Shown one piece after another: positions 1-64,000 of a DNA stretch of 64,000 nucleotides (its first letter is position 1; each line of letters begins with the position of its first letter). Both the position numbers and the translations under genes were made by a program. The notes under the pieces were generated by a model. The model worked only from the letters and a program-made list of their open reading frames with translations. It was not told the origin of the DNA and made no database searches. The DNA comes from Allobosea lupini (lineage in GTDB: Bacteria > Pseudomonadota > Alphaproteobacteria > Rhizobiales > Beijerinckiaceae), in NCBI RefSeq assembly GCF_900109525.1, contig NZ_FOAN01000009.1, positions 62,001 to 126,000 on the forward strand, written 5' to 3'.

Positions 1-222
1 GCCGCCGCGGCGATAAGGCGAGGTAGCCGAGCCGACGATGGCGCCACCCACGCCGCCGATCGCGGCGCCGGCGAGCGCCCCGCCCGCGCGGCCGGTGGCC
101 AGCCCGCCGATCACGGCACCGGTCGCGGCACCGACCAGGGCGCCGCCGCCGACGCGTTCCTCATGCGGCGTGCAGGCGCCCAGCGCCAGCGCGACGGCCG
201 CCATTGCGATCAACTTCCTCAT
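1..222 (-). CDS. Glycine-zipper lipoprotein, 3' end outside window (partial)
   Basis: The minus strand reads from an ATG at 222 to the window edge without a stop (74 codons). A short hydrophobic signal peptide ends in a lipobox (LGAC, Cys at residue 16). After that comes a run of Gly/Ala-rich segments of the form GGALVGAATGAVIGG, the pattern of glycine-zipper proteins such as the 17-kDa surface antigen and OsmB-like families. An AAGGGGG ribosome binding site lies just upstream. By family this should be a small envelope lipoprotein inserted in or facing the outer membrane. Its exact role is unknown and the C-terminus is not visible. Confidence 0.75.
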   Translation of the reverse strand, partial: MRKLIAMAAVALALGACTPHEERVGGGALVGAATGAVIGGLATGRAGGALAGAAIGGVGGAIVGSATSPYRRGG

Positions 223-535
223 CACGTTCCCCCTTCTCGGGTCGTATCCAGCAGAACGGTTTCGGCGGGAGCCGACTTTTTGCATTGCGACCGGCAATTG
301 CGGTGGCAATGCGGCGATGATTTGACCCGCTGCCATGACTGCGTCAACGCCGGCGATGATGAATCGTTCCAACGTTTAATACATGATGATTACTGCTTTC
401 AATCCGAGGCTAAAGTAATCACTCTTCCTTTGGGGTCGATCGAAATTTGATCGTATCGTCCGGATTGTCGTCACATTCATCTATCATGTCGCCGCACCGT
501 TCTTCGCTCCTGTCGATAGATGAGGCTCCTCCTGC
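223..535. other. Intergenic region, no gene recognised
   Basis: About 310 bases between two divergent genes, noticeably richer in A+T between 360 and 535 than the coding DNA around it. It must hold the promoters of the lipoprotein and of the transglycosylase. I could not single out a convincing -35/-10 pair or operator. Confidence 0.5.
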
Positions 536-1201
536 ATGATGAAGATCTCTGGTAGCGGCTGCGCCGCCTTCGCGATTTGCCTGGCCTTTCTTCAACCCGC
601 TTCCGCCCAGGTGAACGCCGAGACCGACGCCCGCGCCTTCATCGTGCGAGAGGCCGAAATCAAGCGTCAGGCTGCCGCTGCCGAGCAGGGCCAGGATTCG
701 CGCGAGGTGGCTTCCGAAGCCGCCGAGACCAAGGGCGAGCGCAAGGCGCGCGCCAAGACTGCCAAGGCGAGCCCGGAAGGGCGCAAACCCCTCGCGGCGC
801 CGGCCGGTTCGGAAGGGCTTCGCGCCATGGTCGCCCGCCATGCCGCCGCCAATGGCGTTCCGTTCGCGCTGGCTGACGCGGTGATCCGCGTCGAGAGCCG
901 TTACAATCCGCGCGCGGCCCATGCCGGCAATTTCGGCCTGATGCAGATCCGCCACCAGACGGCGCGCGGCGTCGGCTATGCCGGCGGCGCTTCCGGCCTG
1001 CTCGATGCAGAGACCAATGCCCGTTACGGCATGAAATATCTTGGCCAGGCCTATCGCCTCGCCGGCGGCGACACCTGCCGCACCGTGATGAAATATCAGA
1101 GCGGCCATATGGCCAACCGCATGAGCGGCGCCAACCGCACTTATTGCGCCAAGGTGCGCAGCATCTCTGGCAGCGCGCACACCATTTCCGCGAGCAACTG
1201 A
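536..1201 (+). CDS. Lytic transglycosylase, SLT domain
   Basis: A 221-residue secreted protein. Residues 1-25 form a signal peptide ending ASA-Q. A charged Ala/Lys/Glu-rich linker (about 30-90) precedes a C-terminal SLT lysozyme-like domain. The catalytic glutamate is in the VES motif (E120), and the family motif GLMQIR is at 134-139, followed by the conserved Tyr/Gly region. Such enzymes cleave the MurNAc-GlcNAc bond of peptidoglycan to leave 1,6-anhydro ends. The domain is short, as in the small SLT proteins of Rhizobiales. The gene stands alone, with rnpB downstream on the same strand. ATG codons at 536 and 539 are both possible starts. Confidence 0.88.
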   Translation: MMKISGSGCAAFAICLAFLQPASAQVNAETDARAFIVREAEIKRQAAAAEQGQDSREVASEAAETKGERKARAKTAKASPEGRKPLAAPAGSEGLRAMVARHAAANGVPFALADAVIRVESRYNPRAAHAGNFGLMQIRHQTARGVGYAGGASGLLDAETNARYGMKYLGQAYRLAGGDTCRTVMKYQSGHMANRMSGANRTYCAKVRSISGSAHTISASN

Positions 1202-1254
1202 CCTTCGCAGCGCTCCCTGCTTGACGGCTCGGGCCTTTCGAGCGCAGAGGGAGC

Positions 1255-1650
1255 CCGCCAGTCGGCCGGACGGCCGCTCCTGCTCCGGCGGGGGAGGAAA
1301 GTCCGGGCTCCACGGAAACACGGTGCCGGATAACGTCCGGCGGGGGCGACCCCAGGGAAAGCGCCACAGAGATCGAACCGCCGCATGCTTGCGCATGCGG
1401 TAAGGGTGAAAAGGTGCGGTAAGAGCGCACCGCGGACCCGGCAACGGGGACGGCATGGCAAGCCCCACCGGGAGCAAGACCGAATAGGGACGATGCTCGC
1501 CCGCAAGGGAGGAGGGGCCGGTTTCCAGGCCCAGTCGTCCGGGTTGGTTGCTCGAGGCGCGCAGCAATGCGCGTCCCAGAGGAATGGCCGTCACGTCGGG
1601 AGAGCGATCTCCCGGCCATCCAAAACCCGGCTTACAGGCCGGCTGGCACC
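1255..1650 (+). ncRNA. rnpB: RNase P RNA, bacterial type A
   Basis: The catalytic RNA of RNase P, which trims tRNA 5' ends. The diagnostic 5' core GAGGAAAGTCCGGGCTCC is at 1293-1310, and the 3' core AGAGGAATGGCCGTC begins near 1570. The closing P1 helix can be drawn: GCCAGTCGGCC at 1257-1267 pairs with GGCCGGCTGGC at 1637-1647 with a single G-U. AACCCGGCTTACAGG just before the 3' strand is the usual RNase P ending. The length, near 395 nt, is normal. The exact ends are estimated from the P1 pairing. A strong terminator follows at 1665. Confidence 0.95.
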
Positions 1651-1664
1651 CCTTCCGATATCGA

Positions 1665-1692
1665 AAAGGGCCGGGATCGCTCCCGGCCCTTT
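1665..1692 (+). terminator. Rho-independent terminator after rnpB (bidirectional)
   Basis: A perfect 12-bp stem, AAAGGGCCGGGA / TCCCGGCCCTTT, around a TCGC loop. It lies just past the rnpB 3' end and is A/T-flanked on both sides, so it can also stop the convergent MBL-hydrolase transcript. Confidence 0.85.
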
Positions 1693-1712
1693 CGTGTTCG
1701 CCGCGGCTGCGA

Positions 1713-2666
1713 TCAGAGTGCGTAGCTCCAATCGGCGGGAACGAAGCGGAAGGCCGAGCCGTCCTTCAGCACCTTGCCGAAGCCGGGGAAGGGCATGTGC
1801 GCCCCGCTGATCAGCAATCCGTCGGCGGCGGCCATGTCGAGCACCCGCCGGCGCGAGGCTGCCGCCTGCTTGCCGTCGGCGTCGAAGACGAAGGTCACCT
1901 CCGGCTGCGCGGTCTGGATCACGACGTTGTGGATGCTGTCGCCAACGAGGAGGAGCTGCTCGTTGCCCGACGCGACGCGCAGGATGCTGTGGCCGGGGGT
2001 ATGACCGGGCGCATGCTCGAGCGCAAGGCCGGGGGCGACCTCTCCGGCCTTCACCTTTCGGGTCCGGCTCGCATAGGGCGCGAGCGCATTCCGGGCCGAG
2101 GCGAAGAAGGGTTTCACTTCGGCCGGCGCCTGGTTGAGGATGCCGTCATCGTGCCAGAAGGCATGTTCGGTCTCGTTGATGACCAGCTCGGCATTCGGGA
2201 AGCGCGCCGTCTTCTCGGCAGTGAGCAGGCCCTCGTGGTGATCAGGATGGGCATGGGTCAGGATGATCGCGTCGATCTGTTCCGGCGTGATGCCGGCGGT
2301 GCGCAGATTGCTCTCGGCCCGCCCCATGGTGTCGCCCATCGCGTTCCAAGCGCCGGCGCCGGTATCGAGCAGATAGGTCTTTTCCTTGGTGTTGATGACA
2401 AAGGTGTTGACCGCGGTGGGCAGGCGTTCGCCCTGGCCGGCATTGGCGAGGCTCTGGCGGATCGCGGCGGGGTCGCTGCCGCTGAAGACCTTGGTATCGA
2501 AGGGGATGTAACCGTCGAGGATCGCGGTGATCTCGAGGTCGCCGAGCTTGCGGCGATAGATGCCCGGCACCTGGTTGCCGGCGAGGGGGGCGCGGGCTGC
2601 GGCGGGCAGGACGGGCGCAAGCGCAGTGGCCGCGGCCGCTGCAAGGACATGGCGGCGATCGATCAT
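1713..2666 (-). CDS. MBL-fold metallo-hydrolase, exported
   Basis: About 317 residues. The start chosen is the ATG at 2666, because it opens a signal peptide with a double arginine (MIDRRHVLAAAAATALAP) that suits export, possibly by Tat. An in-frame TTG at 2717 lies upstream. The metallo-beta-lactamase metal-binding motif THAHPDH, a later H in GHTPGHS and an aspartate in LVGDS place it in the metallo-hydrolase superfamily, near the lactonase-like/AhlS-type subgroup. The substrate cannot be read from sequence. It converges on rnpB and shares its terminator. A second, cytoplasmic-looking relative is encoded at 31579-32397. Confidence 0.83.
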   Translation of the reverse strand: MIDRRHVLAAAAATALAPVLPAAARAPLAGNQVPGIYRRKLGDLEITAILDGYIPFDTKVFSGSDPAAIRQSLANAGQGERLPTAVNTFVINTKEKTYLLDTGAGAWNAMGDTMGRAESNLRTAGITPEQIDAIILTHAHPDHHEGLLTAEKTARFPNAELVINETEHAFWHDDGILNQAPAEVKPFFASARNALAPYASRTRKVKAGEVAPGLALEHAPGHTPGHSILRVASGNEQLLLVGDSIHNVVIQTAQPEVTFVFDADGKQAAASRRRVLDMAAADGLLISGAHMPFPGFGKVLKDGSAFRFVPADWSYAL

Positions 2667-2783
2667 GGGGATGTTCCAGAAGCTGAGATTGCGGCTCCGG
2701 AAACGATGCCTGCTCAAGGCAGGCCAAATCGTCTCACGGCCGGAGGGATGCCCGGCCGTGAGGATCAGATGGGTGGCGTAAGG

Positions 2784-3209
2784 TCAGCCTGCAACCGTCA
2801 GCTGGACGTCGATGTTGCCCCGGGTCGCATCGGAATACGGGCAGACGATATGGGCCTTCTGGACGAGGTCCTCGAGCTTGGCCTTGTCGATGCCCGGCGC
2901 CGAAATCGTCAGCTTTGCGGCGATGCCAAAGCCCTTGCCGTCATCGCGCGGGCCAATGCCGATATCGGCGCTGACGCGGGCGTCGTCCGGGATCTTCACG
3001 CCCTCCTTGCCGGCGGCGAACTTGAGCGCGCCGAGGAAGCAGGCCGAATAGCCCATGGCGAAGAGCTGCTCGGGATTGGTGCCCTCGCCACCGCCGCCGC
3101 CGAGCTCCTTCGGCGTGTTCAGCACGAGCTTGACGTTGCCGGTGTCGGTCGCGGCCTGGCCTTCGCGGCCACCGGTGGCGGAACCATGGGCGGTGTAGAG
3201 GATCTTCAT
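2784..3209 (-). CDS. ohr: Organic hydroperoxide resistance protein Ohr
   Basis: A 141-residue OsmC/Ohr-family thiol peroxidase that reduces organic hydroperoxides in the cytoplasm, using dihydrolipoyl protein thiols in the known members. The two catalytic cysteines are present at C57 ([10 protein letters not shown]) and C123 ([11 protein letters not shown]), and the conserved N-terminal Arg (GGREG) is at residue 15. The start is ATG 3209 behind AAGGAGAG. The gene is divergent from the ohrR repressor at 3432, and the shared intergenic region has a perfect OhrR-type palindrome. Confidence 0.95.
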
Positions 3210-3266
3210 CGCTGCTCTCCTTGCTGGGCGGTCCATCCGCCGTGATCGATGTGATTTAGATTGTGC

Positions 3267-3279
3267 ACAATTGAATTGT
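3267..3279. promoter_or_regulatory. OhrR operator between ohr and ohrR
   Basis: ACAATT-G-AATTGT is a perfect inverted repeat. It overlaps a second palindrome (TTGTGCACAA, 3261-3270) and has another AATT half-site at 3284. It matches the TACAATT-N-AATTGTA pattern known for OhrR of other proteobacteria and sits in the divergent ohr/ohrR promoter region. Confidence 0.8.
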
Positions 3280-3431
3280 CTGCAATTCACATATCCGTGA
3301 ACGTAGCGGCGCGCAGCGCGATAAGAGGATATCTTGGCTTCATCGCAGGGGAGACGGATTGACCCGGCCGATTGTTCCAGTTCGATCCGTTCGGACCGGC
3401 ATTCACGATAGAGGCGACAAGCGGCGAGGCC

Positions 3432-3896
3432 ATGACGAAGGATCCGAAGGCGAGGGCGGTACGCGGGCTCGACGAGCAGATCTGCTTTGCGGTCTACTCG
3501 GCAGCCCATGCCTTCAATCGTGCCTATCGGCCGTTCCTGGCCGGACTCGGGCTGACCTATCCGCAATATCTGGTCATGCTGGTGCTGTGGGAGCAGGACG
3601 GCCAGAGCGTGAAGGCGATCGGCGACAGGTTGATGCTCGATTCCGGCACGCTCACGCCGCTGCTGAAGCGCCTCGAAGGCAATGGCCTGATCCTGCGCAA
3701 GCGCGGCCGCGAGGATGAGCGCCAGGTGCTTGTCGAGTTGAGCGAAGCTGGCCATGCCCTGCGCGCGAAGGCCGGCAATGTGCCCAACCCGGTGCCATGT
3801 GCAATCGAGGATAGCGGTGTCCCGCCGGCTCGCCTGCTCGGCGATGTCCAGGCTCTGCGCGAGGCGCTCCTGCGCCGGGCCACGGACGAGGACTGA
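3432..3896 (+). CDS. ohrR: MarR-family peroxide-sensing repressor OhrR
   Basis: 154 residues with the OhrR layout. The reactive cysteine is near the N-terminus (C18 in [10 protein letters not shown]), followed by the [11 protein letters not shown] segment and a winged helix with [15 protein letters not shown] and a basic wing (RKRGREDER). Family members bind DNA when reduced and release it when the cysteine is oxidised by organic peroxide. The ATG at 3432 is preferred over an upstream in-frame start at 3372, because the alignment with the family begins there. The C-terminal 40 residues are less conserved-looking than the rest. Confidence 0.9.
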
Positions 3897-3925
3897 GCGT
3901 TGTGCATCTAACGTTCAGCTCGGGC

Positions 3926-4074
3926 CGTCGTTCCGGGGCAGCCCGTAGGGCTGAGCCCGGAACCCATGACCACGAGGCTCAGAAATAGGGCGCTCCGGCA
4001 GCCGCGATGGCCCTCCGGCATCGTCGAGTTCATGGGTTCCGGGCTCGGCGCTGATGCGCCGCCCCGGAATGACG
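3926..4074. repeat. REP-type inverted pair (CCGGG family)
   Basis: Two 45-nt arms, 3926-3970 and 4029-4074, are near inverted copies of each other. They share CGTCrTTCCGGGGC at the outer end and GAGCCCGGAACCCATG at the inner end. Each arm contains its own small hairpin. Related inverted pairs are at 8131-8228 and 36361-36465. No gene is seen between 3897 and 4475. Confidence 0.75.
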
Positions 4075-4280
4075 ATGGTGTCAATCCGAACAGCGTTCTG
4101 ACCGGGCAGGGCGGCACCAAAAATATTTCTGCGCAACCCCGCCTGTCGACCCAATCAGGGCACCGGCGTGCGCCGGCTTCCCCGTGCCAAAATCCTCGCC
4201 TTTACGGATAGTTAACCTTAACGGGCTGTGATGTCCGCAGGCTCGGGTAGACCCGCGTCCACAGCGTTGGATCCGTTGAC

Positions 4281-4315
4281 GCCCATATTGTCCCATGTTA
4301 TCCCAAATCATCCCG
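4281..4315. promoter_or_regulatory. Tandem MraZ-type operator upstream of mraZ
   Basis: Four direct repeats in strict 10-bp phase: GCCCA at 4281, then TCCCA at 4291, TCCCA at 4301 and TCCCG at 4311. On the other strand they read TGGGA/TGGGC. MraZ binds TGGG(A/T)-like units spaced 10 bp apart in its own promoter, so this is probably the autoregulatory site of the division cluster. Two TTAAC half-sites (4212-4222) lie just upstream. Confidence 0.7.
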
Positions 4316-4475
4316 TCGAGATCGACAGGCAAGCAACAAGTCAGAGCCCGTGTGCCGCGCGGATTCTGGCTGACGGCCCTGCCATGTCGGGCTCGGCGGG
4401 AGTATCGATTGCCGGCGCTCGCCGGCTCGCTTCGCGCCATCGCGGCGCGGTTGGAAGTCCGACCCGGAGGCGGCG

Positions 4476-4931
4476 TTGACGGACCGCTTCGTCTCCCATT
4501 TCACCAACAAGCTCGATGCCAAGGGGCGGGTCTCGATCCCGGCTCCGTTCCGGGCCGTGCTGGCGAAGGACGGCTACGAGGGGCTTTACGTCTATCCGGC
4601 GCTCGATCAGTTCAGTCTCGATTGCGGCGGCCATGCCCTGCGCGCGACGATCGACGAGATCCTGTCGCGCTTCTCGCCCTTCTCCGAGGAATGGGAGTCG
4701 CTCTCGACGGCGCTAAACGGCACCTCGGAGGTGTTGAAGGTCGATCCGGAAGGGCGGATCATGCTGAGCGAGGCGCTGAAGGCGCATGCCGGCATCGGCG
4801 ATACCGTCACCTTCGTCGGCCAGGGACACAAGTTCCAGATCTGGGAGCCGGAGCGCTTCAAGGCGCATCTCGAGGAGGCCAGGGCGAAGCTGCGCGACGT
4901 CCGGCGGACATTGGGCGCGAGGCCGGCATGA
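4476..4931 (+). CDS. mraZ: Transcriptional regulator MraZ
   Basis: 151 residues starting from TTG at 4476, behind a CGGAGG site. The family begins with [21 protein letters not shown] exactly at this codon, and no ATG fits. It contains two AbrB-like swapped-hairpin repeats, the first around DAKGRVSIP and the second around [11 protein letters not shown]. MraZ is a ring-forming DNA-binding protein that represses the division cluster from its own promoter. It is the first gene of the dcw cluster, overlaps rsmH by ATGA, and has its probable operator at 4281-4315. Confidence 0.95.
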
Positions 4932-5932
4932 CCAGCGAGCCGCATATCCCCGTCCTGATGCAAGAAGCGCTCGATGCGCTCGCCCTGAAGCCCGGAGGCC
5001 GCTATCTCGACGGCACCTTCGGCGCCGGCGGCTATTCGCGCGCGCTGCTGGAGCGCGAGCCGAAGGCGACGCTGCTCGCGCTCGACCGCGACCCGAGCGC
5101 GATCGTCGGCGGTGCTGGCCTCGTCGCGGCGATGAGCGGGCGGCTGACCCTGGCCGAAGCGCGCTTCGGCGCCCTGGCGGAAGAGGCCGAGCGCTTCGAT
5201 ATGGCGCCGCTCGACGGCGTCGTGCTCGATATCGGTGTCTCCTCCATGCAGCTGGATCAGGCGCAGCGCGGCTTTTCCTTCCGTTTCGACGGCCCGCTCG
5301 ACATGCGCATGGGCGCGAGCGGCCAGAGCGCCGCCGAGCTCGTCAACGATGCGGACGAGGGCGTGCTCGCCAACATCATCTACCATTACGGCGAGGAGCG
5401 GCGTTCCCGCGCCGTGGCGCGCGCCATCATCGAGGCAAGACGCAAGGCGCCGATCACGACGACGAAGCAGCTCGCCGATCTCGTCGCCGGCATCGTCCGG
5501 GGCGAGCCCGGTGGCCCGCATCCGGCGACGCGGACTTTCCAGGGCCTGCGCATCGCGGTGAATGACGAGCTCGGCGAGCTGGTCAGGGCGCTGCATGGTG
5601 CCGAGGCCGTGCTGAAGCCGGGCGGGCGGCTCTCCGTCGTCACGTTCCATTCGCTCGAGGACCGCATCGTCAAGCAGTTCTTCGCCGAGCGCTCGGGCAG
5701 GGCGCCGACCGGCTCGCGCCATGCTCCGGCCGTGGCACAGCCGCAGGCAACGTTCAGCCTCGTCACCAAGGGGCCAGTGGCGCCGTCCGAGGCCGAGAGC
5801 AGGGCCAATCCGCGGGCTCGCTCGGCCAAGTTGCGCGCCGCGGAGCGAACCGACATTCCGCCACGCGCGCCCGATCCCGATCTCGTCGGCCTCGCCGTCG
5901 TCCCTGCGCCGCAAACCCGCCGGAGGAGCTGA
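4928..5932 (+). CDS. rsmH: 16S rRNA m4C1402 methyltransferase RsmH
   Basis: 334 residues. RsmH methylates N4 of C1402 in 16S rRNA using S-adenosylmethionine. The N-terminal [13 protein letters not shown] and the SAM loop [14 protein letters not shown] are typical, as are [20 protein letters not shown] and the C-terminal [16 protein letters not shown]. The start at ATG 4928 overlaps the mraZ stop. The gene has its family's normal length and is followed two bases later by ftsL. Confidence 0.97.
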
Positions 5933-5934
5933 GC

Positions 5935-6324
5935 GTGATCAAGCTCTTGCACATCATCGCCATCGGCGCGCTGGTCTCCTCGGCGCTCTATGCCTACTCG
6001 ATCAAATACGAAACGACGCTGCAGGCCGAGCAGTTGCAGAAGCTGAAGGCCAAGGCCCAGCGCGAGCGCGAGGCGATCGCGGTGCTGAAGGCCGAATGGC
6101 AGTTCCTCAACCGTCCGGAGCGGCTGCAGGCCCTGGCCGACAAGCATCTCGATCTGCAGACGCTGGCGATCACACAGATCGTGCGGCTGTCCGACATCCC
6201 CAATCGCGGGCCGAAGGTCGATTCGATCGGCCGCAAGCTCGAGGATCTCGGTCTCGGCCTGCCGACCGAGACCCCCAGGGACCGCAAGAGCAATACCGCG
6301 ACGACGCCGGGAGCCCGCCCATGA
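5935..6324 (+). CDS. ftsL: Cell division protein FtsL-like
   Basis: 129 residues beginning with GTG at 5935 behind GGAGG. It has a single membrane segment near the N-terminus (about 3-22). A heptad-rich periplasmic coiled coil follows (about 28-65, EQLQKLKAKAQREREAIAVLK). The segment LNRPERLQALADKHLDLQ is the usual FtsL end of the coiled coil. FtsL bridges FtsB and FtsQ in the divisome and helps activate FtsWI. The C-terminal 40 residues are polar and probably disordered. The position between rsmH and ftsI and the ATGA overlap with ftsI support the call. Confidence 0.88.
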   Translation: MIKLLHIIAIGALVSSALYAYSIKYETTLQAEQLQKLKAKAQREREAIAVLKAEWQFLNRPERLQALADKHLDLQTLAITQIVRLSDIPNRGPKVDSIGRKLEDLGLGLPTETPRDRKSNTATTPGARP

Positions 6325-8117
6325 GCCAGGAGCTCGACCAGCAGGGCGCAGCGCCCGAGATCGCCGCCGCGGCAGTCGCCAGGCCCGAAGCCGCGAAGCG
6401 CAAATGGCGCTTCCGCACGGAGTGGCTGCGCGACATCTTCCGGATGAGCGGCGAGAAGAGCGAGCCGCGCGTCGGCCTCGTCATCCTCGGCTTCAGCTGC
6501 CTGTTCCTGGCGATCGTCGGCCGGCTCGTCATGCTCGGCGCCTTCCCGAGCGACCAGGTCGGCCTGCGCCGTGCGACCTCGAACGCGATCTCGGCGGCGC
6601 GGCCCGACATCCTCGACCGCAACGGCATCCAGCTCGCCACCGACATCCGTACCGTTTCGGTCTTCGCCGAGCCGCGCAACATCCTCGACAAGGACGAGGC
6701 GACCGAACTTCTGACCGCTGTTCTGCCCGACCTCAACGCCAAGGAACTGCGCGACAAGCTCGGCACCAAGAAGGGCTTCGTCTGGATCAAGCGCGAGATC
6801 ACGCCGCGCCAGCAGGCGGAAGTGCACAGGCTCGGCATCCCCGGTGTCGGCTTCGTGCCGGAAAACAAGCGCGTCTACCCGAACGGCAACGTCGCCGCCC
6901 ATGTGCTCGGCTTTGCCAATGTCGACAATATCGGCATCGCCGGCATCGAGAAGTACATCGACTCGCAAGGGCTTCAGGACCTGAACGGCGCGGGGTTCGC
7001 GGTGCAGGCCTCCGACCTCAAGCCGGTGCAGCTCTCGATCGACATGCGCGTCCAGCACCTGCTGCGCGACGAGCTGGTCAAGGGCCTCGAGAAATACCGG
7101 GCGATCGCGGCGGCCGGCGCCGTCATGGACGTCAATACCGGCGAGATGATCGCGCTGGTCTCGCTGCCCGATTTCGACCCCGGCAACCCGGTCGACGCGC
7201 TGGAGAAGGACCGGATCAACCGGATGAATGTCGGCGTCTACGAGATGGGCTCGACCTTCAAGGCGCTGACCATCGCGATGGCGCTCGATTCCGGCAAGGC
7301 CAACATCAATTCGAGCTATTCGACCGCCGGCGGCATGATGCGGTTCGGCCGCCAGGTCATCAAGGAATACCACGGCACCGGCCGCACCCTGACCGTGCCG
7401 GAAGTGTTCCTGCATTCGTCGAACATGGGTTCCATCAAGATGGCGCTCGCGGTCGGCGTCGAGGGTCACAAGGCCTTCCTCAGGAAGATGATGCAGCTCG
7501 ACCGCATGACGACCGAGCTGCCGGAAAGCGCCTCGCCGATCGTCCCGCAGCGCTGGGGCGAGATCAACACGGCGACGATCGCCTTCGGCCACGGTCTTGC
7601 GGTTGCGCCGATCCAGGCGCTGGCCGCGGTCGGGGCGCTGGTCAACGGCGGCTACCTGATCAGGCCGACCTTCCTGAAGCGCTCCGAGGAGGAGGCCAAA
7701 AAGGATGCGATTCGGGTGATCAAGCCGGAGACCTCCGAGGCGATGCGCTTCATCATGCGCATCAACGGCGAGAAGGGCTCGGCCCGGTTCGCCGACATTC
7801 CCGGCTACTTCGTCGGCGGCAAGACCGGCACGGCCGAGAAGGTCATCAACGGTCGCTACGCCAAGAACAAGAACTTCACCACCTTCACGGCGATCGCGCC
7901 CTCGGACAAGCCGCGTTATGTCTTCCTCGCCATCTATGACGAGCCGAAGGGCTATGCCGAGAGCGGCGGCTACTCGACCGCGGCCTGGAATGCGGGCAAG
8001 ACCACCGGCAAGCTGATCGAGCGGGCAGCGCCGATCCTCGGCATGGCGCCGCGCTTCGACCCGCCGGTGGCGCCGTTCCCGCTGATGGCCAGGCTCGGGG
8101 CGTGGGGCTCGCGGTAA
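6321..8117 (+). CDS. ftsI: Septal peptidoglycan transpeptidase FtsI (PBP3)
   Basis: 598 residues, class B penicillin-binding protein. One N-terminal membrane anchor (about 51-72) is followed by the pedestal domain with RPDILDRNG. The transpeptidase domain carries the active serine motif STFK (S311, K314), SSN at 365-367 and KTG at 500-502. It cross-links septal peptidoglycan with FtsW, whose gene lies further down the cluster. The ATG at 6321 overlaps the ftsL stop. The cytoplasmic tail before the anchor is about 50 residues and rich in basic residues. A REP-like palindrome separates it from murE. Confidence 0.97.
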   Translation: MSQELDQQGAAPEIAAAAVARPEAAKRKWRFRTEWLRDIFRMSGEKSEPRVGLVILGFSCLFLAIVGRLVMLGAFPSDQVGLRRATSNAISAARPDILDRNGIQLATDIRTVSVFAEPRNILDKDEATELLTAVLPDLNAKELRDKLGTKKGFVWIKREITPRQQAEVHRLGIPGVGFVPENKRVYPNGNVAAHVLGFANVDNIGIAGIEKYIDSQGLQDLNGAGFAVQASDLKPVQLSIDMRVQHLLRDELVKGLEKYRAIAAAGAVMDVNTGEMIALVSLPDFDPGNPVDALEKDRINRMNVGVYEMGSTFKALTIAMALDSGKANINSSYSTAGGMMRFGRQVIKEYHGTGRTLTVPEVFLHSSNMGSIKMALAVGVEGHKAFLRKMMQLDRMTTELPESASPIVPQRWGEINTATIAFGHGLAVAPIQALAAVGALVNGGYLIRPTFLKRSEEEAKKDAIRVIKPETSEAMRFIMRINGEKGSARFADIPGYFVGGKTGTAEKVINGRYAKNKNFTTFTAIAPSDKPRYVFLAIYDEPKGYAESGGYSTAAWNAGKTTGKLIERAAPILGMAPRFDPPVAPFPLMARLGAWGSR

Positions 8118-8130
8118 GGGGGGTAGGAGG

Positions 8131-8228
8131 CGTCGTGCTCGGGCTTGACCCGGGCATCTCTGGACGGAAGGGAGCTTGATCCTGCATGAGCTTCCCGGGT
8201 CTACGCTCCGCTTCGCCCGAGAATGACG
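8131..8228. repeat. REP-type imperfect inverted pair (CCGGG family) in ftsI-murE gap
   Basis: The left arm GTCGTGCTCGGGCTTGACCC and the reverse complement of the right arm (ending at 8228 with GAATGAC) share TCGGGC and ACCCGGG blocks. It fills most of the 145-bp gap between ftsI and murE, where most dcw genes overlap. Confidence 0.65.
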
Positions 8229-8262
8229 CGCGTGGGCTCGCGCCCAGCAAGGATTTGCACTT

Positions 8263-9735
8263 GTGACTGACACCGGCTTCAGCCTCGACCAGCTCTTTCC
8301 CGGAGCTTTTTCCGAAGCAGGCGAGCGCCGCGTCAGCAGCGTGGCCTTCGACAGCCGCAAGGTCCTACCCGGCGCTGCCTTCGTCGCGCTTGCCGGTGCC
8401 AAGGCCGACGGCGCCCGCTTCATCAGCGATGCAGTTCAACGTGGGGCGACTGCGATCGTCGCGGGCGGACCGCGTCCGGCCGATCTGCCGCCCGGGATCG
8501 CCTATGCTCAGGTCGCGGACCCTCGGCTTGCCCTCGCGCTGGCTGCTGCCAGGGTGCATCCGCGCCAGCCTGGCACGGTCGTCGCCGTCACCGGCACCAG
8601 CGGCAAATCCTCGGTCGCCGAGTTCACCCGCCAGATCTTCATGGCGCTCGGGCGCAAGGCGGCGAGCGTCGGCACGATCGGCATCGTCACCGAGGCGGGC
8701 GCCGATTACGGCTCGCTGACCACGCCGGACCCGCTTTCGCTGCACGCGTCGCTCGACAGGCTGGCGGGGGAGGGCGTCACGCATCTTGCGATGGAAGCCT
8801 CCTCGCACGGGCTCGACCAGCATCGCCTCGACGGCGTCAGGCTGTCCGCCGGCGCCTTCCTCAATCTCGGCCGCGACCATCTCGACTATCATCCGAGCGT
8901 CGAGGACTATCTTGCGGCCAAGCTGCGGCTTTGGACCTTGCTGCCCGCCGGCGCGCCGGTGGTCATCAATCGCGACGAGCCCTATGCCGACAAGGCCGAG
9001 GCCGCGGCGAAGGCCGGCGGCCATCCCGTGATCGGCATTGGTCGCGGCGGCGACCGCCTGAAGCTGCTCGGAGTGGCCCGCGAGGGCTTCTTGCAGCGCC
9101 TGACCGTCGAAGTCGACGGAGTGGCGACGGAGGTCGTGCTGCCGATGGTCGGCGATTACATGGCCGGCAACGCGCTGGTCGCCGCAGGACTGGCGATCGC
9201 GACCGGCGAAGACCCGATGGCGAGCGTCCAAGCCGTTGCCGGCCTCAAGGGGGTTCCCGGTCGGCTCGATCGCGTGGCCGAGCACAATGGCGGGCTTGTC
9301 GTGGTCGATTATGCCCACAAGCCCGATGCGCTCGCAGCGGTGCTGAAGACCTTGCGGCCCTATGCCAGCGGCCGGCTGATCTGCGTCTTCGGCTGCGGCG
9401 GCGACCGTGACCGCGGCAAGCGCCCGCTGATGGGCGGCATCGCGGCCGATGGCGCCGATATCGCCATCGTCACCGACGATAATCCGCGCAGCGAGGATCC
9501 CGCCGCGATCCGCGCCGAGGTGCTGGCCGCCGCGCCCGAGCGTCTGCGGGAGATCGGCGACCGGGCTGAGGCGATCGAGGCCGGTGTCGCCATGCTGCAG
9601 CCTGGGGATGTCCTTGTCGTCGCCGGAAAAGGCCATGAAAGCGGCCAGATCATCGGCGATCGGACGCTGCCGTTCTCGGACCATGAGGTGGTCCGCGAGG
9701 CGATCGCAGCCTTGGCTGGGGGAAGACAGGGATGA
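8263..9735 (+). CDS. murE: UDP-MurNAc-L-Ala-D-Glu:meso-diaminopimelate ligase MurE
   Basis: 490 residues from GTG 8263 with an AAGGA site upstream. MurE adds the third residue of the peptidoglycan stem peptide in the cytoplasm using ATP. The Mur ligase P-loop VTGTSGKS is at about 108-115. The substrate-selecting motif DDNPRSE near residue 406 is the form found in meso-diaminopimelate-adding enzymes, so the wall is the usual Gram-negative A1-gamma type. The mid-region holds the carbamylated-lysine region. It overlaps murF by ATGA. Confidence 0.97.
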   Translation: MTDTGFSLDQLFPGAFSEAGERRVSSVAFDSRKVLPGAAFVALAGAKADGARFISDAVQRGATAIVAGGPRPADLPPGIAYAQVADPRLALALAAARVHPRQPGTVVAVTGTSGKSSVAEFTRQIFMALGRKAASVGTIGIVTEAGADYGSLTTPDPLSLHASLDRLAGEGVTHLAMEASSHGLDQHRLDGVRLSAGAFLNLGRDHLDYHPSVEDYLAAKLRLWTLLPAGAPVVINRDEPYADKAEAAAKAGGHPVIGIGRGGDRLKLLGVAREGFLQRLTVEVDGVATEVVLPMVGDYMAGNALVAAGLAIATGEDPMASVQAVAGLKGVPGRLDRVAEHNGGLVVVDYAHKPDALAAVLKTLRPYASGRLICVFGCGGDRDRGKRPLMGGIAADGADIAIVTDDNPRSEDPAAIRAEVLAAAPERLREIGDRAEAIEAGVAMLQPGDVLVVAGKGHESGQIIGDRTLPFSDHEVVREAIAALAGGRQG

Positions 9736-11159
9736 CCACCGAACCGCTGTGGACCGGCGCGCGCCTGATCGAGGCGATGGGCGCCCGTTCGCAAGGGCCC
9801 GTGCCCGCCGATGTCACCGGCGCCTCGATCGACACCCGCACGCTGGAGCCGGGAGACGCATTCTTCGCGATCACCGGCGAGGCGCGCAACGGGCATGACT
9901 TCGTCGCGGCGGCGCTCGACAACGGCGCGGCGCTGGCGGTGGTCGACGAGGCGCATGCCGGCACCTTCCCGGCCTATGCCCCGCTCGCCATCGTCCCTGA
10001 CGTGCTCCGCGGCATGGAAAAGGCCGGCATGGCGCGCAGAGCGGAACTCTCCGCCAGGGTCGTCGCCGTGACCGGCTCGGTCGGCAAGACCGGCACCAAG
10101 GAGGCGCTGCGCCTCGTGCTCTCGCGCCAGGGCAAGACGCATGCGCCGGTCGCTTCCTACAACAACCATTGGGGCGTGCCGCTGACGCTGACCCGGACGC
10201 CGCGCGACGTGCGCTACGGCGTCTACGAGATCGGCATGAACGCGCCCGGCGAGATCCTGCCGCTGGCGAAGATGGTTCAGCCCGATGTCGCCGTGATCAC
10301 CACGATCCAGCCGGTGCATCTGGCCGCCTTCGAGTCGCTGGAGGGGATCGCCCGCGAGAAGGCGGCTATCTTCGAGGGGTTGAAGCCGGGCGGCACCGCG
10401 ATCATCAATGCCGACATCCCGCAGACCGGCCTCTTGCGCGACTTGGCGCTGGCAGCCGGGGCAGGGCGCGTGATCTCGTTCGGTGAGAGCGAGGCCGCTG
10501 ATGTGCGGCTGCTCGGCTGCGCGCTGAAGCCGGACGTCTCGACCGCCAATGCCAGCGTCATGGGGCGGGCGGTGACCTACAAGCTCGGCAGCCCGGGCAG
10601 GCATATCGTCCTGAATTCGCTCGCCGTGCTGGCGGCGGCCGAGGCGCTCGGCGCCGATCTCGCTCTGGCCGCGCTGGCGCTTGCCGACCTGACGCCGCCA
10701 TCGGGCCGCGGCGCGCGGCAGGTGCTGCATGCGCCGGCCGGTCCGTTCACGCTGATCGACGAGAGCTATAACGGCAACCCGGCCTCGATGCGGGCTGCGA
10801 TCGAGAATCTCGGGCGCATGCCGGTGGTGGGTCGTGGGCGGCGTATCGCCGTGCTCGGCGACATGCTGGAGCTCGGCGAAACCGCGCCGGAGCTACACAA
10901 GGGGCTCGCCGACGCGGTCACCGGCAACGGCATCGACCTCGTTTTCGCCTGCGGTCCGCTGATGAGAACCCTCTACGACGCCTTGCCTTCGCACCGCCGC
11001 GGCGCTTATGCCGCACAGGCGAGCAGCCTCGAGCCTTATGTGCTCGATGCCGTCCGCGCCGGCGACGTCGTCACGGTGAAGGGCTCGCTGGGTACGCGCA
11101 TGGGCCCGATCGTCAAGGCGATGATGGCTCGCTTCCCGGTCGTCCAGGCCGACGACTGA
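9732..11159 (+). CDS. murF: UDP-MurNAc-tripeptide:D-Ala-D-Ala ligase MurF
   Basis: 475 residues. It completes the cytoplasmic UDP-MurNAc-pentapeptide by adding D-Ala-D-Ala, which the DdlB encoded at 22345 supplies. The P-loop [12 protein letters not shown] is near 110-121, followed by [11 protein letters not shown], typical of MurF. The C-terminal domain has [15 protein letters not shown] and the GDMLELG motif. The start at ATG 9732 overlaps murE. mraY follows after 17 bases. Confidence 0.97.
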
Positions 11160-11176
11160 GTAAGGAACCCGGTTCG

Positions 11177-12259
11177 ATGCTGGTCTGGCTTGCCGAATTC
11201 GCGGGATCGTTCCCGATCCTCAACGTCTTCCGCTACATCACCTTCCGCGCCGGCGGGGCGACCGCGACGGCGCTGCTCTTCGTCTTCTTCTTCGGGCCGG
11301 CGGCGATCTCCTGGCTCAGGATCAAGCAGGGGAAGGGCCAGCCGATCCGCACCGACGGGCCGGAATCGCATCTCGCCAAGCGCGGCACGCCGACCATGGG
11401 CGGCCTGATGATCCTGACCGGACTGTTCGTCGCGACGCTGCTCTGGGGCAACCTGCGCAACCCGTACGTCTGGATCGTGCTCGGCGTCACCGCGACCTAT
11501 GGCGCGATCGGGTTCTATGACGACTTCCTCAAGGTGACGAAGCAGTCGCACAAGGGCTTCTCCAGCAAGGCGCGCCTCGGCCTCGAGATCGTCATCGCGC
11601 TCGCCGCCTGCACGGCGATCATGCAGGTCAGCCCGCCTTCGATCGCGAGCGGCTTCGCATTGCCGTTCCTGAAGGAATGGATGATTCCGCTCGGCATCCT
11701 GTTCCCGGTCGTCACCGCCTTCGTCGTGGTCGGTGCCGGCAACTCGGTGAACCTGACGGACGGGCTCGACGGCCTCGCCATCGTGCCGGTGATGATCGCA
11801 GCCGGCACCTTCGGCTTCATCGCCTATCTCGCGGGTAATGCCATCTTCGCCAACTACCTGCAGATCCACCATGTGCCGGGCGTCGGCGAGCTTGCCGTGA
11901 TCTGCGGCGCGATGATGGGGGCGGGGCTCGGCTTCCTCTGGTTCAACGCGCCGCCGGCCCAGATCTTCATGGGCGACACCGGCTCGCTCGGCCTTGGCGG
12001 CATGCTCGGCACCATCGCGGTCGCGATCAAGCACGAGATCGTCCTGGCGATCGTCGGTGGCCTCTTCGTGGTCGAGGCGCTCTCGGTGATCATCCAGGTC
12101 GCGGTGTTCAAGCGCACCGGCAAGCGCGTCTTCCTGATGGCGCCGATCCACCACCATTTCGAGAAGCTGGGCTGGACCGAGCCGCAGGTGGTGATCCGCT
12201 TCTGGATCATCTCGGTGGTGCTGGCGCTGGTCGGCCTCGCCACGCTGAAGCTGCGTTGA
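11177..12259 (+). CDS. mraY: Phospho-MurNAc-pentapeptide transferase MraY
   Basis: 360 residues, polytopic inner-membrane protein with about ten hydrophobic segments. It transfers phospho-MurNAc-pentapeptide to undecaprenyl phosphate to make lipid I. Signature motifs are present: GTPTMGGLM near 75, the catalytic aspartate region [17 protein letters not shown], and the C-terminal [10 protein letters not shown] (the HHH motif). Length is normal. It overlaps murD by ATGA. Confidence 0.97.
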
Positions 12260-13686
12260 TGACCCCCGTCACCGTTTTTGCCGGAAAGACGCTCGCGCTG
12301 TTCGGCCTCGGCGGCTCGGGCCTCGCGACGGCGCGCGCGCTCGTCGCCGGTGGGGCCAAGGTCGCCTGCTGGGACGATAATCAGGCGAGCCGCGACAAGG
12401 CGGCGGCGGAAGGGCTGTCCGTCGTCGATCTTGCGAGCGCTGATTGGGTCGGCTTTGCCGCTTTCGTGCTCTCGCCCGGCGTGCCGCTGACCCATCCCGC
12501 GCCGCACTGGACGGTGGAGAAGGCAAGGGCGGCGAATGTGCCGGTGATCGGCGACATCGAACTGTTCTTCCTCGAGCGGGCGAAGATCGCGCCCGCCGCG
12601 CCGGTGGTCTGCATCACCGGCACCAATGGCAAGTCGACCACCACGGCGCTGATCGCGCATGTGCTCGAGGCGGCCGGGCGAGACGTGCAGATGGGCGGCA
12701 ATATCGGCACCGCCGTGCTGGCGCTGGAGCCGCCGGCTCTCGATCGCATCCATGTCGTCGAGTGCTCCACGTTTCAGATCGATCTGGCTCCTTCCATCAA
12801 GCCGACGGTCGGCATCCAGATGAACCTGACGCCGGATCATCTTGACCGGCATGGCACCTTCGAAGCCTATGGCGCGATCAAGGAACGGCTGGTCGCCGCC
12901 TCCGACATCGCGGTGATCGGCGTCGACGATGAGCCGTCGAAGCAGATGGCGCGGCGGCGCGCGGCCTCGGGCAAGCCCTTGGTCAAGATCAGCGGCGAGC
13001 AGCCGCTCGACGAAGGCGTCTTCGCAGGCGTCACCGCCAATGCCGGCCAGCTCGATACGCGGATCGTCGAGGTCAAGGACGGCAAGCCGAGGGTCGTCGC
13101 CAACCTCGCCGGCATCGGTTCCTTGCGCGGCAGCCATAATGCCCAGAATGCGGCCGCCGCCTTCGCTGCCTGCGCGGCGCTCGGCCTGACGGCGGAACAA
13201 ATCGCTGCAGGGTTCAAAAGCTATCCCGGGCTGAAGCATCGCATGGAGGAGCTCGGCCGCATCGGCCGCGTCGTCTTCATCAACGACTCCAAGGCGACGA
13301 ATGCAGATTCGACCGAGAAAGCGCTGACCTCTTTCCGCGAGATCTTCTGGATCCTCGGCGGCAAGGCCAAGGAAGGTGGGATCGAGTCGCTGCGGCGCTA
13401 TTTCCCCAACATCGCCCGCGCCTACCTGATCGGCGCGGCGAGCGACACCTTTGCCGCGACCTTCGATGATGACGGCCGCGTGACTTACGAGCGCAGCGGC
13501 ATGCTCGACGTCGCGGTCGCCGCCGCGACCAAGGCGGCGCTGGCGCAGCAGGGGACAGGCGAGATCGCTGTGCTGCTCTCGCCGGCCTGTGCGTCCTACG
13601 ACCAGTTCCCGAATTTCGAGGTGCGCGGCGATGCCTTCCGGGCGCTGGTCAAGGCGCTGCCGGGGTTCGAGGCGGTCGAGCGATAG
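12259..13686 (+). CDS. murD: UDP-MurNAc-L-alanine:D-glutamate ligase MurD
   Basis: 475 residues from ATG 12259, which overlaps the mraY stop. A TTG one codon upstream is possible. MurD adds D-glutamate to UDP-MurNAc-L-Ala. The N-terminal Rossmann-like domain has [14 protein letters not shown]. The ATP loop [13 protein letters not shown] is at about 119-131, and [11 protein letters not shown] and [12 protein letters not shown] are typical MurD motifs. In the usual order ftsW would follow directly. Here a toxin-antitoxin pair and a cupin gene come in between. Confidence 0.97.
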
Positions 13687-13711
13687 ACCACAAGTCTGCC
13701 TTGAGCTTATC

Positions 13712-13753
13712 TGTCAAGTGACAATTGACACGCGACGAGCCGAGCGCTAATCT
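13712..13753 (+). promoter_or_regulatory. higBA promoter and operator
   Basis: TTGACA at 13725-13730 and TAATCT at 13748-13753 are separated by exactly 17 bases, a good sigma-70-type promoter. Overlapping its upstream edge is the inverted repeat TGTCA-AG-TGACA (13712-13723), and TGTCAA/TTGACA also pair across 7 bases. That is a likely antitoxin binding site. The -10 lies only 5 bases before the toxin ATG, so the message would be nearly leaderless. Confidence 0.7.
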
Positions 13754-13758
13754 CTCTC

Positions 13759-14046
13759 ATGGAGATCGTGAGTATCAGGCACAAAGCGCTCCGACAGTTC
13801 GCGGAAACGGGGAAAATCAAAGGCCTGCCCGGAAATCTCGTCGATCGGCTGCGGAACATGCTCGCCTATCTGGCTGCGATCGATGCTGCCGACGAACTCA
13901 AAGTTCCGCCCAATTACGGAGCCCATCAACTCACCGGCGACAGGGCCGGCGAATGGTCACTTGTCTTGACGAAGAACTGGCGCATGACGTTTCGCATCAA
14001 TCAGGCGCTCGCGATCGAGGATGTCGATCTGGAGGATTATCACTGA
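13759..14046 (+). CDS. higB: Type II toxin, HigB/RelE superfamily
   Basis: 95 residues. The compact layout, with an N-terminal RHKALRQFAETGKIKGLP, a central QLTGDRAGEWSLVLTKNWRMTFR and a terminal EDVDLEDYH, matches the HigB plasmid-maintenance killer family of the RelE fold. These are ribosome-dependent mRNA endonucleases. The toxin gene comes first, as in other higBA operons, and its TGA overlaps the antitoxin ATG (TGATG). It starts at ATG 13759 with no ribosome binding site, directly after the -10 box. Inserted between murD and ftsW. Confidence 0.88.
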   Translation: MEIVSIRHKALRQFAETGKIKGLPGNLVDRLRNMLAYLAAIDAADELKVPPNYGAHQLTGDRAGEWSLVLTKNWRMTFRINQALAIEDVDLEDYH

Positions 14047-14348
14047 TGGCCATCAAGCTTCATCCGAGCTTCGCCGTTCATCCCGGCGCGTGGCTACGGA
14101 CCGAGATCGTCGAGCCCTATGGGTTGAGCGTCACGATCGCCGCCGAGAAACTGGGCGTGACGCGGCAGGCTATGAGCAATCTCCTCAACGGCAAGGCGGC
14201 CTTGTCGGCCGAGATGGCGATCCGCTTCGAAAAGGCTTTCGGCGTCCGGGCCGAGACGATGCTGCGGATGCAGGCGGCCTATGATCTGGTCGAGGCCCGC
14301 GCCCATGAGGACGAGATCAAGGTGGAGCGCGTCGCGGCGCTGGCGTAG
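14046..14348 (+). CDS. higA: HigA antitoxin, XRE-type HTH
   Basis: 100 residues with the HigA N-terminus HPGAWLRTEIVEPYGLS and a helix-turn-helix at about 33-55 (IAAEKLGVTRQAMSNLLNGKAALS), followed by RFEKAFG. HigA proteins neutralise HigB and repress their own promoter. The probable operator is at 13712-13730. Its start codon overlaps the toxin stop, so the two are translationally coupled. Confidence 0.9.
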   Translation: MAIKLHPSFAVHPGAWLRTEIVEPYGLSVTIAAEKLGVTRQAMSNLLNGKAALSAEMAIRFEKAFGVRAETMLRMQAAYDLVEARAHEDEIKVERVAALA

Positions 14349-14390
14349 CGGCTCGCTCTGCGACGGAGCGCCTTGGCCTGGGAGTTATTC

Positions 14391-14852
14391 ATGCCCAAGA
14401 TCGATGTCGGAGCCGTACCGGAGCGCAAGGGGTCGGGCTATCCGAAGCCCTTCGACGCTCCTTGCGCCGAGCGTATCCGCAAGCGCCTCGGCAATGTCGG
14501 CGGCCTGAGCGATTTCGGCGTCAACCTGATGCGGTTGCCGCCGGGCGGGTGGTCGAGCCAGCGGCACTGGCATTCGCATGAGGACGAGTTCGTCTATCTG
14601 CTCGAAGGCGAACTGGTCCTGGTCGAGGATGGGGGCGAGACCGTGCTTCGCGCCGGCGATTGCGCCGCCTTCGCCAAGAACAGCGGCAACGGCCACCACA
14701 TGATCAACCGCTCGAATAAGGTTGCCGTCTATCTCGAGGTCGGCAGCCGCTCTCCCGACGACGTGATCACTTGCTCCGACATCGACATGATCAGCCCGAG
14801 CCGAGACGGGCGCTTCCTGCACAAGGACGGCACGCCCTATCCCGACGGCTGA
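14391..14852 (+). CDS. Cupin-domain protein
   Basis: 153 residues from ATG 14391, behind GGGAG. It is a single-domain cupin: motif 1 is visible as HWHSHEDEFVYLLEGEL (metal-ligand His/His/Glu), followed by the turn GDCAAFAKNSGNGHHMIN with the second-motif His. Small cupins of this type bind a metal and either act on small molecules or sense them. The substrate is not evident. It follows higA on the same strand, 42 bases downstream, in the murD/ftsW insertion, and has no known role in wall synthesis. Confidence 0.8.
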   Translation: MPKIDVGAVPERKGSGYPKPFDAPCAERIRKRLGNVGGLSDFGVNLMRLPPGGWSSQRHWHSHEDEFVYLLEGELVLVEDGGETVLRAGDCAAFAKNSGNGHHMINRSNKVAVYLEVGSRSPDDVITCSDIDMISPSRDGRFLHKDGTPYPDG

Positions 14853-14910
14853 GAAGCCTGTTGGCTGGTGCATCCAGCCCGGCGGTAAACCGAGGATCGG
14901 AATCAATCGG

Positions 14911-14925
14911 TTAACCATTCATTGA
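14911..14925 (+). promoter_or_regulatory. CtrA-like site upstream of ftsW
   Basis: TTAACCAT at 14911-14918 is an exact CtrA half-site. The next block, TTGA at 14922-14925, follows after the canonical 7-base spacer (TTAA-N7-TTGA, one mismatch to TTAA-N7-TTAA). It lies 64 bases before the ftsW ATG, after the inserted cupin gene. Confidence 0.5.
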
Positions 14926-14988
14926 CAGAGTGATTCGCCGGAGCGGGCGCCCTCGATCTGCCTGCTCGTCGACGGAGCCTTGTACACG

Positions 14989-16128
14989 ATGGTCTCGCGC
15001 GCAGAACCGAGCCTGAGCGGCCGCTGGTGGTGGTCGATCGACCGCATCATCCTGACGACGCTGGTGGCGCTGATGGTCTCCGGCGTCGTGCTGCTGATGG
15101 CAGGCGGCCCTCCGGTCGCCGAGCGGCTCGGCCTCTCGACCTTCCATTTCGTCAACCGTCAGGTGGTCTATCTGCTGGTGGCGCTGGCGATCTTCCTCTC
15201 GACCTCGCTGCTGGCGCCGCGCCATGTGCGCCGCATCGCGCTGATCATCTTCCTGTTCTCGCTCGCCGGCGTGGTGGGCACGCTGTTCTTCGGCGTCGAG
15301 GTCAAGGGCGCCAAGCGCTGGCTGACGCTCGGGCCGCTCGGCTCGATCCAGCCCTCCGAATTCATCAAGCCGGCCTTCGTCGTGCTCGCGGCCTGGGCCT
15401 TCGCCGAGGGCCATCGCCGGCCCGAGTTGCCGGGCACGATCATCGCCTTCCTGCTGCTGCCGATCACCATCGTGCCGCTGGTGCTGCAACCCGATTTCGG
15501 CCAGACCATCCTGATCACCCTGGTCTGGGCCGGGCTGTTCTTCGTCGCCGGCCTGCACTGGTTCTGGGTCCTGGGGCTCGGCGGCATCGGCGCCGTCGGC
15601 CTGTTCATCGCCTATGAGCTCGTGCCGCATGTGCGCGCCCGTATCGAGCGCTTCATGGACAAGGGCTCGGGCGACACCTTCCAGGTCGACACGGCGCTGG
15701 AGAGCTTCGCGCAGGGCGGCTGGTTCGGCAAAGGCCCCGGCGAGGGCACGGTGAAGCGCATCCTGCCGGACGCCCATACCGACTTCATCTTCGCGGTGAC
15801 GGCCGAGGAATTCGGCATCGTCGTCTGCATGGTGCTGGTGCTGCTCTTCGCCCTCATCGTGCTGCGGGCGCTGTTCGTGGCGCAGCGGGCCGAGGATCCG
15901 TTCGTGCGCCTCGGCGTGACCGGCCTCGCTTTGCTCTTCGGCATCCAGGCGGCGATCAACATGATGGTCAACCTGCACATGATGCCGGCCAAGGGCATGA
16001 CCTTGCCGTTCATCTCCTATGGCGGCTCCTCGCTGATCTCGCTGGCGCTCGGCACCGGCTTCCTGCTGGCGCTGACCCGCAAACGGCCGCGCGCCGAAAG
16101 CTTCGGCGAGACGGGACGGCGCTCGTGA
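14989..16128 (+). CDS. ftsW: Septal lipid II polymerase FtsW (SEDS family)
   Basis: 379 residues, polytopic. FtsW is the SEDS glycosyltransferase that polymerises lipid II at the septum together with FtsI. The sequence shows about ten membrane segments, the family stretch GAKRWLTLGPLGSIQPSEFIKP, and the C-terminal INMMVNLHMMPAKGMTLPFISYGGSSL. The chosen start is ATG 14989. A TTG at 14980 lies too close to the GGAG site. It overlaps murG by GTGA. Confidence 0.96.
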   Translation: MVSRAEPSLSGRWWWSIDRIILTTLVALMVSGVVLLMAGGPPVAERLGLSTFHFVNRQVVYLLVALAIFLSTSLLAPRHVRRIALIIFLFSLAGVVGTLFFGVEVKGAKRWLTLGPLGSIQPSEFIKPAFVVLAAWAFAEGHRRPELPGTIIAFLLLPITIVPLVLQPDFGQTILITLVWAGLFFVAGLHWFWVLGLGGIGAVGLFIAYELVPHVRARIERFMDKGSGDTFQVDTALESFAQGGWFGKGPGEGTVKRILPDAHTDFIFAVTAEEFGIVVCMVLVLLFALIVLRALFVAQRAEDPFVRLGVTGLALLFGIQAAINMMVNLHMMPAKGMTLPFISYGGSSLISLALGTGFLLALTRKRPRAESFGETGRRS

Positions 16129-17225
16129 GCGCAGGAGCGCAGGCGCCGCTCGTCGTGCTCGCCGCCGGCGGCACGGGCGGGCACCTCTTCCCGGCGGAGG
16201 CGCTAAGCCACGCCTTGCACCGCGCCGGCGCCCGGGTCGCGCTGATCACCGACACGCGGGCTGCCGAATACGCCGGCAATTTCCCGGCCGAATCGATCCA
16301 TGCCGTGCCGGCGGCGACGCCCTCGGGCAAGTCGCCGATCGCGATGGCGAAGGCGGCGCTGGTGGTGCTGAAGGGCGGGCTCGCGGCGCGCCAGGCGATC
16401 AAGCAGCTGAAGCCCGCCATCGTTGTCGGCTTCGGCGGCTATCCGACAGTGCCGCCGGTCTTCGCCGCGGCGCTGATGGGCGTGCCGACGCTTCTGCACG
16501 AGCAGAACGCGGTGATCGGCCGGGCCAATCGCTTCCTCGCCAGCCGGGTCAAGGCGATCGCCACCGGCTTCGCCGAGGTCGGCGGGCTGACGCCTGAGCA
16601 GGCGAAGAAGTGCACGCAGGTCGGCAATCCCGTGCGGCCGGCGGTGATCGATGCAGCCTCGCCCTATGCCGAGCCGGCAGGGAAGCTCAATCTCCTCGTC
16701 TTCGGCGGCAGCCAGGGCGCGCGGGTGATGGCCGACATCGTGCCGCCGGCGATCCAGCTGCTCTCGGCGGAGGAGCGCAGCCGCCTGTCGATCGTCCAGC
16801 AGGCCCGGACCGAGGACGACGAGCGTGTCAGGACGATTTATTCCTCGCTCGGCATCAAGTTCGAGCTCGCGCCCTTTTTCAAGGACCTGCCTGCCCGGAT
16901 GGCGGCGTCTCATCTGGTGATCGGGCGCTCCGGCGCTTCGACCGTCGCCGAGCTCACGGTGATCGGTCGGCCATCGCTATTGGTGCCGCTGCCCGGCTCG
17001 CTCGACCAGGACCAGGCCGCCAATGCCGGCGTGCTCGCCAGGGCCGGCGGGGCGATGATGATCCTGCAGAGCGATTTCTCGCCGCGGCGCCTCGCCGCCG
17101 AGCTTTCCACGTTGCTCGCCGAGCCGCAGCGCTTGACGGCGATGGCTCAGGCGGCCAAGAGCGCGGGCATACCGGATGCGGCCGACCGCCTGGCGCGGCT
17201 CGTGCTGCAGACCGCCCAAGACTGA
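16125..17225 (+). CDS. murG: Undecaprenyl-PP-MurNAc-pentapeptide GlcNAc transferase MurG
   Basis: 366 residues, starting at GTG 16125 which overlaps the ftsW stop. MurG is a GT28 enzyme on the inner face of the membrane that makes lipid II. The N-terminal G-loop is AAGGTGGHLFPA. HEQNAVIGRANR follows, then the C-terminal domain has the second G-loop FGGSQGARVM and the UDP-binding RSGASTVAEL and PLPGSLDQDQAANA. Normal length, followed 21 bases later by murC. Confidence 0.97.
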   Translation: MSAGAQAPLVVLAAGGTGGHLFPAEALSHALHRAGARVALITDTRAAEYAGNFPAESIHAVPAATPSGKSPIAMAKAALVVLKGGLAARQAIKQLKPAIVVGFGGYPTVPPVFAAALMGVPTLLHEQNAVIGRANRFLASRVKAIATGFAEVGGLTPEQAKKCTQVGNPVRPAVIDAASPYAEPAGKLNLLVFGGSQGARVMADIVPPAIQLLSAEERSRLSIVQQARTEDDERVRTIYSSLGIKFELAPFFKDLPARMAASHLVIGRSGASTVAELTVIGRPSLLVPLPGSLDQDQAANAGVLARAGGAMMILQSDFSPRRLAAELSTLLAEPQRLTAMAQAAKSAGIPDAADRLARLVLQTAQD

Positions 17226-17246
17226 ACCTTTCAGGACGTATCCATC

Positions 17247-18686
17247 ATGAAGCTGCCGCCGAAGCTCGGCTCCATCCATTTCGTCGGCATTGGCGGCATC
17301 GGCATGTCCGGCATCGCCGAAGTCCTGCACAATCTTGGCTACAAGGTGCAGGGCTCGGATGCTTCCGACGGCGCCAACGTCAAGCGCCTGGCCGAGAAGG
17401 GCATCAAGACCTTCGTCGGCCACAAGGCCGAGAATATCGGCGAGGCCGAGGTGGTCGTAGTCTCGACCGCGATCAAGCGCGACAATCCCGAACTGATGGC
17501 AGCGCGCGAGAAGCGCCTGCCGGTGGTGCGCCGCGCCGAGATGCTGGCCGAGCTGATGCGGCTGAAGAGCTGCGTCGCCATCGCCGGCACCCATGGCAAG
17601 ACGACGACGACCTCTCTGGTCGCGACCCTGCTCGAGAAGGGCGGGCTCGACCCGACCGTGATCAATGGCGGCATCATCAACGCCTACGGCACCAATGCCC
17701 GCATGGGCGAGAGCGATTGGATGGTGGTCGAGGCCGACGAATCCGACGGCACCTTCCTGAAGCTGCCGGCCGACGTCGCGATCATCACCAACATCGATCC
17801 CGAGCATCTCGACCATTTCGGCACCTTCGACGCGATCAAGGCGGCGTTCCGCTCCTTCGTCGAGAATCTGCCCTTTTACGGCTTCGCCGTGATGTGCATC
17901 GATCATCCGACAGTGCAGGGCCTCGTCGGCCAGATCGAGGATCGCCGCGTCGTCACCTATGGCGAGAACCCGCAGGCCGATTTCCGCCTGATCGACATCG
18001 ATCTCACCGGTGGCCAGGCGAAGTTCACGCTGCTGATCCGCGACCGCAAGACCGGCCGCGACGAGGTCGTCCGCGATCTCGTCATGCCGATGCCCGGCCA
18101 TCACAATGCCCTCAACGCCACCGCCGCGATCGCCGTCGCCTATGATCTGGGCGTGCCGGTCGAGCAGATCCGCGCCGCGCTCGCCGGCTTCGGCGGGGTG
18201 AAGCGCCGCTTCACCAAGACCGGCGAGTGGAACGGCGCGCTGATCTTCGACGATTACGGCCACCATCCGGTCGAGATCGCCGCCGTGCTCAAGGCGGCGC
18301 GAGCCTCGACCAAGGGCAAAGTCATCGCGGTGATGCAGCCGCATCGCTACAGCCGCCTGTCGAGCCTGTTCGCCGACTTCGCCGCCTGCTTCAACGATGC
18401 CGACACGGTGATCATCGCCGACACCTATGCGGCCGGTGAGCAGCCTATCGCGGGTGCCGATCGCGATTCGCTGGTGGCGGCGATCAAGGCGCGCGGCCAT
18501 CGTCACACGCTGCCGCTGGAATCGTCGGACAAGCTCGCCGGCATGGTCGCCGAGCTGGCTGGGCCGGGCGACTATGTCGTTTGCCTCGGGGCGGGCAACA
18601 TCACGCAGTGGGCTTATGCCTTGCCGGGGGAGTTGGCCGCCCTTCCTTCTCCCCTCGGGGGAGAAGGTGGCAGCGCGAAGCGCTGA
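17247..18686 (+). CDS. murC: UDP-MurNAc:L-alanine ligase MurC
   Basis: 479 residues. MurC starts stem-peptide synthesis by adding L-alanine. [17 protein letters not shown] (about 10-26) and the ATP loop [12 protein letters not shown] are present, as is [14 protein letters not shown] in the C-terminal domain. An oddity: the last 14 or so residues (from [13 protein letters not shown]) are encoded by the left 55-bp REP repeat at 18645, so the insertion next door has replaced the native 3' end and supplied the stop. The catalytic parts are untouched. Confidence 0.96.
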
Positions 18687-18699
18687 CGGATGAGGGCCG
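18645..18699 (+). repeat. REP element, left end of DUF559 unit
   Basis: A 55-nt element made of two hairpins. The first is CCTTCTCCCCTCGGGGGAGAAGG (18645-18667). After TGG comes the second, CAGCGC-GAA-GCGCTG, then GGATGAGGGCCG. It matches the reverse complement of 19063-19117 over its full length. Apart from the second hairpin's stem, which differs by compensating changes, I see one mismatch. Confidence 0.9.
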
Positions 18700-19131
18700 G
18701 TGGTGGAGCGAAAGAACACGACCGGTACTCTCTCCTTCGCTCGCGACCAGCGCCGAGAGCCAACGCGCGCTGAGGCCGCCTTCTGGCAGGCGGTCCGTAA
18801 CCGTCGCTTCGGTAACCTCAAGTTCAAGCGCCAGATGGCGATCGGCCCGTTCATCGCGGATTTCTGCTGTCACGAGCATCGGCTGATCGTCGAACTCGAT
18901 GGCGAGCCTCACGAAACCGACGAAGCGCGCGCGGGGGATCGGCGGCGCGATGCGTTTCTCAGAGATGAAGGCTATCGGGTCTTGCGCTTTTCGAACGAGC
19001 GGGTTCTAGGAAACCTCGAATTCGTCCTGCGCGAGATCGCCGAACATGTCGGCTTCGCCGGGCGGCCCTCATCCGACCCGGCTTCGCCGGGCCACCTTCT
19101 CCCCCGAGGGGAGAAGGAGACGCGCGGGTAA
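18700..19131 (+). CDS. DUF559 endonuclease-like protein inside REP inverted repeat
   Basis: 143 residues from GTG 18700 (a second GTG is at 18703). The DUF559 signature is clear: [47 protein letters not shown] with the acidic residue of a PD-(D/E)XK-like site, and [23 protein letters not shown]. The family is related in fold to Vsr-type very-short-patch endonucleases, but its function is not established. The gene starts at the inner edge of the left repeat and its last residues (about from SSDPASPG) are encoded by the right repeat. It breaks the conserved murC-murB adjacency. Confidence 0.88.
19063..19117 (-). repeat. REP element, right end of DUF559 unit
   Basis: Inverted 55-nt copy of the element at 18645-18699. 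The first hairpin is identical. The second stem reads CCCGGC-GAA-GCCGGG on the minus strand instead of CAGCGC-GAA-GCGCTG, so both sides of the stem changed together. It ends 18 bases before the murB ATG. Confidence 0.9.
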
Positions 19132-19135
19132 GCTC

Positions 19136-20059
19136 ATGCCTTTCCAAGATATCACCCCCGACATCCGCGCTGCCGCGCCCGAACTGCGCGGGCGGCTGCT
19201 CGCCAATCAGGAGATGGCGGGGCTAACCTGGTTTCGCGTCGGCGGGCCGGCGCAAATTCTGTTCACCCCGGCCGACGAGGCGGATCTCGCCTATCTGCTC
19301 GGCAAGCTGCCGGCGGAGATCCCGGTCACCGTGGTCGGGCTCGGCTCGAACCTGATCGTGCGCGACGGCGGCATTCCCGGCGTGGTGATCCGCCTTGCCG
19401 GCAAGGCCTTCGGCGAGATCGCCCGGGAGGATGGTGACCGGCTGCGGGCCGGCACGGCCGTTCCCGATGTGAAAGTGGCGCGGGCTGCGGCCGACGCGTC
19501 GCTCGCCGGGCTCGCCTTCTATCGCGGCATTCCCGGCTGCATCGGCGGGGCGCTGCGGATGAACGCCGGCGCGCATGGCGGCGAGACGACCGACGTCCTG
19601 GTCGAGGCGCGTGGCGTCACCCGCAAGGGTGAGATCCTGACGCTGTCGCATGCCGATATGGGCTTCAGCTACCGCAGTTCGACGGCGCCCGCCGACATCA
19701 TCTTCACCTCGGCGCTGTTCCAGGGCCGGCCGGGCGACCAGGCCGCGATCCTGGCCGAGATGGAGCGCGTGACCTCGGCGCGCGAAGCGGCCCAGCCGAT
19801 CAAGGAGCGCACCGGGGGCTCGACATTCAAGAACCCTGAGGGCGGCAAGGCCTGGCAGTTGATCGATGCCGCCGGTTGCCGCGGGCTGCGCATCGGCGGG
19901 GCGCAGGTCTCCGAGATGCACTGCAACTTCCTGATCAACACCGGCGGCGCCACCGCTGCCGATATCGAAGGGCTGGGCGAAGAGGTCCGCCGCCGGGTCA
20001 AGGACAATTCAGGCTACGAGCTGCACTGGGAGATCAAGCGCTTAGGCGTTGCGGCCTGA
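19136..20059 (+). CDS. murB: UDP-N-acetylenolpyruvoylglucosamine reductase MurB
   Basis: 307 residues. MurB is the FAD/NADPH enzyme that makes UDP-MurNAc. FAD-binding motifs [10 protein letters not shown] and [14 protein letters not shown] are near the N-terminus. [17 protein letters not shown], the catalytic serine region FSYRSS and the C-terminal [20 protein letters not shown] with EMHCNFLIN follow. The start is ATG 19136. The nearest purine-rich ribosome site (AAGGAG) is donated by the flanking REP element and is rather distant, so expression may have been affected by the insertion. Confidence 0.96.
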
Positions 20060-20071
20060 GTGGGCGCAGGA

Positions 20072-20389
20072 CTAAGCCGCCTGCTCGAGCTGCCGGATTG
20101 CAGCGATCTCGTCGGCTGCGTTGAGCCGCGCCGTCTCGATTTCGTAGCGAGACTGCAGGTTCATCCAGAACTCTGGCGAGGTTCCAAAGAAGCGAGCGAG
20201 GCGTAGCGCGCTATCGCCAGTGACTCCGATTTTCTCCGCTGCGATCCGCTCGATGCGGGTTCTCGGGATGCCGCATGCCCGGGCGACACGCCCCGGCGAA
20301 AGACCCAGCGGCTTCAGGAACTCCTCCCGGAGCATCTCGCCAGGATGCATGGGCGGCAGCGTCGCGATGATCTCGGTCTCGGCCGCCAT
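20072..20389 (-). CDS. higA: HigA antitoxin, second pair
   Basis: 105 residues from ATG 20389. The HigA form is clear: PPMHPGEMLREEFLKPLGLSPGRVARACGIPRTRIERI with the helix-turn-helix at about 33-55, then DSALRLARFFGTSPEFWMNLQSRYE, the typical VapI/HigA C-terminus. It should bind and neutralise the HigB encoded just upstream (11 bases away) and repress the promoter at 20704. It is convergent with murB, 12 bases away. Confidence 0.9.
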   Translation of the reverse strand: MAAETEIIATLPPMHPGEMLREEFLKPLGLSPGRVARACGIPRTRIERIAAEKIGVTGDSALRLARFFGTSPEFWMNLQSRYEIETARLNAADEIAAIRQLEQAA

Positions 20390-20400
20390 GATGTTCTCCT

Positions 20401-20685
20401 TCAATGGTAGTCGACGATCTCGACACCGGCAGGGCCGGCATCCGTCCATCGAAAGCAGATCCGGAACTGGTCGTTGATCCGGATCGCGTGTTGGCCGGCA
20501 CGATCGCGGCTCAGCGCGTGTAGCCTGTTGCCCGGCGGGCTCTGCAGGTCGGCGAGCACATGCGCAGCGTTGATCGCTTCCAGCTTTCGTCTTGCCGCAG
20601 GAAACACATCCGGCGGAAACCCCTTTGGGCAGCGGCCGGAGAAGATCAGCTCGGTTCGCTTGTCGCGAAAACTGAGGATCATCAC
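20401..20685 (-). CDS. higB: HigB toxin, second pair
   Basis: 94 residues. RelE-fold HigB toxin with MILSFRDKRTELIFSGRCPKGFP at the N-terminus, LSRDRAGQHAIRINDQFRICFRW in the centre and a final EIVDYH. It belongs to the same killer family as the protein at 13759 but is clearly divergent from it, so the two pairs are independent acquisitions rather than a recent duplication. ATGs at 20685 and 20682 are both possible starts. Its promoter and operator overlap the 3' end of the eamA-type gene. Confidence 0.88.
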   Translation of the reverse strand: MMILSFRDKRTELIFSGRCPKGFPPDVFPAARRKLEAINAAHVLADLQSPPGNRLHALSRDRAGQHAIRINDQFRICFRWTDAGPAGVEIVDYH

Positions 20686-20703
20686 AGGCTCCGACCGCGG
20701 TTG

Positions 20704-20734
20704 TGTATCTAATTGTGATACATTCGAGTGTCAA
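20704..20734 (-). promoter_or_regulatory. Second higBA promoter and operator
   Basis: On the minus strand TTGACA (20734-20729) is followed after 17 bases by TAGATA (20711-20706). The -10 is covered by a perfect palindrome TGTATC-N7-GATACA (20704-20722), a natural HigA binding site. The -35 box lies within the last codons of the adjacent transporter gene. Confidence 0.68.
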
Positions 20735-21614
20735 GCTCAGGATAGGTTTCCTGCGCCGCCGGCTTGCGCCGTGACAGCATGATGCCGGCGACGGTCGAGC
20801 CGAAGATGATGGCGATGCCGAGCCATTGCTGGGCGTTGAACCATTCGCCCAGCAGCGCGGCGCCGAGGAAGGTCGCGACCAGGGGGCTGAGCAGGCTGAG
20901 GAACGCGACGCCCGTGCCGATCGCGGCGATGCCGCGGACCCAGAGCCAATAGGCGAAGGCTGTGCCGATCACGACGAGATAGCTCAGGCCGGCGAGGTTG
21001 CGCAGGGTCGGCACGGGCGGCAGCCCCTCGACGAGAAGCGCGACCGGCAGGAGCAGGAGCCCGCCGAGGGCAAGCTGCCAGGCCGCGAGCGCGAGCGGCG
21101 TCCCGACGTTGCCCCAGCGCTCGATCAGCACCGTGCCGGTCGCCATCGAGGCGGCGCCGATCAGCGCGGCGACGACGCCGATTGCATCGAGCTTCACACT
21201 CTTGTCGATCACCAGCAGGCCGACGCCGACCGTGCCGGCGAGCGCGGCGATGATTTGCCCGAGACGCGGCCTGCGCAACAACAACGGCCAGGCGAGGAAG
21301 GCGACGAGCAGTGGCTGCATCGAACCGAGCGTCGCGGCGAGCCCACCGGGCAGGCGGGAGGCGCTGAGAAAGAGCATGCCGAAGAACAGGCCGATATTGG
21401 CGAAGCCGATGACGGCGAGCGGCAGGAGCTTGTCGCGCGGCGGCAGGCCGGGGCCGAGCAGCATCAGCAGGATGCCGGCGGGCAGAGCGCGCAGGGCTCC
21501 GACGAGCAGCGGGTGCTCGACCGGAAGCGTCTGGGTGAAGACGACATAGGTCGAGCCCCAGAGGATGGGCGCCAGGATCGTCGCGAGCAGGATGCGGGTC
21601 TTGCTGTCGGCCAT
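20709..21614 (-). CDS. EamA/DMT-family transporter
   Basis: 301 residues with ten predicted membrane helices in two EamA repeats (roughly 10-140 and 150-290). The opening segment is ILAPILWGSTYVVFTQTLP, typical of the drug/metabolite transporter family. The start is ATG 21614 behind AGGGAGG. Substrates in this family range from amino acids to sugars and drugs and cannot be assigned here. It is divergent from a MarR regulator, which probably controls it through the palindrome at 21668. Confidence 0.87.
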   Translation of the reverse strand: MADSKTRILLATILAPILWGSTYVVFTQTLPVEHPLLVGALRALPAGILLMLLGPGLPPRDKLLPLAVIGFANIGLFFGMLFLSASRLPGGLAATLGSMQPLLVAFLAWPLLLRRPRLGQIIAALAGTVGVGLLVIDKSVKLDAIGVVAALIGAASMATGTVLIERWGNVGTPLALAAWQLALGGLLLLPVALLVEGLPPVPTLRNLAGLSYLVVIGTAFAYWLWVRGIAAIGTGVAFLSLLSPLVATFLGAALLGEWFNAQQWLGIAIIFGSTVAGIMLSRRKPAAQETYPELDTRMYHN

Positions 21615-21667
21615 GGCGGCCTCCCTTTGCATCGACGGGTGTGTCGCGTAGGATTGTTCGACAAAAT

Positions 21668-21687
21668 ATAATTCGATATAGAATTAT
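21668..21687. promoter_or_regulatory. MarR-type operator in divergent promoter
   Basis: A perfect inverted repeat ATAATTC-GATATA-GAATTAT in the AT-rich stretch between the EamA transporter and the MarR regulator. Size and symmetry fit a MarR dimer site. Confidence 0.65.
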
Positions 21688-21718
21688 CTGATGCAGGATA
21701 ATTAGGCGCGGGATTTTC

Positions 21719-22234
21719 ATGAGTCAAGCTGACGAAGCCGGGCAGGGCGGCCCGCTCGATTCGATCCTCTCGCAATGGCGACGGGCGCGGCCGGACATCG
21801 ATCCCGGCCCGATGGCGGTGTGCGGCGCGATCTGGCGGGCGGCCGAGCGGGTTCGCCTTGGCGTCGGGCGCAACCTCGTCGGGGAGGATCTCGATTTCGC
21901 CGGCTTCGACGTGCTGATGACCCTGCGCCGCCAGGGCGAGCAGGGCGGCTCGCTGACTCCGTCCGAGCTCGCCAAGGACATGATGCTGTCGACCTCGGCG
22001 ATGACGAATCGGCTCGACAAGCTGGAGAAGCGCGGGCTGATCGCGCGGCAGGCCGACCCACAGGATCGGCGCAGCCTTCGCATCGTGCTTACCGCGGACG
22101 GTTTTGCACTGATCGAGCGGCTGGTGGTCTCGCATGTGGCGACGGAAGCGGCGCTGATATCGGCGCTCAGCCCGGCCGAACATGAACAGCTCAAGGTCTT
22201 GCTGGCCAAGGTCGCGGCCCGTGAGGGGGAGTGA
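21719..22234 (+). CDS. MarR-family transcriptional regulator
   Basis: 171 residues. The winged helix-turn-helix is seen as LTPSELAKDMMLSTSAMTNRLDKLEKRGLIARQADPQDRRSLRIVLT (about 80-125), with the basic DQDRR-type wing of MarR proteins. The preceding region (CGAIWRAAERV, FDVLMTLRRQG) forms the dimerisation helices. No reactive cysteine is present at the OhrR position. It is transcribed away from the EamA transporter and probably represses that gene and itself. Confidence 0.88.
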   Translation: MSQADEAGQGGPLDSILSQWRRARPDIDPGPMAVCGAIWRAAERVRLGVGRNLVGEDLDFAGFDVLMTLRRQGEQGGSLTPSELAKDMMLSTSAMTNRLDKLEKRGLIARQADPQDRRSLRIVLTADGFALIERLVVSHVATEAALISALSPAEHEQLKVLLAKVAAREGE

Positions 22235-22281
22235 GTCCGGCGCGCAACAGCCGGCTCGTCATTAACCGGCGGGGCGCATCG

Positions 22282-22300
22282 TTAACGCGCCGTTAACCAT
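22282..22300 (+). promoter_or_regulatory. CtrA box upstream of ddlB-ftsQAZ
   Basis: TTAA (22282-22285), then 7 bases, then TTAACCAT (22293-22300). This is a perfect match to the alphaproteobacterial CtrA site TTAA-N7-TTAA(C), 45 bases before the ddlB start. In related bacteria CtrA controls the ftsQAZ end of the cluster in step with the cell cycle. Confidence 0.72.
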
Positions 22301-22344
22301 CTCGGCTCAGGTTCGGACCCAGGAGTTCGGTGTCAGGAACCTTG

Positions 22345-23259
22345 ATGAGCAAGCATGTCGCAGTGCTGATGGGCGGGTGGTCCGTCGAGCGTGAGGTCAG
22401 CCTCAGCAGCGGTGCGGCCTGTGCTCGGGCGCTGGAAGGCGTCGGCTATCGCGTCACGCGCGTCGAGGTCGGCCGCGACGTCGCCGAGGTGCTGGCGAAG
22501 CTGAAGCCCGACGTCGCCTTCAATGCCCTGCATGGCCGCTATGGAGAGGACGGCACCATCCAGGGCGTGCTCGAGATCCTCGGCATCCCCTATACCCATT
22601 CCGGCGTGCTCGCCTCCTCGCTCGCCATCCGCAAGGACAAGGCCAAGATGGTCGTCGCCGCTGCCGGCGTGCCGGTGGCGAAGGGTGTCACCGTCTCGCG
22701 CTTCGAGGCGGCCAAGCGCCATGCCCTGCCGCCGCCCTATGTGATCAAGCCGATCGACGAAGGCTCCTCCGTCGGGGTGGTGATCGTTAAGAAAGGCCGC
22801 GAGCATCCGCCTCAGGAGATCGCCCGGCCGGACTGGCCCTGCGGCGAGACCATGCTGGCCGAAACCTTCATCGCCGGGCGCGAACTGACCTGCGCGGTGA
22901 TGGACGGCAAGTCCTTGGGGGTAACGGAGATTCGGGCGGCGACGGGCGAGTTCTACGACTACGACGCCAAATATGCCAAAGGCGGTTCAATCCACATCTG
23001 CCCGGCGCAAATTTTACCGAATCTTTACCGCCAAATCGAAGAGTGTGCGTTAACGGCGCATCAAGCAATCGGGTGCCGCGGCGTCAGCCGTTCAGACTTC
23101 CGCTACGACGACGAGAGCGACACGCTCGTCTGGCTGGAGGTCAACACGCAGCCCGGCATGACTGAAACCAGCCTTGTGCCTGAATTAGCCGCCCATGCGG
23201 GCATGAACTTCGGTGAGCTCGTCAAATGGATCGTCGAGGACGCCTCCTTGAATCGGTGA
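22345..23259 (+). CDS. ddlB: D-alanine--D-alanine ligase
   Basis: 304 residues, ATP-grasp enzyme that makes the D-Ala-D-Ala dipeptide used by MurF. The N-terminal VAVLMGGWSVEREVSLSSG is typical, as are HGRYGEDGTIQG, the ATP-binding PPYVIKPIDEGSSVGV and the C-terminal WLEVNTQPGMTETSLVPELA with the metal ligands. The start is ATG 22345, where family alignment begins. An in-frame GTG at 22330 also has a ribosome site. It is the first gene of the block that reads into ftsQ, ftsA and ftsZ. Confidence 0.96.
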   Translation: MSKHVAVLMGGWSVEREVSLSSGAACARALEGVGYRVTRVEVGRDVAEVLAKLKPDVAFNALHGRYGEDGTIQGVLEILGIPYTHSGVLASSLAIRKDKAKMVVAAAGVPVAKGVTVSRFEAAKRHALPPPYVIKPIDEGSSVGVVIVKKGREHPPQEIARPDWPCGETMLAETFIAGRELTCAVMDGKSLGVTEIRAATGEFYDYDAKYAKGGSIHICPAQILPNLYRQIEECALTAHQAIGCRGVSRSDFRYDDESDTLVWLEVNTQPGMTETSLVPELAAHAGMNFGELVKWIVEDASLNR

Positions 23260-24191
23260 AGGTGGAACCGGTGTTCACCGGGTCCAACCTGCCGATGCGC
23301 GTGACGGGGCCGCAGCTCCTCGTCGGCGAGCGCTCGCGCCGCTGGTTCCGCGGCTCGCGGCGCAGCGCCGTTGCGGTGCCGCTGGCCGAGCGGCTACCGA
23401 GCGGCCTCGGCTCCTTCCTGGCGATCGGCTTCCTCGTGCTCACGGGCGTGAGCGGCGCCATCCTGGGCGGCCATTACGAGAGCTTCCGCGAGAACTATGG
23501 CGAGCCAAAGCATGCCATCGCACGGTTCGTGGGCCTCGGCATCGACCGCATCACCATCTCCGGCCTCAGCGGCCTCTCCGAGATCGAGGTCCTGGTCGCC
23601 GCCGGCATCGACCCGAAGATCTCGCTCGCCTTCTTCGACGCCGACGAAGCGCGCAAGCGGCTCGAGGCGACGCCGATGATCCGCGAGGCCTCGGTCCGCA
23701 AGCTCTATCCCGGCGAGATTGCCATCAACCTCACCGAGCGCGAGCCTTATGCGCTCTGGCAGGTCAAAGGCGATCTCTTCCTGATCGCGCAGGACGGCAC
23801 GGTGATCGACAAGATGGACGATGGCCGCTTCGCCTATCTGCCGCTCGTCGTCGGACCCGACGCCAACAAGCGGGCAAAGGATTACATCGCGCTGCTTGGC
23901 GAAGCCGGCTCCTTCGGCTCGCGCATCCGCGCCGGCAGCCTCGTCGCCGGCCGGCGCTGGAACCTGAAGCTCGACACCGGTGCCGACATCAGGCTGCCGG
24001 AGCAGGGCGCCGGCGCCGCCCTGAAGCGCCTGGCCAGCCTCGAACAGGACTTCCGAATCAGCGAGAAGGACCTGATCGCCATCGACATGCGCCAGCCTGA
24101 CCGGGTGACCATGCGCCTGACCGAAGAGGCCGCGACGACGCGGTTCGAGCAGCTCAAGAGCAAGACCAAGAAGAAGGGCGGCGAGGCATGA
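23256..24191 (+). CDS. ftsQ: Cell division protein FtsQ
   Basis: About 311 residues. A basic cytoplasmic N-terminus precedes one membrane segment (about residues 49-72, SFLAIGFLVLTGVSGAIL). The POTRA domain follows (ITISGLSGLSEIEVLVAAGI) and then the FtsQ beta domain (IREASVRKLYPGEIAINLTEREPYALWQ). FtsQ links early and late divisome proteins. I prefer GTG 23256, which overlaps the ddlB stop as GTGA. An ATG at 23226 in the same frame would overlap ddlB by 34 bases. It overlaps ftsA by ATGA. Confidence 0.92.
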   Translation: MKVEPVFTGSNLPMRVTGPQLLVGERSRRWFRGSRRSAVAVPLAERLPSGLGSFLAIGFLVLTGVSGAILGGHYESFRENYGEPKHAIARFVGLGIDRITISGLSGLSEIEVLVAAGIDPKISLAFFDADEARKRLEATPMIREASVRKLYPGEIAINLTEREPYALWQVKGDLFLIAQDGTVIDKMDDGRFAYLPLVVGPDANKRAKDYIALLGEAGSFGSRIRAGSLVAGRRWNLKLDTGADIRLPEQGAGAALKRLASLEQDFRISEKDLIAIDMRQPDRVTMRLTEEAATTRFEQLKSKTKKKGGEA

Positions 24192-25513
24192 GCTTGACCT
24201 CGCAAGGCCTGACCCCGCGGATGCGTCCGCTCTCGTCGCGCAAGAGCGCGACCTTGTCGATTCTGGACATCGGCACGAGCAAGGTCGTCTGCCTGATCGC
24301 CGAATTGAACCCGGCCGAGGCGAACGAGCGCCTGCGTGGGCGCACCCATGTCGCGCGCATCATCGGCATCGGCCACCAGCGCTCGCTCGGCCTCAAGGGC
24401 GGGGCGATCATCGACCTGGAAAGCGCCGAGCGCGCCATCCGCGCCGCCGTCGACGCGGCCGAGCGCATGGCCAAGGTCGAGGTCCAGTCGGTCATCGTCA
24501 ACCTGACCGGGGGCCGGCTGAACTCACAGCACTATCAGGCCAGCGTCGATCTGCGCGGCGGCTCGGTTGGCGACTCCGACGTGAAGCGCGTGCTCGCCGC
24601 GGCGGCGACCCATGCGATCCGGCCGGGTAAGGCGGTGCTGCATGCGCTGCCTACCGGGTACGCGCTCGACGGTTCGCCCGGCGTGCTCGATCCGCGCGGG
24701 CTTATCGGCGGAGCGCTCTCGGTCGACATGCATGTCGTCGCGGCGGAAGCGGCGGCGGCGCGCAATGTCATGCTCGCGGTCGAGCGCTGCCATCTCGAGG
24801 TCGAGGCGGTCGTGGCGAGCCCCTATGCGGCGGGCCTCTCCGTCCTGGTCGACGACGAGGCCGAGATGGGCGTCGTCGTGGTCGACATGGGCGGCGGCAC
24901 CACCTCGCTCGGCGTCTTCTCCGGCGGGCACCTGACCCATGCCGACGCGATCGCCGTCGGCGGCAACCACATCACCATGGACGTGGCGCGCGGGCTCTCG
25001 ACTCGCGTCTCCGCGGCCGAGCGGCTGAAGACGCTGCACGGCTCGGCGATCGCCAGCCCGTCCGACGAGCGCGACATGATCGCGGTGCCGCAGGTCGACG
25101 ACGACGAGCGAGACACGCCGAACCATCTGTCGAAGTCGCATCTGGTCCGGATCATCAAGCCGCGCGTCGAGGAGATCCTCGAACTGGTGCGCGACCGGCT
25201 GAAGGCCTCCGGCTTCTCGGCCGAGGCCGGGCGGCGCGTCGTCCTGACCGGCGGTGCCTGCCAGCTCACCGGCATGCCGGAAGTTGCGCGGCGCGTGCTG
25301 GGCGGCCAGGTCCGCACCGGCCGCCCGCTCGGGATCAAGGGTCTGCCGGAAGCGGGCAAGGGCCCGTCCTTCGCGGCGGCAGTCGGCCTGCTGGTCTACC
25401 CGCAGGTCGCGCATGTCGAGCATTTCGAACCGCGGGCGGGGGCGTCCTTCTTCGCCCATGCGACCGATGGCTACTTCTCCCGCGTCGGCCGCTGGCTGCG
25501 CGAGAGCTTCTAG
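24188..25513 (+). CDS. ftsA: Cell division protein FtsA
   Basis: 441 residues, actin-like ATPase that tethers FtsZ to the membrane. LSILDIGTSKVVCLIAEL forms the phosphate-1 loop. The 1C domain, VVVDMGGGTTSLGVF (phosphate 2) and VLTGGACQLTGMPEVA (adenosine motif) follow. The C-terminus RVGRWLRESF is an amphipathic membrane-targeting helix. It has an N-terminal extension of about 20 residues compared with enteric FtsA. It lies between ftsQ and ftsZ, as usual. Confidence 0.97.
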   Translation: MSLTSQGLTPRMRPLSSRKSATLSILDIGTSKVVCLIAELNPAEANERLRGRTHVARIIGIGHQRSLGLKGGAIIDLESAERAIRAAVDAAERMAKVEVQSVIVNLTGGRLNSQHYQASVDLRGGSVGDSDVKRVLAAAATHAIRPGKAVLHALPTGYALDGSPGVLDPRGLIGGALSVDMHVVAAEAAAARNVMLAVERCHLEVEAVVASPYAAGLSVLVDDEAEMGVVVVDMGGGTTSLGVFSGGHLTHADAIAVGGNHITMDVARGLSTRVSAAERLKTLHGSAIASPSDERDMIAVPQVDDDERDTPNHLSKSHLVRIIKPRVEEILELVRDRLKASGFSAEAGRRVVLTGGACQLTGMPEVARRVLGGQVRTGRPLGIKGLPEAGKGPSFAAAVGLLVYPQVAHVEHFEPRAGASFFAHATDGYFSRVGRWLRESF

Positions 25514-25642
25514 AGTTGCGGCCCGCGCGGCCGAAAGGCGGCGCGGACCGGGGTGAGTACGAGCAGAGCGGGGCTTAAGGCCCCTGGCGTGGAAGACGGG
25601 ACGGCCCGCCAGGAGCCGGACAAGACAGTGAAAGAGGCAATC

Positions 25643-27352
25643 ATGGCGATGAACCTGCAAGCCCCGGACATCCGGGAACTGAAGCCCCGGATCACCGTGT
25701 TCGGTGTCGGTGGCGCCGGCGGCAATGCCGTGAACAACATGATCGAGGCCGGCCTCGACGGCGTCGATTTCGTCTGCGCCAACACCGACGCGCAGGCGCT
25801 CGCACTCGCCCGCGCCCCGCGCATCATCCAGATGGGCCTCCAGGTCACCGAGGGCCTGGGCGCAGGCTCGCAGCCGGAAGTCGGCCGCGCGGCCGCCGAA
25901 GAGGTGATCGACGAGATCCGCGATCATCTCGCCGGCGCCCACATGGTCTTCATCACCGCCGGCATGGGCGGCGGCACCGGCACGGGTGCAGCTCCCGCGA
26001 TCGCCCGCGTCGCCCGCGACATGGGCATCCTCACCGTCGGCGTCGTGACCAAGCCGTTCCAGTTCGAGGGCCAGCGCCGCATGCGCATGGCCGAGGCCGG
26101 CATCGGCGAGCTCAACGAGGCCGTCGACACGCTGATCGTCATCCCGAACCAGAACCTGTTCCGTGTCGCCAACGAGAACACCGGCTTCGCCGACGCCTTC
26201 GGCATGGCCGACCAGGTGCTCTATTCCGGCGTCGCCTGCATCACCGACCTGATGGTCCGTCCCGGCCTGATCAACCTCGACTTCGCCGACGTGCGCGCCG
26301 TGATGCGCGGCATGGGCAAGGCGATGATGGGCACCGGCGAGGCCCAGGGCGAGAAGCGCGCGCTCTCGGCGGCCCAGGCCGCGATCAACAACCCGCTGCT
26401 CGACGACGTCTCGATGAAGGGCGCGCGCGGCCTGCTGATCTCGATCACTGGCGGGCGCGACATGAAGCTCTACGAGGTCGACGAAGCCGCCACCCGCATC
26501 CGCGAGGAGGTCGACTCCGAGGCCAACATCATCGTCGGCGCCACCTTCGACGAGGCGCTCGAAGGCACGATGCGGGTTTCGGTGGTCGCCACCGGCATCG
26601 ACAAGCCGATGTCCGCCCAGGGTGAGCTCGACCCGACCGAAGCCCGGATCGCCGAGGTCGCCGAGCGGCTGAAGGCCGAGGCCCGGCTGCGTTCGGCCGT
26701 CCCGAACATCCGCACCTCCGCCTCGGTGCCTGCTCCCGCGCCGATGCCGGCTCCCGCCGCCGATACCATGATGCCGGAGCCGGTCCGCGCTCCCGCGCCG
26801 GCCCCGGTCAGCTTCGCTGCCGATGTCCGCATCGAGCCGGCCCAGCCGCGCCCGGCGATGGTCGCTCCGCCGGTCGTCGAGGCGCCGCCGCCGGAAACCT
26901 CCCTGCCGCATCACGAGGACAGCTTCATTCCGCCGATGCCCGAGCGTGCGGTGATCCGCCCGACCCGCATGCCGCGCGTCGAGGACCTGCCGCTGCCCGC
27001 CCAGCACCAGATCGCGCAGAGCCGCGGCGCGGTGCCGGCCCCTGCGCCGGCCTCGGTCGAGCAGAAGCGCATGTCGCTGATGCAGCGCCTCGCCTCGGTC
27101 GGTTTCGGCCGCAAGGAGGACGAGTATGCCGAGGCGCCGATGGCGCCGCCGGCTCCCGCCCCGCGCCAGGCGCCGCCGGCTCCGGCCGCTGGTCCCAGCG
27201 CCGCCCATGCCGAGTTCATGCGCCGCCCGCCGGTGCCTGCGACCCGGCCGGCCCAGGGCCAGCTCGACCAGCTCGGCCGCGCCGCTCCGGCTCGCAACAC
27301 GGAAGAGGACCAGCTCGAGATCCCGGCCTTCCTGCGTCGCCAGTCGAACTGA
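25643..27352 (+). CDS. ftsZ: Cell division GTPase FtsZ
   Basis: 569 residues. The N-terminal GTPase carries the tubulin signature GGGTGTG at about 107-113 and the T7 catalytic loop [11 protein letters not shown]. The core ends near residue 330. A long linker rich in Pro and Ala follows (about 350-555), and the conserved C-terminal peptide [10 protein letters not shown] binds FtsA and other partners. The long linker is normal for Rhizobiales. ATG 25643 has an AGAGG site. In-frame codons back to 25553 are probably untranslated leader. A strong terminator follows. Confidence 0.98.
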
Positions 27353-27394
27353 GCTTTCGAACCCGGCTTTGCTGGCCGGTTCAACCGGTTTAAC

Positions 27395-27430
27395 AAAAGG
27401 CCCGGCGGCATTGTCCGCCGGGTCTTTTTT
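27395..27430 (+). terminator. Rho-independent terminator after ftsZ
   Basis: The stem CCCGGCGG / CCGCCGGG around CATTGT is preceded by AAAAGG and followed by TCTTTTTT. It closes the division cluster proper, so lpxC has its own promoter. Confidence 0.9.
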
Positions 27431-27460
27431 AACGTCTGAAAAACCATATACATCAAGCAG

Positions 27461-27497
27461 ATGGTTAAGATTTTCTGGCTTTGTAACGTCTGTTACA
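27461..27497. promoter_or_regulatory. ftsZ-lpxC intergenic signals: CtrA-like half-site and palindrome
   Basis: The gap between 27353 and 27681 is AT-rich. ATGGTTAA at 27461-27468 is TTAACCAT on the minus strand. A perfect 16-bp palindrome TGTAAC-GTCT-GTTACA sits at 27482-27497, about 185 bases before lpxC. Both look like regulator sites. The protein binding the palindrome is unknown. Confidence 0.5.
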
Positions 27498-27681
27498 GAG
27501 CGAAAGAAAGCGTGATTTTGAAGCCGATGCGCCTGCGCGTATCTTGCAGCGCATCACCGGGTAAGGGGATTCGGGATTAGTCCCGAGTTCGCTGCACATC
27601 AGGGAACCGCATCGATCGTCGAAGAGGTTGCGCCGCGAGGCGCCGGCCCAGAGATCGTCGCGCTTGAGATCGGATACTGAG

Positions 27682-28629
27682 ATGATGGCTGAACGGCAGA
27701 CGACCCTACGCTCGCCCGTGACCCTCCAAGGCATCGGCGTTCACTCCGGGGCTCCCGCCTGCCTGACCTTGCGGCCCTCCACTGCGAATTCCGGCGTCGT
27801 CTTCCTGCGCAAGGGCCTCGAAGGCGGCCATGAGCAGCTGATCCACGCCCGCCACAACAAGGTCAGCGCTACCGAGCTGTGCACCGTGATCGGTGACCAA
27901 GCTTCCGGTTCCGTCGCCACGATCGAGCATCTGATGTCGGCCTGCGCCGGCCTCGGCCTCGACAATGTGCTGGTCGAGATCGACGGTCCCGAGATGCCGA
28001 TCATGGACGGCAGCGCCGCCGAGTTCGTCACCGCCATCGAGGCGACCGGCCTCGTCGCCCTCGGCGCGACCCGCCGCTATCTCAAGGTCCTGCGCCCGGT
28101 CCGTATCGAGCAGGGTCGCGCCTTCGCCGAGCTTTCGCCGTCGGAGAGCGGCTTTCGCCTCGACGTCGAGATCGACTTCGACACCAAGGCGATCGGCCGC
28201 CAGCGCAAGATCTTCGATCTCGACCCGGAGGCTTATGCCCGCGAGATCTCCCGCGCCCGCACCTTCGGCTTCATGCGCGATGTCGAGCAGCTCTGGAAGG
28301 CCGGCTTTGCGCTCGGCGCCTCGCTCGACAACACTGTCGCGATCGGCGACGACAAGGTGATCAATCCCGAAGGCCTGCGCTACGCCGACGAGTTCGTGCG
28401 CCACAAGGTCCTCGACGCGGTGGGCGACCTCGCGCTCGCCGGCTACCCGATCCTCGGCGAGTTCCGTTCCTATTGCGGCGGTCACCGCATGAACGTCCGG
28501 ATCCTCGAGGCCCTGTTCGCCGACCGCGCCAATTACGCGATCGTCGAGGCCCAGCCGGCCTTCGCCCACCATGCGGTGCAGATGGCGGCCGGCCCGGTGC
28601 CTGCTGCGCTCGCGCCCGACCTGCACTGA
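27682..28629 (+). CDS. lpxC: UDP-3-O-acyl-GlcNAc deacetylase LpxC
   Basis: 315 residues. LpxC is the zinc enzyme of the committed step of lipid A synthesis. The N-terminal TLRSPVTLQGIGVHSG, the zinc ligand in ATIEHLMSA (H83), MDGSAAEFV, and DEFVRHKVLDAVGDLALAG with the other metal and catalytic residues are all present. Two adjacent ATGs (27682, 27685) can start it. Location after ftsZ is standard. The upstream palindrome at 27482 suggests its own control. Confidence 0.97.
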   Translation: MMAERQTTLRSPVTLQGIGVHSGAPACLTLRPSTANSGVVFLRKGLEGGHEQLIHARHNKVSATELCTVIGDQASGSVATIEHLMSACAGLGLDNVLVEIDGPEMPIMDGSAAEFVTAIEATGLVALGATRRYLKVLRPVRIEQGRAFAELSPSESGFRLDVEIDFDTKAIGRQRKIFDLDPEAYAREISRARTFGFMRDVEQLWKAGFALGASLDNTVAIGDDKVINPEGLRYADEFVRHKVLDAVGDLALAGYPILGEFRSYCGGHRMNVRILEALFADRANYAIVEAQPAFAHHAVQMAAGPVPAALAPDLH

Positions 28630-28659
28630 GCAGGGTATTACGCGACGCCACGCCTTGCA

Positions 28660-28688
28660 TTCGCCCGTTTCCTGTTGGAAACGGCGAA
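28660..28688 (+). terminator. Possible stem-loop after lpxC
   Basis: CCGTTTCC-TGTT-GGAAACGG forms an 8-bp stem extended by TTCG/CGAA with one bulge. No T-run follows, so it may be an attenuating or RNA-stabilising hairpin rather than a full terminator. Confidence 0.35.
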
Positions 28689-28788
28689 CGCACTGCATGA
28701 AGCGCCCGTCACGCTTGGCGAATAGGCTGCTTCTGAGCTAAAGCCAATTCGCGCGCTCTTACCGAAGGGCGTCACAAGGACGGATGAA

Positions 28789-29712
28789 GTGAGCGTCATG
28801 CGGCTGAAGACAATCAACTCCGGCGAAACGACCAGCGGCGGCAAGCGCCTTGTGTTGGCCTTTGCCCTTGCGGCCGCGCTCGGCGGCTGCGACACGATGA
28901 GCGCGCTCAACCCCTTCGATCGCCCCGAGACCTACAAGCCCGAGGTGGTGGCTGAGGTTCCGGCCGACAAGCTCTACAATGAGGGCCTCGCCCGTCTCCA
29001 GAACGGCGACACCGAAGGCGCGAACAAGAAGTTCGACGAGATCGACAAGCAGGCGCCGTTCTCGCCCTATTCGAAGAGGGGCCTGATCATGGCCGCCTAC
29101 TCGAATTACGAGGCGCAGAAGTACGACGACGCGATCACGGCCTCGAAGCGCTTCCTGGCGCAGAACCCGGCGAGCCCGGACGCGGCCTATGCGCAGTACA
29201 TCCTGGCGATGTCCTATTACAACCAGATCCCCGATGCGACGCGCGACCAGGAGCGCACGGATCAGGCGCTGCGTGCGATGCAAGAGCTGCTCGACCGCTA
29301 TCCGAAGTCGGAATACGTGCTCGACGTGCGCGAGAAGATGCTGGTCGCGCGCGACCAGCTCGCCGGCAAGGAGATGAATGTCGGGCGTTTCTATCTCGAG
29401 AAGCGCAACTACACCGGCGCCGTCGGCCGCTTCCGCGACGTCATCACCAAGTATCAGACCACGCGGCATGTCGAGGAGGCGCTGATGCGCCTGACCGAGG
29501 CCTATATGGCCCTCGGCATCACCAACGAGGCGCAGACCGCCGCGGCGGTGCTTGGTCACAACTTCCCTGACAGCCCCTGGTACAAGGACGCCTATACGCT
29601 CCTGGAGAGCGGCGGCCTGCAGCCACGCGAGGATCGCGGATCCTATATCAGCCGGGCCTTCAACGGCTTCACGCGCGCTGTCGTCGGGTTGACCGGTCTC
29701 GGCCGCCTCTGA
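28789..29712 (+). CDS. bamD: Outer membrane assembly lipoprotein BamD
   Basis: 307 residues. The lipoprotein signal ends in LGGC (C34). Tetratricopeptide repeats follow (about 60-260), including LYNEGLARLQNGDTEGANKKFDEID and DAAYAQYILAMSYYNQIPDATRDQERTDQALRAMQELLDRYP, the characteristic BamD/ComL region. BamD works with BamA in folding outer-membrane proteins. GTG 28789 is chosen because AAGGA lies 8 bases upstream. ATG 28798 is an alternative. Between lpxC and recN, the usual alphaproteobacterial order. Confidence 0.95.
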   Translation: MSVMRLKTINSGETTSGGKRLVLAFALAAALGGCDTMSALNPFDRPETYKPEVVAEVPADKLYNEGLARLQNGDTEGANKKFDEIDKQAPFSPYSKRGLIMAAYSNYEAQKYDDAITASKRFLAQNPASPDAAYAQYILAMSYYNQIPDATRDQERTDQALRAMQELLDRYPKSEYVLDVREKMLVARDQLAGKEMNVGRFYLEKRNYTGAVGRFRDVITKYQTTRHVEEALMRLTEAYMALGITNEAQTAAAVLGHNFPDSPWYKDAYTLLESGGLQPREDRGSYISRAFNGFTRAVVGLTGLGRL

Positions 29713-29768
29713 GGCGGCCGGTGTCCCGGCGAGGTCATCTGCAGCCGGCACAAGGGGGCTGAGTCGCC

Positions 29769-31457
29769 ATGCTCGCTCAGCTCTCGATCCGCGACATCGT
29801 TCTGATCGACCGGCTCGACCTGGGCTTCGAGGACGGGCTCAGCGTGCTGACCGGCGAGACCGGTGCCGGCAAGTCGATCCTGCTCGACGGCTTCGCGCTG
29901 GCGCTGGGCGCACGCGGTGACGGCGGCTTGGTGCGCCATGGCGAGACGCAAGGCCAGGTCAGCGCGGTCTTCGACCTGCCGATGGCGCATCCGGCGCGGG
30001 CCCTCGCCCAGGCGCAGGAGATCGACACCGACGGCGACCTGATCCTGCGGCGCGTGCAATATGCCGACGGGCGCACCCGCGCCTTCGTCAACGACCAGCC
30101 GGTCAGCGTCCAGATCCTGCGGATGATCGGCGCGGCGCTCGTCGAGATCCATGGTCAGCACGACGACCGCGCTCTCACCGACCCGGCCCAGCACCGCACC
30201 ATCCTCGACAGCTTTGGCGAACTGACCGCGCAGTCGGCCGAGGTCGCCCGTGCCAGCGAGACGCTCAAAAAGGCGCGCCAGGCCCTGCAGAGCCAGCGCA
30301 TGCGGGTCGAGACTGCGCGCAAGGAGGCCGATTTCCTGCGCCATGCCGTGGCCGAGCTCGGCAAGCTCGCCCCCGAGCCAGGCGAGGAGGACGCGCTCGC
30401 CGCAAAGCGTCAGGGCATGATGGCTGCCGAGAAGGTCGCTCGCGACATCATTGAGGCCTATGAGGCGGTAGGCGGTACCGCTTCGCCAGTTTCCGCCCTG
30501 TCGGGCGTGCTGCGCCGGCTGGAGCGCCGTGCCGCCCAGGCGCCGGAGCTGGTCGACCCCTCGATCGCGGCGCTGACCACGGCGGTGGTCGCGCTGGAGG
30601 AGGCAGGGGAGACGCTGCAGGCAGCGGTACGCGCTGCCGAATTCGATCCGCGCGTGCTGGAGCGCGTCGAGGAGCGGCTGTTTGCGCTGCGCGCGGCCGC
30701 GCGCAAATTCGATGTCCCGGTCGATGCGCTGGCGGCGCTGGCGCAGACCATGGCGGCAGACCTTGCTGCGCTCGACGAGAGCGAGGGCTCGCTGAAGCGT
30801 CTGGAGGCGGAGCTCGCCGAAGCCGAAGCGGCCTATGTCGCGCTCGCGACGGCCTTGTCCGCAGGGCGCATCAGGGCCGCTTCGGCGCTTGATGCGGCGG
30901 TGAAGGCGGAATTGCCGCCGCTCAAGCTGGAGCGGGCGCGTTTCATCACGCAGATCGACAGCGACCCCGATGCGCGCGGGCCGGAAGGGCTCGACCGCGT
31001 CGAGTTCTGGGTCGAGACCAATCCAGGAACGCGGCCGGGGCCGATGATGAAGGTCGCCTCGGGCGGCGAACTCTCGCGTTTCATGCTGGCGCTGAAGGTG
31101 GTGCTGGCCGAGCGCGGCTCGGCCCCGACCCTGGTGTTCGACGAGATCGACACCGGCGTCGGCGGCGCTGTGGCGGATGCGATCGGCGAGCGGCTGGCCC
31201 GATTGGCGGCGCGGGTCCAGGTGATCTCGGTGACGCATGCGCCGCAGGTCGCGGCCAAGGCCGGCCAGCATTTCCTGATCGCCAAGTCGGCCGATGGCGG
31301 GGAGGGCGCCGATGAGCGCACCGTCACCCGCGTCTCGGCCTTGCAGGATGGTACGCGGCGCGAGGAGATCGCCCGCATGCTCGCCGGCGCCTCGATTACA
31401 GAGGAGGCGAGGGCGGCCGCCGGCAAGCTGCTCGATGCGGCCGGGATGCGCCGCTAG
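29769..31457 (+). CDS. recN: DNA repair ATPase RecN
   Basis: 562 residues, SMC-like. The Walker A loop TGETGAGKSILLDGFALALG is at about residue 25-44. A long coiled-coil region (about 155-365) contains EIHGQHDDRALTDP before it. The signature SGGELSRFMLALK and Walker B LVFDEIDTGVGG form the C-terminal half of the ATPase. RecN acts at double-strand breaks. In many relatives ligA is next, but here 7.9 kb of other genes separates them. Confidence 0.97.
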   Translation: MLAQLSIRDIVLIDRLDLGFEDGLSVLTGETGAGKSILLDGFALALGARGDGGLVRHGETQGQVSAVFDLPMAHPARALAQAQEIDTDGDLILRRVQYADGRTRAFVNDQPVSVQILRMIGAALVEIHGQHDDRALTDPAQHRTILDSFGELTAQSAEVARASETLKKARQALQSQRMRVETARKEADFLRHAVAELGKLAPEPGEEDALAAKRQGMMAAEKVARDIIEAYEAVGGTASPVSALSGVLRRLERRAAQAPELVDPSIAALTTAVVALEEAGETLQAAVRAAEFDPRVLERVEERLFALRAAARKFDVPVDALAALAQTMAADLAALDESEGSLKRLEAELAEAEAAYVALATALSAGRIRAASALDAAVKAELPPLKLERARFITQIDSDPDARGPEGLDRVEFWVETNPGTRPGPMMKVASGGELSRFMLALKVVLAERGSAPTLVFDEIDTGVGGAVADAIGERLARLAARVQVISVTHAPQVAAKAGQHFLIAKSADGGEGADERTVTRVSALQDGTRREEIARMLAGASITEEARAAAGKLLDAAGMRR

Positions 31458-31490
31458 CAGCGGTTTTTGATCGAGTTCGGCCGCGCAAAC

Positions 31491-31576
31491 CGTCATTGCG
31501 AGGAGCGCAGCGACGAAGCAATCCACGATGGCTCGCTCGACTGCCCCTGGATTGCTTCGCTTCGCTCGCAATGACG
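31491..31576. repeat. Inverted repeat (ATTGCGAGG family) after recN
   Basis: The left arm 31491-31525 (CGTCATTGCGAGGAGCGCAG... to AATCCA) and the right arm 31548-31576 (TGGATTGCTTCG... to CAATGACG) are near inverted copies. This is the common proteobacterial element with the AAGCAATCCA core. It sits between convergent recN and the MBL hydrolase and may end both transcripts. Confidence 0.8.
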
Positions 31577-31578
31577 AT

Positions 31579-32397
31579 TCAGGCCGGGATCAGCTCGTAT
31601 CCCGTGCCGGTCGCGACCACGCGTCTGAACCCTTCGATGTGGCCGCCCGAGACGAGCCAGCTTTCATCCGCTGCGCGAGCAAGGATGGCGCGGCGGGAGG
31701 AAAAGGCGGTAGCGGCGTCGAAATCATAGACGAAGCCGATCCCCGGATCGGTGGCCTGCAGATCGGAGAGATGCAGCGCATCGCCCCAGAGCAGGAGGCT
31801 GTGCTCGCCTTCGATCAGGTAGCCGCTATGGCCGGCGGTATGGCCGGGGAGCGGGATCAATGTGATCCCGGGTTGCACGATGCCAGCCGGGGCAGGGTGG
31901 ATGCGGCCAGCATAGTGCTTCTTCACCGCTGCCGTGACGGCGAAACCGCCTTGCCGGTTCTGTGGCGTCGTTGCGCGGTTGGTCTCCTCGCCGAAGAAAC
32001 CGAAATCGGCGTCGGGCACGATGATCTCGGCATTCGGGAAGCGGGCGCGATCGCCGTCGAACAGCCCGAGCGCATGGTCGCCGTGCAGATGCGTGATCAG
32101 GACACGTTGGATCTGTTCGGGTGCAATGCCGGCGCCAGCCATGGCGGCGGGGGCATGGCCCATCGCCTCGCCCCATGAGGGGCCGGTACCGGCGTCGATC
32201 AGGGTGATCCCGCTGGCGCCCTTCAGGACGAAGCAGTTGACGGGTATGCTGACCTTCGGCTTGCCCCAGCGCGCCACGGCCTCGTCGCGACCAGCCTCGC
32301 CATCGGCATGGATCAGAACGTCGAGCGGCGCCTCGAAGATCCCGTCGTGGATCGTGAGCACGTCGTAGGCGCCGACGCGTCGCCAAGTCTCGCCCAT
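31579..32397 (-). CDS. MBL-fold metallo-hydrolase
   Basis: 272 residues, no signal peptide. The metal-binding motif THLHGDHALG and later GHTAGHSGYLI and LLWGDALH place it in the metallo-beta-lactamase superfamily, close in layout to the exported protein at 1713. The substrate is unknown, and lactonase- or arylsulfatase-like activity is possible from family. ATG 32397 is directly preceded by purines. A GTG two codons upstream (32403) has a better-spaced GGGGG. Its 3' end lies against the recN inverted repeat. Confidence 0.82.
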   Translation of the reverse strand: MGETWRRVGAYDVLTIHDGIFEAPLDVLIHADGEAGRDEAVARWGKPKVSIPVNCFVLKGASGITLIDAGTGPSWGEAMGHAPAAMAGAGIAPEQIQRVLITHLHGDHALGLFDGDRARFPNAEIIVPDADFGFFGEETNRATTPQNRQGGFAVTAAVKKHYAGRIHPAPAGIVQPGITLIPLPGHTAGHSGYLIEGEHSLLLWGDALHLSDLQATDPGIGFVYDFDAATAFSSRRAILARAADESWLVSGGHIEGFRRVVATGTGYELIPA

Positions 32398-32630
32398 CTC
32401 CACAGACCCCCGCTCCAGTGTGTTATGCTTAGACCATGCAGCTCTCGCCGCCGACAACGGAGCGGGCGGCATGGCCGGCATCTGCTGCCGCATACGGGAT
32501 GGACCGATGCTGCATTCCCTTTTCCTGCGATTTCCTCTATGTGCAGCGCAATATCGCGGTGCCGCGTCCGGCGCCGCCCCTCGTTCTGCGTGCTGCCGAC
32601 CCGCCAGCTGCAATCTAAGGCCTGACATCG

Positions 32631-34733
32631 ATGTCCTTCATCTCCACGAGTGCGCCGCTGGCGCGGGCGCTCGCCGACCGTAATTACAGCGAGCCGACTC
32701 CCGTCCAGACCGCCGTGCTGGAAGGGGCGGCCGCCGGCCGCGACCTGCTGGTCTCCTCGCAGACCGGCTCGGGCAAGACCGTGGCCTATGGCCTCGCCAT
32801 CGGCGCCGACCTGCTCGGCGACGCCGAGGCCCTGCCGCGGGCCGAACGGCCACTGGCGTTGATCGTCGCGCCGACGCGCGAACTCGCCCTCCAGGTCCAG
32901 CGCGAGCTCAGCTGGCTCTACAAGCAGACCAATGCCCGCGTGATCTCCTGCGTCGGCGGCATGGATCCGCGCCGCGAAGCGGCCCTGCTCGACGAGGGCG
33001 CGCACATCGTCGTCGGCACGCCCGGCCGTCTGCGCGACCATATCGAACGCCGCCGCCTCGATGTTTCGGGCCTGCGGGCGGTCGTGCTCGACGAAGCCGA
33101 CGAGATGCTCGATCTCGGCTTTCGTGACGATCTCGAATTCATCCTGAAGTCAGCGCCGGAAGAGCGCCGCAGCCTGCTGTTCTCGGCGACGCTGCCGAAG
33201 GCGATCATCGCCCTGGCGCGCAGCTATCAGCGCGATGCCCTGCGCATCGAGGTCGCCGGCGGCGAGCGCGGCCATGCCGATATCGAGTATCGCGCCATTC
33301 GCGTCTTCCCGAAGGAGGCCGAGCTCGCTGTCGTCAACCTGCTGCGTTTCCACGATTCGCCGACGGCGCTGGTGTTCTGCAACACCCGCAACGCGGTGCG
33401 CCATCTCGAGGCGATCCTGCTGGAGCGCGGCTTCTCGGCCGTGGCGCTCTCGGGCGAGCTCAGCCAGAGCGAGCGCAATTCGGCGCTGCAGGCCTTGCGC
33501 GACGGCCGGGCCCGCGTCTGCGTCGCGACCGACGTCGCGGCGCGCGGCATCGACCTGCCGGGCCTGACCCTGGTCATCCATGCCGAGCTGCCGAACGATC
33601 CCGAGGTGATGCAGCATCGCTCGGGCCGTACCGGGCGCGCCGGCAAGAAGGGCACCAGCGTGCTGCTGGTGCCGGCCTCGCGCCGGCGCAAGGCCGAGAT
33701 GCTGATCGCCGAAGCCAAGATCGAGGCGAGCTGGGCCGGCCCGCCGACGCAGGACGAGATCCGCGTGCTCGACGAGCAGCGCCTGCTGAGCGACCCCATG
33801 CTCTCCGGCGAGGCGAGCGAGGATGATGCGACGATGGTCGCAGCGCTCCTGGCGGGGCGCTCGGCGGAGGAGATCGCAGCGGCGCTGGTGCGGGTCTACC
33901 GCTCGCGCCTGCCGGCAGCCGAAGAGGTCGGCGACCCCAACTTCGGTCGTGACGAGCGCCGCCCGGCGCGCAGCAATGAAGATTATGCGAGGCCGCGCGA
34001 GCATGGCGGAGCCGAGCGACCGGAGCGCCGCGAGAGGTCGGGTCCGCGCGGCGATACCGTCTGGTTCCGCCTGAATATCGGGCGCAAGGACGGGGCCGAT
34101 CCGCGCCAGCTCCTGCCGATGCTGTGCCGGCGCGGCAAGATCACGCGCGACGAGGTCGGCGCGATCCGCATCTTCGACAAGGAGACCAAGGTCGAGATCG
34201 ATGCCGAGGTCGCGGAGCGCTTCGCTCAGCTCGCCAGGGCTGTCGACCGCGACAAGATCATCATCGAGCCGGTTACCGGCGAGGAGGAGCGTCGCCCGGC
34301 CAAGCCCTTCGCCGAGAAGGCGAGCCATGCGCCGCGCAGCGCTCATCCGGTGCGTGAGCGCGACGAGCGTTCGTCAGCCCCGGCGCGGAAGCCCTATGAG
34401 GGCAAGGGCAAGCCGTTCGGCGCCAAGCCCTATGATCCGACGCGGCGCGATCGCGAGCCTGCCTATGAGGAAACCGCGATCCTCCGGCCGGAGCGCTCCT
34501 TCGACAAGAAGAGCGATCAGGGCGGCAAGCCGTTTGCCGGCAAGTTCAAAGGCGGCAAGTTCGAGGGCGGCAAGAAGCCTTTCGGAGCTCCGCAGGGCGG
34601 CGAGCGACCGGCCGCCAGCGATGCACGGCCTGCGGGCAAAAGCTTCGGCGACAAAAAGCCGTTTGGAGCCAAGAAGCCTTTTACCGGCAAGAAGCCTTTC
34701 GGAGCGAAGAAACCACGCCGCGACGACCGCTGA
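32631..34733 (+). CDS. DEAD-box RNA helicase (DeaD/CsdA type)
   Basis: 700 residues. Q-motif PTPVQTAVL, Walker A SQTGSGKT, PTRELALQ, DEADEMLDLGF, SAT and HRSGRTGRAGKKG define the helicase core (1-370). A DbpA-like RNA-binding domain covers about 475-550 (DTVWFRLNIGRKDGADPRQLLPMLCRRG). The tail is low-complexity, Lys/Gly/Pro-rich and ends in repeated KPFGAKK units. Such helicases remodel ribosomal or structured mRNA, often in the cold. The 230-base leader upstream is long, as in cold-regulated helicase genes, but no motif was proven. Confidence 0.93.
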   Translation: MSFISTSAPLARALADRNYSEPTPVQTAVLEGAAAGRDLLVSSQTGSGKTVAYGLAIGADLLGDAEALPRAERPLALIVAPTRELALQVQRELSWLYKQTNARVISCVGGMDPRREAALLDEGAHIVVGTPGRLRDHIERRRLDVSGLRAVVLDEADEMLDLGFRDDLEFILKSAPEERRSLLFSATLPKAIIALARSYQRDALRIEVAGGERGHADIEYRAIRVFPKEAELAVVNLLRFHDSPTALVFCNTRNAVRHLEAILLERGFSAVALSGELSQSERNSALQALRDGRARVCVATDVAARGIDLPGLTLVIHAELPNDPEVMQHRSGRTGRAGKKGTSVLLVPASRRRKAEMLIAEAKIEASWAGPPTQDEIRVLDEQRLLSDPMLSGEASEDDATMVAALLAGRSAEEIAAALVRVYRSRLPAAEEVGDPNFGRDERRPARSNEDYARPREHGGAERPERRERSGPRGDTVWFRLNIGRKDGADPRQLLPMLCRRGKITRDEVGAIRIFDKETKVEIDAEVAERFAQLARAVDRDKIIIEPVTGEEERRPAKPFAEKASHAPRSAHPVRERDERSSAPARKPYEGKGKPFGAKPYDPTRRDREPAYEETAILRPERSFDKKSDQGGKPFAGKFKGGKFEGGKKPFGAPQGGERPAASDARPAGKSFGDKKPFGAKKPFTGKKPFGAKKPRRDDR

Positions 34734-34743
34734 CGCGCCTTGT

Positions 34744-34836
34744 CGCCATGGTCGGGCTTGCCCCGACCATGGCTGTCTTCTTTCGCCGAATGTGCCGTTC
34801 CAGTCATGGATGCTCGCCCCAAATGGCGAGCATGAT
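34744..34836. repeat. REP-type double hairpin (TGGTCGGGC family), copy 1
   Basis: The first hairpin CATGGTCGGGC-TTG-CCCCGACCATG is followed after about 45 bases by a second, ATGCTCGCC-CCAAAT-GGCGAGCAT. The same two-hairpin design with similar spacing recurs at 53921-54015, and the first hairpin alone at 38345-38371. It lies in the convergent gap after the helicase gene. Confidence 0.75.
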
Positions 34837-34844
34837 GAGCTGAA

Positions 34845-34919
34845 TCAGCGCAAGCCGAGGAAAGACAGGATCGCCAGGACGACGACGACAAGACCGACGA
34901 TGTAGATGATGTTGTTCAT
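34845..34919 (-). CDS. Tiny single-span membrane protein
   Basis: 24 residues: MNNIIYIVGLVVVVLAILSF and a GLR tail. The whole protein is one membrane helix with a positive end. It is convincing as a gene because ATG 34919 has a strong GGAGGGGG ribosome site seven bases upstream. Similar one-helix proteins of this type occur in many Rhizobiales genomes, usually as unnamed hypotheticals. Its role is unknown. Annotation programs often miss it because of its length. Confidence 0.72.
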   Translation of the reverse strand: MNNIIYIVGLVVVVLAILSFLGLR

Positions 34920-35106
34920 GGTGGAGCCCCCTCCGGTTGCGGTGCCGTCGCATCTGCACGGCTGACGGTGCGTGCGACCTTGCCGCAGCACTCTCGCAAC
35001 GCGATGCATGGCGGGATTGTTCCGGAACCGTCGCATAGCTGTTGCACTCTCCCGCCATCCGCTCCCACAATGCCCGCCCGGGCAGAGACCCGGACGGGGG
35101 AATGCC

Positions 35107-36333
35107 ATGAGGACGATGGGTAAGGCGCTCGGCGCCGTGTTGATGTTGGCCGGGCTCGTTCTGCCCGCCGCCGCGCAGGACCGGCTGGTGATCGCCGGGC
35201 GCGATGCCGGCTTCGCGCCGGCGCTGGCCAAGATGGTCGAACTCTACCAGGCCAAGAATCCGAACGTGAAGATCGAGCGGCTCGAGCTCGGCGGCAGCCC
35301 GCTCTATGAGCGCCTCGCGGTTGGCGCGCGCGAGAAGACGGCGGCGACCGACGTCGCCATGCTCGACGACATCTGGGCGCCGGAGTTCATGGCGCGCGGC
35401 TGGCTCACCGACCTCGACACCGTGGGCGGCCTGCCGGGCGAGTTCGTCAAGTCGGCGATCGACGTCTCCAAGCACAACGGCAAGCTCTATGCCGCGCCCT
35501 TCGTCGGCAACATCGCCATGTTCGCCTATCGCAAGGACCTGCTTGCCAAGCACGGCTTCGAGCGTCCCAAGACCTGGAGCGACGTCGTCAAGGCGGCGCA
35601 GGCGATCCAGGACAAGGAGCAGGGCGTCTCCGGCCTCGTCTTCCGCGGCATCAAGGGCAACCCGATCGTCACCTCGTTCCTGCCGGTGCTGTGGGCGCAT
35701 GGCGCCGAGGTGGTGAGCGCCGACGGCAAGGCCGTGCTCGACAGCCCTGCGGCCGAGAAGGCGCTGGCCCAGTTCCTCTCGTTCAAGGCGCTCGCGCCGA
35801 AGGGCGTCGAAACCTACAACGCGACCGAATTGCGCGATGCGATCCAGCAGGGCCGCGCCGCGATCGCGGTCGAGATGTGGTCGTCCTGGGCCGGCACGCT
35901 CGACGGCAACGCCTCGAAGGTCGCCGGCCAGGTCGAAGTCGTCGCCACACCGGGCGAGGTCAAGGGACCGGCGCCGATGCTCGGCGCCTGGCTGCTCGGC
36001 ATCCCCGCGGATTCGCCGAACAAGGCGCGTGCCGCCGACTTCATCCGCTTCGTCACTTCGCCGGAGAACCAGAAGCTGATCGCGCTCGAAACCGGCAACC
36101 CGCCGACGCTCACGGCGCTGTTCAACGACAAGGACCTCGTCGCCAAGTATCGCTGGTATCCGGCGCAGCTCGAGGCATTGAACGTCGCCCAGGCCCGTCC
36201 GCGCATCAGCCAGTGGGCCCGCGTCGAGACCATTCTGGGCGACTATCTCCAGCTCGCCCTGATCGGCCAGCTGCAGCCCAAGCAGGCGCTGACCGAGGCC
36301 AACGCCCAGATCGCCCGCGCCCTGACGCGCTGA
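35107..36333 (+). CDS. ABC transporter sugar-binding protein (family 1)
   Basis: 408 residues with a Sec signal peptide (about 1-23, cut after AAAQ). The mature part has the family-1 extracellular solute-binding fold: MVELYQAKNPNVKIERLELGG at the start, GKLYAAPFVGNIAMFAYRKDLLAKHGFERPKTWSDV in the middle, and MLGAWLLGIPADSPNKARAADFIRFV towards the end. It should capture a sugar or polyol in the periplasm for the two permeases downstream. ATG 35107 follows GGGGGAA. A REP palindrome separates it from the permease genes. Confidence 0.92.
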   Translation: MRTMGKALGAVLMLAGLVLPAAAQDRLVIAGRDAGFAPALAKMVELYQAKNPNVKIERLELGGSPLYERLAVGAREKTAATDVAMLDDIWAPEFMARGWLTDLDTVGGLPGEFVKSAIDVSKHNGKLYAAPFVGNIAMFAYRKDLLAKHGFERPKTWSDVVKAAQAIQDKEQGVSGLVFRGIKGNPIVTSFLPVLWAHGAEVVSADGKAVLDSPAAEKALAQFLSFKALAPKGVETYNATELRDAIQQGRAAIAVEMWSSWAGTLDGNASKVAGQVEVVATPGEVKGPAPMLGAWLLGIPADSPNKARAADFIRFVTSPENQKLIALETGNPPTLTALFNDKDLVAKYRWYPAQLEALNVAQARPRISQWARVETILGDYLQLALIGQLQPKQALTEANAQIARALTR

Positions 36334-36360
36334 GCGGTCTTGCGCCTCCAACTTCTCGCG

Positions 36361-36465
36361 GTCGTCCCGGGCGCGCATAGCGCGACCCGGGACCCATGTC
36401 TGAACCTTCTTCGGAGGCGTTCCAGCATGAATCCCGGATCTCCGCTTCGCTGCGTCCGGGATGAC
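36361..36465. repeat. REP-type inverted pair (CCGGG family)
   Basis: The left arm, GTCGTCCCGGGCGCGCATAG to GGGACCCATG, and the right arm, AGCATGAATCCCGGATCTCC to CGTCCGGGATGAC, form an imperfect inverted repeat, each arm with a small internal hairpin. It sits inside the operon between the binding-protein gene and the first permease gene. REP elements there can raise the level of the upstream mRNA. Confidence 0.75.
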
Positions 36466-36502
36466 TTCGGAGGGATATTCTCAGTTCAATGCCTTTGATC
36501 TC

Positions 36503-37372
36503 ATGACCGCTCCCCGCCGCCTGCTGCCCTGGCTCCTGCTGACGCCGGCGCTCATCATCTTCGCCGGGCTGACGCTCTATCCGCTCGGGCGGACGCTGGC
36601 GCTGTCGCTGTTCGCCACCGATTACGGCTTCGAGAACGCCAAGTTCATCGGCCTCGAGAATTTTCGCGAGCTTTGGGACAGCCGCTTCTTTCGGCAGGCG
36701 GTGACCAACACCGTGCTGTTCACGGTGGTCGCGACCGTGCTCGAGGTCGCGGCCGGCCTGGGCCTCGCGCTGCTGCTCGACCGCGCCTTTCCCGGCCGCA
36801 CGCTGGTGATGACGCTCCTGCTTGCGCCCTTCGTGCTCTCGACCATGGTGGTCACCGCGATCTGGCGGGCCTGGTTCCATTTCGATCTCGGCTTCCTCAA
36901 CAACCTCCTGCGCACCGTCGGCCTGCCCGGCGTGCCCTGGCTGTTCGATCCCAATCTTGCGCTCTGGTCGATCGTGCTGGTCGATCTCTGGCAGACCGCG
37001 CCCTTCGCCTTCCTGATCATCTTCGCGGGCCTGCGGCTGATCCCGCAGGACGTCTACGAGGCCGCCCGCGTCGACGGCGCCGGGCCGTGGCGGCGCTTCC
37101 GCGACATGACCCTGCCGCTGCTCGCGCCTTATCTCTTCGTCGCGGCGCTGCTGCGCTCGGTCGACAGCTTCAAGCTGTTCGACAAGGTCTACGCCATGAC
37201 CGGCGGCGGGCCGGGGCAGGCGACCGAGACGGTCTCGATGTTCGTCTACCGGCAGGGCTTCCGCTTCTTCGACATCGGGCTGGCCTCCGCCGCCGCCGTG
37301 GTGATGATCGTCGTCGCCGGGCTGCTTGCCGTCGTCTATGCGGCCTCGCTGCTCAAAGGGGCTGGCCGATGA
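36503..37372 (+). CDS. Sugar ABC transporter permease, MalF-like
   Basis: 289 residues, six membrane segments. The cytoplasmic EAA loop reads DVYEAARVDGAGPWRRFRDMTLPLLAP, which docks to the ATPase. The first helix segment LLPWLLLTPALIIFAGLTLYP is typical of the MalF/UgpA group. ATG 36503 is taken as the start, although an in-frame ATG at 36461 lies inside the REP element and the GGAGGG site at 36470 fits neither perfectly. Overlaps the next gene by ATGA. Confidence 0.9.
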   Translation: MTAPRRLLPWLLLTPALIIFAGLTLYPLGRTLALSLFATDYGFENAKFIGLENFRELWDSRFFRQAVTNTVLFTVVATVLEVAAGLGLALLLDRAFPGRTLVMTLLLAPFVLSTMVVTAIWRAWFHFDLGFLNNLLRTVGLPGVPWLFDPNLALWSIVLVDLWQTAPFAFLIIFAGLRLIPQDVYEAARVDGAGPWRRFRDMTLPLLAPYLFVAALLRSVDSFKLFDKVYAMTGGGPGQATETVSMFVYRQGFRFFDIGLASAAAVVMIVVAGLLAVVYAASLLKGAGR

Positions 37373-38172
37373 TCCGGATCATCGCCGCCTTCGGGCTCTG
37401 CGCGCTGTCGCTGATCCCGCTGGTCTGGATGGTCGCGACCTCGTTCAAGCCGCCGGCCGAATATGTCTCGACCTCGATCGCGCTCTGGCCTCAGAATCCG
37501 ACGCTGACGCATTATCGCGTCTTGCTCGACGGCGGGATGTGGCGGCTGGGGCTCAACAGCGTCGTGGTGGCGCTCGGCACCGTGGCCCTGTCGTTGCTGG
37601 CCGGCTTGCCGGCGGCCTATGCGCTGGCGCGCTTCGAATTGCCCAGGCGCTTCGACATTGTCTTCCTCGGCTTCGTCCTGGTGATCAAGCTGGCGCCGCC
37701 GATCGCGCTCGCCATCCCGCTCTACCAGGTGCTGCGGGCGCTCGGCCTGCTCGACACCCATCTCGGACTGATCCTCGCCAACCAGATCCTGGCGCTGCCC
37801 TTCGCGATCTGGATGCTGCTCGGCTTCGTGCGCGACGTGCCCTATTCCTTCGAGGAGGCGGCGATGCTCGACGGCGCCGGCTTCGTGAAGCGGCTGCTGG
37901 AGATTGTCGTGCCGCTGCTGATGCCGGGGCTGGTCGCGACCGCGGTGTTCGTTGCGATCATGAGCTGGAACGAGTTCCTGTTCGCGCTGCTCTTCATCCA
38001 GACGCCGTCGAAATTCACGTTGCCGGCGTTCATCGCGACGCTGATCAACGAGGACGAGACTCTGTGGGGCAGGCTCTCGGCGATGGGACTGATCGCCTCG
38101 CTGCCGGTTCTGCTCGCAGTCGGGCTGGTCCGGCGTGGGCTGACGCGCGAGGTCTCCGTCGATCAGCATTGA
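37369..38172 (+). CDS. Sugar ABC transporter permease, MalG-like
   Basis: 267 residues, six membrane segments. It opens with ALSLIPLVWMVATSFKPPAEY, typical of the MalG/UgpE group. The EAA loop is SFEEAAMLDGAGFVKRLLEIVVPLLMPGL. It should pair with the MalF-like permease to form the channel. No ATP-binding subunit gene follows; the next element is a REP pair and then an unrelated gene on the other strand. The ATPase is therefore expected elsewhere in the genome. Confidence 0.92.
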   Translation: MIRIIAAFGLCALSLIPLVWMVATSFKPPAEYVSTSIALWPQNPTLTHYRVLLDGGMWRLGLNSVVVALGTVALSLLAGLPAAYALARFELPRRFDIVFLGFVLVIKLAPPIALAIPLYQVLRALGLLDTHLGLILANQILALPFAIWMLLGFVRDVPYSFEEAAMLDGAGFVKRLLEIVVPLLMPGLVATAVFVAIMSWNEFLFALLFIQTPSKFTLPAFIATLINEDETLWGRLSAMGLIASLPVLLAVGLVRRGLTREVSVDQH

Positions 38173-38183
38173 GGGGCGCTATT

Positions 38184-38322
38184 CCCTCTCCCCTTGCGGG
38201 AGAGGGCTAGGGTGAGAGGTCTCGCGACGCTTCCGCCCATCGATGGGCGCCGCTACCGATTTCGTTCTGCGCGACCCCTCATCCGGCCCTTCGGGCCACC
38301 TTCTCCCGCAGGGGGAGAAGGG
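38184..38322. repeat. REP inverted pair without a gene (CTTCTCCCC family)
   Basis: The left copy begins at 38184 with CCCTCTCCCCTTGCGGGAGAGGG. The right copy is inverted, 38274-38322, and on the minus strand ends CCGGATGAGGGGT after the variable hairpin GGCCCGAAGGGCC. This is the same family as the ends of the DUF559 unit at 18645-19117, but only about 67 non-coding bases lie between the copies. Confidence 0.8.
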
Positions 38323-38344
38323 AAGGGCGCCTCATTCGGCCTGA

Positions 38345-38371
38345 GATGGTCGGCTCAAGGCCGACCATGAC
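38345..38371. repeat. Single hairpin of the TGGTCGGGC family
   Basis: ATGGTCGGC-TCAAG-GCCGACCAT matches the first hairpin of the elements at 34744 and 53921. The second hairpin is missing. It lies just beyond the 3' end of the DUF2189 gene. Confidence 0.6.
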
Positions 38372-38384
38372 CCCAGTGGATGCC

Positions 38385-39194
38385 CTACCGCGGCACGACC
38401 TTGCGGTAGAGGTGCCAGCTGGCGTGGCCGAGGATCGGCATGACAATGATCAGGCCGACCAGCACCGGCAGCGAGCCGAGCACCAGCAGGGCGGTGATCG
38501 TCAGCGCCCAGTACAGCATGCCGCGCGGGCTCTTCTCGACGGCGGCCATCGAGGTCTTCACCGCGGTCGCCATGCTGACATGCCGGTCGAGCATCAGCGG
38601 GAAGGAGATCACCGTCATCGAGAACACAAGGATGGCGAAGAGCAGCCCGAGCGCGTTGCCGAGGATGATCATCGTCCAGCCGTTCGCGGTGGTCAGCAGC
38701 GGCGTCATGAAGCCCGCGAAGGAGTCGAGCGGGACATCGCCCATCAGCCAGCGATAGATGATCCAGGCGCTGAACAGCCAGGCCAGGAATACGCCCATCA
38801 GCAACGCGCCGAGCGTCGCGATCTGGCCGATTCCGGGCGAATGCACGACGTCGAGCGCGTGCTTCCAGGAGGTGTCCATGCCGGCCTCGCGGCGGCGGCT
38901 GATCTCGTAGAGGCCGATGGCGGCGAAGGGGCCGAGCAGGGCGAAGCCCGAGGCCAGCGGGAACAACAGCGGGAAGATGTTGTAGCTCACCGTCAGACGC
39001 GCTAGCAGGATGCCGGCAATCGGATAGATGAGCGCGATAAAGAGCAGGTGGCTCGGCTGGGCGATGAAGTCGGCATAGCCCTGCCTGAGGGCATCCTTGA
39101 TATCGGCGATGCCGATCTCGTTGACGGGCAGGGCATCGGCAGGCGCAGCGTCGTTCGCCGCCATCGGGTGATGATGGATATGGGTATCGGCCAT
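38385..39194 (-). CDS. DUF2189 integral membrane protein
   Basis: 269 residues. A polar N-terminus (1-30, His-rich at the start) is followed by six hydrophobic segments, beginning ALRQGYADFIAQPSHLLFIALIYPIAG and including LASGFALLGPFAAIGLYEISRRREAG, the recognisable DUF2189 core. Members are inner-membrane proteins of unknown function, sometimes found near cytochrome oxidase genes. Nothing around it here hints at a role. The start is ATG 39194. Confidence 0.87.
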   Translation of the reverse strand: MADTHIHHHPMAANDAAPADALPVNEIGIADIKDALRQGYADFIAQPSHLLFIALIYPIAGILLARLTVSYNIFPLLFPLASGFALLGPFAAIGLYEISRRREAGMDTSWKHALDVVHSPGIGQIATLGALLMGVFLAWLFSAWIIYRWLMGDVPLDSFAGFMTPLLTTANGWTMIILGNALGLLFAILVFSMTVISFPLMLDRHVSMATAVKTSMAAVEKSPRGMLYWALTITALLVLGSLPVLVGLIIVMPILGHASWHLYRKVVPR

Positions 39195-39377
39195 GGCGTT
39201 CTTCCCGGTTGCGGCCCGGTTCGCCTAGGCGGTCCTGACGCGATCCTCCGGTCAAGACCTGCGAGGCGTCGAGCATCCATTTCAGCGAGGGGAGCCTACA
39301 CCCGGCGCGCTCCTGCCACAAATCGGCGTACCCAAATCGTGAAACAGGCGCTTCGCAGCGGACTTCCCCTCAACTAG

Positions 39378-41537
<2,160 letters not shown>

Positions 41538-41543
41538 GCCTTT

Positions 41544-41703
41544 CCTTCTCCCCTTGCGGGAGAAGGTGGCTCGGCGAAGCCGAGACGGATGAGGGGTCTC
41601 ACGACGATCGCAGTCTTCGCGCCTGGAATATGCTGTCGTTGGATAGGGCAGCGCGACCCCTCATCCGGCCCTCCGGGCCACCTTCTCCCGCAAGGGGAGA
41701 AGG
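41544..41703. repeat. REP inverted pair without a gene (CTTCTCCCC family)
   Basis: The left copy starts at 41544 with CCTTCTCCCCTTGCGGGAGA and has the variable stem CTCGGC-GAA-GCCGAG, then GGATGAGGGG. The right copy is inverted at 41655-41703, with stem GGCCCGGAGGGCC. It lies between convergent ligA and pepT, with about 57 bases of unexplained sequence between the copies. Confidence 0.82.
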
Positions 41704-41720
41704 AGTCGGCCACCGATTGC

Positions 41721-42950
41721 CTAACTCCGCCCTGCCGCCAGCGTGCAGATCATCCGCGCGACTTCATAAGACTTCTCGAAGGCCGGCACGGGCAGGAATT
41801 CGTAGCGCGAGTGGAAATTATAGGCGCCGGTGAAGAAGTTCGGCGTCGGCAGGCCGCGGGCCGAGAGCGCCGCGCCGTCGGTGCCGCCGCGCATCGGGAT
41901 CTGCTTCTTCCTGATCTGCAAGCGCTCCAGCGCTCCAAACAGCAGCTCGACCGGGCGCTGGTCGTCGCCCAGGCTGTCGTGGATGTTGCCGTAGGTGTCG
42001 CTCACCACGCACGCGACGCGGCCGGTCGGATAGAGCGCGGCGATCTCGTTCGCGACCTCCTCGATGCGGCGCTTGCGCGCTTCGAAGCTCTGCCTGTCGA
42101 AATCGCGGATCAGGGCGCCGAGCCTCGCCTCGCTGGCATTGGCCGTGATGGTGTTGAACCAGACATAGCCTTCGCGACCTTCGGTGTTCTCCGGCGTCTC
42201 GGCGCGATCGAAACGGCTGACGAAGTCCTGCGCCATCAGCACCGGGTTCACCAGCACGCCCTTGGCCGACATCGGGTGGGCGCTGACGCCGGTCAGCGTG
42301 ATCTCGGCGCTCGCCGCGTTGAAGTTCTCGATCACCACCTCGCCGAGCTCGCAGCAGTCGATCGTATAGGCGAAGTCGCAAGGGAAGCGGGCGAGGTCGA
42401 GGACCTTGGCGCCGCGCAGGCCGATCTCCTCGTCCGGCACGAAGGCGATGGCGATATCGCCATGCTTGTCCTGCGGGCCGAGGTTGGCGAGCAAGGTCAT
42501 GATCACCGTGATCGCCGCCTTGTTGTCGGCGCCGAGCACGCTGGTGCCGTCGCTGGCGATGATCTCGGCCCCCAGCCAGTCGCGCAGCTGCGGATGCTCG
42601 GCGACGCGCAGCCAGATATCCCGGTCGCGGTTGAGGCAGAGATCCTCGCCCTCGAAACGCAGCAACTGCGGGCGGATATCGGGCGAGAGGCCGGCATCGA
42701 AGGTGTCGAGATGGGCGATGAAGCCGATCCTCGGTGCATCCGGCACGGTGCCGCGCTTCACTGCCGTGACGGTGGCGCGATCGTCGATCTCGACGTCGTC
42801 GAGGCCGAGCGCGCGCAATTCGTCGGCCAGGAGCTCGGCGAGGCGCTGCTGGCCCGGCGTGCTCGGCAGCGTCGTCACCTTGATGTCGCTCTGGCTGGAA
42901 ACCGCGGCATAGCGAAAGAAGCGTTCAATCAACTGCTGGCGGATGCTCAT
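41721..42950 (-). CDS. pepT: Peptidase T (tripeptidase)
   Basis: 409 residues, M20 family, cytoplasmic aminotripeptidase with two zinc ions. Seen are IGFIAHLDTFDA (first zinc ligand and catalytic Asp), SVLGADNKAAI (bridging Asp), VPDEEIGLRGA (catalytic and ligand Glu) and YTIDCCELGE, typical of PepT rather than other M20 members. MRGGTDGAALSARGLPTPNFFTGAYNFHS supplies the last ligand. The start is ATG 42950, overlapping the AraC gene upstream by 26 bases. Confidence 0.95.
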   Translation of the reverse strand: MSIRQQLIERFFRYAAVSSQSDIKVTTLPSTPGQQRLAELLADELRALGLDDVEIDDRATVTAVKRGTVPDAPRIGFIAHLDTFDAGLSPDIRPQLLRFEGEDLCLNRDRDIWLRVAEHPQLRDWLGAEIIASDGTSVLGADNKAAITVIMTLLANLGPQDKHGDIAIAFVPDEEIGLRGAKVLDLARFPCDFAYTIDCCELGEVVIENFNAASAEITLTGVSAHPMSAKGVLVNPVLMAQDFVSRFDRAETPENTEGREGYVWFNTITANASEARLGALIRDFDRQSFEARKRRIEEVANEIAALYPTGRVACVVSDTYGNIHDSLGDDQRPVELLFGALERLQIRKKQIPMRGGTDGAALSARGLPTPNFFTGAYNFHSRYEFLPVPAFEKSYEVARMICTLAAGRS

Positions 42951-44004
42951 GGTCGTCCCGTCGAACGCTTGGCGGACTGTGGTCGGCAAGGCGCCCCGAG
43001 GCGCTGCCGGCAGGGGAGGCGTCGACCGGCCGCGTCGCGCGGATCGGCGGCTCGGTATTGCGGAAATGGCTTGGCGGCTTTCCGATCACCCGCTTGAAGG
43101 CGCGGCTGAAGGACGCCTCCGAATCGTAGCCGAGACGGCGCGCCACCGCCGAGATCCGCATCCGGTCCCGCTCCAGCCATTGCCGGGCCTGGTGCATCTG
43201 GACCTGCAGGACGTAGCGGGCCGGCGTCTCGCCCACGACGCTGGCGAAGCGCTCGGCAAAGGCGGAGCGCGAGGCGTGCATCACCCTGGCGAGCGCATCG
43301 ACCGTCCAGTTCTCGCTCGGGCTGAGATGGATCGCGGCGAGGACACGGCCGATATCGGGGTCGCGCGCGGCGGCCACCCAGCCGGTGGCCGTGCCGCAGC
43401 CGCGCTCGACCCAGGAGCGGATCAGGGCGGCGGCGACGACATCGGCGAGGCGGGTCAGGATGCCGCCGGCGCCGACGCGATCGAGCGCGAGTTCGCACGC
43501 CATGGTGGTCAGCAAGGCGGGAATGGCCGGCTCGGCCACCGCCATTTCATGCACCCACATCAGCTCCGGCATCATCCGCAACATCGGATGCTGGGCGTCG
43601 ACGTTGAAGCAGAGGCTGGCGCTGAAGAACAGGGTCGCCTCGCCGTCGGCTTCTCCGGAGCCGCCGCCGCGCGCCTCGGCGATCTCGCCGCAGCAGTGCT
43701 GGAAGGCGCAGTGCCCGTTCGGCGTCGCCGAGAGGCCGGGCTCGCTGGCGAGCGCATGCTCGACGCCGCGGGGCATCAGCACGGCGTCGCCCTGTTCGAG
43801 CCGGCACCACTCGCCCTCGGGCGTGCGCAGCCAGCAGCCCCGCTCCGCCATGAAGTGCAGGCGCGCCGCCGGCTGGGCCGGGAACAGCAAGCACCAGGGC
43901 GTCGTCATCTGGTAGCGAGCGTAATCTACGCCTTCGAGCCGGAGGCCGCGCAGCATCTCCGTCAGCGGATCCGGTCCCGATCTTCTGGACGATTGGTCAA
44001 GCAT
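42925..44004 (-). CDS. AraC-family regulator with N-terminal cupin
   Basis: 359 residues. The N-terminal half is a cupin-like sensing domain of the AraC_binding_2/cupin_6 type (GCWLRTPEGEWCRLEQGDAVLMPRGVEHAL). The C-terminal half has the two AraC helix-turn-helix motifs: WTVDALARVMHASRSAFAERFASVVGETPARYV and ISAVARRLGYDSEASFSRAFKRVIGKPP. It is divergent from the MFS transporter at 44087, the usual arrangement for a regulator and its efflux target, and its 3' end overlaps pepT. The start at ATG 44004 lacks a clear ribosome site. Confidence 0.88.
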   Translation of the reverse strand: MLDQSSRRSGPDPLTEMLRGLRLEGVDYARYQMTTPWCLLFPAQPAARLHFMAERGCWLRTPEGEWCRLEQGDAVLMPRGVEHALASEPGLSATPNGHCAFQHCCGEIAEARGGGSGEADGEATLFFSASLCFNVDAQHPMLRMMPELMWVHEMAVAEPAIPALLTTMACELALDRVGAGGILTRLADVVAAALIRSWVERGCGTATGWVAAARDPDIGRVLAAIHLSPSENWTVDALARVMHASRSAFAERFASVVGETPARYVLQVQMHQARQWLERDRMRISAVARRLGYDSEASFSRAFKRVIGKPPSHFRNTEPPIRATRPVDASPAGSASGRLADHSPPSVRRDDHEHPPAVD

Positions 44005-44086
44005 AGCGGGTTTTCTAGCATGGAAGCTCCAGCCGGTCACGCCTAACTCCGGGGTCCGAACTTCTCCGATCCTTTTGGAGCATCCG

Positions 44087-45298
44087 ATGTCGGATTCCTT
44101 GTCAGCCACAGCCGATGCCGAGCTCGTCGGCATCGTCCCCGAAGAGCGCACGGCCGCCTGGCCAGCGGTCTTCGCCCTCGCAATGGGCGTGTTCGCGCTC
44201 GTCAGCGCCGAATTCCTGCCCGCCAGCGTCCTGACCTCCATCGCCGCAGATCTCTCGATCAGCGTCGGCGCCGCCGGACAGACCGTCACGGTGACCTCGC
44301 TGGTCGGCGTCGCCGCGGCGATCTTCACGCCGATCGTCACCAGCCGCTTCGACAGGCGGCTGGTGCTCTGGTCGCTGCTCTCGCTGCTCGCCTTGTCGAG
44401 CCTGGTCACGGCGCTGGCCAACGGCTTCGTCATGCTGTTGGCGGCGCGTTTCCTGCTTGGTCTCGCGCTCGGCGGCTTCTGGTCGATGGCGCCGGCGCTG
44501 ACGCTACGGCTGGTGCCGGCGCAGTCGGTGCCGCGGGCGCTGGCGTTGATCTCGGCCGGTGTCTCGGCCGCCTTCATCGGCGGCGGACCGCTCGGGGCCT
44601 ATCTCGATTCCCTGATTGGCTGGCGGATGGTGTTCGGGCTCTCGGCCGGCCTTGCCGGCGTCGCCCTGCTGGCGTTGCTGGCGACGATGCCGCCCCTGCC
44701 GCCGCAGGCGGCGCCGCGGTTGGGCACGCTGGGGATCCTGTTCGCGCGCCCGAGTATCCGGCTGATGCTGATCTCGGTGCTCGTCATCATCTCAGGGCAG
44801 TTCACCGGCTTCACCTATATCCGGCCCTTCCTCGAGCAAGCGCCGCAGCTCGGCGTCGGCGCGATCACTATCGTCCTGCTCGGCTACGGCCTCGGCAATG
44901 TCGTCGGTAACTTCGCCGGTGGCGTTGTCGCGGGACGCGGCGTCAAGCTCGCGATCGTCTCCTTTGCGCTGGCGATCGGCATCCTGGGCCTTGTCTTGCT
45001 CCAGTTCGGAGCCTCGTCGATCGTGGCGGGGATCGCGGTCGCGCTCTGGGGCTTCGCCTTCGGTTTCGCGCCGGTCGGCTTCCAGACCTGGATGGTGCGC
45101 GTCGCGGCAGACCATGCCGAATCGGTGAGCGGGCTGGTGACGGCCGCCTTCCTGGTCGCGATCGCCGGCGGCGCGGTGCTTGGCGGCCTTTTGGTCAACC
45201 ATGTCGGCGGCCTCGGCCCGATCGGCTACATGGCGGTGGCGACGCTTGCCGGCGCATTGCTGGTCCTCGTCGCCGGCAAGGAGCCGCCGCGGCCCTGA
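44087..45298 (+). CDS. MFS transporter, DHA1-type efflux
   Basis: 403 residues, twelve membrane segments. AMGVFALVSAEFLPASVLTSIAADL opens the first helix, a pattern of the AraJ/sugar-efflux/CmlA-like DHA1 exporters. Motif A-like DRRLVLW follows helix 2. The start is ATG 44087, six bases after GGAG. Divergent AraC gene 82 bases away, so probably induced by the compound it exports. The substrate is not known. Confidence 0.88.
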   Translation: MSDSLSATADAELVGIVPEERTAAWPAVFALAMGVFALVSAEFLPASVLTSIAADLSISVGAAGQTVTVTSLVGVAAAIFTPIVTSRFDRRLVLWSLLSLLALSSLVTALANGFVMLLAARFLLGLALGGFWSMAPALTLRLVPAQSVPRALALISAGVSAAFIGGGPLGAYLDSLIGWRMVFGLSAGLAGVALLALLATMPPLPPQAAPRLGTLGILFARPSIRLMLISVLVIISGQFTGFTYIRPFLEQAPQLGVGAITIVLLGYGLGNVVGNFAGGVVAGRGVKLAIVSFALAIGILGLVLLQFGASSIVAGIAVALWGFAFGFAPVGFQTWMVRVAADHAESVSGLVTAAFLVAIAGGAVLGGLLVNHVGGLGPIGYMAVATLAGALLVLVAGKEPPRP

Positions 45299-45343
45299 GC
45301 ACTGCCAAGTGGCGACGGACCTTGCATTGGCGCGAATTCTCAT

Positions 45344-45367
45344 CGTTCGGCTGCGAGCAGCCGAACG
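45344..45367 (+). terminator. Stem-loop after MFS gene
   Basis: A perfect 10-bp stem CGTTCGGCTG-CGAG-CAGCCGAACG, 46 bases after the MFS stop and 75 bases before the next start. There is no long T-run, so termination may be partial. Confidence 0.5.
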
Positions 45368-45442
45368 GAAAGCGCGCCGGCGTGATCGTCGCCATCACTT
45401 TTCTTCAAGACATCAAGGCGCGGTTTCGCTCTATCTTGCGCC

Positions 45443-46306
45443 ATGGATCTGATCAGCCAAGGCGAAGCATTGCTGGAGATGCCGCTCCGGGAGGGCGAGC
45501 ACGCCCGCCTGTTCACGGCGGCGCGCTTCTCCGGGCTGGAATGCCTGTCGGCGCGGTTCTCGACCCACACCTATTCGCCGCACGCCCATGAGACCTATGC
45601 GGTCGGCACCATCCTCTCCGGCTGTGAGCTCTGGCATGCGCGCGGCCGCACGCTCTTCGCCCGCACCGGCGATCTCGTCTTCAACCACCCGCTCGACGTT
45701 CATGACGGCGCGCCGAGCGAGGGCGGCTATCGCTACCGGATGACCTATCCGACGATCGAGCTGATGCGCGAGGTCGCCATCTCGCTCACCGGCGACGAAA
45801 CGATCGGCACGCCGTTCTTTCGCGAGCCGACCGTGCAGGATCCGGAGGGTTCGGCCCTGTTCTCGGACGCGCATCGGGCCCTGGAAGAGGGCGGAGATGG
45901 CCTCGCCGGCGAGGAAGGCCTGCTGCGCGCCTATGGCTGGTGCCTGTCGCGCCATGCCGATCTCTCGACCCGCGATGTCGGGCGTGAGCGTGGGCCGATC
46001 GCGCAGGCGAGGGAACTGCTCGAGCAGCGTTATGACGAGGACCTGTCGCTGGCGGATCTCACCCAGCGCTCGGGCCTGCCGCGGCATCACCTGATCCGGG
46101 CCTTCCGGCGCGAGACCGGGCTGACGCCGCATGCCTATCTCGTCGATGTCCGGGTCCGCCGCGCCCGCGAGCGGCTGCGGAGCGGCGAATCTCCCGGTGC
46201 GGTCGCGGCCGCCACCGGGTTCTGCGACCAGGCGCATCTGACCCGCGCCTTCAAGGCGAGGCTCGGCGTGACGCCGGGCGTCTTCCGCGCCGCCCATCAC
46301 GGCTGA
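45443..46306 (+). CDS. AraC-family regulator of azlCD operon
   Basis: 287 residues. An N-terminal AraC-binding cupin (FSTHTYSPHAHETYAVGTILSGCELWHARGR) is followed by a C-terminal HTH pair: LSLADLTQRSGLPRHHLIRAFRRETGLTPHAYL and GAVAAATGFCDQAHLTRAFKARLGVTPG. It starts at ATG 45443 and runs into azlC with a 10-base gap, so it is probably cotranscribed and regulates the exporter and the PLP enzyme behind it in response to an amino acid. Confidence 0.9.
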   Translation: MDLISQGEALLEMPLREGEHARLFTAARFSGLECLSARFSTHTYSPHAHETYAVGTILSGCELWHARGRTLFARTGDLVFNHPLDVHDGAPSEGGYRYRMTYPTIELMREVAISLTGDETIGTPFFREPTVQDPEGSALFSDAHRALEEGGDGLAGEEGLLRAYGWCLSRHADLSTRDVGRERGPIAQARELLEQRYDEDLSLADLTQRSGLPRHHLIRAFRRETGLTPHAYLVDVRVRRARERLRSGESPGAVAAATGFCDQAHLTRAFKARLGVTPGVFRAAHHG

Positions 46307-46316
46307 TGGACAAAGC

Positions 46317-47027
46317 ATGAGTTGGAAAGACGAAGCCCGGGCAGGGCTCAATGACATCTGGCCGGCTGCGCTGGCGGCGGTGCCGATCGGCCTGCTTTTC
46401 GGCGCGCTCGCCGCCGGCAAGGGCCTGTCGCCGTTCGAGGTCTTCCTGATGAGCGTGCTCGTCTTCGCCGGCGGGGCGCAGTTCGCCGCGGTGGAGCTCT
46501 GGACGCATCCGGCGCCGATCGTCGCGCTGGTGTTCTCGACCGCGCTGATCAATGCCCGCCATATCCTGATGAGCGCCTCGATCGCGCCGAAGCTCAAGGG
46601 CTTCTCCAACGCGCAGCTCTTCGGCGGGCTCTACTACATGGCCGACGAGAACTGGGCACTGGCCGAGAAGCGGGCGCGCAGCCATCCAGTCACGCCCGCC
46701 TACTGGTTCGGCATGATCGTGCCCTTCGTGCTCGGCTGGCTGACGACCTCGACCACCGGCGCGATCATCGGCGCAGCGCTCGGCGATCCCAAGCGCTATG
46801 GCGCCGACTTCGCCTTCACTGCGCTGTTCATCGCGCTGACCGCCGCATTCTGGAAGGGGCGCGTCACCGCCTGGACAGTTGCGGCAGCGGGCGTCGCCTC
46901 GGCGCTCGCCTACAAGCTCGCCGGGCCGCCCTGGCATGTGCTGGCGGGCGCGCTCTGCGGTCTCGCCGCCGCCTGGATCGCCGCCGGCGACCTCGCCGAG
47001 AAGCCCATCGAAAGCCCGGCCGAATGA
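46317..47027 (+). CDS. azlC: AzlC-type branched-chain amino acid exporter subunit
   Basis: 236 residues, hydrophobic, with about seven membrane segments. The AzlC region is clear: IWPAALAAVPIGLLFGALAAGKGLSPFEVFLMSVLVFAGGAQFAAV and STALINARHILMSASIAP. AzlC works with the small AzlD protein to export branched-chain or related amino acids. It overlaps azlD by ATGA. Confidence 0.93.
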   Translation: MSWKDEARAGLNDIWPAALAAVPIGLLFGALAAGKGLSPFEVFLMSVLVFAGGAQFAAVELWTHPAPIVALVFSTALINARHILMSASIAPKLKGFSNAQLFGGLYYMADENWALAEKRARSHPVTPAYWFGMIVPFVLGWLTTSTTGAIIGAALGDPKRYGADFAFTALFIALTAAFWKGRVTAWTVAAAGVASALAYKLAGPPWHVLAGALCGLAAAWIAAGDLAEKPIESPAE

Positions 47028-47323
47028 GCCTCGATCCGATCAATCTCGCTGCCTTCCTCGGCATGGCGCTGGTGACCTATCTCACCCGTATCGCCGGCCT
47101 TGCCCTCGTCGGCCGGCTCGATCTCTCGCCCAGAGCCCAGGCCGCCTTCGACGCGATCCCGCCGGCCGTGCTGATCGCCGTGATCGCGCCGAGCGCGCTG
47201 GCGACCGGCTGGCCGGAGAGGGTGGCGGCATTGGTGTGTGGGCTGGCTGCGATGCGGTTGCCGCTGCTCGGCGTGGTTGCCGTCGGCGTCGCGACCGTGG
47301 TTGCCTTGCGCATGGTGGCCTGA
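47024..47323 (+). CDS. azlD: AzlD-type small membrane partner
   Basis: 99 residues, four membrane segments, in the AzlD family (AAFLGMALVTYLTRIAGL, then FDAIPPAVLIAVIAPSAL). It is needed with AzlC for amino acid export. Translationally coupled to azlC. The PLP-enzyme gene follows 20 bases later. Confidence 0.92.
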   Translation: MSLDPINLAAFLGMALVTYLTRIAGLALVGRLDLSPRAQAAFDAIPPAVLIAVIAPSALATGWPERVAALVCGLAAMRLPLLGVVAVGVATVVALRMVA

Positions 47324-47343
47324 AGCCGACCGGGAGGACACGC

Positions 47344-48306
47344 ATGCGCCCTGTGATGGATTCCGTGGTCGAGGCGATCGGCGAGACGCCGCTGGTCCGG
47401 CTCGACCGGCTGACGCGGCATCTCGGCGTCAGCGGCACCATCCTCGCCAAGCTCGACTACCTCAATCCCGGCTTCTCGAAGAAGGACCGGGCCGCGCTCG
47501 GCATCATCGAGGAGGCGGAAGCGTCAGGCGCGCTGCAGCCCGGCCAGACCGTGGTCGAGCTGACCTCCGGCAATATGGGCACCGGGCTCGCCATCGTCTG
47601 CGGGATCAGGGGCTATCCCTTCATCGCCGTGATGTCGAAGGGCAATTCGGAGGAGCGCGCCCGGATGATGCGGGCGCTCGGCGCCGAGGTCGTGCTGGTC
47701 GACCAGCTTCCCGGCTCCGTGCCCGGGCAGGTTTCGGGCGGCGACCTCGAACTCGTCGATCGTGAGGCGAAGCGGATCACGAGGGAACGCAGCGCTTTCC
47801 GCGCCGACCAGTTCCATCGCGACGGCAACTGGCTGGCGCATTACCGCACGACCGGGCCGGAGCTCTGGGAGCAGAGCGGCGGGACGGTCGACGCCTTCGT
47901 CGACTTCATCGGCTCGGGCGGCAGCTATGCCGGCGTGACCAAGGCGCTGAAAGAGCGCAGCCCGACATTGCGCTGCTATGTCGTCGAGCCGGCCGGTGCC
48001 GCGGCTGCGGCGGGGGAGGCGGTGACGAGGCCCGATCATCCGATCCAGGGCGGTGGCTATGCTATGGCGGATCTCGCCTTTTTGAAGGACGTAACGGTCG
48101 ACGGCTATCTGCAGGTGACGGGCGAGGACGCGCGCGAGACGACGCGGCTGCTGGCGCGGTTCGAGGGGGTCTTTGGTGGGTTCTCGGCCGGGGCGAATGT
48201 CGCGGCGGCGGTTCAGCTGCTGCGTGGGGCTGAGGCTGGGAAGACGGTCGCCGTCATCGTCTGCGACTCGGGATTGAAGTATCTCTCGACGGATTTGTGG
48301 GGGTGA
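47344..48306 (+). CDS. PLP-dependent cysteine-synthase-family enzyme
   Basis: 320 residues, fold-type II. The PLP lysine is in NPGFSKKDRAALG, and the substrate loop is ELTSGNMGTGLAIVCGIRG, where most cysteine synthases have TSGNTG. The phosphate loop is FIGSGGSYAGV. It may use O-acetylserine or a related beta-substituted alanine. The exact reaction is uncertain because of the loop change. ATG 47344 has GGGAGGA. It is last in the araC-azlC-azlD unit, which hints at a product or substrate that AzlCD exports. Confidence 0.85.
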   Translation: MRPVMDSVVEAIGETPLVRLDRLTRHLGVSGTILAKLDYLNPGFSKKDRAALGIIEEAEASGALQPGQTVVELTSGNMGTGLAIVCGIRGYPFIAVMSKGNSEERARMMRALGAEVVLVDQLPGSVPGQVSGGDLELVDREAKRITRERSAFRADQFHRDGNWLAHYRTTGPELWEQSGGTVDAFVDFIGSGGSYAGVTKALKERSPTLRCYVVEPAGAAAAAGEAVTRPDHPIQGGGYAMADLAFLKDVTVDGYLQVTGEDARETTRLLARFEGVFGGFSAGANVAAAVQLLRGAEAGKTVAVIVCDSGLKYLSTDLWG

Positions 48307-48314
48307 AAGGCCTT

Positions 48315-48452
48315 CCTTCTCCCCTTGGGGGAGAAGGTGGCAGCGCGAAGCGCTGACGGATGAGGGCCCGTCATGCAGGGCAAGCTATCAGCCTCTCGCC
48401 CGGTCGTGCCGCCCTCTTCCCCTGCCGGACCTTCTCCCCCGAGGGGAGAAGG
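48315..48452. repeat. REP inverted pair, right copy shortened (CTTCTCCCC family)
   Basis: The left copy 48315-48369 is almost identical to the left end of the DUF559 unit, including the stem CAGCGC-GAA-GCGCTG. The right copy, 48430-48452, is inverted and keeps only the first hairpin. It lies between convergent genes and holds no reading frame of note. Confidence 0.82.
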
Positions 48453-48461
48453 AGGCTCTCC

Positions 48462-50327
48462 TCACAGCGGCAAACACGCCTGCTCCAGCCAGGCCTTAGC
48501 CTCGCCCTCGACCAGTGGCGCGAGATTGCTCCAGACCTGGGCGTGATAGGCGTTGATCCAGGCGATCTCGCCCTCGTCGAGCAGCGAGAGGTCGATCAGC
48601 GCCTGCTCGTAGGGGCACCAGGTCACCGTCTCGAAGCCGTACATGGTGCGCTCGGCGCCGGGGATCTGGCGCTCCTCGACCACGATCAGGTTCTCGATGC
48701 GGATGCCGTAGGCGCCTTCCTTGTAGTAGCCGGGCTCGTTCGAGAGGATCATGCCGGGTTCGAGCGGGGTGGTGCCGAGCTTGGAGAGGCGCTGCGGCCC
48801 CTCATGCACCGAGAGATAGCTGCCGACGCCATGGCCGGTGCCGTGGTCGAAATCGAGCCCGGCCTGCCAGAGCGGGGCGCGGGCGAAGGCGTCGAGCTGG
48901 GCGCCCGAGGTGCCCTTCGGGAAGACGGCCCGTGAGATGGCGAGATGGCCCTTGAGCACGCGTGTGTAGCGGTCGCGCATCTCGGCGCTCGGCTCCCCGA
49001 CGACAAGCGTGCGGGTGATGTCGGTGGTGCCGTCCTCGTACTGACCGCCGGAATCGACCAGGAAGATGCCGGGCTCGATCCTGCGATTGCTCGATTCGGT
49101 GACGCGGTAATGCGGCAGCGCCGCGTTTGGGCCGGCGCCGGCGATGGTGGTGAAGGAGACATCGCGCAGTTCGCCGGTCTTCAGCCGCTCGGCCTCCAGC
49201 GCAGCGACGGCATCGATCTCGGTCAGGCCGCCCTTGGGCGCTTCGCGCGCCAGCCAGGACAGGAAGCGGACGATGGCGGCGCCGTCGCGCAGATGGGCCC
49301 GGCGGCTGCCGTTCAGCTCCGCCTCGTTCTTTTTCGCCTTCATCAGGGCGATCGGATCGGCGCCGGCGTCCGGCGTGCCGCCGGAATCCCGGATCAGCGT
49401 GGCGAGGGCATACGCCGCCGTGCTCGAATCGAGCCGCACCTTCGCCTTGGCGGAGCCGAGCGCCCTGAGCTGCTGTTCCAGCGCCTGCGGCGGGGCGATC
49501 TCGCCGAGCGCGCCGATGGCGTCGCCGGCCTCGTTGGTGATCTTCTCCGGCGCCAGGAAGACAGTCGGACGGCCCTCGCGCGGCACGATGGCGTAGCCGA
49601 GCGGCAACGGCGTGTGCTCGACATCGCCGCCGCGGATGTTGAACGTCCAGGCCAGCGCGTGCGGATCAGACAGCACGAGCGCGTCGACCTTGGCCTTGGC
49701 GAGCTCCTCCTGGATGCGGGCGAGCTTGCTGGCAGCACTTTCGCCGGCATAGGCGGCCGGATGCGCCTTGACCGGGGCGGTCGGCGGGGCCGGGCGGTCG
49801 CTCCAGAGCGCGTCGATCGGGTTCGGCGTCACCGCGACCAGCGTGCCGCCAGCGCCTGCGACCGCCTTCTCCAGTTTCGCGACGCCGTCGACGGTGTGGA
49901 GCCAGGGATCGTAGCCGAGCTTGCCGCCGGCCGGCAGATTGGCCTCGACCCATTTGTCGAGAGGGTTCTCCTCCATCTTCGTCGGGGTCACGACATTCGT
50001 GTCGGTCTGGTCAGCGGACTGGATGGTGTAGCGGCCGTCGACGATGAGCGCCGCCTTGTCCGCGAGCACGACGGCATTGCCGGCCGAGCCGGTGAAGCCG
50101 GTGAGCCAGGCGAGGCGCGCCATATGGGCGGGGACGTACTCGCCCTGGTGCTCGTCGGCACGCGGGACGATGAAGCCGTCGAGGCCCTGCTTCGCCAAAG
50201 CGGTGCGCAAGGCCGCGACGCGGGGGGCAACCTGCGACGGATCGCTCGGTTCGGAAAAGGACTGGAAGCGGCAGGCGGCGCGGGAATCGGTCATGTCTGG
50301 CTCGGCAAGGCGGGATTTACGGCACAT
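48462..50327 (-). CDS. M24-family Xaa-Pro aminopeptidase
   Basis: 621 residues, three-domain aminopeptidase P of the long type. Two creatinase-like N-terminal domains (EHQGEYVPAHMARLAWLTGFTGSAG) precede the catalytic pita-bread fold. Metal ligands are visible in LVDSGGQYEDGTTDITRT (two Asp), GTGHGVGS (His), LSNEPGYY (Glu) and IRIENLIVVEE (Glu). It removes N-terminal residues next to proline. ATG 50327 is chosen because GAGGAGG lies just upstream. ATG 50294 is the alternative. Confidence 0.94.
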   Translation of the reverse strand: MCRKSRLAEPDMTDSRAACRFQSFSEPSDPSQVAPRVAALRTALAKQGLDGFIVPRADEHQGEYVPAHMARLAWLTGFTGSAGNAVVLADKAALIVDGRYTIQSADQTDTNVVTPTKMEENPLDKWVEANLPAGGKLGYDPWLHTVDGVAKLEKAVAGAGGTLVAVTPNPIDALWSDRPAPPTAPVKAHPAAYAGESAASKLARIQEELAKAKVDALVLSDPHALAWTFNIRGGDVEHTPLPLGYAIVPREGRPTVFLAPEKITNEAGDAIGALGEIAPPQALEQQLRALGSAKAKVRLDSSTAAYALATLIRDSGGTPDAGADPIALMKAKKNEAELNGSRRAHLRDGAAIVRFLSWLAREAPKGGLTEIDAVAALEAERLKTGELRDVSFTTIAGAGPNAALPHYRVTESSNRRIEPGIFLVDSGGQYEDGTTDITRTLVVGEPSAEMRDRYTRVLKGHLAISRAVFPKGTSGAQLDAFARAPLWQAGLDFDHGTGHGVGSYLSVHEGPQRLSKLGTTPLEPGMILSNEPGYYKEGAYGIRIENLIVVEERQIPGAERTMYGFETVTWCPYEQALIDLSLLDEGEIAWINAYHAQVWSNLAPLVEGEAKAWLEQACLPL

Positions 50328-50597
50328 TCGCCTCCTCGTGCATGAAAGGCCAGCGCAAAACTGCCGTTTCGACCCTGCTTTCGCAGCAGGCTCGCACTGA
50401 CTCCAAATTGAGCGATCTGCCGTTTGGTTATGCGATCTGCGCAGTCGTTAACGGATTTCGTTTTTCGTCATGCGTTTTTTGCATGTTGTGCATATGCGAA
50501 CATATCTTCTCGCAAGTGCGAAGACGGCCCACTTTAGTCGCATAAGAGAACGAGGAAGCGACCGGGACTGTCCTTCGTGATCTCGAGGAGAGACCCT
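50328..50597. promoter_or_regulatory. AT-rich divergent promoter region
   Basis: About 270 bases between the aminopeptidase and two small genes, AT-rich from 50430 to 50545. It contains the perfect palindrome TCGCA-AG-TGCGA (50510-50521) and several T-runs. A frame at 50342-50545 is judged non-coding. Promoters for the small-gene unit must lie here, but I cannot fix the -10. Confidence 0.45.
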
Positions 50598-50843
50598 ATG
50601 ACCTATGTGCTGAATTCCACTGACGTCCTTCCGGCCGCGACCCGCGCCGAGACGACGGAGACCAAGACCGCCGGCCAGGGCTTCTGGCAGCGCCTCTATG
50701 CGGCAATGATCGAGAGCCGCCGTCGTTCTGCCATGCGCGAGCTGCGCGCCCATAGCTATCTGGTGCGCGAGAGCGAGCTGGTACTCGGCGGCTTTCCGGC
50801 GACGACGCTGACAAGCGACGCCGAGCTGCCTTTCAACCGCTGA
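50598..50843 (+). CDS. Small DUF1127-like protein
   Basis: 81 residues from ATG 50598 with a GAGGAGAG site. The central part, FWQRLYAAMIESRRRSAMRELRAHS, is a basic amphipathic helix like those of small DUF1127-type proteins, which are common in alphaproteobacteria. Some of those bind RNA or affect phosphate and stress responses. The assignment is by resemblance only. A second small gene follows 59 bases downstream, and both read into a strong terminator at 51084. Confidence 0.7.
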   Translation: MTYVLNSTDVLPAATRAETTETKTAGQGFWQRLYAAMIESRRRSAMRELRAHSYLVRESELVLGGFPATTLTSDAELPFNR

Positions 50844-50902
50844 CCGTCAAGCGCCGCTGGCCGCGAACCGCGCCGCGCGCTTCAAACCAAGGAACCAAGA
50901 CC

Positions 50903-51031
50903 ATGATCGCCATGATCAAGCATGCCTACGACTCGATCGTCGACGCCGCCAAGTTCGCCGCCGCGGTCTGGCACGACGCCCGCGCCATGCAGGCGCAGGC
51001 CGAAGAGAAGTACGGCCACCTCGGCTTCTGA
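50903..51031 (+). CDS. 42-residue small protein
   Basis: The sequence runs from ATG 50903 (AAGGA upstream) to TGA at 51029-51031. It begins MIAMIKHAYDSIVDAAKF, continues with AAAVWHDARAMQAQAEEKYG and ends HLGF. It is one long amphipathic helix with a Trp and a charged end. It is too short for standard gene finding but has a good ribosome site, a coding-like composition and sits in a unit with the 81-residue gene. Function unknown. Confidence 0.65.
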   Translation: MIAMIKHAYDSIVDAAKFAAAVWHDARAMQAQAEEKYGHLGF

Positions 51032-51078
51032 GCAGTCACGGCGGCGAAACCAGCCGCCGTCTCTTCGAAGTGTAGGGC

Positions 51079-52026
51079 CTAGTAGAGGCGGCGCGGCCTG
51101 GGGGCTGCGCCGCCTCTTTTCATGACCAGCGTCGCCCAGCCCTCGCGCGAGGAGCGCCTGGCCAGCGCCAGCCCCTGATGGCGATAAGCCGAGACCACGC
51201 CGGCGACGTCCATCTCCAGCAGCCCCGAGAGGATCACAGTGCCGTCGTCGGACAAAGCGCGGGCGATCGTGGGCGCCAGCTTGCGCAGCGGGCCGGCGAG
51301 GATGTTGGCGAAGATCAGGTCGAAATGGCGTGGCCGGTCCGCCTTGGCGTGGCGCAGGCCGGGCGCGACATAAAGGTCGAGCGCCTGCGGGGCGTGGTTG
51401 ACCCTCGCATTGTGGGCCGAGACCTCGATCGCGATCGCGTCGATGTCGCCGGCGACGACCTTGCGCTTGACCTGCTTGGCGAGCGCCAGCGCCAGGATGC
51501 CGGTGCCGGTGCCGACATCGATGGCGTTGCGGGGCCGGCGCTTCTTCAGCTCGGCGTCGAGCGCCAGCAGGCAGCCGGCGGTGGTGCCGTGATGGCCGGT
51601 GCCGAAGGCGAGTGCCGCTGCGATCTCGATCGCGACATCGTTGACCTTCACCGCGTCGCGGTCATGCGAGCCATGGACGAGGACGCGGCCGGCGCGCACC
51701 GGCTGCAGGCCCTCCAGGCTGGCCGCGACCCAATCCTTCTGATTGACCGTGGTGAAGGGGGTGGCATCGATGCTGTCGCCGACGATGGGGCGGAGCATGT
51801 CGCGCACCGCCTCCTCGTCCGGATGGGTGGCGAAATAGATCTCGACCTTCCAGGGCGCATTCAGCGACAGGGTGGTGACGCCGCTCTCGACCTCGAAGGC
51901 GGAGACGGCCGTCTCCGTGGGGTCGAAGACCTCGCCAAGGAGCTCGGTCAAGGCACGCGCCTTGTCGCCGCTGGTTTCGAGTTCGAGGACGGTCGCGACC
52001 GTCGAGGGGAGGAGGCCTTCGCGCAT
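51079..52026 (-). CDS. prmA: Ribosomal protein L11 methyltransferase PrmA
   Basis: 315 residues. The N-terminal substrate-recognition domain is followed by a class I SAM fold with AFGTGHHGTTAGCLLALD, AIDVGTGTGILALALAK and DLIFANILAGPLRKLAP (the catalytic NxLxxP-type region). It trimethylates L11. The C-terminal tail (APRPRRLY) is short, basic and shares bases with the opposing terminator. The start is ATG 52026. Confidence 0.95.
   Translation of the reverse strand: MREGLLPSTVATVLELETSGDKARALTELLGEVFDPTETAVSAFEVESGVTTLSLNAPWKVEIYFATHPDEEAVRDMLRPIVGDSIDATPFTTVNQKDWVAASLEGLQPVRAGRVLVHGSHDRDAVKVNDVAIEIAAALAFGTGHHGTTAGCLLALDAELKKRRPRNAIDVGTGTGILALALAKQVKRKVVAGDIDAIAIEVSAHNARVNHAPQALDLYVAPGLRHAKADRPRHFDLIFANILAGPLRKLAPTIARALSDDGTVILSGLLEMDVAGVVSAYRHQGLALARRSSREGWATLVMKRGGAAPRPRRLY
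51084..51120 (+). terminator. Rho-independent terminator overlapping prmA 3' end
   Basis: An 11-bp stem AGAGGCGGCGC / GCGCCGCCTCT with a 12-base loop, followed by TTT. It is oriented for the small-gene unit (plus strand) but lies within the last codons of prmA on the other strand. A shorter stem ACGGCGGC / GCCGCCGT is just before it, near 51037-51059. Confidence 0.82.
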
Positions 52027-52138
52027 TGGCGCGGCTTAGCAGGGGGCGAGGCCGATGTCATGCACCGTGACGCAACCTGCTTGGCAGGGACATGATCTCC
52101 CCTAAGCTGACTTTTTTCGCCGTTAGGGAAGGTCAGCC

Positions 52139-52531
52139 ATGTTGTCGCATGTCAGCGTCGGGACCAAAGCGTTCGAACCGGCCTTCGCCTTCTACGAGGC
52201 GCTGTTTTCCGAGCTCGGCCATAAGCTGCGTTTCTGCGATCGCGAGAAGCCCTGGGCCGCCTGGCAGCAGCAGGCCGGCGGCCGGCCGCTCTTCCTTCTG
52301 TCGGCGCCCTTCGATGGTGAGGCCGCGAGTGCCGGCAATGGCCAGATGATCGCCCTTCTGGCCGGTGACCGCGCGAGCGTCGATCGCTGCTATTCCACCG
52401 CGCTGGCGCGCGGCGGAAGCTGCGAGGGCCCGCCCGGCCTGCGGCCGCACTACCATCCCAACTATTATGGCGCCTATTTTCGCGATCCGGATGGCAACAA
52501 GCTGTGTGTCTGCTGTCACGAGGCAGAATAG
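52139..52531 (+). CDS. VOC-family (glyoxalase-like) protein
   Basis: 130 residues with the bleomycin-resistance/glyoxalase fold: LSHVSVGTKAFEPAFAFYEALFSELG at the start and HYHPNYYGAYFRDPDGNKLCVCCH at the end, which carries the usual His/Glu-type metal positions. Such proteins are metal-dependent lyases, dioxygenases or drug-binding proteins. The role here is not known. It is divergent from prmA by 112 bases. Confidence 0.87.
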   Translation: MLSHVSVGTKAFEPAFAFYEALFSELGHKLRFCDREKPWAAWQQQAGGRPLFLLSAPFDGEAASAGNGQMIALLAGDRASVDRCYSTALARGGSCEGPPGLRPHYHPNYYGAYFRDPDGNKLCVCCHEAE

Positions 52532-52616
52532 CGGGGGAGGCGAACGGCGAAGCAATCGGGGAGCATCGAAGAGGCTCAGGATCGCTTCGCCTGTGCCGGC
52601 AGTTGGTGGCCGGCGT

Positions 52617-53372
52617 TCAGCCGTGCTGGGCGGCGAGCTGGGCGAAGATCGCTCCGAGCTGGCCGTTCTCGGCGGCAAAGCGCAGCGGTTTGCAGCGCTC
52701 GACGATGATCTCGCCGGAGGCTGGGGCACTTTCGAGCAGCGTCATGACTTCGCTGGTGAACTCGGCCAGCGGCATTGCTGCGGGGTCGACCGCCTGCTGC
52801 GGGCCGAGCAGTTCGGTCTGTACGTAGGGCGGAGCGATCTCGATGACCTCGACCGAGGTCGCCTTGAGCTGCTCGCGCAGCGCCATCGACCAGGAGTGGA
52901 TCGCAGCCTTTGTCGCGCTGTAGGTCGGCGTCGACGCCAGCGGCACGAAGGCGAGGCCGGAGGAGACGGTCAGGATCGCCGCCCGCTCCTGCTTCAGCAG
53001 ATGCGGCAGCAGGGCGGCGGTGAGCCGGATCGGTCCGAGCAGATTGGTCGCGATCGTGTCCTCGGCGGTGGCGAGGAAGTCGCCGGCCGCGACCTTTTCG
53101 CTGCGCATGATGCCGGCATTGTGGATGACGACGTTGAGCGCCGGGAAGCTCTCGACCGCCTGCCCGGCGAAGGCCGCGACATCGTCCTTGTCCTGGATGT
53201 CGAGCAGTAGGGCTTCCATGCCCGGATTGGCTGAGGTCACCTCATGAAGGAGCTGCTCGCGCCGGCCGGCGATGACGACCTGGTTGCCGGCCTTGTGCAG
53301 GGCCTCGGCCAGTGCGCGGCCGATGCCGGAGCCGCCGCCGGTGATGAGGATGGTGTTGCCGGTGATGTTCAT
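52617..53372 (-). CDS. Short-chain dehydrogenase/reductase
   Basis: 251 residues of the classical SDR type, DltE-like. The NAD(P) site TGGGSGIGRALAEAL is near residue 10, NAG is in HNAGIM, and the catalytic YSATK is present with the serine in TVSSGL. It carries out an oxidation or reduction on an unknown substrate. ATG 53372 has AGGAAAGGG upstream. Divergent from an HxlR regulator 103 bases away, which probably controls it. Confidence 0.9.
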   Translation of the reverse strand: MNITGNTILITGGGSGIGRALAEALHKAGNQVVIAGRREQLLHEVTSANPGMEALLLDIQDKDDVAAFAGQAVESFPALNVVIHNAGIMRSEKVAAGDFLATAEDTIATNLLGPIRLTAALLPHLLKQERAAILTVSSGLAFVPLASTPTYSATKAAIHSWSMALREQLKATSVEVIEIAPPYVQTELLGPQQAVDPAAMPLAEFTSEVMTLLESAPASGEIIVERCKPLRFAAENGQLGAIFAQLAAQHG

Positions 53373-53475
53373 CGCAAATCCCTTTCCTGGTTGCGACACA
53401 TCAGCTGGCGTCGATACTCTTCAACGGTAAGAAGGCTCCCGAAAGTTCGATACGCACCAAAAGGAGAGTGTCGCA

Positions 53476-53892
53476 ATGCATGCGATCCGTGAGGCGATGG
53501 CGGCGATGCACAAGCGCAGCGAGGAGATACCGCCGGTCTCGAAAGCGGTGGAGTCGCTGGTGCGCCAGGTGATTGCGCAGGTTGCCGACAAGTGGACGAT
53601 GCTGGTGCTGGAAGCGCTGGAGGAGCACGGCACGCTGCGCTTCACCGAATGCGGGCGCATCGTCGGCGGCATCAGCCAGAAGATGCTGACCAAGACGCTG
53701 CGCGAGATGGAGCGCGACGGGCTGGTGGTGCGCACCGTCCACCCGGTGATCCCGCCGCATGTCGACTACACGCTGACCGAGCTCGGCCGCGAGCTCAGCG
53801 CAGCCTTCTGCGGAGTCTGGACCTGGGCCGAGACCTATCATGCCGAAGTCTCGGCGGCGCGGCGGGCCTTTCGGGAGCGGGAGGAGGGGTAG
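53476..53892 (+). CDS. HxlR-family transcriptional regulator
   Basis: 138 residues with the HxlR winged-helix: VADKWTMLVLEALEEHGTLRFTECGRIVGGISQKMLTKTLREMERDGLVVRTVHPVIPPHVDYTLTELG. Such regulators often respond to aldehydes or quinones and control neighbouring oxidoreductases. The divergent SDR gene is the obvious target. TCGATAC occurs twice in the shared region (near 53409 and 53446) and may be part of the site. ATG 53476 follows AAGGAGAG. Confidence 0.9.
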   Translation: MHAIREAMAAMHKRSEEIPPVSKAVESLVRQVIAQVADKWTMLVLEALEEHGTLRFTECGRIVGGISQKMLTKTLREMERDGLVVRTVHPVIPPHVDYTLTELGRELSAAFCGVWTWAETYHAEVSAARRAFREREEG

Positions 53893-53920
53893 GGGGCTCT
53901 TGCTCCAAATGCCGCCTGTT

Positions 53921-54015
53921 CCGTCATGGTCGGGCTTGCCCCGACCATCCACGTCTTCGTTCGGGTGTCGCGGTGTTCGAGACGTGGATGCTCGCTACAA
54001 GGGCGAGCATGACGG
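53921..54015. repeat. REP-type double hairpin (TGGTCGGGC family), copy 2
   Basis: Hairpin one, CATGGTCGGGC-TTG-CCCCGACCAT, and hairpin two, GATGCTCGC-TACAAG-GGCGAGCAT, are arranged as in the copy at 34744-34836, with a different but similarly sized middle. It fills the gap between the HxlR gene and the convergent hicB genes. Confidence 0.75.
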
Positions 54016-54029
54016 CGAGGTTCTGGCGC

Positions 54030-54326
54030 CTATTCCGCCGCTGGCTGGAAGGCCATGCTCGGTGCTGGAATGAGCGCTATGGCATGAGCCGCCATATCGG
54101 CTGCCGTCTCGGGATCGGCCTTCAATTCACTGGGTGCGCGAGCGCGCGGGACCGTCTTGCCGTCCTCGACCATCGACTCGATCCAGAGCGCGAGCGCCTC
54201 GGGCGCATTCGCCATGGCCTCGTCCAGCGTATCGCCGGCCGAGAAGCAGCCGGGCAGATCCGGAAACCAGACGCCGACGGCGTGGTCGGGACCGGCGTCC
54301 TCGATGATGGCGACGTAGTAGGTCAA
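54030..54326 (-). CDS. hicB: Second HicB-type antitoxin
   Basis: 98 residues starting from TTG 54326, one base after the stop of the preceding hicB. The HicB partial RNase H-like fold is recognisable: YYVAIIEDAGPDHAVGVWFPDLPGCFSAGDTLDEAMANAPEALALWIE. It resembles the neighbouring HicB in the core but differs elsewhere. No clear DNA-binding domain follows. It may be a divergent duplicate that widens or tunes neutralisation, or it may act on another HicA. Confidence 0.78.
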   Translation of the reverse strand: MTYYVAIIEDAGPDHAVGVWFPDLPGCFSAGDTLDEAMANAPEALALWIESMVEDGKTVPRARAPSELKADPETAADMAAHAIALIPAPSMAFQPAAE

Positions 54327-54327
54327 T

Positions 54328-54624
54328 TCACTCGGCGCCCATGGGCGCGCGTGCGCGATCAAAAGGAACCGCCATAAGGATCGCATCCTTAGATGCTTCA
54401 ATGAACTCTGGATCATCACGCAGTTCGTCGATCGTGCGCGGTTCCGGGAATTCCGAGGCTGTATCCTCGGTCCAGCTTTCAGCGGCAAACTCCAAGACTT
54501 CGCGCGCCTGTCGAAAAGCGTCGTCGAGTGTGTCGCCGGCAGTGAACACGCCCTTCACATCCGGAAAGAACACACCGAAGCAGGATGTCTCGTCCTTATG
54601 GACGACCGCAATGTAATGCTGCAT
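54328..54624 (-). CDS. hicB: HicB-type antitoxin
   Basis: 98 residues from ATG 54624. The HicB core HYIAVVHKDETSCFGVFFPDVKGVFTAGDTLDDAFRQAREVLEFAAE is clear. The C-terminal part contains TIDELRDDPEFIEASKDAILMAVPF. HicB folds around HicA and blocks its catalytic histidine. It follows hicA by 12 bases and is directly followed by a second hicB, a TGA-A-TTG junction. Confidence 0.87.
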   Translation of the reverse strand: MQHYIAVVHKDETSCFGVFFPDVKGVFTAGDTLDDAFRQAREVLEFAAESWTEDTASEFPEPRTIDELRDDPEFIEASKDAILMAVPFDRARAPMGAE

Positions 54625-54636
54625 CGCGACCTTCGT

Positions 54637-54831
54637 TCAATCCCGTTCCCAGCCCGCATCCTTGTATATCGCATGAACCGTCCCGATGGGAATGTCCCGC
54701 CGCGGATGGGTGACTACGACCATGCGCTTCGTCGTCTCATGCACGAATTTCTGATGCGAGCCGCGAACACTCTTCAGAACGAAGCCCTCGCGCTTGAGGC
54801 GGCGAATGATGTCGGCGCTATTGTTCAGCAT
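54637..54831 (-). CDS. hicA: HicA toxin
   Basis: 64 residues, double-stranded RNA-binding-like fold. The catalytic histidine is H26 in VRGSHQKFVH, followed by VVVTHPRRDIPIGTVHAIYKDAGW, the usual HicA tail. HicA cleaves mRNA and tmRNA. ATG 54831 has GAGGTG upstream. It leads a three-gene unit with two hicB genes, which is unusual for this module. Confidence 0.9.
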   Translation of the reverse strand: MLNNSADIIRRLKREGFVLKSVRGSHQKFVHETTKRMVVVTHPRRDIPIGTVHAIYKDAGWERD

Positions 54832-54864
54832 CGAGCACCTCGGAGCCGGGGCCGCTCTGAATTG

Positions 54865-55281
54865 TCACGCTTTTACCTTCAGCTCCGAAAGCGATTGGAA
54901 TTCAGCGTCACCGGGGCGCTTCACTTGCCATAGTACCCAGCCGTCAAGACGTGTCTTTCGGCCACTTTTGGTGATCGCTACTCCGCTTGCTGCACCGGAT
55001 GGGCTATCAAAACGAATGTTCTCGACGAGCCAAGAACCGTTATCGATCAATCCAACATAGTGCTTGCCGTTATATGACATGCTGACTTGTGTGCCATGAG
55101 GCAGCGATACACCTTTCCCTGACCAACCTCGGCCTGTCGATCCCTTGGGGAGTACGATTTGCTGGTCAATATTTAGAAGGCGTCTGAGGACGTCATTTGG
55201 TGTGTCGTCGAAGCTCTTTCGTTCCGTTTCGATTTTGCGATGAACATCGAAGTCGATCTCAATTGTCCGCATCGCGCACAT
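54865..55281 (-). CDS. RHH plus RAMA-like domain protein, AT-rich
   Basis: 138 residues from ATG 55281 (GGAGAG upstream). The first 38 residues (IEIDFDVHRKIETERKSFDD then TPNDVLRRLLNI) resemble the ribbon-helix-helix dimer motif of SeqA. The rest (GVSLPHGTQVSMSYNGKHY, SPSGAASGVAI, LDGWVLWQVKRPG) resembles the RAMA/DUF4357 domain seen beside restriction enzymes and methylases. Base composition is clearly more AT-rich than the neighbours, as is the 100 bases upstream, which suggests recent acquisition. I do not recognise a named gene. DNA binding is likely. Confidence 0.65.
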   Translation of the reverse strand: MCAMRTIEIDFDVHRKIETERKSFDDTPNDVLRRLLNIDQQIVLPKGSTGRGWSGKGVSLPHGTQVSMSYNGKHYVGLIDNGSWLVENIRFDSPSGAASGVAITKSGRKTRLDGWVLWQVKRPGDAEFQSLSELKVKA

Positions 55282-55381
55282 GCGAGCTCTCTCCAGTTGA
55301 TACGGAGAGGTTACGGTAGTGATTTTGCAGTTTCAAGCGAAAAAAGTTTTTTGAGCTTTTTGAGGGATCGGCTTGCGGGTC

Positions 55382-57757
55382 TCACCCCGCCTTCTGCACG
55401 AACGAGTCCAGCACCATCTTCCTACCGGCCTTGTCGAAATCGACGGTCAGCTTGTTGCCGTCGACGCTGGCGACCGAGCCGGGGCCGAACTTGACGTGGA
55501 AGACGCGGGCGCCGGGGTCGAAGGCCGAGGTTCCCGTCGACTTTGCCGTCAGCTCACCCTCGATCAGCACCGGGCCACGCTGGCGGCCGCCGCCTGATCC
55601 GAAGCCGCGCTGGCCGGCTTCGGAGAAGCCGGAGCTGTTGCCGCCGGAGCCGAACTTCGCCTTGTTCTCCTGGGCGCGCTGCCAGCCCGGCGTCTGGTAG
55701 GAGGAGCCGAAGCTCTCCATGCGCTCGAAGCGCGAGGCGCCGTAGCCGCCCTGGCCGTAGGCCGTGGGCGCCTGGACGACCTCGACATGGTCCTCCGGCA
55801 ATTCGTCGATGAAGCGCGAGGGCAGGCTCGACTGCCAGAGGCCGTGGATGCGGCGGTTCGAGGCGAAATAGAGCTTGAGGCGCTTGCGGGCGCGGGTCAG
55901 GCCGACATGGGCGAGGCGGCGCTCCTCTTCGAGGCCGGCGCGGCCGTTCTCGTCGAGGGCGCGCTGGCTCGGGAACAGCCCTTCCTCCCAGCCGGGCAGG
56001 AAGACGGTGTCGAATTCCAGCCCCTTGGCGGCGTGCAGCGTCATGATCGAGACGCGGGCGCCGCCATCGCCGCTGTCGGCGTCCATCACCAGCGAGACGT
56101 GTTCGAGGAAGGACGGCAAATCGGGGAACTCGTCGAGCGAGCGCACCAGCTCCTTGAGGTTTTCCAGGCGCCCGGCGGCGTCGGCCGAGCGGTCCTTCTG
56201 CCACATCTCGGTGTAGCCGCTCTCCTCCAGCACCAGCTCGGCGAGTTCGCCCTGCTGCATGCTCTCGGCGCGTCCCGACCAGCGGGCGAAGGCCTCGACC
56301 AGCTCACGCAGGGCGGTGCGGGCCTTGGGCTTCAGTTCCTCGGTCTCGACCACCGCCCGGGCCGACTGCATCAGCGAGAAGCCGGTGGCGCGGGCATGGT
56401 TGTGCAGCAGCTGGATGGTGGCGTCGCCGAGGCCGCGCTTGGGCACGTTGACGATGCGCTCGAAAGCGAGGTCGTCGGTCGGGCTCACGACACAGCGCAG
56501 ATAGGCCATCGCGTCGCGGATCTCGGCGCGCTCGTAGAAGCGCGGGCCGCCGATGACGCGATAGGGCACGCCAACATGGATGAGCCGCTCCTCCATCTCG
56601 CGCATCTGCGCGGAGATGCGGACGAGGATCGCCACTTCGGAGAGGTTCTCGCCCTTGGACTGCATCGCCTCGATCTCGTCGGAGATCAGGCGCGCTTCCT
56701 CCTGGCTGTCCCAGGCGCCGGTGATGGTGACCTTCTCGCCGGCCTCGTCCTCGGTGCGCAGCGTCTTGCCGAGGCGACCCTCGTTCCGGGCGATCAGCTT
56801 GGCGGCGGTGGCGAGGATATGGCCGGTCGAGCGGTAGTTGCGCTCCAGCCGGACCACGGTCGCGCCCGGGAAGTCGTGCTCGAAGCGCAGGATGTTGTCG
56901 ACCTCGGCGCCGCGCCAGCCATAGATCGACTGGTCGTCGTCGCCGACGCAGGCGATGTTGCGCCGGCCCTGGGCCAGCAGCCGCAGCCAGAGATACTGGG
57001 CGACGTTGGTGTCCTGGTACTCGTCGACGAGGATGTAGCGGAAGCGCTCGTGATAGTTCGCCAGCAGCTCCGGATGCTCGCGGAACAGCGTCAGGCAGTG
57101 CAGCAGGAGATCGCCGAAATCGACGGCGTTCAGCGTCTTCAGCCGGTCCTGATAGGCGGCGTAGAGCTTGCCGCCCTTGCCGTTGGCGAAGACGCCGGAT
57201 TCGCCCGGCGGCACGTCCTTGGGCGCGAGGCCGCGATTCTTCCATGAGTCGATGAAGCCGGCCAGCATCCGGCCGGGCCAACGCTTCTCGTCGATCCCCT
57301 CGGCCTGGATCACCTGCTTCATCAGGCGGATCTGGTCGTCGGTGTCGAGAATGGTGAAATCGGAGCGCAGGTCGACCAGCTCGGCATGACGGCGCAGCAG
57401 CTTGGCCGAGATCGAGTGGAAGGTGCCAAGCCAGGGCATGCCCTCGGCGACCGGGCCGACGAGGTTCGCGACGCGCTCCTTCATCTCGCGCGCCGCCTTA
57501 TTGGTGAAGGTCACCGAGAGGATCTGCGAGGGATAGGCGCGGCCGGTCGCGATCAGATGAGCGATGCGGGTCGTGAGGACGCGGGTCTTGCCGGTGCCGG
57601 CGCCGGCCAGAACCAGCACGGGGCCGTCGGTCGCCTCGACCGCCAGGCGCTGCTCCGGATTGAGCCCCTGCAGATAGCCGGCCGCCGGCTGCGCGGCCGC
57701 GCGCGATGCGAGGCCGCCGGGGCGGGGCAGGGGGGCGGAGGTGGTGTGGTCTGACAA
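55382..57757 (-). CDS. uvrD: UvrD/PcrA-type DNA helicase
   Basis: 791 residues, superfamily 1A helicase. Motif I is GAGTGKTRVL, Ia FTNKAAREMKERV, II VDEYQDTN, III GDDDQSIYGWRGA, and IV to VI are present (IMTLHAAKGLEFDTVFLPGWEEGLFP, LTRARKRL). The C-terminal 150 residues form the Gly-rich linker and a Tudor-like end (VKFGPGSVASVDGNKLTVDF). It unwinds DNA in excision and mismatch repair. The start codon is TTG 57757, with no strong ribosome site, and the real start could differ by a few codons. Confidence 0.95.
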   Translation of the reverse strand: MSDHTTSAPLPRPGGLASRAAAQPAAGYLQGLNPEQRLAVEATDGPVLVLAGAGTGKTRVLTTRIAHLIATGRAYPSQILSVTFTNKAAREMKERVANLVGPVAEGMPWLGTFHSISAKLLRRHAELVDLRSDFTILDTDDQIRLMKQVIQAEGIDEKRWPGRMLAGFIDSWKNRGLAPKDVPPGESGVFANGKGGKLYAAYQDRLKTLNAVDFGDLLLHCLTLFREHPELLANYHERFRYILVDEYQDTNVAQYLWLRLLAQGRRNIACVGDDDQSIYGWRGAEVDNILRFEHDFPGATVVRLERNYRSTGHILATAAKLIARNEGRLGKTLRTEDEAGEKVTITGAWDSQEEARLISDEIEAMQSKGENLSEVAILVRISAQMREMEERLIHVGVPYRVIGGPRFYERAEIRDAMAYLRCVVSPTDDLAFERIVNVPKRGLGDATIQLLHNHARATGFSLMQSARAVVETEELKPKARTALRELVEAFARWSGRAESMQQGELAELVLEESGYTEMWQKDRSADAAGRLENLKELVRSLDEFPDLPSFLEHVSLVMDADSGDGGARVSIMTLHAAKGLEFDTVFLPGWEEGLFPSQRALDENGRAGLEEERRLAHVGLTRARKRLKLYFASNRRIHGLWQSSLPSRFIDELPEDHVEVVQAPTAYGQGGYGASRFERMESFGSSYQTPGWQRAQENKAKFGSGGNSSGFSEAGQRGFGSGGGRQRGPVLIEGELTAKSTGTSAFDPGARVFHVKFGPGSVASVDGNKLTVDFDKAGRKMVLDSFVQKAG

Positions 57758-57865
57758 GTTGACGCTGCTCGATCGTGATTCGTTCTACGGTCAATATAGG
57801 GTGTCGCGCGCGCGATTGCTGGATCAGGATGCAGCCGCGAACAGGATAAGCCGCAGGAGCGACCG

Positions 57866-59518
57866 ATGCCGTCAGCAGGATCAGCGCCGGGGCAGGCCCA
57901 TCAGGTCACCAACCAGGTGCCGCCGCTGGCCGATTACGACGCCTATGCCGCCGATCCGGTGCTCAGGGCGGCGATCGCGGCCTTCGATGCCGGCTGGGCC
58001 GATGAGCGTTTGCACGACGCCGGCCGGACGGTCGGCGCGGCCGAGACGATCGAGATGGCGCGGCTCGCCAACCGGCACGGGCCGGAACTGCGTAGCCATG
58101 ACCGCTTCGGCAACCGCATCGACCAGATCGAGTTCCACCCGGCCTGGCACGCGCTGATGGCCCGCGCCATCGGCCAGGAGACGCATGCGCTGGCCTGGAA
58201 CCGGCCGGGGCCGGGCGCGCAGGTGGCGCGGGCCGCCCTGCAATATCTCTGGTATGGTTGCGAGAGCGGCATCTGCTGCCCGATCTCGATGACCTATTCG
58301 GCGATCCCGGTGCTGAAGCAGGATCGGGCGCTCTGGGCGCAATGGGGCGGGCTGATCTCGTCGAAGACCTACGACAAGACTCAGGGGCCCGCTCAGGCCA
58401 AAGCAGGCGCGACCGTCGGCATGGCGATGACCGAGACGCAAGGCGGCTCGGATCTGCGCCAGACCCAGACCATCGCCTATGACAATCGCGACGGCACCTA
58501 TTCGCTGCACGGCAGCAAGTGGTTCTTCTCGGTGCCGCATTCCGACGTCTTCCTGACGCTGGCGCGCAACGAGGAGGGCATCTCCTGCTTCGTCGTGCCG
58601 GGCTGGCGGCCCGATGGGACACGCAACGGCATCGCGATCCAGCGCCTCAAGGACAAATGCGGCAACCGCTCGAACGCCTCCTGCGAGGTCGAGTTTCGCG
58701 GCGCCATCGGCCATATGCTCGGCGACCCCGGCCGGGGGCTGCGCACCGGCCTGTCGATGAACCACAATACGCGGCTCGACATCGCCGCGGCGTCCGCCGG
58801 GCTGATGCGGCAGGCGGTGATGCTCGCCGGCCATCACGCCCAGCATCGCACCGCCTTCCAGCGCCTGCTGATCGACCAGCCGATCATGCAGAACGTTCTC
58901 GCCGATCTCGCCATCGAGGCGGAGGCAGCGGCCTGGCTCGCCTTCCGGCTCTTCGCCGCGGTCGATCGGCAGGAGCGGTCGGAAAGCGAGAAGCTCTTGG
59001 CGCGTATCGGCGCGCCGCTGGCGAAGTACTGGGTGGCGAAGCGCACGCCGGCTGTCGTCGTCGAGGCGCTGGAATGCCATGGCGGCAACGGCTTCATCGA
59101 GGAGAACCCGATGGCGCGGCATTATCGCGAGGCGCCGCTGAACTCGGTCTGGGAAGGCTCGGGCAACGTCATCTGCCTCGACGTGCTGCGCTCGCTGGAA
59201 CGTGAGCCGGGCTCGCTGCAGGCGCTGCGAGCGGAACTGCACACGGTCTCCGGCCAGGACCGGCGCTATGACGCGGCGCTGCAGATGCTGGACAATGACC
59301 TCCACGATCTCATCCGGCATGAAGGCCAAGCCCGTCTGCTGACCGAGCGTCTGGCGCTGATGCTACAGGGTGCGCTGCTGATCCGCCATGCGCCGCATGC
59401 CGTGGCGGACGCCTTCGTCGCGACGCGGCTTGGCGGGCACTGGTCCGGGCATTTCGGCGACCTGCCGCTGGCGGTCGATGCGGTGACGCTGGCCAGAAGG
59501 GCGGTGCCGGAGGTCTGA
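57866..59518 (+). CDS. aidB: AidB-type acyl-CoA dehydrogenase
   Basis: 550 residues. The N-terminal region specific to the AidB group is present (TNQVPPLADYDAYAADPVLRAAI, GAAETIEMARLANRHGPELRSHDRFGNRIDQIEFHPAWH). FAD-binding segments of the acyl-CoA dehydrogenase fold follow (MAMTETQGGSDLRQT, SVPHSDVFLTLAR) and the C-terminal ECHGGNGFIEENPMARHYREAPLNSVWEGSGNV. AidB in E. coli is part of the response to DNA alkylation. It is divergent from uvrD by 108 bases, so both repair genes share a control region. Confidence 0.9.
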   Translation: MPSAGSAPGQAHQVTNQVPPLADYDAYAADPVLRAAIAAFDAGWADERLHDAGRTVGAAETIEMARLANRHGPELRSHDRFGNRIDQIEFHPAWHALMARAIGQETHALAWNRPGPGAQVARAALQYLWYGCESGICCPISMTYSAIPVLKQDRALWAQWGGLISSKTYDKTQGPAQAKAGATVGMAMTETQGGSDLRQTQTIAYDNRDGTYSLHGSKWFFSVPHSDVFLTLARNEEGISCFVVPGWRPDGTRNGIAIQRLKDKCGNRSNASCEVEFRGAIGHMLGDPGRGLRTGLSMNHNTRLDIAAASAGLMRQAVMLAGHHAQHRTAFQRLLIDQPIMQNVLADLAIEAEAAAWLAFRLFAAVDRQERSESEKLLARIGAPLAKYWVAKRTPAVVVEALECHGGNGFIEENPMARHYREAPLNSVWEGSGNVICLDVLRSLEREPGSLQALRAELHTVSGQDRRYDAALQMLDNDLHDLIRHEGQARLLTERLALMLQGALLIRHAPHAVADAFVATRLGGHWSGHFGDLPLAVDAVTLARRAVPEV

Positions 59519-59547
59519 CGGAGGCGGACAGATCGATCTTTCCTCGA

Positions 59548-61665
59548 TTGCGCCCGCGTGCGAAGGAACCAGCCGCCGCCGCCGCGCATTCTGTCGTGTC
59601 GGAGCATTCCCGTCTCGACATTTGCGGAACGATCGACGTGCACAGCGACGCCGGCCTCATCGCCCCCATTCTGACGCAGATGTTCGAGCAGGCGCCGACC
59701 TTCATGGCGCTGCTGCGCGGGCCGGAACACCGTTTCGATCTCGCCAATCCGAGCTATCTCAGATTGATCGGCGATCGCGAGGTCGTCGGCCGAACCGTGG
59801 CGGAGGCGCTGCCGGACGCCGTTGCGCAGGGTGTCGTGGGCATCCTCGACGACGTCTATCGCACCGGCGTGCCCTATACCGCGAACGGCGCGCGCTTCGT
59901 GATCCAGGCCGAGCCCGGCGGGCCGACGCAGGAGCGCTTCCTCGATTTCGTCTACCAGCCGCTCCGCGACAGCGATGGCAAGGTCAACGCGATCTTCATC
60001 GAGGGGGCCGATGTCACCGAGCGAACCCTGGCGGAACGGGCGCAGCGCGAGAGCGAGGCGCTGTACAAGGGCTTGTTCGACGCCATCGACGAAGGCTTCT
60101 GCATCATCGAGTTCTTTGACGGGCCGCACGGTCCCGACAGCGACTACGTCCATATCCAGGCCAATGACGCTTATGAGCGCCATGCCGGCATCTCCAATGT
60201 CGTCGGCCAGAAACTGCGCGAAATGGTGCCGGACGAGGCGGACGCCTGGGTCGCGCGCTATGGCGCCGTGCTGCGCACCGGCGAGCCGATCCGCTTCCAG
60301 CAGGAGCTGGTCGCGACCGGCCGTTATCTCGAGCTGGCTGCGGTCCGCATCGAGCCGCCGAGCCGCAAGCAGGTCGCCGTCATCTTCCAGGACATCACCG
60401 CCCGCCGCCGCGCCGAGACCGCTCTCGCGGAGCTCAATGCGACGCTGGAGCAGGAAGTCGAGAAGCGCTCGGCGGAGTTGATGAAGACCGAGGAAGCCTT
60501 GCGCCAGAGCCAGAAGATGGAGGCCGTCGGCCAGCTCACCGGGGGCATCGCCCACGACTTCAACAACATTCTCGCCGGCATCGGCGGCAGCCTGGAAATG
60601 GCGCAGGCGCGGATCGCACAGGGCCGGATCGCCGACACCGAGCGTTTCCTCACCGGCGCGAAGAGCGCCGTGCGCCGCGCCGCCAGCCTGACCGAGCGCC
60701 TGCTCGCCTTCTCGCGGCGCCAGACGCTCGACCCGAAGCCGGTCGATGTGAATGGGCTGGTCAACGGCATGCTCGACCTGATCGCACGCAGCGTCGGCCC
60801 GACGATCGCGATCGAGGCCGTGGGCGCAGCAGGCCTGTGGACGGTCTTCGCCGATGCCGGCCAGCTCGAAAATGCGCTGCTCAATCTGAGCATCAATTCG
60901 CGCGACGCCATGCCGGATGGTGGCAAGCTGACGATCGAGACCTCCAACCGCTGGATGGACGAGCGGGCAGCAAAGGCGCGCGACCTGAAGCCGGGGCAAT
61001 ATGTCTCGCTCTGCGTCTCCGATACCGGAACAGGCATGACGCCGGACGTGGTCGAACGGGCCTTCGATCCGTTCTTCACGACCAAGCCGATCGGCCAGGG
61101 CACCGGGCTCGGCCTGTCGATGGTCTACGGCTTCGCCGGCCAATCCGGTGGAGCGGCGCGGATCTATTCGGAGCCCGGCAAAGGCACGATGATCTGCATC
61201 TATCTGCCGCGCCATATGGGCGAGGTCGTCGAAGCCGGCGAAGCCGCGTCGGATTTCGCTGAGCCTGCGCCGGTCGCCGGCGGCGAGACCGTGCTCGTCG
61301 TCGATGACGAGCCGTTGGTGAGGCTGCTCTGCGTCGAGCAATTGGAAGAGCTGGGATATGCCGTGATCGAAGCGGGCGACGGTCCCTCTGCGCTGAAGAT
61401 CCTCGAGACCAAGCAGCCGATCGACCTGCTCGTCACCGATGTCGGGCTGCCTCGCGGCATGAACGGGCGCCAGCTCGCCGACGCGGCGCGCGTGCACCGC
61501 CCGGATCTCGAGGTGCTGTTCGTCACCGGCTATGCCGAGAACGCCGTGCTCAACCACGGCCATCTCGAACCTGGCATGCACATCATGACCAAGCCGTTCG
61601 AGATGGAGGTCTTCGCACGCCGCGTCCGCGACCTGATCGACGGGCGCGGGCCGACGAAAGCCTGA
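59548..61665 (+). CDS. Hybrid sensor histidine kinase, PAS-PAS-HK-REC
   Basis: About 705 residues, no membrane segments, so a cytoplasmic sensor. Two PAS domains (about 45-165 and 170-290) are joined to a coiled coil (290-325). The HisKA phosphoacceptor is H336 in TGGIAHDFNN. The ATPase domain has N, G1, F and G2 boxes (LLNLSINSRDAM, DTGTGM, FDPFFTTKPIGQGTGLGL). A C-terminal receiver (about 575-700) has VVDDEPLVRLL, VTDVGLPRGMNG and MTKPFE. The start is uncertain (TTG 59548). No cognate response regulator is adjacent. Confidence 0.9.
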   Translation: MRPRAKEPAAAAAHSVVSEHSRLDICGTIDVHSDAGLIAPILTQMFEQAPTFMALLRGPEHRFDLANPSYLRLIGDREVVGRTVAEALPDAVAQGVVGILDDVYRTGVPYTANGARFVIQAEPGGPTQERFLDFVYQPLRDSDGKVNAIFIEGADVTERTLAERAQRESEALYKGLFDAIDEGFCIIEFFDGPHGPDSDYVHIQANDAYERHAGISNVVGQKLREMVPDEADAWVARYGAVLRTGEPIRFQQELVATGRYLELAAVRIEPPSRKQVAVIFQDITARRRAETALAELNATLEQEVEKRSAELMKTEEALRQSQKMEAVGQLTGGIAHDFNNILAGIGGSLEMAQARIAQGRIADTERFLTGAKSAVRRAASLTERLLAFSRRQTLDPKPVDVNGLVNGMLDLIARSVGPTIAIEAVGAAGLWTVFADAGQLENALLNLSINSRDAMPDGGKLTIETSNRWMDERAAKARDLKPGQYVSLCVSDTGTGMTPDVVERAFDPFFTTKPIGQGTGLGLSMVYGFAGQSGGAARIYSEPGKGTMICIYLPRHMGEVVEAGEAASDFAEPAPVAGGETVLVVDDEPLVRLLCVEQLEELGYAVIEAGDGPSALKILETKQPIDLLVTDVGLPRGMNGRQLADAARVHRPDLEVLFVTGYAENAVLNHGHLEPGMHIMTKPFEMEVFARRVRDLIDGRGPTKA

Positions 61666-61683
61666 GCCGCCGCCGGCAGTCCG

Positions 61684-62124
61684 TCAGACTTCCGGCGCAA
61701 AATCCATCGCCACGCCGTTGATGCAGTAGCGTAGGCCGGTCGGGGGCGGGCCGTCGGGGAAGACATGGCCGAGATGGCCGCCGCAATTGGCGCAGTGCAC
61801 CTCGACCCGGTGCATGCCGTAGCTGTAGTCCTCGCTCTCCTCGACCGCGCCTTCGAGTGGCTGGTCGAAGCTCGGCCAGCCGGTGCCGCTCTCGAACTTC
61901 TTGTGCGATTTGAACAAGGGCTGGCCGCAGCCGACGCAGGAGAACGTGCCGGCGCGCTTCTCGAAGTTCAGCGCGCAGGAGCCGGCCCGCTCTGTGCCGT
62001 GGCCGCGCAGCACCCGGTACTGCTCCGGCGTCAGCTTCTCGCGCCATTCGGCGTCGCTGAGCTGGAAGGGGAATTCACGCTCTGCGGGCTTTCCCGTTTT
62101 GGCGAACATGTCCATCAGGCCCAT
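61684..62124 (-). CDS. msrB: Peptide methionine-R-sulfoxide reductase MsrB
   Basis: 146 residues. The catalytic cysteine C134 is in RYCINGVAM. Structural zinc is held by CVGC (63, 66) and CANC (111, 114). FESGTGWPSFDQP and GGHLGHVFPDGP are classic MsrB motifs. It reduces methionine-R-sulfoxide in proteins with thioredoxin. ATG 62124 follows AAAGGAG. The gene converges with the histidine kinase gene (19 bases apart). Confidence 0.96.
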   Translation of the reverse strand: MGLMDMFAKTGKPAEREFPFQLSDAEWREKLTPEQYRVLRGHGTERAGSCALNFEKRAGTFSCVGCGQPLFKSHKKFESGTGWPSFDQPLEGAVEESEDYSYGMHRVEVHCANCGGHLGHVFPDGPPPTGLRYCINGVAMDFAPEV

Positions 62125-62263
62125 GCGAGGCTCCTTTCCGTGCGCTCTTGTTCGATTGTCGCGCAAGATATGGGGATTTGTCTTCCTGATGTCACGGGGG
62201 CGCAACGCGAGCTCGTTCACGTCTGCGTTCAATGGCGACGGCGCTCTCCTCCCGCGTCGCTCT

Positions 62264-62281
62264 GCGTCACCCAACCGTCAC
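62264..62281 (+). promoter_or_regulatory. Candidate Pho box upstream of btaAB
   Basis: Two 7-mers, GCGTCAC and CCGTCAC, are separated by 4 bases, giving the 11-bp phase of PhoB sites (consensus CTGTCAT-N4-CTGTCAT). The match is imperfect at positions 1-2 and 7. It lies about 120 bases before btaA. Confidence 0.4.
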
Positions 62282-62398
62282 GCGACTCCTCTAGAGCCCG
62301 CTCCCGCCAGCTTGCACCGCAAGCAGGCGGGGAAAAGCGGTCTCCAGATCAATTTAGAGGCGGATTCGCCATCGCCATGGGCGGAAACGAGGGGCTTC

Positions 62399-63649
62399 GT
62401 GACGCAGACGATCCGCGCGGTGAAGCGCACGACGAACCTCGGGCTGACCAGCGCCGTCCATCGCAGCAAGCCGCTCTCGCGCGCCGGCCTGCTGGAGCGG
62501 ATGTTCACGCTCGCCTTCTCCGGGCTGGTCTACCCGCAGATCTGGGAGGATCCGGTCGTCGACATGGAGGCACTGGCGCTGCAGCCCGGCGACCATCTCG
62601 TCGCGATCGCCTCGGGCTCCTGCAACATCCTATCCTATCTCACCGCCGATCCGGCGAAGATCAGCGCGATCGACCTCAACGGCGCCCATATCGCGCTCGG
62701 GCATCTGAAGCTCGCGGCCCTGCGCGAAATCGACGATCATGCGGTCTTCCGCCGCTTCTTCGGGCAGGCGCAGTCCAAGGCCAATGTCGAGACCTATGAC
62801 CGGCTGATCGCGCCGCGGCTCGACGCCGTCAGCCGCGCCTATTGGGAGGGGCGCAACCTCGCCGGCCAGCGCCGGATCGAGCTCTTCGCCCGCAATTTCT
62901 ACCGCTACGGCCTGCTCGGCCGCTTCATCGGCACCGGGCACTTCCTCGCCCGCCGGCTCGGCTGCGATCCGCGGGTGATGCTGCAGGCCAAGACGATGCA
63001 GGAGCAGCGGGCGCTGTTCGACCGGCATCTGGCGCCGGTTTTCGAGAAGAAGCTCGTGCGCTGGCTGGTGCGCCAGCCGGCCTCGCTCTACGGGCTCGGC
63101 ATTCCGCCGGCGCAATACAAGGCACTGGCCGCCGATGGCGATGCCGGCATCCGCGCCGTCCTGCGCCACCGGCTGGAGCGGCTGGCCTGCGGCTTCGACC
63201 TGAAGACCAACTACTTCGCCTGGCAGGCCTTCGGCCGCGGTTACGGAACCGAGCCGGATGCGGCGGTGCCGCCCTATCTGGAGCAGGGCAATTTCGAGAT
63301 GGTGAAGGCGCGCGCCGGGCGCGTCTCCTACCATCAGAGCGCGATCACCGCCTTCCTCGAGAAGCAGCCGGCCGAAAGCTGCAACGGCTTCGTGCTGCTC
63401 GATGCCCAGGACTGGATGAACGATGCCGATCTGACGGCGCTGTGGACGCAGATCACCCGCAGCGCCGCGCCCGGCGCCCGCGTGATCTTCCGCACCGCGG
63501 CCGACGAGCGGCTGCTGCCCGGCCGCGTGCCGGAGGCGATCCTGGCGCAATGGCAGTATCAGGAGGAGCGCAGCCGCGCGCTCGGAGCGCGCGATCGCTC
63601 CTCGATCTACGGCGCCTTCCATCTCTATGTCCGCGGAGCGGCTGCGTGA
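62399..63649 (+). CDS. btaA: SAM:diacylglycerol 3-amino-3-carboxypropyltransferase BtaA
   Basis: 416 residues, DUF3419 family, from GTG 62399 behind GAGGGG. BtaA transfers the aminocarboxypropyl group of S-adenosylmethionine to diacylglycerol in the first step of betaine lipid (DGTS) synthesis. Signature regions include LAFSGLVYPQIWEDPVVDMEAL, the SAM-binding VAIASGSCNILSYL and AIDLNGAHIALGHLKLAA. FVLLDAQDWMNDADLTALW is in the C-terminal part. It overlaps btaB by GTGA. Confidence 0.93.
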   Translation: MTQTIRAVKRTTNLGLTSAVHRSKPLSRAGLLERMFTLAFSGLVYPQIWEDPVVDMEALALQPGDHLVAIASGSCNILSYLTADPAKISAIDLNGAHIALGHLKLAALREIDDHAVFRRFFGQAQSKANVETYDRLIAPRLDAVSRAYWEGRNLAGQRRIELFARNFYRYGLLGRFIGTGHFLARRLGCDPRVMLQAKTMQEQRALFDRHLAPVFEKKLVRWLVRQPASLYGLGIPPAQYKALAADGDAGIRAVLRHRLERLACGFDLKTNYFAWQAFGRGYGTEPDAAVPPYLEQGNFEMVKARAGRVSYHQSAITAFLEKQPAESCNGFVLLDAQDWMNDADLTALWTQITRSAAPGARVIFRTAADERLLPGRVPEAILAQWQYQEERSRALGARDRSSIYGAFHLYVRGAAA

Positions 63650-64000
63650 GCGCGGCCGAGGGCAGGGCGGATGCCGCCGGTCTGATGGACCGGATGTATC
63701 GTTTTCAGCGGCACATCTACGACGCGACCCGCAAGTTCTATCTGCTCGGCCGCGACGGGCTTATCACCGGCTTGAAGCCACCGCCCGGCGGGGCGGTGCT
63801 GGAGATCGGCTGCGGCACCGGCAGGAACCTGATCAAGATCGCGCAGCGCTATCCGCTGACGCGCTGCTACGGGCTCGACGTCTCGGAGGAGATGCTGCGC
63901 ACCGCTCGCGAGCAGGTGGCGAAGGCGGGGCTGTCCAAGCGCATCGTTCTGGCGCAGGCCGATGCGATCAGTTTCGACCCGCAGGCGCTGTTCGGCCGTG
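63646..64000 (+). CDS. btaB: Betaine lipid N-methyltransferase BtaB (partial at window edge)
   Basis: The first 118 codons are visible, from GTG 63646, which overlaps btaA. It is a class I SAM methyltransferase with MYRFQRHIYDATRKFYLLGRD and the SAM loop VLEIGCGTGRNLIKIA, then LDVSEEMLRTA. BtaB adds three methyl groups to complete DGTS. The gene order and overlap with btaA make the call firm although the 3' end lies outside the window. Confidence 0.9.
   Translation, partial: MSAAEGRADAAGLMDRMYRFQRHIYDATRKFYLLGRDGLITGLKPPPGGAVLEIGCGTGRNLIKIAQRYPLTRCYGLDVSEEMLRTAREQVAKAGLSKRIVLAQADAISFDPQALFGR

Follow-up and report, generated by a model that had tools for sequence, protein, structure and literature searches.

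What does a small, AT-rich gene do that joins a SeqA_N-like ribbon-helix-helix (RHH) half to a RAMA half, and how did it come to lie between uvrD and a hic module? The question is raised by a minus-strand gene at 54865..55281 of the window (the whole stretch of 64,000 nucleotides that was analysed), hereafter the RHH-RAMA gene, which was defined from its open reading frame (ORF) of 138 aa, from Pfam matches to SeqA_N and RAMA and from a family alignment of 42 rows. We favour the reading that the gene is mobile and that its product is a DNA-binding protein with a SeqA-like layout, which dimerises and regulates its own expression, with a probability of about 0.6. Rival readings were weighed against it where the evidence bears on them; their odds overlap and several of them can hold together.

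A low-GC gene between uvrD and hicA

The ORF is intact and shows no visible decay. A likely ribosome-binding site recognised by eye (GGAGAG, 55289..55294, minus strand) lies 7 bases upstream of the start codon (ATG, 55281), homology with relatives begins at the second Met codon, at 55272, and a consensus promoter scan found none. The gene is separated from uvrD by a spacer of 100 bases (55282-55381). With 51.1% GC in the gene and 47% in the spacer, compared to 67.2% in the window, the sharp shift in composition described earlier is real: only 3 of 1,272 sliding windows of 417 bases have a GC content as low as that of the gene. The position described for it, adjoining uvrD and the hic module, is also correct.

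The gene had first been called an orphan, which is wrong, since we found 49 distinct relatives that cover both domains, scattered over genomes, plasmids and phages. Most are alphaproteobacterial; two of the plasmids are betaproteobacterial and a few metagenome-assembled genomes (Saccharibacteria, Nitrospinota) lie outside. The relatives come from four plasmid loci (H1-H4), one phage (H8), ten viral contigs (one of which is locus L041 again) plus two more from a second alignment search, 31 loci of GTDB genomes, and five genomes of the class besides the window's own that carry strong relatives, three of which recur among the 31 GTDB loci. These recurrences are genes found identically by two routes (L004/L038, L005/L052 and L006/L055), of which the second of each pair was counted, and the total of 49 includes L025, a near copy of L024, and excludes a distant match on a Rhodococcus plasmid (L019, H5) and weak or partial class matches (L002, L008-L014). 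The viral contig L022, identical to locus L041, was excluded from the neighbourhood, GC and upstream counts. When viral contigs were searched with the single window protein, no match was obtained, and it was the alignment queries that did find relatives there. The window protein had no match in PHROGs, and its only PADLOC match was PDC-S14, over the RAMA part. A tree of 42 members contains many weak branches and served only to indicate roughly which members are close to each other.

Several observations bear on how the gene reached its place. The conserved border of the site is uvrD, a helicase gene identified by Pfam (55382..57757, minus strand), which was present in 61/61 genomes of the genus that were searched, the window's own included. 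The RHH-RAMA gene was absent from 36/36 same-genus genomes searched, and tblastn did not detect it in the uvrD flanks of 29 same-genus relatives; in 11 of these 29, hicA follows uvrD after 83-245 bases without the gene between them, and in none of the 29 do the 200 bases that follow uvrD contain a repeat chain above two units. The gene and the repeat array that precedes it (see below) occupy this gap between uvrD and hicA, so that the locus looks like a single-gene insertion. In the whole class, 12 of 385 genomes match, own included, six with strong, full-length matches and the others weakly or over the RAMA part, and the gene has a lower GC content than its flanks in 40/45 loci. Considering its absence from all 36 same-genus genomes, its rarity in the class, its low GC content and the empty site in relatives, the RHH-RAMA gene is best read as a mobile gene, acquired here as an accessory gene on a chromosome.

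Its downstream neighbours are hicA (54637..54831, minus strand), which starts 33 bases downstream of the stop codon of the RHH-RAMA gene, and a gene for a HicB-like antitoxin (54328..54624, minus strand), both identified by Pfam. That hicA lies so close downstream on the same strand might suggest that the RHH-RAMA gene is a third component of a hicAB toxin-antitoxin module, a reading that we consider very improbable. The linkage is not conserved, as shown by the 11/29 same-genus relatives that carry hicA after uvrD without the RHH-RAMA gene, and the 25 commonest families listed as neighbours of other members include neither HicA nor HicB. We thus rejected a partner role for HicAB: the hic neighbourhood looks incidental and hicA is probably not a functional partner. 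The hic locus itself (54030-54831) looks recombined. In 8/29 same-genus relatives, alignment with the window covers the first ~50 bases of hicA and all or part of the second hicB but not the hicA body, and in two loci (L130 and L132) the DNA alignment with the window continues through hicA and the first hicB.

A SeqA_N-like half and a predicted RAMA half

Both domains named in the preliminary description, the SeqA_N-like RHH and RAMA, were borne out by Pfam, by the family profile, by profile-profile comparison and by structure prediction, an AlphaFold2 model (42 rows, mean pLDDT 87.3) matching RAMA structures over its C-terminal half and SeqA over its first 35 residues. The SeqA_N-like half (residues 1-35, 55168..55272, minus strand) was delimited from Pfam, from the family profile against the PDB and from structural superposition. 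The Pfam SeqA_N match of the window protein (E 2.5e-5, 23.9 bits) barely exceeds the cut-off of 23, and 29/42 family members match at E<=0.01. The best PDB matches of the 42-member profile were two SeqA sequences (1xrx, E 3.4e-4; 3fmt, E 4.6e-4), and VIA-align placed the first 35 residues of the model on SeqA 1xrx with an rmsd of 1.4 Å (Z 2.2). A Foldseek search of the first model against the PDB gave nothing at E<=0.001, SeqA being hinted at by probability only (0.91 and 0.66).

The likeness to Escherichia coli SeqA lies in the layout, with an N-terminal domain of 35 residues, a linker and then a DNA-binding domain. It does not extend to the details. The SeqA oligomerisation residues reported in PMC6225831 (T18, I21 and A25) are not kept in the window protein, which has R18, F21 and P25 instead, and the family conserves these other residues (R18 in 41/42, F21 in 41/42, P25 in 28/42), so that SeqA-type chains of the RHH-RAMA protein cannot be assumed. 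The SeqA C-terminal family, which binds hemimethylated GATC, is absent from the matches of the window protein and of the 42 members, the DNA half being RAMA instead. By these two features the protein does not belong to the SeqA family, and it is possible that it works in a SeqA-like manner. In the monomer model, residues 1-7 form a coil rather than a strand and are followed by two helices; by analogy with SeqA, we infer that the ribbon strand would lie at these residues. Its outward residues would then be T3, E5 and D7, of which E5 is found in 37/42 and D7 in 41/42 members. Acidic residues such as these are unusual on a DNA-reading ribbon.

The C-terminal half (residues 49-135, 54868..55128, minus strand) is predicted to have a RAMA fold, on the basis of the structure model and of profile-profile comparison with CcrM C-terminal domains. 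The Pfam RAMA family (PF18755) matches the window protein at E 1.6e-4 and 22 bits, under its cut-off of 35.2, and DUF4357 at E 0.092; across the family, 37/42 members match RAMA at E<=0.01. In a second look with VIA-align at 994 Foldseek chains, residues 51-135 superposed best on the RAMA domain of MPND (7ydw, Z 8.5, rmsd 2.4, 76 aligned; 7ydt, Z 8.3) and then on that of CcrM (6pbd, Z 7.4, rmsd 2.8, 75 aligned), and although a Z under 8 can mean a common arrangement, these three RAMA matches are well separated from all others, the next one having a Z of 3.6. Profile-profile comparison of this half with CcrM C-terminal domains (29 rows, 28 of them distinct, the CcrM of the window's own genome being present twice) gave a probability of 95.3% and a score of 45.6, while 20 column shuffles reached at most 21.9. 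A viral structure library gave nothing at E<=0.001 for the predicted model.

We then compared the residues that hold DNA in the solved domains. In CcrM, S315, H317, N330, W332 and R350 are described as invariant residues that maintain the structure or bind phosphate, and the S315A mutation is reported to abolish DNA binding (PMC6787082). The profile-profile alignment, in which the CcrM numbering was checked, pairs them with S90, S92, D110, W112 and K132 of the window protein, and these positions are conserved in the 42 members: S/T at 90 in 39, S at 92 in 42, N/D at 110 in 42, W at 112 in 38 and R/K at 132 in 37. In MPND, S113, S115 and W135 touch the DNA backbone and, according to PMC9963953, each alanine mutant nearly abolishes binding; on the basis of spacing and fold, they correspond to S90, S92 and W112, the two serines preceding the tryptophan by 22 and 20 residues in both proteins. 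W112 has been lost in 4/42 members, and in L053, L056, L057 and L059 the RAMA half carries NGK where GW is conserved. The RAMA half has a net charge of +4 and the N-terminal half of -2, close to the family means of +3.9 and -1.2.

The protein therefore resembles the CcrM C-terminal domain (6pbd) by its fold, by the profile-profile match and by its DNA-phosphate residues, but it lacks a methyltransferase domain: there is no Pfam match to one of the CcrM type, the two halves account for the whole protein, and RAMA stands here alone with a SeqA_N half. MPND offers the nearest solved fold, with an equally spaced S-x-S...W, yet it is eukaryotic and its RAMA is fused to an MPN domain. Among prokaryotic RAMA fusions, GIY-YIG-RAMA and RAMA-Mrr-NTPase are described in PMC11037411 and DUF3780-RAMA in PMC12839542. 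Like the RHH-RAMA protein, these and a Hhe/PDC-S37-like protein at L008 have RAMA added to another module, which is there a nuclease or defence module, whereas no enzyme domain was found in the RHH-RAMA protein. Among the open-access papers listed in literature searches on these domains, we recognised none that describes a SeqA_N and RAMA pairing. In the L008 frame (1489-2865, minus strand), a C-terminal RAMA-like domain, 54% identical to that of the window protein, is joined to a GreA/GreB-like part and an MTES_1575 nuclease domain, and the frame matches PDC-S37 and Hhe in PADLOC. On a Sinorhizobium plasmid (L020, 5749-6309), a RAMA-like stretch corresponds to the C-terminal half only and has no annotated feature beneath it, no Pfam match and a weak PADLOC match to PDC-S14.

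A tandem 9-bp array as candidate operator

Four 9-bp units stand in tandem in the spacer in front of the gene, CCTCAAAAA GCTCAAAAA ACTTTTTTC GCTTGAAAC (55330..55365, minus strand); this array was found by a period-9 chain scan. The unit was defined as VCTH ([ACG]CT[ACT]) at exact 9-bp spacing and upstreams were tested for chains of at least three units. The pattern had been noticed first as TACTA-rich stretches among shared upstream words and was then tested on the same sequences. Such chains were found in 21/48 family upstreams (the duplicate locus L022, the near copy L025 and L068, which has an uncertain start, being excluded) and in 0/188 control upstreams of other genes from the same loci, which were defined with a crude gene caller and have a higher GC content (0.596 vs 0.453); among low-GC controls the count was likewise 0/47. 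Shuffles of the 48 upstreams gave a mean of 0.56 and a maximum of 4 with such a chain. When eight near relatives were removed, 17/40 upstreams still had one, and other periods from 6 to 14 gave at most 3/48 in the same three-unit test. The four-unit chain of the window was reached in a fraction of 0.0004 of 5,000 shuffles of its own upstream. Chains of at least three units were missing in 27/48 upstreams, including those of five divergent plasmid and phage members (L015-L018 and L021).

A stricter core gave the same period. Pairs of ACT[AT] at distance 9 occurred 24 times, compared to a shuffle mean of 0.9 and a maximum of 4, and never in the 188 controls. They were also raised at distances 8, 12, 18 and 21 (at distance 12 in 11/48 upstreams and 0/188 controls), the excess at 12, 18 and 21 being expected as a by-product of ACTACT and of triples. 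Arrays in the orientation of the gene mostly begin ~50-105 bases before its start. In 719 kb of loci, duplicates included, ten three-unit ACT[AT] arrays were found. Eight are located shortly before family members, one of which counts twice, and the other two lie elsewhere (L037, position 5008; L041, position 13597), being possible further targets or chance. A GANTC signal in the upstreams was considered and dropped: the 35 sites exceeded the 17.3 of random stretches of the same loci, but the rate of 0.56 per family upstream compared with 0.43 per AT-rich control.

The 9-bp array is thus a candidate operator that may control the RHH-RAMA gene, judging from sequence. It raises the possibility of a plain RHH repressor, whose N-terminal half would read the 9-bp repeats and whose RAMA half would only add backbone grip, and which would control its own and neighbouring mobile genes. 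Apart from the SeqA_N/RHH match and the exact 9-bp period of the upstream array, this reading finds a precedent in plasmid centromere-binding RHH proteins, which are described in PMC5016525 as also acting as repressors, their operons being preceded by direct or inverted repeats. These share with the RHH-RAMA protein an RHH-type half and repeats upstream of the gene, but the RHH-RAMA protein differs from them by its acidic ribbon residues, by the extra RAMA and by its non-palindromic 9-bp unit. That E5 and D7 would sit on the ribbon, that the unit is not palindromic and that the N-terminal half resembles SeqA_N, an oligomerisation domain, all weigh against simple repression. The members without W112 fall on both sides, since L053 and L057 keep arrays of three and four units whereas L056 and L059 have no chain of three units. 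Overall, we regard a plain repressor as a credible but somewhat improbable reading, and it is not exclusive of the dimerising, SeqA-like layout that we favour.

Because layout, DNA-gripping surface and array all point to it, the account of a dimerising, backbone-gripping and self-regulated protein is the best supported one. Adding to the computed fold, family, residue conservation, array and insertion, we infer dimerisation, DNA binding, array binding and autoregulation. The SeqA_N-type RHH half would make dimers, perhaps longer chains, and the RAMA half would grip the backbone of double-stranded DNA via its Ser-x-Ser...Trp surface, so that a dimer could hold two DNA stretches or cover a tract. 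It is probable that the protein assembles on the 9-bp repeats that precede its gene and that it restricts its own expression. Phage members may serve DNA steps encoded with them (methylation, replication or packaging), and on the chromosome here it would be an accessory gene that was acquired and came to lie between uvrD and hicA.

Neighbouring methylases and possible roles

We then considered whether the neighbours of the family point to a role in DNA modification. The preliminary description had stated that no methylase is nearby. When the 64 kb were scanned for motifs, two matches were obtained, neither of which was read as a methylase; the same type of scan missed the methylase of L035. 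Some relatives do adjoin adenine methylases. Among plasmid and viral loci, an adenine methylase lies within the two nearest genes in 5/16 (L017, L021, L024, L025 and L028), a count that includes the near copies L024 and L025. When the 16 whole records were screened for two methylase families only, PF01555 was found in two and PF02086 in two, all of them viral, and each time as the directly adjacent gene. At least two arrangements exist, since a D12 methylase lies upstream in L021 and L028 and another kind lies downstream in L024 and L025. In the phage regions of L024 and L025, the adenine-type methylase directly follows the gene and a cytosine-type methylase-like frame lies 1.3-1.5 kb further on, and in L028 a further methylase-like frame is the second gene upstream.

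Chromosomal members have an adenine methylase nearby in at least 3/31 loci: HsdM with HsdS in L035, an Eco57I-type enzyme with a BsuBI/PstI nuclease in L041, and M.Eco57I in L046. This is a minimum because the neighbour tally covers the 25 commonest families listed. N6_Mtase was seen within 6 kb of two of the 31 chromosomal sites (L035 and L046) when ~0.1 would be expected, by rough arithmetic from 63 N6_Mtase matches listed in ~118 Mb of 31 genomes, an expectation that defence islands would raise.

One hypothesis is that the RAMA half tells adenine-methylated from unmethylated DNA while the SeqA_N half pairs two sites, making the protein a functional counterpart of SeqA for DNA methylated by CcrM or by phage enzymes. 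The layout fits it, the window's own genome encodes a CcrM with a RAMA tail (G000:C14:606141-607370), the viral PF01555 and PF02086 genes are always neighbours, and L017, L035, L041 and L046 have adenine methylases within their two nearest genes, most with restriction-modification partners; an earlier study, as told in PMC9963953 and PMC11037411, also gave binding of 6mA by MPND. That report was not reproduced in the structural study, according to the same two articles, and the RAMA domains whose structures are solved, those of CcrM and MPND, are described as touching the DNA backbone only (PMC9963953, PMC6787082, PMC11037411), with MPND binding unchanged by 6mA in the structural study (PMC9963953). 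In addition, the motif scan of the 64 kb showed no methylase near the window gene, GANTC is little above AT-rich controls in the upstreams, and no methylase was seen among the nearest genes in 28/31 chromosomal loci, as far as the 25 commonest families listed and the motif scan reach. From the RAMA structures one would expect a grip indifferent to both sequence and methylation, and the neighbourhoods speak for some link with adenine methylation. Sensing of DNA modification by the RHH-RAMA protein is possible, and the hypothesis, which would refine rather than exclude the reading that we favour, strikes us as doubtful in this specific form.

Viral neighbourhoods also suggested a factor that coats the DNA of a phage or plasmid, for protection against restriction or for packaging. 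Terminase genes are among the two nearest genes per side in 5/12 viral loci (L026, L027, L029, L030 and L068), the placement in L027 and L030 coming from a reading of the frames since the family tally has no locus names. Three Prim-Pol neighbours were placed in L021, L027 and L029, methylases lie in L021, L024, L025 and L028, and restriction-modification genes lie beside L017, L035 and L041. The neighbours of chromosomal members are mixed, with metabolic families as well as phage portal, capsid and Clp protease among the 25 commonest families listed, which counts against such a role, and we find it unlikely.

A more ambitious version of the SeqA-like layout would see in the protein the SeqA analogue of Alphaproteobacteria and their phages, in which SeqA_N dimers or chains on the 9-bp repeats, with RAMA responding to methylation by CcrM or a neighbouring methylase, would time replication, packaging or expression of mobile DNA. 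We hold this to be quite unlikely. Alphaproteobacteria, which use CcrM, are not known to have a SeqA-like protein.

RAMA has been proposed to read adenine methylation, which is disputed, and the two solved examples considered here, those of CcrM and MPND, are parts of larger proteins. The RHH-RAMA family offers the domain in a protein of ~140 residues whose sole other domain is a pairing domain; a methylase sometimes adjoins the gene, and a candidate binding site is already at hand. The family thus makes two questions testable, whether RAMA reads methylation and whether Alphaproteobacteria have a SeqA-like protein.
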